This document shows positions 1 through 29,001 of a DNA stretch of 29,001 nucleotides, one piece after another. The stretch is from a virus. Under the pieces are notes generated by a model, which made no database searches, was not told the origin of the DNA, and worked only from the letters and a program-made list of their open reading frames with translations. Position 1 is the stretch's first letter. The number at the start of each line of letters is the position of its first letter. Location of the stretch: IMG/VR virus record IMGVR_UViG_3300025438_000098, positions 1-29,001 of that record. The stretch is one strand, 5' to 3'. Position numbers and translations under genes: made by a program.

Positions 1-61
1 TATTTAAAGGACTTTAACATTTCTTTAAACTATATATTAAAAGCACCAAGCCCCTTTTTAA

Positions 62-904
62 ATGGTTATGGTGTCACTTACATCACACAAGCTAAAGACT
101 TGTGTGTTTTACGTTCCGTCATATAAAAAAGAGTCAGAGGGATATACTCAGAAAGATTTTGATAAAATAAAAGAGTTACTAGAAGTTGATTGTGGTAAGT
201 TTTTAGATGAGATTAAACAAATGTTGAATAAGAAAGAAAATGTAAAGTTTTCATCATTAGTTTATAGGGGATTGAGAGAATATAAATATGATATCCCAGG
301 TTTGGTAACGAAAAAGCCGAGAACCGACAGAACTCCTAAGGATATGTCTAAAAAAGTTTCTGATGATATTGATGATAAATTTATGGATAAATTTGGAAAG
401 AAACTGAGGTCGAGTGGTGTATTTTGTAGTAAGTTGTATGATACCGCATCTAGGTATTCATATGATGGTGATGAGCCTTTTGTATTTTTTCCAATAGGTG
501 ATAATTATAAATATTTTTGGAGTGAGAATGTAGTTGATTTATATACTAAGATAAATGCAAATCCTTGGTATTGGTATATTGAAAGTGGTAATGATCAAGG
601 ATATTTGGAGGAACTACTTGATACAAACGGAATTTTGAGAGTTGATTTCGTAGATATACCGGAAGAGTATGATAAAATAAAAAAAGAATTACACGACACC
701 TATTATTCTGAATATGATGAGTTTTTGAAAAGTTTCGTAGATGGATATACCGAGGGTACTGTTTTAAGTGAAGTTGGTAAACAGGAGCTAACTTTTGTAT
801 GTGATAAATATTATCTTGTCGATGCTGGTATGATACCTTTCCTAATGGAATGGTTAGAAATAGAAACTAAGGAAACTACTGGTGTTAGTAAAAACTGGAC
901 TTAG
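62..904 (+). CDS. ART-fold-like hypothetical phage protein
   Basis: A 280-residue protein with no signal peptide or membrane segment. It contains LVYRGL near residue 67, a basic stretch with PRTDRTPKD, then FGKKLRSSGVFCSK and FVFFPIG, and near the end KQELTFVCDKYYLVD. A YRG arginine motif, a central R-S-x-G-V-F block and a late acidic motif are the layout I associate with phage proteins of an ADP-ribosyltransferase-like fold. This is weak pattern evidence, and no activity is claimed. A second protein with a YRGL motif lies at 6826-7460. The ATG at 62 is followed by another at 68, so the exact start is uncertain; an ACTATATATTAAA promoter-like stretch lies about 20-30 nt upstream. The gene converges on the clamp loader gene, overlapping it by 4 nt. 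Confidence 0.6.
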   Translation: MVMVSLTSHKLKTCVFYVPSYKKESEGYTQKDFDKIKELLEVDCGKFLDEIKQMLNKKENVKFSSLVYRGLREYKYDIPGLVTKKPRTDRTPKDMSKKVSDDIDDKFMDKFGKKLRSSGVFCSKLYDTASRYSYDGDEPFVFFPIGDNYKYFWSENVVDLYTKINANPWYWYIESGNDQGYLEELLDTNGILRVDFVDIPEEYDKIKKELHDTYYSEYDEFLKSFVDGYTEGTVLSEVGKQELTFVCDKYYLVDAGMIPFLMEWLEIETKETTGVSKNWT

Positions 905-1842
905 GTGAGTACAGTTCTTATCTTACCAATAACAGTCATTGCAATAATTATAGGATCTGCTTGTGATTCTAATTTAGAATGATAATCTGATACGATATAA
1001 TTACACTCGAATAACTTATCAACAGATTGATTTTTCTCAATCATAAAATCAACGAATGGTTTTGATAATAAATCAAACATCACACCTACATTACCATCTC
1101 CGAAATTATCTGATACGAAATGATAAACATCATTGTAAGACAATCCTTTTTTGAATAGTGTTCTATATAGTTCAATCTTTAACTCATTATTTATATTGAC
1201 TATTGATGATACATTACCAGTTTCATTAAAATCATCAATCTCAATTAACATTTGTCGAATGTCGGGAAATTGTTTCTTGATGATACCTGCTAATTTACTA
1301 TCTTCGATAGTTATATTTTCGGTTTCACAAATACTTTTAAATCGTGTGAGTATTCCATTCTTGAGTTCCTTCTCTTCTTCCGTAGAGACATCGAAGTTAA
1401 TTGATGAGAATCTTGATTTAACACCCTTTGATATTTTATTGTAGTGGTTTGTTGTTATGATGAAACGAACTCTGTGCTTGTATTCTTCAACAAACGCTTT
1501 GAAGGCATCCTGGTACAAACTAGAAACTCTTTCGAACTCTTCTAAAAATACGTATTTCAAATCGTCACCAGTATCTAGTATATTTGTGGATTTACAAAAC
1601 TTTTCTACATCATTCCTTAACACATCAACTGAGGTGTATATAGATGAGTTTATCTCCAGGTAGTTTTTATCTCTCACTAATATACGAGCAAGTGATGTCT
1701 TACCAGTACCATAGCTTCCGTAGAATATATAGTTTTTGGATCCACCATTTTTGAAATGTCTTTTTATTCTTTCTGGTAGCACTATATCATCCAATGTTTT
1801 TGGACGGTGCTTTTCCCATAATATTAATTCTGTTGTTGACAT
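901..1842 (-). CDS. 44: Sliding clamp loader large subunit (T4 gp44-like AAA+ ATPase)
   Basis: This is the ATPase subunit that opens and loads the phage sliding clamp for the replicative polymerase. The N-terminal LWEKHRPKTLDDIVLPE is the classic start of this family. Walker A is GSYGTGKTS (residues 42-50). The Walker B position reads YVFLEEFE (98-105), with E-E in place of the usual D-E. A sensor-1-like RFIITTN follows, then SRF (143-145), which carries the arginine finger expected in clamp loader subunits. The length of 313 aa matches T4 gp44 (about 319). The small subunit gp62 and the clamp gp45 are not in the window. The gene is divergent from the 1878 gene, with 35 bp between start codons and a shared TATATATA box. 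Confidence 0.93.
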   Translation of the reverse strand: MSTTELILWEKHRPKTLDDIVLPERIKRHFKNGGSKNYIFYGSYGTGKTSLARILVRDKNYLEINSSIYTSVDVLRNDVEKFCKSTNILDTGDDLKYVFLEEFERVSSLYQDAFKAFVEEYKHRVRFIITTNHYNKISKGVKSRFSSINFDVSTEEEKELKNGILTRFKSICETENITIEDSKLAGIIKKQFPDIRQMLIEIDDFNETGNVSSIVNINNELKIELYRTLFKKGLSYNDVYHFVSDNFGDGNVGVMFDLLSKPFVDFMIEKNQSVDKLFECNYIVSDYHSKLESQADPIIIAMTVIGKIRTVLT

Positions 1843-1861
1843 GTAATAGAGATTTGAATTC

Positions 1862-1873
1862 TTTTATATATAG
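1862..1873. promoter_or_regulatory. TTTTATATATAG box between divergent starts (candidate late promoter)
   Basis: TTTTATATATAG ends 4 nt before the ATG at 1878 (+). On the other strand the same near-palindromic box lies 20 nt upstream of the clamp loader ATG at 1842 (-). The same box occurs upstream of at least eight other genes here, so a phage-specific promoter, probably used with the gp55-like sigma factor, is likely. The two orientations would give leaders of different lengths. Confidence 0.5.
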
Positions 1874-1877
1874 TAGT

Positions 1878-2624
1878 ATGATAGGTAAAAAGTTTAATTA
1901 TCAAGATGTTTTTTTACGAGATTTAACAATTTGCTTGTTAGATACACTCGAAGGAAGAATACAATGGACAAATAGATTCACAAAAGGTGATGTTGAGGTT
2001 AAAGTTCCGATATACTACTCATTGACGGGTTCAGAAGATTTCTTATTGGATTCTTTTCAAGATGATGTGGTTTCGAATAATCGATTCGTTGAATTGAATA
2101 CTGACCAAATTCCTCGTGGTCATTTAACATTGACTAATTGGATTATACGTTCTGATGAATTCAGAAATCCAAATGTTTGGTTGAAGAATGTCGTTGAAGA
2201 TGGTCTTGAACTTAAGAGAGAACTTAGAAAGGTTAAAGCCGTTCCAATTACAGCAACATTTGACCTAGTTATTTTACTAAAAACCGAAATTGATGTATTC
2301 AAATGCTCACAGATTATTATGGATACTATGTGGCTGTATAAGTTTATGTTTTTCGAATATAACTATATGCATATAGATGCTTTTATGCAAATGCCTGATA
2401 CGAACAATATAGAAATTTCGAGAGATAAGAGTATGAAGAGTGGTGATAATGAAATTAAATTAACAGTTACGATAGAGGTTGTTACCTATTATCCATCATT
2501 TGATGATAAACAAGACAAATTACAAGTTAAGCCATTCAGAACAAAATGGTTTAATAATTTAAAGGCTATTAAGACTGATAAATACATAGCCAAGGATCCA
2601 AACAGTGGGGATGTTATAAAATAG
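1878..2624 (+). CDS. Conserved hypothetical protein, possible virion component
   Basis: A 248-residue protein when started at the ATG at 1878. That start directly follows a TTTTATATATAG box; the frame is open further upstream but would run into the clamp loader gene. Visible features are FVELNTDQIPRGHLTL near residue 75, a proline/arginine turn (KVKAVPITATFDLVILLKT), a Met/Tyr-rich core (MWLYKFMFFEYNYMHIDAFMQM) and a beta-rich KLTVTIEVVTYYPSF before a basic tail. I recall similar N-x-D-x-x-PRG proteins among structural genes of T4-like phages of Bacteroidota, but I cannot assign it to a gp number. It heads a run of three plus-strand genes. Confidence 0.7.
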   Translation: MIGKKFNYQDVFLRDLTICLLDTLEGRIQWTNRFTKGDVEVKVPIYYSLTGSEDFLLDSFQDDVVSNNRFVELNTDQIPRGHLTLTNWIIRSDEFRNPNVWLKNVVEDGLELKRELRKVKAVPITATFDLVILLKTEIDVFKCSQIIMDTMWLYKFMFFEYNYMHIDAFMQMPDTNNIEISRDKSMKSGDNEIKLTVTIEVVTYYPSFDDKQDKLQVKPFRTKWFNNLKAIKTDKYIAKDPNSGDVIK

Positions 2625-2645
2625 AAAAAACAGGGTTTTTAATAC

Positions 2646-2655
2646 TAATATATAG
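2646..2655 (+). promoter_or_regulatory. TAATATATAG promoter-like box
   Basis: TAATATATAG followed by TTATATAAAAAATA lies 27 nt before the ATG at 2683, in the only sizeable gap between two plus-strand genes. The box matches the recurrent motif of this window, but its distance to the start is longer than usual. A weak AAAAAC/GTTTTT hairpin just upstream (about 2627-2641) may end the preceding transcript; this is not convincing by itself. Confidence 0.35.
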
Positions 2656-2682
2656 TTTATATAAAAAATAAAAATTTAGAAT

Positions 2683-3960
2683 ATGAAGAATCTAAAACTT
2701 GAGCTTTTCAACTTCAAGAAATCGTTATCTTTTGAGGAATCAGAAGTGTCACATATTGTCGAAGGACATATACATTTTGATGATCACGAGGAATTGACAG
2801 TTATACAATCTCTAAATGAGAAATTACAAAAATACTCATATGATAAAGAAGTGACTGCCTTTGTTGAGAGTTTAAACCTAGATGTCGAACAATTTAAACT
2901 TATCTATGAATTGAAATCACTTTACCGTATTTTAAACACTAAGAATCAGGGAGAATTGTATAGACAACCAATCAACGTTTTGCTTGAAACTATCAATCTA
3001 GAAACAGATGATGATAGAATGTCAAAAATATTGAACGAATTATCAATTTATGATTGGGTTCCGGAAATTAAACTTTTTGTGCATAATCTTACAACAAATC
3101 CAGAAGATAGATCGAATCTATTGAGTGGTGGTAAGGCTGAACCAGTTTATACAATTGTTGAGCAAGTTGAGGATGGTCATTTAGCATTTGTTAGAGATTC
3201 GTGGTTCATACTTACAGAAGGTGTTATTGAAAAAACATTATTGGAAAATCACGTTAAAGATGAAGCAAGATTCCAAACTTTGAGAATGCTTCAAACGTCA
3301 ATGGAATATTGTAATATTTCTGAATCAAGAATCGATTTTAGAATTTCCGAATATCTTACAATTGGTCTTGGAGTTTCTAAAAAAGGACTTTATATCAATG
3401 AAGATGAGATGAATGATGAGAGTACTCTTGAATCAATTTTTAATTCACCAGTAATTCCTATTATTAATCGTAACTTCTATCCGATGATTGTTGAAGTATC
3501 TAAGAACATCGATTCTTTCGTAGAATTGGATGTTGTTAAGAAAGTATCAAACCTTATCAACCCTACATTAGAAGCATACGTTTTCAATTATAAAGAGAAT
3601 ATATTCTTATATAGGTGTGATGAGAGATATGGTCATTCATTTTTCAAATACGAAAGTGCTTTAGAAATAGTCAACGAAGTAAGAAATGAACTTAATTGTG
3701 ATTTGACATATTTCTTTGAAACAAAACTTGGTAAAGAAGTTATTGTTAAGAGAAAACTCGAAGATAAAGAAAGAGAAGTTACATTGAAATTGGAAAATGT
3801 TCAGTTCAACATCTCTAAGGTTAAAGCATCCATACAAATGTTGGGTGAATCAGTTGTACTTAATGAGGCACTTGTTAACCTTGTTAGTCGAGAAGACAAA
3901 CTTAAAAATGAAGTGGATGCTATCAAAGAACTTCAGTATAACGAAAGAATTAAAAAATAA
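2683..3960 (+). CDS. Hypothetical protein with C-terminal coiled coil
   Basis: A 425-residue soluble, acidic protein that I do not recognise. The first 230 residues are mixed and Leu/Glu-rich, without a nuclease, ATPase or transmembrane signature. The middle contains beta-type stretches (EPVYTIVEQVEDGHLAFVRDSWFIL; RIDFRISEYLTIGLGVSKKGLYI). The last 70 residues (KLEDKEREVTLKLENV onward) have strong heptad character and probably form a coiled coil. Its position between the 1878 gene and a short capsid-targeting-like gene, all on one strand, suggests one late transcription unit. That would fit a structural or assembly role, but nothing in the sequence shows it. Confidence 0.75.
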   Translation: MKNLKLELFNFKKSLSFEESEVSHIVEGHIHFDDHEELTVIQSLNEKLQKYSYDKEVTAFVESLNLDVEQFKLIYELKSLYRILNTKNQGELYRQPINVLLETINLETDDDRMSKILNELSIYDWVPEIKLFVHNLTTNPEDRSNLLSGGKAEPVYTIVEQVEDGHLAFVRDSWFILTEGVIEKTLLENHVKDEARFQTLRMLQTSMEYCNISESRIDFRISEYLTIGLGVSKKGLYINEDEMNDESTLESIFNSPVIPIINRNFYPMIVEVSKNIDSFVELDVVKKVSNLINPTLEAYVFNYKENIFLYRCDERYGHSFFKYESALEIVNEVRNELNCDLTYFFETKLGKEVIVKRKLEDKEREVTLKLENVQFNISKVKASIQMLGESVVLNEALVNLVSREDKLKNEVDAIKELQYNERIKK

Positions 3961-3972
3961 TTATTATTAAAC

Positions 3973-4299
3973 ATGAAACATATTAGAAGGTTTGATAGAT
4001 TCGATATAATACTTGAGAGGAAATCTGTTGAAGAGGCTTCCAACCTATTGGTTGGTCAAATGATACAATATAGATTTAAGGGTGTGGATAAGAGTGTTAA
4101 AGTCAGTAAGGTTACTGATTTAAGAATTTCGGAAAATTTAATAACTATAGATGTTGATGTTACTGAGGGTGTTATAACTATACGGATAGTAAACCCAGCT
4201 GGGTCCGATCCAGAGATTGAAATAACAAATGGTGGTACATTATTAGATAACACTATTTCTTGGTTTAAGTCATATGCTAACATAGTAATGAAAAAATAA
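3973..4299 (+). CDS. Small hypothetical protein with T4 internal-protein-like N-terminus
   Basis: A 108-residue basic protein starting MKHIRRFDRFDIILERKS. The M-K-x-I-x-x-F-x-x-F start recurs in several genes of this window and resembles the N-terminal capsid-targeting peptides of T4 internal proteins (MKTYQEF type). I-L-E at residues 13-15 fits the (I/L)xE consensus of the T4-type prohead protease, so removal of the first 15 residues is plausible. The rest is beta-rich, with a repeated V-T-x-x-V-I pattern. It starts 12 nt after the preceding gene and ends just before the inverted repeat in which the homing endonuclease gene begins. Function unknown; packaging into the head is inference. Confidence 0.65.
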   Translation: MKHIRRFDRFDIILERKSVEEASNLLVGQMIQYRFKGVDKSVKVSKVTDLRISENLITIDVDVTEGVITIRIVNPAGSDPEIEITNGGTLLDNTISWFKSYANIVMKK

Positions 4300-4314
4300 T
4301 TTTTAAAAATTAGA

Positions 4315-4357
4315 ACGAACCACCATATTGTTAATATATAACAATATGGTGGTTCGT
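4315..4357. repeat. Perfect 19-bp inverted repeat around a TATATA core and start codon
   Basis: The arms 4315-4333 and 4339-4357 are perfect reverse complements, with the 5-nt loop ATATA. The right arm holds the ATG (4346) of the homing endonuclease gene. The left arm holds its mirror-image ATG on the minus strand (4326), which reads only MVVRSNF before a stop. The centre TTAATATATAA matches the recurrent promoter-like box. The structure therefore duplicates promoter plus start codon in both directions. As RNA it would form a hairpin hiding the start; as DNA it could be a bidirectional promoter or an endonuclease/operator site. Confidence 0.9.
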
Positions 4358-6364
4358 AATATTATTAGTTTAGAAACAAAGGGTTGTCGTAAAAAGGCAT
4401 ATTATAAATCAATTGGATATGACATTTCAGGTGATTTCATTGATATAAAAATAGAACACATAACACCTGGGTCAAGACATCTAATAGATGTTCAGTGTGA
4501 TTATTGTGAGAGTGTATCCAATATAACCTGTAAAGAGTATTTCCGTAATATATCACTTGGTGGTAAATATTCATGTTCTAAGAAATGTGGATCAGAGAAG
4601 GCTAAGGAGAGTAATGTAGATAAATATGGTGTTGAGTATCCAATGATGTTGGATGAGGTACAAGGAAAGGCCAAGAAAACGAATTTGGAGAGATATGGTG
4701 TTGAGTTCTTACAACAATCTACTGAAATGAAGGAAAGGTCCAAGAAAACCCTTATGAGTAAATATGGTGTTGATCACATATCCAAATCAAAGATGTTTGG
4801 GGATAAATTCCGAAAAACTTGTATGGATAATCATGGTGTTGAATATCCAATGCAGTCAATTGATATACGTGAAAAGAGTAAGGTAACATTATTGAATAAT
4901 TATGGTGTTGATAACCCATCTAAATCGGATGTTATAAGGGATAGTGTTGTGAAAACTAATTTGGAGAGATATGGTGGTCATTATATGAAAACCGATGATG
5001 GGAAGGAACACCACATAAATTTGATGATGTCAAAGTATGGTGTTGATAATATATCCAAATTAGAAAACACAAAGGATAAAATTAAGAAAACGAATTTGGA
5101 GAGATATGGATATATCTACACTATGCAGAATAGTGATGTTAAAGAAAAGTCGAGAGAAACATGTATATTAAAGTATGGTGTTGATAACCCATCTAAATCA
5201 CCTGGTGTGAGAGATAAAGTTAAGAAAACAAATTTAAATAGATATGGTTCAGAACATTTTATGTCCTCAGATACCTTTCGTGATATTTCGAAGTCTACTA
5301 TGTTGGATAAATATGGAGATGTTAGTCCAACAATATCCGAATCACTTAGGATATCAAATTATAAAATGTGTAAAGATGTGGATTACCTATATTATGTTGG
5401 ATATTCTACATCAGTTTTTAAATGTGTTTCTGGTCACGATTTTGAAATAAAAACTGATAATTATCACACAAGAAATAAGGCGGGTGTACCATTATGTACC
5501 ATCTGTAACCCGATAGGTAATTCATCTTCAATAAAGGAGAAGGAGTTATGTGATTATGTGAGTTCAGTTTATTCCGGTGAAGTTATTCAATCATATCGTG
5601 ATGGTTTAGAAATAGATATTTACCTACCGGAACTTAAAATAGGTTTTGAGTTTAACGGATTATACTGGCATTCCGAGGAATATAAAAACAAGAATTATCA
5701 TTTAAATAAAACTAATCATTTTAAGGAAAGAGGAATTCGTATAATACATATATGGGAAGATGATTGGATACTGAAACGTGATATTATAGAGAGTCAGATA
5801 TCTAATTTGGTGGGACTAGTTAAAAACCGTGTATACGCTAGAAAATGTGAAGTTGTTATTCTAGACAATTGTTCTGATTTCTTAAATGTGAATCATGTAC
5901 AGGGTAAGGATAGAAGTGTTGTTAAGATGGGTTTGTTGTATAATTCAGAGTTGGTGTCAGTTATGACATTTAATAAATTAGAAGGTCGTAAGAAGTTACC
6001 TAATGGTGAGTGGAATTTGTCAAGGTTTTGTAATCTATTGAACCACTCAGTAGTTGGTGGATCATCTAAACTATTATCACATTTTATAAAGTATAATGAG
6101 GTATCTCGTGTTGTTAGTTACGCTGATGCTGATTGGTCTGTTGGGAATTTATATTTAATCTTGGGATTTTTGAATATTCTCGAATCTAAACCAGATTATA
6201 AATATGTTGTGTGTGGTGTTAGGAGACATAAACAGAATTATAAGAAGAAGAATCTTGGTATACAGGGTCAGTCAATAACTGAGAAACAACACATGGCATC
6301 TCTTGGATATTATCGGATATGGGATTGTGGTAAAATAAAATTTGAGAAAATAATAAACCTTTGA
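4346..6364 (+). CDS. Free-standing EDxHD (Vsr-fold) homing endonuclease with repeat array and C-terminal GNAT-like domain
   Basis: A 672-residue protein. The frame opens upstream with a TTG at 4328, but ATG 4346 lies at the usual distance from the TATATA core. Order of parts: a zinc-ribbon-like C51-x2-C54 with C77-x3-C81; eleven modules of about 24 residues centred on K/R-Y-G (residues about 93-325) that should contact DNA; a second CTIC pair; and the nuclease, with EIDIYLPELKIGFEFNGLYW, H442, a YHLNK stretch and EDDW (471-474). This is the signature of EDxHD homing endonucleases related to I-Bth0305I. The C-terminal 180 residues (ARKCEVV, NHVQGK, RFCN, VVGGSSKLL, SYADADWS) form a domain often attached to such enzymes, possibly GNAT-like. 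A paralogue lies at 22002-24041 and a truncated relative at 14954-15343. It is a selfish mobile gene next to gp55. Confidence 0.88.
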   Translation: MVVRNIISLETKGCRKKAYYKSIGYDISGDFIDIKIEHITPGSRHLIDVQCDYCESVSNITCKEYFRNISLGGKYSCSKKCGSEKAKESNVDKYGVEYPMMLDEVQGKAKKTNLERYGVEFLQQSTEMKERSKKTLMSKYGVDHISKSKMFGDKFRKTCMDNHGVEYPMQSIDIREKSKVTLLNNYGVDNPSKSDVIRDSVVKTNLERYGGHYMKTDDGKEHHINLMMSKYGVDNISKLENTKDKIKKTNLERYGYIYTMQNSDVKEKSRETCILKYGVDNPSKSPGVRDKVKKTNLNRYGSEHFMSSDTFRDISKSTMLDKYGDVSPTISESLRISNYKMCKDVDYLYYVGYSTSVFKCVSGHDFEIKTDNYHTRNKAGVPLCTICNPIGNSSSIKEKELCDYVSSVYSGEVIQSYRDGLEIDIYLPELKIGFEFNGLYWHSEEYKNKNYHLNKTNHFKERGIRIIHIWEDDWILKRDIIESQISNLVGLVKNRVYARKCEVVILDNCSDFLNVNHVQGKDRSVVKMGLLYNSELVSVMTFNKLEGRKKLPNGEWNLSRFCNLLNHSVVGGSSKLLSHFIKYNEVSRVVSYADADWSVGNLYLILGFLNILESKPDYKYVVCGVRRHKQNYKKKNLGIQGQSITEKQHMASLGYYRIWDCGKIKFEKIINL

Positions 6365-6382
6365 AGAATACAGTACTATAAC

Positions 6383-6802
6383 ATGAAAGCATTGAGTAAT
6401 CCGAGAGGAGCAAAAATACATGCTGAATTTATGCACATAGATAATAAAGAATTATATTACGAGATAATAGTATCAAAGGCGATTGGTAAACTGACTAGGA
6501 AATCTAGTAAAATGTTGGAGATTCTGGGAACAGAAGCAATAAAGAAAATGAATAAAAGGTTTTTTTATAAGGATGATAAATTGGATTGTCTTCAATTAGG
6601 ACTTTTGAAGATGTACCAGAATTGGTATAATTTCAATGAGGATAAATCAGAGAATGCCTTTGCGTACTTCACCGAGATTTTCAAGAGAGCATTAACCGAG
6701 CAGTTCAACGAACTTTATAAGAAAAAAGGTGATCCAGATAACAATATAAAGTTGATATCTATACAGGGATCTAATGATGGTCAAGGATTACACTCGATTT
6801 AA
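6383..6802 (+). CDS. 55: Late transcription sigma factor (T4 gp55-like)
   Basis: A 139-residue protein whose residues 60-115 resemble sigma region 2: FYKDDKLDCLQLGLLKMYQNW (D, Q and aromatic positions that contact core polymerase and the -10 element), then FNEDKSENAFAYFTEIFKRAL and NELYKKKG. T4 gp55 (185 aa) is a minimal sigma that directs host RNA polymerase to TATAAATA late promoters, coupled to the sliding clamp. This one is shorter. The C-terminal tail (NNIKLISIQGSNDGQGLHSI) would be where a clamp- or flap-binding element sits. Its presence fits the TATATATA boxes found upstream of many genes here. It starts 18 nt after the homing endonuclease gene, preceded by TACTATAAC. Confidence 0.85.
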   Translation: MKALSNPRGAKIHAEFMHIDNKELYYEIIVSKAIGKLTRKSSKMLEILGTEAIKKMNKRFFYKDDKLDCLQLGLLKMYQNWYNFNEDKSENAFAYFTEIFKRALTEQFNELYKKKGDPDNNIKLISIQGSNDGQGLHSI

Positions 6803-6810
6803 CTTTCTGA

Positions 6811-6821
6811 TTTAATATATA
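6811..6821 (+). promoter_or_regulatory. TTTAATATATA box 4 nt upstream of an ATG
   Basis: TTTAATATATA ends at 6821 and the start codon follows at 6826, leaving only CTCA between. This is the typical spacing of the recurrent motif. If transcription starts 6-8 nt downstream of the box, the mRNA begins at or inside the start codon. Confidence 0.5.
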
Positions 6822-6825
6822 CTCA

Positions 6826-7047
6826 ATGAAGTACATTTTAGAGTATGGTATGTATGAAAAATCTGAGAGAAGAAGCATTCCTATAAACGAAGAACGGTTT
6901 GTGGAACTATTTGAGAGAAATTGTAAAAATTTCAGATTCGAAAATACTCAGCTGTATAGAGGTCTTCGTATCGGTGAAGATACTGATTTCTTTTATATAG
7001 ATCCTACTATACGTGAAAGGGCTCTAGTGGACATGCGAGAAAGATGA
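6826..7047 (+). CDS. N-terminal part of a split ART-like protein
   Basis: A 73-codon ORF starting MKYILEYGMYEKSERR, another case of the capsid-targeting-like start found in this window, with a possible I-L-E protease site at residues 4-6. It contains TQLYRGLRIGEDTDF, the arginine motif expected for an ADP-ribosyltransferase fold, and stops after MRER. The next ORF overlaps it by 4 nt (ATGA) in the -1 frame. Together they look like one protein of about 210 residues. A single slip back by one base after PTIRER (about 7020) joins the frames without a stop, reading GSSGHARKM into the second ORF. This could be a frameshift mutation, a sequencing error, programmed frameshifting, or two coupled subunits. 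Confidence 0.55.
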   Translation: MKYILEYGMYEKSERRSIPINEERFVELFERNCKNFRFENTQLYRGLRIGEDTDFFYIDPTIRERALVDMRER

Positions 7048-7460
7048 TTAAGGATACTGAATACAATACTAAGTTGAGAGATGATGCGGATTTCAAACAT
7101 TTACCCGATAGAAGTAAATCTTTAATTGGATCAACCCACCCAAAGCTTGCTATGATTACAGTTGGTTATTTGGATGGACCGATAGAAGCTGATAAGACAT
7201 TTATAATTATACCATTTGATAACGTAGAGATAGCTGTTTCTCCTATATTAGATTTACAGGCATTGGATAAACAGAGCGAACTTTTCATAAAGTCAAAATT
7301 CCTGTTAAAGAAATATACTAAAAATTTCAATATATCGAGAACACCTAAAGAACACACAACAATAGATTCTAACGAGATTTGGACAGAGGGTGAGTGTCTT
7401 CTAGTTAGATATTCTTCTTTGGATCGTTTAAAAGAATTAGTAAAAAACCGTTCAGTCTAA
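7044..7460 (+). CDS. C-terminal part of a split ART-like protein
   Basis: 138 codons from the ATG that overlaps the preceding stop. Visible are LPDRSKSLIGSTHPK (a serine/threonine core like the S-T-S strand of ADP-ribosyltransferases), TFIIIPFDNVEIAVSP, and near the C-terminus WTEGECLLVRY, where E-G-E sits in the place of the catalytic E-x-E motif. With YRG in the upstream ORF, the R-S-E order of an ADP-ribosyltransferase is complete. T4 encodes such enzymes (Alt, ModA, ModB) that modify host RNA polymerase; equivalence here is inference. The frame is also open upstream of this ATG to about 7020, which supports an ancestral single gene. Confidence 0.55.
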   Translation: MIKDTEYNTKLRDDADFKHLPDRSKSLIGSTHPKLAMITVGYLDGPIEADKTFIIIPFDNVEIAVSPILDLQALDKQSELFIKSKFLLKKYTKNFNISRTPKEHTTIDSNEIWTEGECLLVRYSSLDRLKELVKNRSV

Positions 7461-7523
7461 TATATCATTTAGTATATCATTTCGGTGTTTTTCAATCGGT
7501 TTAAAGTAATGTTTGAATGTGTG

Positions 7524-7682
7524 TTACTGTAACACTAAACTCCCGAATTCCTCACTTAATAAAGTGTAATCTCCGTAGAACAATCTATAAGATAAGATGG
7601 TTCCTTTACGTATTAGTATTGTATCATCCTCCATAATATTCGGCCAATATATGAAATCTATCAATGTTATTACTTTATTCAT
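7524..7682 (-). CDS. Small divergent ORF, 52 aa, unknown function
   Basis: A 52-residue ORF starting MNKVITLIDFIYWPNIMEDD and ending EEFGSLVLQ, with no recognised domain. It is supported mainly by context. Its ATG lies in the left arm of the palindrome whose right arm holds the gmd ATG, at the exactly mirrored position, and both proteins begin MNKV. It fills most of the otherwise empty gap between 7460 and 7726. It could be a real small gene or the accidental product of an inverted duplication of the gmd start region. Confidence 0.45.
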   Translation of the reverse strand: MNKVITLIDFIYWPNIMEDDTILIRKGTILSYRLFYGDYTLLSEEFGSLVLQ

Positions 7683-7736
7683 ACAACTTCTATAAACATT
7701 TGTATAATATGTTTATAGAAGGTGTATGAATAAAGT
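7672..7736. repeat. 28-bp-arm palindrome containing both divergent start codons
   Basis: Arms 7672-7699 and 7709-7736 are reverse complements with one mismatch (7686/7722), separated by 9 nt (TTGTATAAT). The gmd ATG (7726, +) and the small-ORF ATG (7682, -) are exact mirror positions. Each arm carries TATAAACAT and ends in the first codons, M-N-K. It is likely a bidirectional promoter formed by inverted duplication, or a regulatory hairpin covering the start codon. Confidence 0.9.
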
Positions 7737-8766
7737 CGCATTAATTACCGGTATTACCGGTCAGGACGGAAGTTACCTAAGTGAACTACTACTAGAGAAG
7801 GGATATGTTGTACATGGTATTAAAAGAAGAAGTTCTTCCTTCAATACTGAACGCATAGACCACATTTATGATGATGAGAAATATAAAGATAAATTCTTCT
7901 TACATTATGGTGATTTAACAGATTCAACCAACATAATAAGAATTGTACAAGAGGTTCAACCTGATGAGATATACAATTTGGGAGCTCAATCACATGTGAT
8001 GGTTTCTTTTGAAACACCAGAATATACGGCTAATTCGGATGCAATTGGTCCTTTGAGAATACTCGAAGCTATTAAAATTCTGAAATTAGAGGAAAAGACG
8101 AAATTTTACCAAGCATCTACCTCTGAGATGTTCGGATTAGTACAGGAAGTTCCACAAACAGAAACAACACCATTCTATCCAAGAAGTCCTTATGGATGTG
8201 CTAAGTTATACGCACATTGGATAACAGTAAATTATAGAGAGTCTTATGGTATGTTTGCTTGTTCTGGTATTCTATTCAATCACGAGAGTCCAGTTAGAGG
8301 AGAAACATTCGTAACTCGTAAAATAACTCAGGCAGTTGCTAAAATAAAGCTTGGTTTACAGGATAAGTTGTATATTGGTAATCTTGATGCTGAAAGGGAT
8401 TGGGGACATGCCAAGGATTATGTCCGTGGTATGTGGATGATGTTACAACAAGATAAACCTGGTGATTATGTTTTATCAACTGGTAAAAAGATTTCGGTTC
8501 GTACATTCTGTGAAATGTCATTTCGTGAAATTGGAGTTGAGATTAACTGGGTTGGTGAGGGTGTTCATGAGGTTGGTGTTGATTCAGAAACACAAATGGT
8601 CTTGGTTGAAATTAACTCTAAATATTTCAGACCAACTGAAGTATGTGAGTTATTAGGTGATTCTACAAAAGCTCGTGATGAACTTGGTTGGGAACCTGAG
8701 TGTAGTGTTGTGCAATTGTGTAGTGAGATGGTTAAATATGATATAAATAAATTATCTAGAGTATAA
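7726..8766 (+). CDS. gmd: GDP-mannose 4,6-dehydratase
   Basis: Converts GDP-D-mannose to GDP-4-keto-6-deoxymannose, the first step of GDP-L-fucose synthesis, using tightly bound NADP. It is a short-chain dehydrogenase of the extended type. The Rossmann motif is [11 protein letters not shown] (8-18). [15 protein letters not shown] near residue 35 is typical of Gmd. The catalytic set is STSEMFG (131-137) with Y156-x3-K160 in SPYGCAK, followed by [18 protein letters not shown]. At 346 aa it is full length. Its stop is directly followed by the fcl start, so the two are translated from one message. The start codon lies in a long palindrome. Phage copies may serve glycosylation of phage or host surface molecules; the acceptor is unknown. 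Confidence 0.96.
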
Positions 8767-9702
8767 ATGACAGTTATTAAACCTTATTCTAAAATCTTAG
8801 TATGTGGTGGTAATGGAATGGTTGGATTATCCATAATCAGAGAACTCAAATCAAGAGGATATAACAATATCATATCACCGACTAGTACAGAACTAGATAT
8901 GACAAGTCAATTTGGAGTAGATGGTTTCTTCAAGGAGCACAAACCAGTTTTCGTATTTATGGCAGCTGCAAAGGTTGGTGGTATACAGGCTAATAATACA
9001 CAGAAGGGTGAATTTATGTACAAAAATCTGATGATTCAGACTAACATAATACACTCATCTTATGTTTATGGTGTTGAGAAATTATTATTTCTGGGTTCAT
9101 CTTGTATTTATCCAAGAATGAGTCAACAACCAATCAAAGAAGAGTATTTAATGACCGGTGAATTAGAACCGACTAATGATTCTTACGCCTTATCAAAATT
9201 ATCGGGTATTAAGATGTGTCAGTCGTATAATGAACAGTATGGAACAAACTTCATATCTGTCATACCAACTAATTTATATGGTCCAAATGATAATTTCGAT
9301 TTGAATTCTTCACATGTATTACCAGCTTTGATACGTAAAGTACACGAGGCTAAAGAAAAAAATGATAACAATGTTGTTGTTTGGGGTTCGGGTAATCCAA
9401 AAAGAGAATTTCTGTATGTTGACGATTTGGCCGAGGCTTGTATAGACTTATTTGAGAATTATAGTGGTAATGACGTAATTAACATAGGTACCGGTGAAGA
9501 TATATCGATAAAAGATCTTGTATATCTTATACAGTATGTTGTTGGTTATACTTGTAACGTAGAATTCGATTCAAGTAAGCCAGATGGTACTCCGCGTAAA
9601 TTACTGGATGTATCAAGAGCTACCGAACTTGGTTGGACGTATAAGACTTCACTAAGAGATGGTATAGATAAAGCGTATAAACATTTTTTAGAGAATGAAT
9701 AA
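8767..9702 (+). CDS. fcl: GDP-L-fucose synthase
   Basis: An epimerase/reductase that turns the Gmd product into GDP-L-fucose with NADPH. The N-terminal nucleotide-binding motif is GGNGMVG (14-20). AAAKVGGIQANNTQ, LGSSCIYP (serine and cysteine of the active site) and Y140-x3-K144 (SYALSKLSG) are diagnostic, as is PTNLYGPNDNFD. At 311 aa it is full length. The ATG follows the gmd stop without a gap, and the last bases overlap the next ORF. With gmd it forms a complete two-step pathway from GDP-mannose. No fucosyltransferase is visible in the window. Confidence 0.95.
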   Translation: MTVIKPYSKILVCGGNGMVGLSIIRELKSRGYNNIISPTSTELDMTSQFGVDGFFKEHKPVFVFMAAAKVGGIQANNTQKGEFMYKNLMIQTNIIHSSYVYGVEKLLFLGSSCIYPRMSQQPIKEEYLMTGELEPTNDSYALSKLSGIKMCQSYNEQYGTNFISVIPTNLYGPNDNFDLNSSHVLPALIRKVHEAKEKNDNNVVVWGSGNPKREFLYVDDLAEACIDLFENYSGNDVINIGTGEDISIKDLVYLIQYVVGYTCNVEFDSSKPDGTPRKLLDVSRATELGWTYKTSLRDGIDKAYKHFLENE

Positions 9703-9988
9703 ATGTTATTTACAGAGGTGGGAATCCTCGGTTAGAAATTCTGGTGTGTATCCAGGTGGATGCTCACTACACACCACACCAAATGAACATTCTTCGTATG
9801 TTAATGGCATATACTCACCAAGAGGTGAGAAAGTCCCTGAGGAGTACGAGAAAACGTCTGGACGGCCTATTATATGCTACATCAATGATAAGTTATATGA
9901 ACTAGTACAATCTACGGGTAGTTTATTTGTACATGAGAGTGGTCTTTCGAATATGGTTGATATGTGTGATATCAGTTTCCGTTTTTAA
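9695..9988 (+). CDS. Hypothetical protein, 97 aa
   Basis: A short protein overlapping the end of fcl by 8 nt, so it is probably co-translated with gmd and fcl. Sequence features: WESSVRNSGVYPGGCSLHTTPNEHSSYVNGIYSPRGEKVPEEY, rich in Gly, Ser, His and Tyr, then PIICYINDKLYELVQ. I recognise no domain. It converges on gp4 with a 4-nt overlap, which supports both as real compact phage genes. Confidence 0.6.
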   Translation: MNKCYLQRWESSVRNSGVYPGGCSLHTTPNEHSSYVNGIYSPRGEKVPEEYEKTSGRPIICYINDKLYELVQSTGSLFVHESGLSNMVDMCDISFRF

Positions 9989-10521
9989 TTGAACTTCTTA
10001 CTTTTTAAGTGCATCTCTGTTATAACGATGAACCTAAATCCTTTCTTATCACAGTATTTTATCATAGCTTTCCATTTAACTGAATTCTTTTGTCCTTGTT
10101 TGAGTCTATATTCTAGGTTTTTTAGTTTCTTGGGTGTAGACTTTTGTGGTATTTCGAATAATTTTTTCTCAAATAGTATCACATCTTCGTATTCTTTTTG
10201 AGGTTTAACTTCGCATATAACTTTACTTATCTGACCACTTGTTTTTTCCAATTCGTAGTAGAAGTCTGGGTAGTATGTGTGGTTTTTGAGATTTATATCC
10301 CCACCCTTTTCGTAGTGTGTCATTTGATAAGGTACTTTCATACACTCACCACACCATCGTTTTATTTCCTTTTTCGAATCCAACCAAACCATTAGTTTGT
10401 ATTCTAGTCCTGATCTATAATATATCCCACCTTCCGAATTTAGTTTTATAACCTTGTCTTTGTTATTTGGTATGAAATTCCCTTGGTGGTACTTGCTGTT
10501 ATTGGGTTTTGAGTTTATCAT
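9985..10521 (-). CDS. 4: Head completion nuclease (T4 gp4-like)
   Basis: In T4, gp4 acts at the portal after DNA packaging, together with gp2, to finish the head before tail joining. It has a PD-(D/E)xK-type nuclease fold. Matching features: FIPNNKDKVIKLN and IYYRSGLEYKLMVWLD (compare the T4 ITYRSNWEKFFFEWLD segment), IKRWCGECMKVPY, PDFYYE (P85-D86), then E104-V-K106 in ICEVKPQKE, and the C-terminal NSVKWKAMIKYCDKKGFRFIVITE, which parallels the T4 NTDKWKAAQSLAEKRG segment. At 178 aa it is slightly longer than T4 gp4 (about 150). It is divergent from the 10539 gene with only 17 bp between start codons. Confidence 0.9.
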   Translation of the reverse strand: MINSKPNNSKYHQGNFIPNNKDKVIKLNSEGGIYYRSGLEYKLMVWLDSKKEIKRWCGECMKVPYQMTHYEKGGDINLKNHTYYPDFYYELEKTSGQISKVICEVKPQKEYEDVILFEKKLFEIPQKSTPKKLKNLEYRLKQGQKNSVKWKAMIKYCDKKGFRFIVITEMHLKSKKFN

Positions 10522-10522
10522 A

Positions 10523-10534
10523 TTTTATATATAA
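10523..10534. promoter_or_regulatory. Shared TTTTATATATAA box in a 17-bp divergent intergenic space
   Basis: The near-palindromic TTTTATATATAA fills most of the 17 bp between ATG 10521 (-, gp4) and ATG 10539 (+). It sits 4 nt from the plus start and 1 nt from the minus start on its flanks. One box must serve both genes, or one of them depends on upstream transcription. Very short or absent leaders are implied in both directions. Confidence 0.5.
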
Positions 10535-10538
10535 CTGT

Positions 10539-11234
10539 ATGGGACCTCTCATGGATAGATTAAAATTAAGTCAGAAAGTTTTTGGGACGGATATAGTTGA
10601 TTACTATAAGAAGAATACTCAGTATATGTATAACTTGTATAAAGAGTCGAGTAAAGAATGTGAATCGATTAACAAAGAAGATATACAAGTTGGTGGATTC
10701 TACCATCTTGTGTATAGAGATGATTCAAACTGGATGAGGTATTCACCTATATTTTGTTGTGATTATAGGAGAATGGATAATATGATAATCATAATGGGTG
10801 TGAATTTTAACTTCATACCACTCGAATTAAGACCCAAAATTTTCGATCCTTTTATAAGGGAAGAGGATTTTGATAAGAATACACTACTCGATGTCGATTT
10901 TAAGGGTATGTATACTGAATTATTGAAGATTGGGTTCGAATACTCCATTCAGGAGTATAATGTAGCTCAGATAGACATTATACACAGAATAGGACTTGAA
11001 ATATTACCAAGGTTCATGTATTCATCATTCCCGAAGAACAAATATGATCCAAATAAGCTTATGGCTACATGGGAAAAGAAACTAGAAACAAAGGCCCAAA
11101 GGCATAAAGAAATAATACAATCTGTACTTAGTGATTTCTATGATGTTGAGAATGAAATGAATGAGAAGTATGATGCTTTATCAGGACACATAACTCGATT
11201 ACAGAAGAGTTATACAAAATATGGAAGACCATGA
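10539..11234 (+). CDS. Conserved hypothetical protein, probable virion or packaging component
   Basis: 231 residues from ATG 10539, chosen because it follows the TATATATAA box; an upstream in-frame start would lie inside gp4. A further ATG at 10551 is possible. It contains GGFYHLVYRDDSNWMRYSPIFCCDYRR, MGVNFNFIPLELRPKIFDPFI, PRFMYSSFPKNKYDPNKLMATWEKKLETKAQRHKEI and a helical C-terminus (ENEMNEKYDALSGHITRLQKSYTKYG). The N-x-N-F-I-P-x-x-x-R segment is of a type I associate with T4-like structural or packaging proteins, and the neighbours are gp4 and the portal. I cannot assign a gp number. Confidence 0.7.
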   Translation: MGPLMDRLKLSQKVFGTDIVDYYKKNTQYMYNLYKESSKECESINKEDIQVGGFYHLVYRDDSNWMRYSPIFCCDYRRMDNMIIIMGVNFNFIPLELRPKIFDPFIREEDFDKNTLLDVDFKGMYTELLKIGFEYSIQEYNVAQIDIIHRIGLEILPRFMYSSFPKNKYDPNKLMATWEKKLETKAQRHKEIIQSVLSDFYDVENEMNEKYDALSGHITRLQKSYTKYGRP

Positions 11235-11265
11235 TGAAAAATATAGAAAAAGGGAGAAACATAAT

Positions 11266-11276
11266 CTAATATATAC
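11266..11276 (+). promoter_or_regulatory. CTAATATATAC box 5 nt upstream of an ATG
   Basis: CTAATATATAC ends at 11276, followed by AAACA and the ATG at 11282. It matches the recurrent box and spacing. It would drive the small HTH gene, the HNH gene and probably the portal gene. Confidence 0.5.
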
Positions 11277-11281
11277 AAACA

Positions 11282-11431
11282 ATGAAAGCTAAAGAAGTAA
11301 TGGATAAATATAGCATAACCCGGAGAACATTACATAATTGGGTTAAGAAGGGTTTGATTGATTTCGAAAAAACACCTTCCGGTAGGTATATATACCTAGA
11401 TAAAAAAGATAATGATAATGAAAGAGTGTAG
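11282..11431 (+). CDS. Small MerR-type helix-turn-helix protein, 49 aa
   Basis: A 49-residue ORF with MKAKEVMDKYSITRRTLHNW followed by VKKGLIDFEKTPSGRYIYL. The pattern (a first helix ending in V-x-x-x-Y-x-I-x-x-x-T-L-x-x-W, then K-G-L-I and S-G-R-Y-I-Y) is the winged HTH of MerR and excisionase-type proteins. It is tightly spaced behind a TATATA box. Its last 20 nt overlap the HNH endonuclease gene in another frame, so it may be translationally coupled to it. It could give DNA-binding specificity to the endonuclease or act as a small regulator; neither is shown. Confidence 0.65.
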   Translation: MKAKEVMDKYSITRRTLHNWVKKGLIDFEKTPSGRYIYLDKKDNDNERV

Positions 11432-12134
11432 TAAATGTAATATAGAAAGAGATATTAGTATGTTCTATAAGGATAAATACTCACCTGATGGACATCGGAC
11501 GAATTGTAAAGAATGCTCAAAGAAATATCGTGAAGAATCGAAAGAACTAAGTAAAGCTTATAGGGAGAGGAATAAAGAATCTCACCAAAAAAGAAATAGT
11601 GAATATCAAAAAATGAATAAAGAAATAATTTCCATTAAGAAAAGGGAATACTATTTAAAGAATAAAGAATCAATACTTGATAAACGTAAACAATATTATG
11701 AAGATAATCGTGAAACTAAAATGAAATATCAGAGGGATTATCAACAAAATAATAAAGAGAAGAGAAATAAATACCTTCAGGAAAGAAGGGAAAGTGATCC
11801 ACTTTTCAAATTAACTACTAATGTTCGAAACCTTATTAATAATTCGTTCTATGAAAACGGATATACTAAGAGTTCGAGAACACAGGAAATACTTGGATGT
11901 TCATATAGTGAATTTAAAAAGTATCTCGAATATAAATTTGAGTATTGGATGGATTGGGGTAATCGTGGTATCTATGATGGTGAATTGTGTTCTGGTTGGG
12001 ATATTGACCATATAACACCATTATCGATTTGTGAGAATGTGGAAGAACTATTGAAGTTAAACCACTACACGAACCTACAACCATTGTGTAGTAAAACAAA
12101 CAGAGATATAAAGAAAAATAATTTAATATACTAA
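11412..12134 (+). CDS. HNH homing endonuclease
   Basis: A 240-residue free-standing endonuclease. The N-terminal zinc finger has C6-x2-C9 and C32-x2-C35. The middle (about 35-130) is a highly basic helical stretch with repeated Y-x-x-x-N-K-E units, likely lying along DNA. Then come LFKLTTNVRNLINNSF and SSRTQEILGCSYSEFKKYLEYKF, and the C-terminal HNH catalytic module GWDIDHITPLS with LNHYTNLQPLCSKTNRDIKK. The start is either ATG 11412 or ATG 11418. It ends 1 nt before the portal ATG, so it is inserted directly upstream of gene 20, probably using its promoter region. Confidence 0.88.
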   Translation: MIMKECSKCNIERDISMFYKDKYSPDGHRTNCKECSKKYREESKELSKAYRERNKESHQKRNSEYQKMNKEIISIKKREYYLKNKESILDKRKQYYEDNRETKMKYQRDYQQNNKEKRNKYLQERRESDPLFKLTTNVRNLINNSFYENGYTKSSRTQEILGCSYSEFKKYLEYKFEYWMDWGNRGIYDGELCSGWDIDHITPLSICENVEELLKLNHYTNLQPLCSKTNRDIKKNNLIY

Positions 12135-12135
12135 T

Positions 12136-13851
12136 ATGTCAAGTTACAATCCAAATAATAATCAACAAGAATTTTCATATGTCAATTCGGCAGTAGAAAA
12201 TAGAGGACTCTTTTCGAGAATTCTTAGAAACCTTTCTAGTTGGGGTATGAACTACGATGATATGATCATGCGTAACCAGGTAGGTGTCGGTATTAATGAA
12301 GATCCGTACTCAACTGAGGGAAATTCGATGTATGATTTCTTTAGTCGTAAAGCGGTTGCATCTGTATTGGCTCGTAAATCTATTCCTTATTTGGATAGAT
12401 CATACTCGGACAAAAGAAGAATACTGAGAGAATATTCTATAAAGGATGAAATTAGAGATTTTATCTCGTCTATTGCTGATGAGGCAATTGTTTATTCCGA
12501 ACAAGATTTCTGTAAAGCTTCTTTGATATCAAATGATTATCCACAAGAAGTTAGAGATAAGTATTTGGAATATTTTCAAAAGATTTATTCTCGTTATGGT
12601 TTTGCCGATTCTATATCAGCATGGAACTTAATGAAAGATTTCTTGATTGATGGATATATAGCTATGGAGATTGTTTGGGATGATAAAAAGAAGAACATTG
12701 TTCACTTTAATCGTATGTCACCAGAAACATTAGTACCGGCATATGAGCCTAATATTGGTCACCTTTGGATTCAGTTCCCGGAAGACCCACAATTGAGAAG
12801 AATTTTACTTGATTCACAGATTATATTTATATCATATTCAACACAAAATGATTATTCTGAGACATCTTATGTTGAGGGGTTGATAAAACCATATAACCAA
12901 TTGAAGATTATAGAACAGACAAAAATAATGTTCAACATGATAAACTCTACACTTTATCAGAAATTTATCATACCAACAAAAGGACTTGGCCGACAAAGAG
13001 CCGAGGAACAAATTGGTCAATTGATACAAGATTATTCAGAGGAAGTTGAATGGGATGATACTATGGGTACATTACAAATAAATGGTCATAAACACTTACC
13101 ATATAATAAACAGTTCTGGTTCCCTGAGGGTGATGCTGGGATGCCTAGTATGGAAATTGTTTCGCCAGAAGGACATAACTTGAATGAGGATGATATTCTG
13201 AAATGGTTCTTCAATATATTGAAAAGAGCTTCTAAGATTCCATTGTTGCGATTTCAAGATGATAATGGTGGTGGTAATGTATTTACGGATGCTGCTGAGA
13301 TAACAAGAGATGAGGCTAAATTCAGTAGCTTCATACAGAGATTGAGAGCCATATTCAAAGAATTGATAGTTAAGCCTTTGAAGTTACAGATGTTAGTTGA
13401 GTTTCCGGAATTAAAAGAAGATGAGAAATTACTTAATCAAATTGATATTGACTTTATTTCTAATCAACTATTCGAAGAGTGGAAGAAATTAGGTAATCTT
13501 GCTAAGAAAGCTGAGATTTTACAAACAATGGCTGGCGTAGTTAAATCGGATGGTAATCCTTATTTCCACATCGAGTACCTTGTTGATCATATTCTTAAAT
13601 TATCACCCGAAGACAAGCAAGAAAACCAAAGATATTGGTTACGTGATCCGGATGGTGCTGGTAGTGCTGAGGGTATGGAAGGAGAAGGTGGTGCTGGTGG
13701 CGGAGACGGAGGTGATTTCGGTGGAGATGCTGGTGGCGGAGACGGAGGTGATTTCGGTGGAGATGCTGGTGGTGGAGATGCTGGTGGTGGAGATGCTGGT
13801 GGTGAAGATGCTGGTGGTGGAGATGCTGGTGGGGATGAATTTGAATTCTAA
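12136..13851 (+). CDS. 20: Portal vertex protein (T4 gp20-like)
   Basis: Forms the dodecameric ring through which DNA enters the prohead and to which the neck binds. The gp20 family shows in FFSRKAVASVLARKSIPYLDRSYSDKRRILREYS, IRDFISSIADEAIVY, LMKDFLIDGYIAMEIVWDDKKKNIVHFNRMSPETLVP, IEQTKIMFNMINSTLYQKFIIPTKGLG, WFPEGDAGMPSMEIVSPEG and LRFQDDNGGGNVFTDAAEITRDEAKFSSFIQRLR. At 571 aa it is longer than T4 gp20 (524), mainly because of a C-terminal tail of about 55 residues made of Gly, Asp and Ala repeats ending DEFEF. The start follows the HNH stop by 1 nt; TTTAATATACTA lies just upstream. Confidence 0.95.
   Translation: MSSYNPNNNQQEFSYVNSAVENRGLFSRILRNLSSWGMNYDDMIMRNQVGVGINEDPYSTEGNSMYDFFSRKAVASVLARKSIPYLDRSYSDKRRILREYSIKDEIRDFISSIADEAIVYSEQDFCKASLISNDYPQEVRDKYLEYFQKIYSRYGFADSISAWNLMKDFLIDGYIAMEIVWDDKKKNIVHFNRMSPETLVPAYEPNIGHLWIQFPEDPQLRRILLDSQIIFISYSTQNDYSETSYVEGLIKPYNQLKIIEQTKIMFNMINSTLYQKFIIPTKGLGRQRAEEQIGQLIQDYSEEVEWDDTMGTLQINGHKHLPYNKQFWFPEGDAGMPSMEIVSPEGHNLNEDDILKWFFNILKRASKIPLLRFQDDNGGGNVFTDAAEITRDEAKFSSFIQRLRAIFKELIVKPLKLQMLVEFPELKEDEKLLNQIDIDFISNQLFEEWKKLGNLAKKAEILQTMAGVVKSDGNPYFHIEYLVDHILKLSPEDKQENQRYWLRDPDGAGSAEGMEGEGGAGGGDGGDFGGDAGGGDGGDFGGDAGGGDAGGGDAGGEDAGGGDAGGDEFEF
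13693..13836 (+). repeat. Tandem repeats encoding the Gly/Asp-rich portal tail
   Basis: Two identical 36-bp units (13693-13728 and 13729-13764) are followed by 15-bp units at 13765, 13780, 13795, 13810 and a partial one at 13825. The 15-bp unit reads GCTGGTGGTGGAGAT (Ala-Gly-Gly-Gly-Asp). The repeats stay in frame, so length changes would alter only the tail of the portal protein. Confidence 0.9.
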
Positions 13852-13876
13852 ATTACTTCAAGACAAACCCAGTAAT

Positions 13877-14242
13877 CTAATCCGATGAATATATAGGATA
13901 TATTTTTAATTGTTCTATTGATTCTTTAACTTCCTCATATATTTTGGGATTAGATATCTCATAATTAAGTTCTATCTCATCCACGTACAGATTATCATCA
14001 ACAATAAATGTTATATCAGTTATTATAAAGATTGCATCCACAATATAACCTGTTGTGTGTTCACTAGAATTATTTAAATATATTGATATCCTTGGGTTCA
14101 TCTCACTTATAAATAGTGTTGATTTAATACCCATTATTGAGTTTAATTTTAAACTACGGAGACAGGATTTATAGGAAGCGTACGTATCAAGCATTCTTTC
14201 GAATTCCCGAATATGATTATTTATTTCTATTTTTGTTATCAC
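13877..14242 (-). CDS. Hypothetical protein, 121 aa
   Basis: An unrecognised protein with a helical N-terminus (EINNHIREFERMLDTYASYKSCLRSL), a beta-rich middle (RISIYLNNSSEHTTGYIVDAIFIITDITFIVDDNLYVDEIELNYEI) and a helical end. The start is a GTG at 14242 that overlaps the TGA of the upstream gene (GTGA), a layout typical of translational coupling. The next in-frame ATG is 16 codons further in and would leave a gap. It converges on the portal gene. Confidence 0.6.
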   Translation of the reverse strand: MITKIEINNHIREFERMLDTYASYKSCLRSLKLNSIMGIKSTLFISEMNPRISIYLNNSSEHTTGYIVDAIFIITDITFIVDDNLYVDEIELNYEISNPKIYEEVKESIEQLKIYPIYSSD

Positions 14243-14985
14243 ATTATTATATTCAGTAAAGCCTTTAATTTATGCATTTCCTCTGGTGATAGATTTACTG
14301 GATCATCAATCTCATCAATTGTTTCTTTCGAATTATATAGGCCATTTTTATTAAAAGTTTCATATATCTCCTGTGTATTTAAATTAACTGTGTTATCTAC
14401 AATCTCGATTGAGTTAGCTTTTAGTAAGTACTCTTCGAATTCCTCAACTTCTTCTTCTGTGAAGTCATTGAGTATTGAAACCACATTCCATTTTAGTTTA
14501 TCCTTGTTTTTACGGATGAACTCAATAGGTAGTGGTGTTGTTGATATTACATTCCACAAATCTTTGCTCTCGATGATATCTATGTATTTAGATAAATCTA
14601 ACTGATCGGTTGATGTTAAATAAACAATCATTTTTTCCCAATTTATATAGTCATTATATGAATTTACAAATGACTTATCTAGTGATGAATAAATCGTCAT
14701 TGATAAATTACTTATGTCTTCTAATGACATAAATTCTTCTTTGATGAACCATTCGATTAAATTCTGACTTATCTTAATTCCTGATGATATTGCCGTAAAT
14801 ACTTGTGTTTCGGTCAGTACATCTTGACACCTCATTATAAATTCATCCTCTGTGACAAAGTATCTAAGGAAGTCATATAGACCATGTGATTTTAATAAAT
14901 CAACTGCTTGTTCTTCTGTGATAGCTAATTCTTCGTCTGTCATTCCAGTCGATTTAGTTATTCTTAATTTTCTTACTTTTCTCAT
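14239..14985 (-). CDS. Hypothetical protein, 248 aa
   Basis: An acidic, largely helical protein that I do not recognise. It begins with a basic stretch (MRKVRKLRITKSTGMTDEELAITEEQAVDLLKSHGLYDFLRYF), followed by several similar helical segments containing W and a D/E-x-x-x-W pattern (NLIEWFIKEEF, DYINWEKMIVYL, DLWNVISTTPLP, KLKWNVVSIL), which suggests a helical-repeat fold. The C-terminus is acidic (DEIDDPVNLSPEEMHKLKALL). It precedes and overlaps the 121-aa gene by 4 nt, and its own start lies inside the 3' end of the truncated endonuclease ORF. No TATATA box is seen upstream. Confidence 0.65.
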   Translation of the reverse strand: MRKVRKLRITKSTGMTDEELAITEEQAVDLLKSHGLYDFLRYFVTEDEFIMRCQDVLTETQVFTAISSGIKISQNLIEWFIKEEFMSLEDISNLSMTIYSSLDKSFVNSYNDYINWEKMIVYLTSTDQLDLSKYIDIIESKDLWNVISTTPLPIEFIRKNKDKLKWNVVSILNDFTEEEVEEFEEYLLKANSIEIVDNTVNLNTQEIYETFNKNGLYNSKETIDEIDDPVNLSPEEMHKLKALLNIIM

Positions 14986-15343
14986 TTCTTCTTTTGTTCT
15001 TTTGTTCTATAGTAATTGTTCTCTTATCAAATATTTTTTTATTTTGTAAAGGATACTCAACTCCAAAATTATCTTTTAGAGTTGTTATTCTTTTCTTTTC
15101 GGAACATTTTCTACAGTAATAATATCCCCATAGATTGTCGTATTTAACGTAATTCTTAAATATTACATCTTTCTTGAGTCCACAACCATCACACTCACAC
15201 TTTATTTTCTGGTGTGATCCTCTGGATAATAACTCAACGGGTATTTGTATTTTCTCACCAATGAATATATCATATCCCATATCATCAAAGTATTGATAAT
15301 TAGACTGACTAATTTTTATTTCTATTTCTCTGGTCAATATCAT
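14954..15343 (-). CDS. Truncated homing endonuclease, N-terminal zinc ribbon plus one repeat only
   Basis: 129 residues from ATG 15343; the frame is open to an alternative ATG at 15421. It contains GYDIFIGEKIQIPVELLSRG, then CECDGCGLKK and YYCRKCSEKKR (zinc ribbon), then TLKDNFGVEYPLQNKKIFDKR, which is a single module of the K/R-x-G-V-x-Y type. It parallels the first 110 residues of the 4346-6364 endonuclease, then ends in a basic tail. The rest of the module array and the nuclease are missing, so it is probably the decayed remnant of a third such gene, although it could persist as a small DNA-binding protein. GATATATACATAAAAT lies about 25 nt upstream of 15343. It lies just downstream of the polymerase fragment. 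Confidence 0.7.
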   Translation of the reverse strand: MILTREIEIKISQSNYQYFDDMGYDIFIGEKIQIPVELLSRGSHQKIKCECDGCGLKKDVIFKNYVKYDNLWGYYYCRKCSEKKRITTLKDNFGVEYPLQNKKIFDKRTITIEQKNKRRNEKSKKIKNN

Positions 15344-15483
15344 AAATAACCGGTGGTATTTTATGTATATATCGAAATATTGTTGTCCCGTGTATATGAA
15401 GAAGTATATAATCTCAATCATTATACGAATTTACAACCAATGTGGGTAATTGATAATCTTAAGAAGGGTAATAGATATGAATC

Positions 15484-16926
15484 TTAATATCCCGAAAATA
15501 TATCCATGATAACCGTCAATCTCTTGGTTATTTCTGGAAGTCCAAGTGGTTGAATAATACTATTTATGGGTCTAAGAATACATTTGTAAAATTGTGTATC
15601 ATAATCAATCTCAGGAGCAAGTTCCATAGGAAACGAACCTCTCTGAAAGGCAAAGACTGGTGATATCCTAGTATCTTTACAGTAGAAGTATTTTATCTTA
15701 ACACCAGACTTCAAGAATTCATACTTAGATTGTAAATCTTTACGATTATGAAGAAGATGATTGTGATAGGCAGCAGCCTTGACGGCAAAGTGAGCTCCAC
15801 TAACAAATACTAACCTATCTTTCTCCTCTAAGACTTTCTCTTCATATTTATTAACTGATGTCTGCATAGAAATTGAATCCATATCAGAAAGCTCAAACTC
15901 TCTTCTCAAATCCTTAACTTGTTTCAATAGGTTTTTGATATTGAAATCATCAGGGTGAGCAAATATGTACTTGATAATATCTACAATTTTCTCACGAGCA
16001 AACAATGGTGTTGATGATCTTACGAGTTCAACACCTTTTGGGAATATATAATCGAGTCTTTCATAATCAATCCCATCTTCATGTAATATATGTTGGATAT
16101 ATTTCTTCTTAGCTATATTAACAATCGATTCGGATATTCTCTCTAACTCGAAATCTTCTTTATTAGTAACCCCATATTCACCAGCGTATGTATCAAGACA
16201 ATCTTTGAAATATTTAGCATATCTAAAATGGTCAAATCCTTGTATAAAGTCTAACTCACATGACCAGTTCCAGTATATTTTATTTGATATTTCTGGTAGT
16301 ATCTTACTATTAAAGGTTCTATCTTTTACAAAAGCTCCATCAACAACAATTCTATCGTAACCATTTCCAATCTCTTCTAATATTGGTAATATATCAAATT
16401 TACCAAAATTTTCTAAATCTTCGATGTATATCGACTTAACATTAGGGTTATTTAATTTTGTTTCTTGTCTATGTTCTAATATAAGAACTTTGCTAGTCAT
16501 TCCTTCCAATCGTTCTTTATCTAGGAAGTTATTTTTCCACTGACATTTATTCATAACTGGTTCGAATGAAACGAATAGTGAATCTGTATCAGCATATATA
16601 GATACGTTCTCATCTTTTGATATTGTTTTGATTTCTTTCAAACCCATTATTTTATGTAGTTCGAAGTCTAGATGCCATAAATTGCTCCAGTATTCGACAT
16701 TATCTGTATCCATCCTCTTAGTTAATTCTCGACCCTGTGCTGTTATACTACCTGCTACGTGCTCATTGAACAGTATAAAGTAGGGAGTCGCGAGCGCTCC
16801 GTAGCTGCCGTTCAGTACTAACTTTAGTGCGAGTTGTAAACTATTATAATAGTCAACTTCGGCTTTGAGTTTGGATGCTTTTTCTTTTAGTATTTGTAAT
16901 TTATTTATTTTCTCCGCTTTTGTCAT
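15484..16926 (-). CDS. 43: DNA polymerase, family B, C-terminal half only (T4 gp43-like)
   Basis: 480 residues covering fingers end, palm and thumb of a T4-type replicative polymerase. Motif B is K35-L-V-L-N-G-S-Y-G43. Motif C is YADTDSLFVSF, with catalytic aspartates at 113 and 115. A KxY-like KKKY lies at 273-276. The C-terminus, LTVIMDIFSGY, resembles the clamp-binding end of gp43 (T4-type L-F-D-M-F-D-F). The exonuclease domain and motif A, roughly 520 residues in T4, are absent: upstream DNA holds an 80-bp gap and then a plus-strand GIY-YIG gene. A natural start (MTKAEKINKLQILKE) precedes motif B by 34 residues. The break lies in the fingers domain, as in the two-piece gp43 of some Aeromonas T4-like phages. 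The other piece must lie elsewhere. Confidence 0.92.
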   Translation of the reverse strand: MTKAEKINKLQILKEKASKLKAEVDYYNSLQLALKLVLNGSYGALATPYFILFNEHVAGSITAQGRELTKRMDTDNVEYWSNLWHLDFELHKIMGLKEIKTISKDENVSIYADTDSLFVSFEPVMNKCQWKNNFLDKERLEGMTSKVLILEHRQETKLNNPNVKSIYIEDLENFGKFDILPILEEIGNGYDRIVVDGAFVKDRTFNSKILPEISNKIYWNWSCELDFIQGFDHFRYAKYFKDCLDTYAGEYGVTNKEDFELERISESIVNIAKKKYIQHILHEDGIDYERLDYIFPKGVELVRSSTPLFAREKIVDIIKYIFAHPDDFNIKNLLKQVKDLRREFELSDMDSISMQTSVNKYEEKVLEEKDRLVFVSGAHFAVKAAAYHNHLLHNRKDLQSKYEFLKSGVKIKYFYCKDTRISPVFAFQRGSFPMELAPEIDYDTQFYKCILRPINSIIQPLGLPEITKRLTVIMDIFSGY

Positions 16927-16991
16927 AGTTCTTTTATGGTATTTTTATAAAAAGGTTTGATAAGTATATTAGTTGCAGTGTGTTGTGATAA

Positions 16992-17002
16992 TTTATATAT
17001 AG
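16992..17002 (+). promoter_or_regulatory. TTTATATATAG box 3 nt upstream of an ATG
   Basis: TTTATATATAG ends at 17002, followed by ATA and ATG 17006 of the GIY-YIG gene. This is the tightest form of the recurrent motif. Confidence 0.5.
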
Positions 17003-17005
17003 ATA

Positions 17006-17767
17006 ATGTCTGATTATTATGTTTATGTTTATATGAATCCGTTTGTGTGTTGTAATAGAACATTTGGTAACATTTCATATATGTATGAGCCCTTTTATAT
17101 AGGTAAGGGAAAGGATAGTAGATACATCTCACACCTCAGAAATTATAAACTAAAAAAGAATGATAGTTTCTTATCTAGAAAGATAAATAAGATATTAAAG
17201 AATGGGTGTAGTCCATATATTACTAAGTTGTATGAGAATCTGACCGAGAAAGAGGCTCATTCTATTGAGATTGAGTTGATAGATATTATTGGTCGAAGGT
17301 GTGTTGGTAAGGGATCATTGGTTAATATAACCTGTGGTGGTGAGGGTATTTCGGGATTTAAGCATAGTGATGAGACTCGTGAGAAGATGTCGTTGAAGGG
17401 TGAAAAACATCCAAATTGGGGCAAACCACGTAGTAAGGAAACAAGAAATAAAATATCTAAAGCTCTAACATTGAATAATCCAATGCATAACCCATTGGTG
17501 GTTGAGAAGGTTCGTTTACAGAATTTGGGTAAAACACCATGGAATAAGGGATTGTCAGCTAGTGATGTTTCTAAGAAGAGGATGAGTGAGAGTAAGCAAA
17601 AGTATGTAAATATACGAGGTGTGTCTAAAAAAACTGATGAGGAATTTACTTTTGGTAATACCAATGAGGTCATGTATTTCCTATCCAGAACACATAGAAT
17701 GGTTATGATTTATTTCGATAGGGGTGAATCGAAAGATTATTGGTGGTCATTTGATAAACTCAGGTAA
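17006..17767 (+). CDS. GIY-YIG homing endonuclease with NUMOD3 motifs
   Basis: 253 residues. The N-terminal catalytic domain has YVYVYMNP (the GIY strand) and FYIGKGKDSRY (YIG at 31-33), followed by H43 and R45 (ISHLRN) and a glutamate in HSIEIELIDIIGRR near residue 88. The C-terminal half carries NUMOD3-type DNA-binding motifs: GFKHSDETREKMSLKGEKHPNWGKPRSKETRNKIS and GKTPWNKGLSASDVSKKRMSES. The last part ends WWSFDKLR, in the style of a NUMOD1-like tail. It lies between the polymerase C-terminal piece (divergent) and the protease-scaffold gene, at the place where the missing polymerase half would be expected. Confidence 0.92.
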   Translation: MSDYYVYVYMNPFVCCNRTFGNISYMYEPFYIGKGKDSRYISHLRNYKLKKNDSFLSRKINKILKNGCSPYITKLYENLTEKEAHSIEIELIDIIGRRCVGKGSLVNITCGGEGISGFKHSDETREKMSLKGEKHPNWGKPRSKETRNKISKALTLNNPMHNPLVVEKVRLQNLGKTPWNKGLSASDVSKKRMSESKQKYVNIRGVSKKTDEEFTFGNTNEVMYFLSRTHRMVMIYFDRGESKDYWWSFDKLR

Positions 17768-17851
17768 GCGTCAGCTAATAGAGTCTGAGTTTTTGTTATG
17801 AGTGTAGTAGTCCTATAAACAATCCACCTTTTAATTTTACGGTATTTTAAG

Positions 17852-17880
17852 GCGATATATACTACATAAAAATAAATCGC
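17852..17880 (+). promoter_or_regulatory. GATATATAC element inside a GCGAT/ATCGC inverted repeat
   Basis: GATATATAC (17854-17862) and CATAAAAATAAAT follow in the 121-bp gap before the protease-scaffold gene. The stretch is framed by GCGAT (17852-17856) and ATCGC (17876-17880). A very similar GATATATACATAAAAT lies upstream of 15343 on the minus strand. The ATG at 17889 is about 26 nt downstream, so this may be a second promoter type with a longer leader. Confidence 0.4.
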
Positions 17881-17888
17881 TGAAATAC

Positions 17889-20015
17889 ATGAAACCAGTA
17901 TTAATTGTAGAAAACTCGACTAACTCTCTAAAGAGGTTAAATGAATCAGTTGCACAGATGAAGGATCAGTACCTATTGAGTGGTATTTTTACGGAGTTTG
18001 GTGTTAAGAACAGAAATGACCGTGTTTACACGGCTGAGAAGTTCCTTCCAGCATTGAAAGAATTAACTGAAAGAATTGAGACACTTGGTGTTGTTTATGG
18101 TGAGTTTGATCATCCAGATGTTTTTGATACATCTTTATCGAGATCATCACACACTATACAATCTACTAAGTATTTATCAGAGCAAAATCGAGTAGAGGGT
18201 GAGATTAGATTACTTTCTACTTATTGGGGTAAAGAAGCAAAAGCACTTGTCAATGATGGGTGTCCTATTTTCGTTTCATCTCGTGCTGCTGGTGTAACAG
18301 AGTCTGATGGCTCAGTAGCTTTGAAAAAATTATTCACATATGATATCGTTGCCGATCCTGGATTTGGATCAGCTAAAATGCACGTTAAGCCTCTCAATGA
18401 GAGTCTTGGGTATGCCGCTGATACTAACTTTAGAATCTATGAGATGTCGGATGAATCAAAAATAAATGACCTATTTAACATGAATCAAAATGATCTCGTA
18501 ACAAAAACACAATTATCGGAATACTCTAAGTATCTTATTACTGAGTTAGCTTCTACTAAAAAAGAAGTTAAGACGGCACTTACTAAGGGTAACTTAACAC
18601 CGAAAAAACTAGAACAACTTCTAGAATACTATGACGAACTTAATGTTACGAATGGTAAAATGACTAAATATCTTGATTACTTGGCTGAAAAGATTCAATT
18701 AGTTGTGTCAGAAAACAAAACACTTATCGAAAGAACAGATAAAATAATTGAACACAATGATTACTTAGCTGAAAATCTAGAAAAGTCTATTAACTACTCT
18801 GAGTATATCGCTGAGAAGTTAGACAAGAATATCGATTACTCTGAGTATATCGCTGAGAACTTAGATAAGTCAATCTCTTACGGAGAATATATCGCTGAGA
18901 ACTTGGACAAGTCAATCTCTTACGGAGAATATCTTGCTGAGAACTTAGATAAGAACATCGCATACTCTGAGTACATCGCTGAGAACTTAGATAAGAACAT
19001 CGCATACTCTGAGTACATCGCTGAGAACTTAGATAAGAACATCTCTTACGGAGAATATCTTGCTGAGAACTTGGACGATTCAATTGCATACTCTGAATAT
19101 TTATCAGAGCATGTTGAGGGTAACATTGCATACTCTGAGTACATCGCTGAAAACCTTGATGATAACATTGCATACTCTGAGTATGTTGCTGAGTCTGTTG
19201 ATAAGTCAATTGACTATCAAAAGACTATCGTTAATAAGTTGAATGAAGGACTAGTAACTGAAAATGTTGATGGATCAACAAGAAGTATGTTCCCATCACC
19301 GGAACAAGCTGGGTTCGTATCGGTTGAGGAAGAAGAAGAAGAAGAAGTTGGTGGTGACGGATCAGATGAAAATATTCCATCTGCTGATGAAACACCTAAA
19401 GTTGAAGAAGAAGAAGAAAAAACTTGCGACACTGATAAAAAAGACGAAAAAGACGACGAAGAAGAAGAAGAATCATCTGAGATTTCAGGAGATTCTGACA
19501 CTGAACTTTCGAAAAGTATAGATAAATTGATTGGAGAAGCTAAGAAACGAAAAGTTTCTGAAACATCCGATTTACATTTCTTAAAATTCTTGAACAAATC
19601 ACAGGTAGATAGTTTCTACGACCTTGTAAATGAGGAACAAGAAACTGTTAAACTTTATATAAACGAAAAAAGTTTCTTCACATCATATGATGTATTGAAG
19701 TTAATCTCTGAAGCGTTAAGTACTAAAAACGAGACTCTTGAAACGAGAGTTATCCGATTGATGCCCGAAAACATTAAGCCAATCTGGAACCAATTGAACG
19801 AGAGTTCTAGAAAGTCTGTTCTTTCACAAGCCAGACTTTACCCTGACGAAGTATTGAAAACTGAATCTCAGTTAGAACACTTCTGGAGAACTAGAAATCT
19901 CAAAACAAATGAATCTGTAACTAAAAAACTAGTTTCACACGAAGCACTTATCCAAGAGGATAGACTGAGTGAGAATGAAATGGGTTCTATTATGGAACGA
20001 TTCAAAAACCTTTAA
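17889..20015 (+). CDS. 21: Prohead protease-scaffold fusion (T4 gp21-gp22-like)
   Basis: 708 residues. Residues 1-175 form the prohead protease: YLLSGIFTEFGVKNRNDRVYT, catalytic histidine in YGEFDHPD (H75), FVSSRAAG (nucleophile S130 or S131) and YDIVADPGF. T4 gp21 cleaves after (I/L)xE during head maturation. Residues 200-436 are a predicted coiled-coil scaffold. From residue 264 to 432 a 14-residue unit recurs in exact register, each with Y-I/L-A-E or an equivalent (L-I-E at 279-281; Y-V-A-E in the last). Nearly every unit thus carries a potential cleavage site. Residues 479-535 are strongly acidic (E/D runs), like T4 internal peptides. A C-terminal domain of about 165 residues follows. In T4, protease and scaffold are separate genes. 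The capsid gene follows by 41 nt. Confidence 0.92.
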   Translation: MKPVLIVENSTNSLKRLNESVAQMKDQYLLSGIFTEFGVKNRNDRVYTAEKFLPALKELTERIETLGVVYGEFDHPDVFDTSLSRSSHTIQSTKYLSEQNRVEGEIRLLSTYWGKEAKALVNDGCPIFVSSRAAGVTESDGSVALKKLFTYDIVADPGFGSAKMHVKPLNESLGYAADTNFRIYEMSDESKINDLFNMNQNDLVTKTQLSEYSKYLITELASTKKEVKTALTKGNLTPKKLEQLLEYYDELNVTNGKMTKYLDYLAEKIQLVVSENKTLIERTDKIIEHNDYLAENLEKSINYSEYIAEKLDKNIDYSEYIAENLDKSISYGEYIAENLDKSISYGEYLAENLDKNIAYSEYIAENLDKNIAYSEYIAENLDKNISYGEYLAENLDDSIAYSEYLSEHVEGNIAYSEYIAENLDDNIAYSEYVAESVDKSIDYQKTIVNKLNEGLVTENVDGSTRSMFPSPEQAGFVSVEEEEEEEVGGDGSDENIPSADETPKVEEEEEKTCDTDKKDEKDDEEEEESSEISGDSDTELSKSIDKLIGEAKKRKVSETSDLHFLKFLNKSQVDSFYDLVNEEQETVKLYINEKSFFTSYDVLKLISEALSTKNETLETRVIRLMPENIKPIWNQLNESSRKSVLSQARLYPDEVLKTESQLEHFWRTRNLKTNESVTKKLVSHEALIQEDRLSENEMGSIMERFKNL
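18678..19196 (+). repeat. 42-bp tandem repeats encoding 14-residue scaffold units
   Basis: The 42-bp unit encodes Y-S/G-E-Y-I-A-E-N-L-D-K-N/S-I-A/S/D. Units from about residue 303 to 436 are near identical at DNA level. Those from 264 to 302 are degenerate in sequence but in the same 14-residue register. Two heptads per unit fit a coiled coil. The repeats create long spurious ORFs on the other strand. Confidence 0.92.
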
Positions 20016-20056
20016 TCTGTAGGTCAAATAGATAAAAAAACAAATTTTAAAAAATT

Positions 20057-21796
20057 ATGTCACACATTAGAATAGACAAAAATAAAGCTGTCAAGAAATG
20101 GGGTCCAGTATTGGAAAACATGGGAGTTACTAATGAGGAAAGAGTTGATTGGTTATCAGAATATGCTGAATTTCACTCAATTAATGAGAACGCATACGTA
20201 AATGCTACAACAGCAGGTATGGGTCCCATCAATTCTCCTCAACCAGGTACACTTCCAGGACTTCTTGGTGGTGGAGCCGGATTTGGTGGTCAATCACAAC
20301 CAGGCGAATTGCGTATAGGATCAGGTGATCTTGGTCAAAACTTGCTACCAGTAGCAATGAAAATCGCAGCACAAACAATAGGTTTAGACCTAGTAGCTGT
20401 AAAACCTACTCCGGGTCCAAAAATCGACCTTCTTTATATTGATTTTCAATATGATGATTTGAGAGATGTTGGTGAAGACTCACGACCACAAGTATTTAAG
20501 TTCAATTCAACTGATACTGCTGCTTATACAGCAAACATCGCTGGACTTACTGCAGCTATCGCTGCAGGAACGGGAATAGTTGAAACATCAGGTGGTTTAT
20601 CTGGCGGACAAGTGTTCGTTAATATCACAACAGGTCTTACAACTTATGCTGAACCAGTAGGTGATAAAGAAAATATGTTAGAATTCTTAGGATTCTCTCG
20701 TGTAGATGGTCTTCCAATGTACAAAGCATGGAGACAAGCTAATTCAACTACTGCCCCAGGTGGTGGTGGTGCTGGTGGTAATGGTTACCCTTATGTATAT
20801 AACCAATTACAGAATACGTTCGGACCAACTCCGTCAATGAATGCTCAGTTGAGCGCTGGTGTATTTAGTGGAGGTGTAACTTATTCGCGTGATTCTGTTG
20901 GTATCGAATTGGTATCAGCTCTTGAAGATCACCTACCAGGGTTTTCTGCAAACTGGAACTCATCAAATTCGTCAGGTGATTACCCAATGGATAGAGATAT
21001 GGATGATAAAAGATACTCAGGTGTTATTGGTCCAAAAATTTCGTCAAAATCTGTAAAAGTAGGTACTATTGAAGTATCAACTGCTCTTAGAAGAACAGAG
21101 ATTGAAGATATTAAGGCTAACACAGGAATGGATATCGTTCAAAAAATGGAATCAATCTTGGTTAATGAATTATCTCAGGTAATTTCTAAACAAATTGTTT
21201 CAAGAATCTTTGAGTTAGGAGATGCTAACAGAGCTTCTGCACCACTTGGTGGAGTTGGTACTATTGTTGGACAAACTATTTTCGACCTTGACACTGCATA
21301 TGCAGCAGCAGGTATCGTTGGTGGTGAAACAACTCACGCAGTTCAAAGAAAACTGATCACTAAAATGCTTCACGCATCAAATTACCTTGCTACCGAAGGT
21401 CGTGTTGGTCCTGCACAGTTTGCAGTAACTAATGGAGGTTTGGCCGCATCACTTATGGATGTAGTTGGTTATACTGTTAATCCAGTAAAATCTAAGTTGA
21501 ATGGTCAGGGTCAATTGTACCCAGTAGGTCAAATTGGAGAAATTCAAATTTATGTTGACCCGTACATGAAGTACAATGATAACAGAATCGTTATTGGAAG
21601 AAAGAATAACCCAGATCAACCAGGTTTGATTTTTGTACCATATCTTATGGCACAGTCAATCTCTGTAATCTCTGAGGCAACCTTTGCTCCAAGAATGTTA
21701 CTTAGATCTCGTTACGCAATCGCAGACGTTGGGTTCTTCCCAGAGAAGCAGTATATGACTATCCGAGTTAAAGATACAGCAGTTCTTTTGAACTAA
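20057..21796 (+). CDS. 23: Major capsid protein (T4 gp23-like)
   Basis: 579 residues; builds the hexamers of the head. Family features: the N-terminal KAVKKWGPVLENMGVTNEERVDWLSEYAEFHS (compare T4 LLNKWKPLLEGEG), GDLGQNLLPVAMKIAAQTIGLDLVAVKPTPGPKIDLLYIDFQYDD, the mid-region ALRRTEIEDIKANTGMDIVQKMESILVNELSQVISKQIV, and the C-terminal IYVDPYMKYNDNRIVIGRK, FVPYLMAQSISVISEATFAPRMLLRSRYAIAD. T4 gp23 loses 65 N-terminal residues to gp21 at an (I/L)xE site. Here I42-N-E44 before N45 (and L-S-E at 33-35) fits, giving a shorter propeptide. Gly-rich stretches near residues 72-85 and 234-245 are probably surface loops. It is followed by a strong terminator. Confidence 0.96.
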   Translation: MSHIRIDKNKAVKKWGPVLENMGVTNEERVDWLSEYAEFHSINENAYVNATTAGMGPINSPQPGTLPGLLGGGAGFGGQSQPGELRIGSGDLGQNLLPVAMKIAAQTIGLDLVAVKPTPGPKIDLLYIDFQYDDLRDVGEDSRPQVFKFNSTDTAAYTANIAGLTAAIAAGTGIVETSGGLSGGQVFVNITTGLTTYAEPVGDKENMLEFLGFSRVDGLPMYKAWRQANSTTAPGGGGAGGNGYPYVYNQLQNTFGPTPSMNAQLSAGVFSGGVTYSRDSVGIELVSALEDHLPGFSANWNSSNSSGDYPMDRDMDDKRYSGVIGPKISSKSVKVGTIEVSTALRRTEIEDIKANTGMDIVQKMESILVNELSQVISKQIVSRIFELGDANRASAPLGGVGTIVGQTIFDLDTAYAAAGIVGGETTHAVQRKLITKMLHASNYLATEGRVGPAQFAVTNGGLAASLMDVVGYTVNPVKSKLNGQGQLYPVGQIGEIQIYVDPYMKYNDNRIVIGRKNNPDQPGLIFVPYLMAQSISVISEATFAPRMLLRSRYAIADVGFFPEKQYMTIRVKDTAVLLN

Positions 21797-21818
21797 TAAT
21801 TCTTTTACTAATAGAGTT

Positions 21819-21862
21819 AAAAAAGAAAAACCTCCCCACTTATGGGGAGGTTTTTTCTTTTT
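21819..21862 (+). terminator. Intrinsic terminator after the major capsid gene
   Basis: CCTCCCC (21831-21837), loop ACTTAT, GGGGAGG (21844-21850), followed by TTTTTTCTTTTT. The A-rich upstream flank pairs with the U tract, so it may also work on the minus strand. It is the strongest hairpin in the window. Confidence 0.95.
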
Positions 21863-21962
21863 AAACCAGTCACTCTTACATTTATTTATATGACGTATCG
21901 TAAAACACACTCATCACAACGGTTGGGTTTGTATTCACGATTTCACAACATCACACACACCA

Positions 21963-21998
21963 TAATATATAAGAGGCGAATGTTGCCTCAATATATAA
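21963..21998 (+). promoter_or_regulatory. Duplicated AATATATAA boxes flanking a GAGGC/GCCTC hairpin
   Basis: AATATATAA occurs at 21963-21971 and again at 21990-21998, with the hairpin GAGGC-GAATGTT-GCCTC between. The second box ends 3 nt before ATG 22002 of the endonuclease. The remaining part of the gap from 21863 holds no convincing gene. Confidence 0.5.
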
Positions 21999-22001
21999 TT
22001 T

Positions 22002-24041
22002 ATGTTTGTTAAGAAAAGATTAGATATCATTACTGAAATATTGGATGGTAGTCCATCGAGAATGAGGGTGTGTTATTTTAAAAAGAACCATTTAAATATA
22101 TTGGAACAAATAGAATCTTTTTGTTCCAATATAGATGTATCTTTTAAGCAAATGATATGGCATTGGGTTAATGATTCATCATCATATTATAAGTGTGTGT
22201 GTGGTGGGTTTACAACTTTCAACAGGAACTGGTTGGATGGATATAGGGAAAATTGTTCACCTAAATGTGCCCAGGGAAAAAAGACCACGAAGGAGAAGAG
22301 GAAAAAGACCACAATTGAAAAATATGGTGTTGATAATATTGCTAAATTGTATAAAACTAAGAAAAAGCAAGCTATTACAAACCTCGAAAGATATGGATCA
22401 ACTTCCTCTTTTCAGAACGAGGCTGTTCGTTTAAAATATAGAAAAACTTGTTTGTATAGGTATGGTGTTGATCACTATTTCAAAACTGACGAATTTAAGG
22501 AAATCTCTAAGATTAGTAATTATGAGAAATATGGTGTATCACACTTTGTACAGAGTGATGAATATATAAAAAGGTCAGTTTATAGTAATAATGAGAAGTA
22601 TGGTCGGGATTGGTTTACACAAACGGAGGAGTATCTTATAAAAACCAGAAATACTAATAATGAAAAGTATGGATTTGATTCCTATGTTAATACGTCCGAA
22701 TATAAGTCCTTGTTGAAAAAGACTAATTTAGAGAAATATGGATCGGAATGGTATTTCCAATCCGATGAGTTTCGTAAATCCATTGAGGGTATAATGGTAG
22801 AAAAATATGGTGATGGGCATTATTCAAAGACACAAGAATATAAAGACCGTGTTAAGAAGACCAATGTAGAGAGGTATGGGTCCGAGTGGTATTTTCAATC
22901 TGATGGGTTTCGTGATTCGATTGAGGATATAATGGTTGAGAAGTATGGATCATCTCATTATTCAAAAACAAAGGAGTATAAGAATTTGTTAAATAGTGAT
23001 GTGTATGTTGAGAGGCGTTTATCACAGAGGGTTGGTCATTATAAAGAAATGGGATTTTCATTTATATCATCATCAGAAACACCAGGATTTGTTGATTTAT
23101 ATAGTGATGTTTGTGGTCATACTTTCTCCATACACCCAACAACACTAAAGCGTAGAATCGATGTTGGTTTGTGTGGGTGTGTTGTGTGTAACCCTTTGAA
23201 TAATGGTTCGGGTCAAGAAAAACGAATCGGTGAGTGGTTAGATACATTGGATATTGTTTATATTTCGAACGATAAGTCTATTATTCAGAATATGGAATTG
23301 GATATTTATATACCAAGTTTGAATTTAGCTATTGAATATAATGGACTTTATTGGCATTCTGATATTTATAAACATGTGAATTATCATCTAGAGAAAACTC
23401 AGAAATGTAATGATGTTGGGATTCATTTATTACATATTTGGGAGGATGATTGGTTATATAAGGAGAATATAGTTAAATCTATATTAATGAATTTTATGGG
23501 TTTGTCTAGTAATGTATTATATGCTAGAAAATGTACCATTTCGGAAGTGGTTGATAAGAAAATGGTTAATTTATTTTTCAATGAAAATCATATACAGGGT
23601 AAAACGAATTATAAAACCTCTATTGGATTATTTTATGGTGATGAGATGGTTTCCTGTATGTTGTTTCATAGTCCGAGGGGTGAACATGAACTCGTTAGGT
23701 TTTGTAATAAGAAATTTACATCTGTTGTTGGTGGAGCATCTCGACTATTTAAATATTATATAAATAATTTTGATATCAATCATATATCATCATTTGCGGA
23801 TATATCCATATTTAGTGGTGATTTGTATACCAAATTAAATTTTGAACTATCACATAGAACTAAACCAAATTATTGGTGGGTGGTTGATGGTATACGTAAA
23901 CATAGGTTTACTTATAATAAGAAGAAGTTGATTAAAGAGGGATTTGATCCATTGAAAACCGAGGTTGGAATTATGCACGGTCGTGGATATTATCGAGTAT
24001 ATGGGTGTGGTTTGGATAAATATATATGGAATCATAAATGA
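22002..24041 (+). CDS. Second large EDxHD (Vsr-fold) homing endonuclease with repeat array
   Basis: 679 residues, a diverged paralogue of the 4346-6364 gene with the same architecture. The N-terminal part has CVCGG and NCSPKCA as a zinc ribbon. Ten modules centred on E/Y-K/R-Y-G follow (residues about 106-330: EKYGVDNIA, ERYGSTSSF, YRYGVDHYF and so on). Then come a CGCVVCNP pair, the nuclease MELDIYIPSLNLAIEYNGLYWHSD with YHLEKT and LLHIWEDDW, and the C-terminal GNAT-like domain (YARKCTI, NHIQGKTN, RFCNKKF, VVGGASRLF, YYRVYGCG). It lies downstream of the capsid gene terminator with its own TATATA box. The recognition modules differ in the variable positions from the first copy, so a different target is expected. 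Confidence 0.88.
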   Translation: MFVKKRLDIITEILDGSPSRMRVCYFKKNHLNILEQIESFCSNIDVSFKQMIWHWVNDSSSYYKCVCGGFTTFNRNWLDGYRENCSPKCAQGKKTTKEKRKKTTIEKYGVDNIAKLYKTKKKQAITNLERYGSTSSFQNEAVRLKYRKTCLYRYGVDHYFKTDEFKEISKISNYEKYGVSHFVQSDEYIKRSVYSNNEKYGRDWFTQTEEYLIKTRNTNNEKYGFDSYVNTSEYKSLLKKTNLEKYGSEWYFQSDEFRKSIEGIMVEKYGDGHYSKTQEYKDRVKKTNVERYGSEWYFQSDGFRDSIEDIMVEKYGSSHYSKTKEYKNLLNSDVYVERRLSQRVGHYKEMGFSFISSSETPGFVDLYSDVCGHTFSIHPTTLKRRIDVGLCGCVVCNPLNNGSGQEKRIGEWLDTLDIVYISNDKSIIQNMELDIYIPSLNLAIEYNGLYWHSDIYKHVNYHLEKTQKCNDVGIHLLHIWEDDWLYKENIVKSILMNFMGLSSNVLYARKCTISEVVDKKMVNLFFNENHIQGKTNYKTSIGLFYGDEMVSCMLFHSPRGEHELVRFCNKKFTSVVGGASRLFKYYINNFDINHISSFADISIFSGDLYTKLNFELSHRTKPNYWWVVDGIRKHRFTYNKKKLIKEGFDPLKTEVGIMHGRGYYRVYGCGLDKYIWNHK

Positions 24042-24051
24042 TACTGTTTAA

Positions 24052-24062
24052 TTTATATATAG
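24052..24062 (+). promoter_or_regulatory. TTTATATATAG box 3 nt upstream of an ATG
   Basis: TTTATATATAG is identical to the box before 17006, with TAT and ATG 24066 following. It is placed in the 24-bp gap after the endonuclease gene and should drive the peptidase and S4-domain genes. Confidence 0.5.
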
Positions 24063-24065
24063 TAT

Positions 24066-25211
24066 ATGCGTTACCTAATGAGTTTCAACGAATCAAAGCA
24101 ATTTCCCAATTTTAAGGATATTGATATTGATGAATATAAAATACGTATAGGGTTGGATGTTAAATCGAGTAATCACCTTGTTCGTGTATTGGCAGACGAA
24201 GATGATATTTGTGTATCAATCGATGATAAACGAGGACATATAGCTTTAATACGTATAAGAGAGAAATTACCAACACAGGAATTGATTAAAAAAGTAGCTT
24301 CTAGATTGATTAAACTATATGGTATTGAATTACCACAGAAAGCAGTATGGTCAAAGGCCAAGTTTGTTGGTGATAATATAAATTCAAATGATAAGGTTAT
24401 TTACCTGAAGGTGAATGAGACTGTATCGGTTGATAATAAAATTGATTTTATTGATAATGGTTACGATCCAGCCGATGTTAGGTATACTTTCTTACGTCTT
24501 GTGCAGGAGACATATCCACATGGACACGAAGATGGGTTGAATAAATTCTTACCGAATGTTGAAACAGATGAATTTGGTAATCGATATAAAATCATCGGTG
24601 AATCGAAAACAATGTTTACATCACACCTGGACACACAGAGTGAGGAAAAGAGTGAAATATCTCTATTCACAAGACAGGACGGTGACTCTGAAATAATACA
24701 CACCGATGGTAATACTATACTTGGTGCGGATGATAAAGCTGGTGTTGCTCTTATGATTCATATGATGTATAAAGAAGTGCCTGGGATATATTACTATTTC
24801 ATTGGTGAGGAACGTGGTGGGATAGGTTCTGGTGACCTCTCTGAGTCATTTGATAAGATACCACATTTAAAGGGTATAGAACGTTGTATATCATTCGATA
24901 GAAGGGATAATAACTCAATAATAACTATTCAGAACGAAGAACCTTGTTGTTCTGATGAATTTGCTACTTCACTATGTGAAATGATGAATTCACAAGGTCT
25001 TGAAATGGAACTGGATCCAACTGGTGTAGCCACTGATTCGGCCTATTTGATGAGTAATATACCCGAATGTACTAATATATCTATCGGATATATGAATGAA
25101 CATACCGGTGAGGAGTATCAGGACATGACATATTTGAAGAAATTATCAGAGGTTGTTGTGAATATTGAATGGGAATCGTTACCTTTGGTTAGAACAATCG
25201 AAGAAAAATGA
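24066..25211 (+). CDS. M20/M28-like dinuclear metallopeptidase
   Basis: 381 residues. The C-terminal 200 residues carry the full metal set of co-catalytic zinc exopeptidases: TSHLDT (H187, D189), GADDKAG (bridging D222), GEERGG (E248 base, E249 ligand), CISFDRR (D278) and GYMNEHTGEE (H346). This points to an aminopeptidase or dipeptidase related to peptidase T. The first 170 residues form an extra domain that I do not recognise, starting MRYLMSFNES, which resembles the capsid-targeting-like start seen in other genes here. The substrate is unknown; it could degrade maturation peptides, recycle amino acids or attack a host peptide. The stop overlaps the next ATG by 4 nt. Confidence 0.85.
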   Translation: MRYLMSFNESKQFPNFKDIDIDEYKIRIGLDVKSSNHLVRVLADEDDICVSIDDKRGHIALIRIREKLPTQELIKKVASRLIKLYGIELPQKAVWSKAKFVGDNINSNDKVIYLKVNETVSVDNKIDFIDNGYDPADVRYTFLRLVQETYPHGHEDGLNKFLPNVETDEFGNRYKIIGESKTMFTSHLDTQSEEKSEISLFTRQDGDSEIIHTDGNTILGADDKAGVALMIHMMYKEVPGIYYYFIGEERGGIGSGDLSESFDKIPHLKGIERCISFDRRDNNSIITIQNEEPCCSDEFATSLCEMMNSQGLEMELDPTGVATDSAYLMSNIPECTNISIGYMNEHTGEEYQDMTYLKKLSEVVVNIEWESLPLVRTIEEK

Positions 25212-25789
25212 CATTACAAGACTTATTAAAAGAATGTGGGTTTAAAGTAAATGATATAAAATCACGTATTATAAATGGAACCATCGAAGTTGATGGAGTG
25301 TCTGTTACTGATTTAAAATTAGAACTCGGTGATATATCAGAGGTTATAACAGAGGGATTTTTCTTTTCTAAATTGGTTGAGTTTGGACTAACCGATAAGG
25401 CCAAATCACAATTGTCTTTTTTTGGTCTATGTGGGTTAATGGGCGGTGAGTTTAATTTTGAAAACGATTTAATTAAGTTCTTATCTGATTGGAAGATGAT
25501 ATCCACTTCCGATTACAAGGCAATCTTCGTAAAGGTGGGTAATCCATCAATAGATGGTGTGTTATTTCATATGGAGGGCCATAATTCAGTTTTTAGAAAA
25601 GTTATTATCAAAAAGATGGTTACTGTTAGTATCGATAAAATTCAATCCGATTTGGATAAGGTTAATAAACAATTGGGTAATCCAGGATTTGTTGATAAGG
25701 CTCCTAAGTTTAAAGTTGATGAAGCAAAGGTTAGAAAGAATGTATTGGAAAGAAAATTGAAAGAATTTAATGAAAACGATTTGTTGTGA
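25208..25789 (+). CDS. S4-like domain protein with valyl-tRNA synthetase-arm-like C-terminus
   Basis: 193 residues. The N-terminus (LQDLLKECGFKVNDIKSRI, then INGTIEVDGVSVTD) follows the S4 RNA-binding pattern: a helix, R-x-x-I-x-x-G-x-I-x-V-D/N-G, and a D-x-x-x-x-L-x-x-G-D end. The C-terminal 45 residues (DKIQSDLDKVNKQLGNPGFV then DKAPKFKVDEAKVRK) resemble the ValRS C-terminal coiled-coil arm, where L-S-N-E-G-F-V-A-K-A-P-x-x-V-V-x-x-E is typical. The middle (residues 50-140) is unknown. Both ends suggest binding of structured RNA such as tRNA, rRNA or the nearby tmRNA. It is coupled to the peptidase gene by an ATGA overlap. Function is inference. Confidence 0.75.
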   Translation: MTLQDLLKECGFKVNDIKSRIINGTIEVDGVSVTDLKLELGDISEVITEGFFFSKLVEFGLTDKAKSQLSFFGLCGLMGGEFNFENDLIKFLSDWKMISTSDYKAIFVKVGNPSIDGVLFHMEGHNSVFRKVIIKKMVTVSIDKIQSDLDKVNKQLGNPGFVDKAPKFKVDEAKVRKNVLERKLKEFNENDLL

Positions 25790-25794
25790 TATAA

Positions 25795-26319
25795 CTAAAC
25801 TAGTTTAGTTGCTTGTGCATAGATACATCTCATACACACATCATAATTTGAATATCCTAACTTCTTAGTTGGGTTATCTTTAATAATCAAATCCATTTTA
25901 AGAGATTTACCAAGAGTTTTGGCGGCAAAGTATCTGTGGTGTCCGTCTTCTAAGAAAAACCCTGTACCATACTCATTCTTTTCATAGGATACATCGATAG
26001 GCTCTGTTAAATCAATTGTGAGAGAGAATTCCTTCTCGGTCAATCCCTTGTGTTCAATTTCATGTTTAACGTTCTCCAAATCAGTATGCCATTTTATTTT
26101 CAATTCACCTGGTGTGATAGTATCTAGTTCTTCATTGAAACCGTATGCTAATTTATCAAACATATTGGTGGGTAATCCACCACCACGTAAAAATTCCTCA
26201 TCAGAATCAAACTTCTTAACAAAGTTTATTACCTCATCTGTTAAATCGATATTAATACATTCGTGTGATATCTTATGATATCTGTCTGTGAATTGTTCGA
26301 ATACTTTCAGATGTTTCAT
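25795..26319 (-). CDS. Hypothetical protein with ParB/sulfiredoxin-like motif
   Basis: 174 residues starting MKHLKVFEQFTDR, another capsid-targeting-like N-terminus. Near the C-terminus, IDLTEPIDVSYEKNEYGTGF is followed by LEDGHHRYFAAKTLGKSLKMDLII. The D125-G-H-H-R129 motif followed by a small-residue helix is the nucleotide-binding hallmark of the ParB/sulfiredoxin fold, which includes CTPases and some nucleases. Cysteines near the end (DVCMRCIYAQ) may bind metal. The ATG overlaps the stop of the upstream 197-aa gene by 4 nt, so the two form an operon read toward the peptidase cluster. The exact role is unknown. Confidence 0.7.
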   Translation of the reverse strand: MKHLKVFEQFTDRYHKISHECINIDLTDEVINFVKKFDSDEEFLRGGGLPTNMFDKLAYGFNEELDTITPGELKIKWHTDLENVKHEIEHKGLTEKEFSLTIDLTEPIDVSYEKNEYGTGFFLEDGHHRYFAAKTLGKSLKMDLIIKDNPTKKLGYSNYDVCMRCIYAQATKLV

Positions 26320-26909
26320 AAGTTATTTATCTGTTTTTGGACAATCGGTATTAGGTCTATGTTATCTGTGTCCATAAGGTAGTCAAATATAGAATTAACA
26401 AAGTCTTTATCCTTTATCTTTTCATCATCTAACATCTCAATGAAATCACCCTCTGGTAATACGTGATATAACCTACCATTTACTTTATTCGATAGAAAAC
26501 TTTTGAACTTGGTTAATCCTTTATCATGTCCAATGAATTTACCACTCTTTGGATTTTTATCTGTCCCACACCAACTACGTACTTTGAGTTCTTGTTCGTG
26601 TGTCATTCCTTCCACACGTATTTTATATAGTGGTCGGCTTATGAGTTCCATTTCCCAGTAGTGTGTGATATCTGTTCTTTGTTTATCAACCTTTAATATC
26701 ATTTTCTTTTCCCAGAAATATTCACCTTCTTTCTCATCATAATCCTTGTCATGGTGTTCGTATGTTATGTAATTATCATCTTCATCGATTTTCTTCTTGT
26801 TTTTAAACCATCTAGCAAAAAATTCATCGAGTGGTATACCAAGTTCTCTCTCAACCCATTCTTCATTACTTTCGGTGATAAATTCATTATATCTCTGGAT
26901 TTTCTTCAT
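26316..26909 (-). CDS. Hypothetical protein with T4 internal-protein-like N-terminus
   Basis: 197 residues starting MKKIQRYNEFITESNEEW. This is the closest match in the window to the T4 internal-protein start (MKTYQEFIAE), with I-T-E at residues 11-13 as a fitting prohead protease site. The remainder is charged and has no recognised domain: WVERELGIPLDEFFARWFKNKKK, then an acidic EHHDKDYDEKEGEYFWEKK, MTHEQELKVRSWCGT, KFKSFLSNKVNGRLYHVLPEGDFIEML. It is preceded 3 nt upstream by a TTTTATATATAG box on its own strand. A packaged, injected protein is a reasonable hypothesis, without direct proof. Confidence 0.65.
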   Translation of the reverse strand: MKKIQRYNEFITESNEEWVERELGIPLDEFFARWFKNKKKIDEDDNYITYEHHDKDYDEKEGEYFWEKKMILKVDKQRTDITHYWEMELISRPLYKIRVEGMTHEQELKVRSWCGTDKNPKSGKFIGHDKGLTKFKSFLSNKVNGRLYHVLPEGDFIEMLDDEKIKDKDFVNSIFDYLMDTDNIDLIPIVQKQINNL

Positions 26910-26912
26910 TTT

Positions 26913-26924
26913 CTATATATAAAA
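26913..26924 (-). promoter_or_regulatory. TTTTATATATAG box 3 nt upstream of a minus-strand ATG
   Basis: Read on the minus strand, TTTTATATATAG is followed by AAA and the ATG at 26909. Same sequence and spacing as the plus-strand examples. Confidence 0.5.
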
Positions 26925-26955
26925 TCCACATAAACTTTTTAATACATTTTTACTA

Positions 26956-26965
26956 TAATATATAG
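26956..26965 (+). promoter_or_regulatory. TAATATATAG box upstream of the tmRNA
   Basis: TAATATATAG ends 8 nt before G1 of the tmRNA acceptor stem (26974). Because an RNA gene must start at or upstream of its acceptor stem, this places transcription start within about 8 nt of the box and so calibrates the motif for protein genes as well. Confidence 0.55.
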
Positions 26966-26973
26966 TTTAACAT

Positions 26974-27341
26974 GGGTCCGTATGGCATTTGACTTATAAG
27001 GAGATTCGTTAACACGCAAGTATCGGTTTGATTAATACCGATTTATCAAAAATCTATCAAAACTGTAAACGGAAACGTTACAAACGAAGTAGGTACTAGT
27101 GAAGATTTAGTAGCTGTCCTACAAAACAATATGCTCACGGTAAGAGAGCTGGAAGTAGCGTAAGTTAATTCTGAATTCGACCACTGAAATACAACAGTTA
27201 AAAATAGTGTTAGTTTTTGTTGGAGTTCTTTAAACACAAAGAAACCTACTATTTTGTTGAGTCAAGAAAAATTCAACTAAACTTGTGAATGAGTGATATC
27301 GTTCAATTATGAAGACGAGGGTTCGAGTCCCTCCGGATCCA
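26974..27341 (+). ncRNA. ssrA: Transfer-messenger RNA (tmRNA)
   Basis: A 368-nt RNA that rescues stalled ribosomes. The 5' GGGTCCG (26974-26980) pairs with 3' CGGATCC (27334-27340), with a G3-U70 wobble and A73, the alanine identity elements that all tmRNAs share. UGGCAUUUGAC follows as the reduced D-arm. The T-arm is GAGGG-TTCGAGT-CCCTC. CCA is not encoded. ATCGGT/ACCGAT (27022-27042) forms a PK1-type stem. The tag frame starts about GTA 27065, begins V-N-G-N-V-T-N-E, includes E-D-L-V-A, and stays open for 32 codons to TAA 27161; GTAGG/CCTAC (27089-27122) forms P5 around the middle. A TATATA box lies upstream and a terminator downstream. The unusually long tag frame is discussed under findings. 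Confidence 0.9.
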
Positions 27342-27345
27342 CATC

Positions 27346-27384
27346 AAATGGAAATCAGATAATATCTGGTTTCCATTTTTTTTT
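27346..27384 (+). terminator. Intrinsic terminator after the tmRNA
   Basis: AAATGGAAATCAG pairs with CTGGTTTCCATTT (one G-U pair) around a short AT loop, and is followed by a run of nine or so T. It starts 5 nt after the tmRNA 3' end. Confidence 0.92.
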
Positions 27385-27432
27385 GTTACTTTTATAAATT
27401 AAACATTTGTATAAAATTACAGTATAAGGCTT

Positions 27433-27759
27433 ATGGAAGAAACTACATTTAATATTACAGACATTAAGAAAGAATTGATTAAGAGTCGTACAGTTGCTCA
27501 TTTCAGTCATTATATTTCAGGAAACCTTTATTACACGGTTGAATTGGAATCTGGTAAATATCAGTTCCCGATATCTACTATTGAGGAAGGAGAAACCTAC
27601 AATACTAGTGATGAGGGGTTATCTATGTATGAAGTAGAGACAATAAAATTATCTTCTGATCTCGGTACTACAGAATTTAGTGCTGATGAGAAAGCATCAT
27701 ATCTCAATCGTTGGATTCAAAAGGCGATTAAAAAAGATGTGTTTATCAGAGTAGTATGA
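27433..27759 (+). CDS. Hypothetical protein, 108 aa
   Basis: A small soluble protein without a recognised domain: a helical start (FNITDIKKELIKSRTVAHFSHY), a beta region (NLYYTVELESGKYQFPISTIEEGETYNTSDEGLSMYEVETIKL) and a helical end (EFSADEKASYLNRWIQKAIKKDVFIRVV). The stop overlaps the NADAR gene start by 4 nt, so the two are probably co-translated and may work together. Upstream lie TTGTATAAAATTA and AGTATAAGG, which are more host-like -10 sequences than the TATATA box. Confidence 0.65.
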   Translation: MEETTFNITDIKKELIKSRTVAHFSHYISGNLYYTVELESGKYQFPISTIEEGETYNTSDEGLSMYEVETIKLSSDLGTTEFSADEKASYLNRWIQKAIKKDVFIRVV

Positions 27760-28283
27760 TAGATTGGTTTAAAGGACGTTGGTTCTTCCTCTCAAATTTT
27801 TACCCATGTGATATAAAGCACAAAGGTATAATATATCCAAGTACGGAACATTATTATGTTGCTCAAAAATTCAAGGGTATGCAATTTTATAACGGACATT
27901 ATTTCACCGAGCCAGATTTTAAGGAATTGTTGTGTAAGGTAAAAAAAGCTTCTGATGTCAAGAAGATGGGTCGAACATTGAAGAACCGATCAGACTGGGA
28001 TTCTATTAAGTATGATGTTATGGAATGGGGTGTTCGATATAAATTTTCCGAAAATGATAATCTTAAAAAGATGATACTATCTACTGGTGATGAGAACTTA
28101 GTGGAATTCAACTTTTGGCACGATAATTACTGGGGTAGTTGTACTTGTGTTAAGTGTGGTGATGAAGGTGTGAATAATTTAGGTAAATTACTTATGCAAA
28201 TACGAGAAGAATTAAAGCCTATTAAACAACCATCATTCGAGGATAGAATGAATGAACAATTTTGGAAGAAAAAAAATGAATGA
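27756..28283 (+). CDS. NADAR family protein (YbiA-like N-glycosidase)
   Basis: 175 residues matching the NADAR/YbiA family well: FLSNFYP near residue 11, IIYPSTEHYYVAQKF (25-39, with the family glutamate E31 and histidine), VKKMGRTLKNRSDWDSIKYDVMEWGVRYKF, and LVEFNFWHDNYWGSC with the D-x-x-W-G motif near residues 125-129. Members cleave N-glycosidic bonds; YbiA acts on riboflavin intermediates, and other members have been reported to remove ADP-ribose from guanine bases, counteracting DarT-type toxins. A phage copy could thus counter host ADP-ribosylation defence or act in NAD metabolism. A CTCVKCGDEG stretch near residue 133 may be a metal-binding insertion. Confidence 0.9.
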   Translation: MIDWFKGRWFFLSNFYPCDIKHKGIIYPSTEHYYVAQKFKGMQFYNGHYFTEPDFKELLCKVKKASDVKKMGRTLKNRSDWDSIKYDVMEWGVRYKFSENDNLKKMILSTGDENLVEFNFWHDNYWGSCTCVKCGDEGVNNLGKLLMQIREELKPIKQPSFEDRMNEQFWKKKNE

Positions 28284-28497
28284 GTCACCATATATTATAT
28301 TTGGTAAAGAAAGACGGACACTGAAGAAGAAGTCTAGTGAGCTTAAATACCATTTAAAAGATTTTTGGTACAAAATTCAGTTGGATAGAGATATGGGTTC
28401 TGGTATTAGTGATTGTGAATCACAGGAGATATATGACAGATTTGTTAAACGCAAAAGACGTATTGATTTTTTTCTGACTATTAAGAAAAATAAATGA
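28276..28497 (+). CDS. Small basic hypothetical protein, 73 aa
   Basis: Starts MNESPYIIFGKERRTLKKKS at ATG 28276, overlapping the end of the NADAR gene; an upstream in-frame ATG at 28252 lies deeper inside that gene. The protein is Lys/Arg-rich (ELKYHLKDFWYKIQLDRD, YDRFVKRKRRIDFFLTIKKNK) and largely helical, which could suit nucleic-acid binding. No domain recognised. It is the last gene of the tmRNA-downstream cluster. Confidence 0.55.
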   Translation: MNESPYIIFGKERRTLKKKSSELKYHLKDFWYKIQLDRDMGSGISDCESQEIYDRFVKRKRRIDFFLTIKKNK

Positions 28498-28527
28498 TTG
28501 CATTATAAATAACAAACGCTCTATTTT

Positions 28528-28713
28528 TCATCCACCTTCGTCTATTTTAATTCCCAATGTCTCAAGGTCTGATGCCCAATCTTCTTCATTATCATATTGT
28601 ACGAAATCAAATTTAGATTCGCTTACTTGATTAATTCCAGTTGTCCCGTAAAATGGAGCAACATCTATAATCCAATAAATTATTTCCGTACCTTCCCTAT
28701 TATCTATAATCAT
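28528..28713 (-). CDS. Small hypothetical protein, 61 aa
   Basis: An acidic protein: MIIDNREGTEIIYWIIDVAP, then VSESKFDFVQYDNEEDWASDLETLGIKIDEGG. No domain is recognised. It lies 15 nt downstream of the DUF285-type gene on the same strand and is probably part of the same operon, in the manner of small chaperone or tail-fibre assembly genes, but no similarity supports that. AGTATAAAAATTAAA lies just upstream within the gap. Confidence 0.5.
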   Translation of the reverse strand: MIIDNREGTEIIYWIIDVAPFYGTTGINQVSESKFDFVQYDNEEDWASDLETLGIKIDEGG

Positions 28714-28728
28714 AATGTTATTTAATTT

Positions 28729-29001
28729 TTATACTCCACCTCCATCAGATATGGTCCATCCATAGGTACTGATTAAACTTGTTCTTGCTGCTTCTGCTGC
28801 TCCGCCTAAAGTATATTTAGACGTACCAAAGTGTGGTGAGTTTGCTGTACTTGGTGATTGTGCTGCCCAACTAATAAGAGTAGCATCATAATTAGCCGTT
28901 GACATTTCACCACCATTTAAGAAGTTATTCATAATAGTAAAACTACTTATATTCCAACCGCTAAGGTCTCTATCCATTGATGAATTCTGAAACATCTTAT
29001 T
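28729..29001 (-). CDS. BspA/DUF285-type surface or tail-fibre protein, 5' end outside window
   Basis: The frame stays open to the window edge (N-K before the first visible Met), so this is only the C-terminal 90 or so residues of a larger protein. It contains MFQNSSMDRDLSGWNISSFTIMNNFL, one unit of the BspA-like DUF285 repeat (L-S-x-W-N/D-x-S-x-x-x-x-M). The tail STANYDATLISWAAQ, KYTLGGAAEAARTSLISTYGWTISDGG is typical of Bacteroidota proteins with these repeats. In a phage, this is most likely a tail fibre or adhesin tip that contacts the host. Confidence 0.75.
   Translation of the reverse strand, partial: NKMFQNSSMDRDLSGWNISSFTIMNNFLNGGEMSTANYDATLISWAAQSPSTANSPHFGTSKYTLGGAAEAARTSLISTYGWTISDGGGV

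Follow-up and report, generated by a model that had tools for sequence, protein, structure and literature searches.

A gp21-type protease fused to a scaffold with a 14-residue array of putative cleavage sites and a candidate nested start in huge T4-like phages

Among the known systems nearest to the locus analyzed here are the head maturation systems of phage T4 and of herpesviruses. The T4 protease gp21 has the specificity L/I-x-E and cuts the scaffold gp22 into several fragments (PMC9026906), and gp22 and gp21 stand at about 576 to 100 (PMC5694885). Herpesvirus UL26 is a protease-scaffold fusion with UL26.5 nested in frame within it; in pseudorabies virus, UL26.5 starts 21 residues past the release site (PMC4498786). 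The phage P2 protein gpO likewise carries an N-terminal protease and a C-terminal scaffold, a likeness considered at the level of architecture, and the available part of that source describes no periodic site array (PMC7552001). Our literature search, limited to an open-access set, returned nothing on fused or nested protease-scaffold genes, and in that set we found no gp21-type fusion that combines a nested start with a periodic site array.

We analyzed a 29,001-nucleotide stretch of the virus record IMGVR_UViG_3300025438_000098 (hereafter the window). The initial annotation had placed a scaffold fused to its own protease at positions 17889-20015, and an open reading frame (ORF) encoding 708 residues does occupy exactly these coordinates; the next gene downstream is that of a gp23-type major capsid protein. 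The relevant features are:

17889..20015, + strand: fused head maturation protease-scaffold ORF (708 aa)
17970..18386, + strand: protease domain (residues 28-166; triad H75/S130/D152)
18393..18401, + strand: putative release site L169-N170-E171/S172 at the protease/scaffold junction
18458..18467, + strand: A-rich element AAAAATAAAT upstream of the internal ATG
18480..18482, + strand: candidate internal start codon ATG (M198), predicting a 511-aa scaffold-only product
18678..19193, + strand: 14-residue repeat array (residues 264-435; 13 sites, 12 (I/L)xE plus VAE)
19245..19496, + strand: acidic segment, predicted disordered in the AlphaFold2 (AF2) model (residues 453-536)
19500..20012, + strand: C-terminal helical domain in the AF2 model (residues 538-708)
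20057..21796, + strand: gp23-type major capsid protein, the probable main substrate (Pfam Gp23, E=3.7e-26)
20180..20188, + strand: putative cleavage site INE44/N45 of the capsid protein propeptide
12136..13851, + strand: gp20-type portal protein of the same head module (Pfam Portal_T4, E=9.6e-58)

Profile, fold and active-site comparisons agree that the N-terminal domain is a gp21-type protease, as first proposed. The domain matches the PHROG 207 head maturation protease family (E=2.8e-28) and, by profile, the gp21 fold (E=1.1e-4). Its AF2 model, with pLDDT mostly 80-90, has T4 gp21 (5jbl) as its best Foldseek match (E=2.8e-6), with the herpesvirus assemblins next. The triad H75/S130/D152 aligns with H85/S140/D168 of T4 and is invariant in 43 relatives. 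Pfam S77 is found in 42 of the 43 at E<=0.01, with the window protein scoring under the curated cut-off, and a phmmer search of the PDB with the protease domain alone gave nothing useful. Indirectly, the capsid protein site described below suggests that the window protease may cut after L/I-x-E.

Close homologues of the fused protein are encoded in the uncultured phage records LR756501-LR756504 and LR745206 (636-735 kb), and a more distant one in LR756500 (462 kb). Scans of viral contigs recovered 198 family ORFs, 177 of them complete; 170 complete ORFs carry at least eight repeat units at exact spacing, and in all 170 the protease and scaffold form one intact ORF. The fusion in ORF 17889-20015 is thus real at the level of sequence, and the arrangement is conserved and functional-looking. 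In a tree of protease domains, the 50 fused sequences form a single clade (support 0.84), within which the Lak phage and one further fused sequence (L110), both lacking the array, branch first; the array-bearing forms group in a clade (support 0.90) that also takes in a few divergent members. Protease and scaffold are separate genes in enterobacterial and Pseudomonas jumbo phages, a cyanophage and T4. The Lak fused protease (L035:5932-7689, with TAG read as Gln) has an acidic linker and a C-terminal domain but no 14-residue array, and it too has a Met ahead of a VT motif.

The AF2 model orders the region after the protease as a linker, a long helix (238-452), the acidic segment and the helical C-terminal domain, in which W633, F665, W666 and R669 are invariant in the family alignment. 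The libraries searched, PHROG and Pfam among them, named no family for the scaffold part, C-terminal domain included. Pfam matches to LTI65_PGEED and PSCyt2 both fall on the repeats and were rejected as spurious. Identity to jumbo-phage scaffolds is 21-22%, a figure obtained on low-complexity helix with composition correction off. The scaffold part lies, like T4 gp22, between portal/protease and gp23.

The array geometry reported in the initial annotation is accurate. Thirteen sites, at residues 264, 278 and onward to 432, recur exactly every 14 residues; the first 12 match (I/L)xE, and the last reads YVAE. The longest 14-spaced (I/L)xE run is 12, compared with at most 3 when residues 198-708 were shuffled 5000 times. 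Units one and two (YLAE264 and TLIE278) have diverged more than the others, and an additional IIE at 286 does not keep the register. Exact spacing recurs in the 170 complete relatives, with unit number stable within clades. Consistent with the proposal of a helical rod, the array falls within the 238-452 helix, which AF2 predicts with low to moderate confidence. One relative (L104:4001-5635) has a different 14-residue repeat, NWSEHVTETVSGIE, at the same place.

To describe the units, we collapsed the 170 array-bearing ORFs to 42 representatives at 70% identity and located repeats by a score that omits the I/L, A and E columns, which yielded 502 units. The initial annotation had named the loss of I/L-x-E with retention of heptad positions as evidence against its reading. 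The opposite was found in the 42 relatives: the P1 Glu (column 14) is the most conserved of the 14 columns, present in 0.92 of the units and in 0.96 of those in the window's clade. In degenerate arrays it stands at 0.84, and Y8 alone carries more information. Recent duplication was rejected as the source of this conservation, as in proteins whose units are <30% identical to one another Glu is still at 0.75, with Y8 at 0.73 and every other column at or below 0.54. Column 7, which shares a heptad position with the P1 Glu because the two are seven residues apart, is the least conserved column of the repeat. This pattern supports, at the sequence level, the proposed chain of protease sites.

The P3 position is more permissive in the array than in the capsid protein. 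The capsid site has Glu at P1 in 129 of 129 sequences and L (84), I (38), M (6) or V (1) at P3. Val occupies P3 in 16% of array units (31% in degenerate arrays), compared with L/I/M in 128/129 capsid sites, so not every array site need be cut, and Val may weaken some of them. An apparent co-variation between Val at the junction and Val at array P3 (p=0.0016) was discarded, as a control column gave p=0.006.

Site enrichment extends past the array. Outside it, (I/L)xE occurs at ~1.8-2.1 times expectation: 2.1 times after the array, where the control motifs (I/L)xxE, (I/L)xD and (I/L)xK stand at 0.83-0.96, and about 1.9 times in the preceding linker, where the controls (I/L)xD (1.65 times) and (I/L)xK (1.36 times) are likewise raised. 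The remaining genes of the window have 119 such motifs vs 98.6 expected (1.2 times). In T4 gp22, which gp21 is proven to cut, there are 16 vs 5.6 expected, and in the unfused scaffolds of jumbo phages and cyanophage 16-24 vs 6-9 (~2-3.5 times in jumbo phages); a wealth of sites is thus general among such scaffolds. The unfused jumbo-phage scaffolds (121Q gp602, BF, GAP32, PA5oct) also share several 14-15 spacings with the window protein, but they are separate ORFs with irregular spacing. Saturation with (I/L)xE is therefore not particular to the window protein; the exact period is.

At the junction of protease and scaffold, N170 and E171 are invariant in 43 relatives and align with ITE-187 of T4 gp21, which makes self-release of the protease there likely. 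Beyond this site, a Met equivalent to M198 is retained in 41 of 42 representatives, while the adjacent residues and the preceding linker vary. It lies 9-14 residues ahead of a conserved LxxYS-type anchor, with two exceptions at 20 and 26. The initial annotation had suggested an internal start near residue 186. The idea of a conserved start context stands, but at M198: residue 186 is I, L or V in relatives and its context is poor, and we rejected it.

These phages show no Shine-Dalgarno sequence, and the region from -18 to -13 of their capsid gene starts holds A-rich tracts. This agrees with Bacteroidetes, in which Shine-Dalgarno sequences are lacking and A is favoured at -3 (PMC6847099). Across the family, the conserved internal ATG has A at -15 in 41/41 cases and at -14 in 95%; the linker ahead of M198 is Lys/Asn-rich, a composition that alone makes DNA A-rich. 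With a weight matrix built from 118 capsid starts, conserved internal ATGs score 0.17 on average, while annotated starts average 2.6 and the remaining internal ATGs -14.8 (p=2e-20, though the representatives are related and p-values thus overstate their independence). The conserved ATG ranks top in 27 of 41 sequences, where 5.3 were expected, and the score has its maximum exactly at the conserved Met codon.

The earlier default of 1:1 protease:scaffold stoichiometry is therefore probably wrong. A scaffold-only product would be needed to reach a ratio like the 576:100 of T4, and through the conserved second start signal the virus can probably also make core protein free of the enzyme, in the manner of herpesviruses. 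The predicted start lies 26 residues after the release site, vs 21 in pseudorabies virus.

We propose that, in a clade of huge T4-like phages, the gp21 protease and gp22-type core scaffold genes became one, most likely with two nested products. The 708-aa protease-scaffold would bring the protease into the prohead, and the 511-aa scaffold from M198 would supply most of the core. The array would form a helical rod with one protease site per 14 residues. Once activated, the protease would free itself at LNE171, trim the capsid protein at INE44 and dice the rod, at its (I/L)xE sites, into peptides of 14 residues, NLDKNIAYSEYIAE among them; the peptides would presumably exit, making room for DNA in the head. 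We consider this two-product, pre-scored model probable as a whole, with cleavage, the sizes of the products, initiation at the internal start and peptide exit all standing as predictions. For the more specific picture, a UL26/UL26.5-like nested gene in huge T4-like phages together with a periodic rod diced by its own protease into 14-mers, the balance is about even.

Alternatively, rod packing or salt bridges might be what maintains the P1 Glu and its preceding hydrophobic residue, in a structural coiled coil that is not cut at each repeat. Conservation of Y8, Y11, I6 and A13, acceptance of Val at array P3 unlike at the capsid sites, and the continuous AF2 helix fit such a rod. Against it, Glu is better conserved than nearly all core columns, the most diverged arrays included, no column varies more than the one at the same heptad position as Glu, and the excess of (I/L)xE reaches past the array; we regard a purely structural role as unlikely. 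We think it very improbable that the array serves mainly as a length ruler or spacer setting head size, with incidental cleavage sites. Exact register and the clade-wise stability of unit number would suit a ruler, but larger contigs or genomes do not carry more units (rho -0.63 in 14 large contigs and genomes), and we rejected array length as a genome-size ruler.

Somewhat less likely than a structural coiled coil is that only the full-length product is made, fixing protease and scaffold at 1:1, with the conserved Met a relic of a once-separate scaffold start. One relative (L101) has no start codon at the M198 position, and in a synonymous-codon conservation test around M198 the windows at 186-191 rank 65-142 of 684. 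Against this, the Met is kept across the family's divergence amid varying neighbours and linker, which argues against a relic, since relics should decay, and the A-rich start context peaks at that Met.

The proposed two-product gene resembles T4 gp21/gp22 in protease fold and triad, in gene order before gp23, in L/I-x-E at the capsid protein and in a scaffold saturated with L/I-x-E. It differs in being one gene with an exact 14-residue period, whereas T4 has separate adjacent genes and irregular gp22 sites. With herpesvirus UL26/UL26.5 it shares a protease upstream of the scaffold in one ORF, a release site between them, putative in the phage, and a protease fold for which the assemblins are the matches next after gp21. 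However, UL26.5 is documented and the phage 511-aa product is predicted, and the herpesvirus scaffold has few cut sites where the phage scaffold has many putative ones. A gp21-type protease is thus found in the gene layout of its herpesvirus relatives, which bears on the origin of that layout. The locus also offers a candidate core scaffold for some of the largest known phages, in which annotation ends at "prohead protease" or "prohead core scaffolding and protease".

The exact register leads to a sharp mass-spectrometry prediction: a full digest of the window protein with VAE433 uncut would release an uninterrupted row of nine 14-mers (296-421) plus a further one at 268-281. Expected peptides include NLDKNIAYSEYIAE (monoisotopic mass 1641.79 Da), NLDKSISYGEYIAE (1600.76) and NLDKNISYGEYLAE (1627.77). 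The predicted internal start is testable in expression hosts that use leadered starts without Shine-Dalgarno sequences.

Elsewhere in the window, Gly/Asp-rich tandem repeats lie near the end of the portal gene (13681-13832). Two large related homing endonuclease genes (4328-6364 and 22002-24041) encode 678 and 679 aa, the latter with an internal 138-base repeat. A 480-aa piece of a family B DNA polymerase (15484-16926) matches only the C-terminal part of its profile and adjoins a GIY-YIG endonuclease gene, possibly reflecting a split polymerase. Two adjacent nucleotide-sugar epimerase-like genes occupy 7726-9702, and ARAGORN and Rfam identify a tmRNA gene at 26974-27344 with the tag VLQNNMLTVRELEVA.

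Follow-up and report, generated by a model that had tools for sequence, protein, structure and literature searches.

Close to the downstream end of the window – the whole 29,001-nucleotide stretch of viral DNA analysed here – lies a tmRNA (ssrA) gene (Table 1). The covariance model RF00023 matches positions 26974–27344 of the plus strand over its full length (model positions 1–374) at 52 bits, against a gathering cut-off of 47, and ARAGORN calls a tmRNA at 26974–27342, both in agreement with the first-pass annotation, which had placed such a gene at 26974–27341. The mature ends are set by the acceptor stem, and the CCA tail is incompletely encoded. The acceptor stem has 7 bp and includes a G3–U70 pair that is invariant in all 33 aligned tmRNAs; with A73 at 27341, the alanine identity elements are present. 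These elements, the T-arm and the PK1-like stem are thus all found in the sequence as originally described, and single-sequence folding of the RNA gives a z-score of −2.1. Of the two transcription signals proposed for the gene, its own terminator is borne out as a strong intrinsic one, while the promoter-like box occurs at chance level (2 found versus 2.0 expected). The motif TAnnTTTG, which we take to be the Bacteroidota −7 element, stands upstream of 39 of 55 family tmRNAs, compared with 5% in shuffles; the window carries only a one-mismatch form of it.

Table 1. Features of the tmRNA gene and the capsid gene in the window (all on the plus strand).
Feature	Position	Strand	Evidence or remark
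Major capsid protein	20057–21796	+	capsid search; upstream of tmRNA
tmRNA (ssrA) gene	26974–27341	+	RF00023, ARAGORN, 33-sequence alignment with covariation
Acceptor stem, 5' strand GGGTCCG	26974–26980	+	pairs with 27334–27340 (CGGATCC)
PK1-like hairpin stem ATCGG/CCGAT	27022–27042	+	sequence alignment
Resume-codon determinant TAAAC (T at −5, A at −4)	27066–27070	+	conserved in relatives
Tag frame, 30 codons GNVTNEVGTSEDLVAVLQNNMLTVRELEVA and TAA stop (27161–27163)	27071–27163	+	family conservation; indications of purifying selection on extension
Helix P5	27089–27122	+	inside tag frame, stop-free, encodes VGTSEDLVAVL and flanks; covarying stem, 96–97% of cells paired
Second hairpin GCTC...GAGC	27133–27149	+	inside tag extension; covariation; dual-coding RNA/peptide
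T-arm GAGGG-TTCGAGT-CCCTC	27317–27333	+	canonical in window
Intrinsic terminator	27346–27378	+	15 pairs then T-run; 1 found versus 0.0 expected

What sets this tmRNA apart is its tag frame. With the standard one-piece tmRNA (RF00023) it shares the acceptor stem with G3–U70, the T-arm, P2, PK1, P5, the resume context and a tag frame; however, the standard stop codon lies within P5 – a comparative study places it in the helix-5 loop (PMC1168896) – whereas in the window P5 is read through and the tag contains an extra hairpin. The stop begins 39 nt past the end of P5, so that a usual, albeit non-obligatory, tmRNA trait is absent. The open passage through P5 had been noticed from the outset, together with the stop at TAA 27161, and both hold; the proposed start at GTA 27065, giving 32 codons, does not. 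The window reads TAAAC followed by GGA, and this conserved context puts the resume codon at GGA 27071, leaving 30 codons. At the resume site, all 56 family sequences described below share A at −4 and −3 and carry T or C at −5, and the codon that follows starts with G, being mostly GGC or GGA but also GCA and GAC. The equivalent position in Escherichia coli, U85/A86, acts in setting the frame (PMC2481249).

Relatives were gathered by several routes. A capsid-protein search yielded 80 related loci in viral contigs; the tmRNA fell inside the fetched flank at 40 of them, and at 38 of these 40 it lay 1.6–6.7 kb downstream of the capsid gene, on the same strand. Whole-record RF00023 scans recovered part of the relatives' tmRNAs, and a DNA pattern built on the tag core found 79 stretches, 71 of them tag-bearing tmRNAs and 8 unrelated. 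Two further approaches gave little: blastn of the window tmRNA against phages returned partial matches only, in LR records, and the neighbouring protein (26316–26909), used as bait, recovered no relatives. After pattern, Rfam and blastn matches had been pooled and duplicates removed, the family comprised 56 distinct full-length sequences including the window, two of them from huge phages, LR756502 (642 kb) and LR745206 (635 kb), and the rest from viral contigs.

Across this family the long tag is a constant. The frame is open in 56/56 sequences, with 27 (14 sequences), 28 (1), 29 (31) or 30 residues (10) and 44 distinct peptides; it is closed by TAA in 47 cases and TAG in 9, and its last residue is always V or A (e.g. 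EVA, ATV, ELV, ELA) and never part of an AA ending. With neither alternative frame open in any family member, the long frame of the window is not a product of chance, and a short tag in another frame, the outcome against which the first reading had been staked, is not seen. The tag's most conserved part is the early resume context with the first 17 residues. Conservation of the tag core is partly built in by the search pattern, although the pattern does not dictate whether the frame is open, how long the tag is, where it stops or what the extension contains, and tags recovered independently of the pattern, through Rfam or blastn (loci L105, L121, L125, L008 and L009), concur. In the extension after P5, close pairs differ by 231 synonymous and 190 non-synonymous single changes, a synonymous share of 55% versus a neutral expectation of 23%; the pairs are non-independent, so the figure is indicative, but it points to purifying selection at the amino-acid level. 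In 8 phage records the tag peptide was found only at the tmRNA.

The same DNA is constrained as RNA. In an RNAalifold analysis of the 33-sequence alignment, 34 of 50 pairs show two-sided changes, and the covariation score of P5 and the extension hairpin was reached by none of 500 shuffles and also exceeds that of slid controls. Pair 170–184 of the extension hairpin, for instance, is A–U in 15 sequences, C–G in 10, U–A in 4 and mismatched in 4 (n = 33), the helix as a whole being 80.6% paired. Pairing is therefore kept in relatives rather than lost, and the tag DNA serves both as an RNA helix and as a template for the peptide. As for the peptide, AlphaFold2 modelled 42 tags as a single helix over residues 10–29 (mean pLDDT 73), so that reading through P5 and the second hairpin is predicted to yield a conserved helical segment, EDLVAALQNN..(V)xELxVA.

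Taken from comparative sequence analysis, the best explanation is that the locus very probably encodes a working tmRNA, conserved among these phages, whose dedicated tag of ~30 residues is added to nascent chains on stalled ribosomes. By analogy with what is known of tmRNA, the molecule would be alanylated, enter the stalled ribosome and release it, and the tag would consist of the alanine from charging followed by the 30 encoded residues. The phage tmRNA would thereby rescue ribosomes in infection and mark the chains with a phage-specific signal.

The main rival to a dedicated tag holds that ribosome rescue is the sole selected function, the long tag being a by-product of a rearrangement of P5 and the pseudoknot and the peptide irrelevant. 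Covariation of the helices inside the tag means that RNA structure accounts for some of the conservation, and an E. coli phage growth assay needs ribosome release alone, with no proper tag (PMC2481249). Yet the synonymous excess in the extension speaks for a selected peptide, as does the fact that all 56 sequences keep the reading frame, the place of the stop and a final V or A constant, every tag length being in frame, and we consider rescue as the only function unlikely.

It is far less probable still that the tmRNA is real but its tag short, with the frame upstream of a later resume codon purely structural. This reading comes from ARAGORN, which resumes at GTC 27116 and gives the window a 15-residue tag, VLQNNMLTVRELEVA, that shares frame and stop with the 30-codon tag but starts too late; it likewise gives 15 residues in two relatives. 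In three others, however, the same program gives 27–30 residues from the early resume codon, GTC 27116 falls within the P5 stem, and the early resume context belongs to the tag's most conserved part.

The T-loop is canonical in 9 of the 56 family sequences, including the window (TTCGAGT), and is not TTCGA in the other 47 (e.g. L009:2960–3341 and L143:1232–1611); most of the altered tmRNAs have the T-loop GGGCAGTAC with a 6-bp T-stem, and their D-loop differs too, with AGAATTGATT in place of GGCATTTGA. Function of the tRNA-like domain is accordingly not assured in most relatives. These changes probably explain why neither Rfam nor ARAGORN detects the LR756502 and LR745206 tmRNAs; that standard tools overlook such genes in huge phages (635–642 kb) implies that they are under-counted. 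The altered T-loops, and the precedent of mycobacteriophage DS6A with its tRNA-like-domain-only tmRNA (PMC4131195), might suggest that the phage RNA does no tagging and acts against host tmRNA instead, as its decoy or inhibitor, but a decoy needs no conserved tag, and the window, with its complete acceptor stem, G3–U70, canonical T-loop and intact, selected frame, makes this highly improbable.

The likely hosts offer the most direct comparison for a dedicated phage tag. Huge-phage genomes above 634 kb have Bacteroidetes as their predicted hosts (PMC7162821), and a tmRNA is present in 141 of 148 Bacteroidota genomes. Among 73 Bacteroidota loci examined, a tag was called in 70, of 9–10 residues with LAA or MAA ends (YALAA, YAMAA or YRLAA); one call of 15 residues has the standard 10-mer at its end. 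In one Bacteroidota genome, a second tmRNA-like locus (L410) with the tag GENNYALAA lacks an ARAGORN call. Host and phage share a resume context of the kind TAAA(C/T) before GGC, and the phage tag start, G-N/K-x-N, is Bacteroidota-like (host tags start, for example, with G-N-T or G-E-N), but the phage tags, at 27–30 residues, have neither the Y-A-L/M-A-A ending nor the stop in P5. The expectation that the phage tag would differ from host tags is thus borne out; across tmRNAs generally, the commonest tag length is 10 (PMC11915505).

Other phage tmRNAs, which were rightly said to be rare – 402 of 18,146 phage genomes (PMC9004378) and 79 of 97,179 unique tmRNA sequences (PMC11915505) – show how the long tag is distributed. 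The tmRNA and SmpB of huge phages have already been noted, some of these phages carrying both (PMC7162821). By the acceptor-stem rule, no tmRNA was found in the capsid flanks of LR756504, LR756500, PTm1 and Lak-B5; searching these four records in full gave three tmRNAs away from the capsid flank. Lak-B5 (DDEIEFRMAA) and LR756500 (GNNAEMRMAA) have host-like 10-mers, Bacillus phage G a tag of 13 residues, AKLNITNNELQVA, and LR756504 one of 24, DNVNSFEQSILNELFAPVEMAVAA, ending in AVAA. The tmRNA of LR756501 (735 kb), which has a group I intron at its T-loop (RF00028, 96 bits; L010:3069–3300), gives by hand reading a 33-residue tag unrelated in sequence to that of the window and ending in VEDLVLA. 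In capsid protein, the window shares 64% identity with LR745206 and LR756502, 49–50% with LR756501 and LR756504, and 26–35% with LR756500 and the Lak and Tenacibaculum phages; together with the tags, these values place long tags in the window's nearer relatives and host-like tags in more distant ones. Six contigs (L097–L102) whose tRNA-like-domain 3' end is identical to the window's have a tag of ~21–22 residues, GNVLNKMETLGLVRESEVTVA, hand-read from the resume context. The Melnitz-type two-piece phage tmRNA has, like the window's, been proposed to manage rescue or proteolysis in infection, but is set apart by its description as permuted, of alphaproteobacterial type and associated with a riboswitch (PMC9004378). 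Two crAss-like phages, cr50_1 (L208:984–1352) and cr60_1 (L209:969–1290), match the permuted model RF04321 at 60 and 40 bits, respectively (cut-off 47), with RAGATH RNAs near the matches.

Where might the tagged chains go? SmpB was found in 9 of 38 related records, among them each of the three huge phages tested, and ClpP in 11 of 38, including LR756502 (three) and LR745206 (two), these records being mostly fragments. SmpB, ClpP and a Clp ATPase occur together in LR756502 and LR745206, both of which have the long tag; the window itself is a 29 kb fragment. The ATPases of these two phages and of three long contigs contain GVGF or GLGF, presumably the ClpP-docking loop of ClpC-type enzymes, as well as a segment, EEAARLRDVE, that we read as UVR-like. 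Wherever the start lies in the fetched stretch, the ClpC-like proteins begin ~150 residues later than usual ClpC; in the ATPases L421, L424 and L425 of huge phages, what we take to be the usual N-terminal adaptor-binding domain is absent and the start is short and acidic. With NCBIfam models the phage ATPases score below the ClpB and ClpA cut-offs, and a ClpX-specific model found nothing over its cut-off, the ATPases recovered being of the ClpA/B/C class. LR756501 has an ATPase without the GVGF/GLGF loop and gave no ClpP match, so that a phage ClpP is not a prerequisite for a long tag.

The initial suggestion that the phage may tag stalled proteins differently, alter their proteolysis or supply rescue during takeover is plausible, and is strengthened by the SmpB, ClpP and ClpC-like unfoldase encoded in related phages. 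In clade members with all three, tagged products could be directed to phage-controlled proteolysis, instead of or besides host ClpXP; the tag may thus feed a phage ClpCP or avoid host ClpXP. A bolder form of this idea, which we put forward tentatively as possible though not probable, is that a clade of very large Bacteroidota phages runs a private trans-translation pathway, in which a phage-specific helical degron of 27–30 residues, written by the phage tmRNA, and phage SmpB would deliver chains to a phage N-domain-less ClpC–ClpP and not to host ClpXP. If so, it would be up to the phage which stalled products are degraded in the course of takeover. Our literature search for the ssrA tag with ClpC in Bacteroides found nothing.

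Few degradation signals are as well known as tmRNA tags, and tags that reach or exceed 20 residues have precedents, for example in mycobacteriophage Bxz1; length alone is therefore not new, but a conserved clade-wide tag is. The literature searched, with supplementary tables and subscription journals outside its scope, held no description of the one in this clade. Here, a phage clade appears to keep the tmRNA while swapping the host's degron of 9–10 residues with LAA or MAA ends for a conserved tag three times longer, which offers a clean natural experiment on the purpose of the tag and on whether phages rewire host proteolysis.

Elsewhere in the window, four long ORFs (4328–6364, 22002–24041, 11412–12134 and 17006–17767) look by eye like homing endonucleases and crowd the head-gene region, two of them with many repeated K-x-NxERYG units, and the DNA polymerase at 15484–16926 is represented by its C-terminal part only. 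Two adjacent ORFs within 7726–9702 resemble, again by eye, GDP-mannose dehydratase and GDP-fucose synthase, which suggests sugar modification by the phage.
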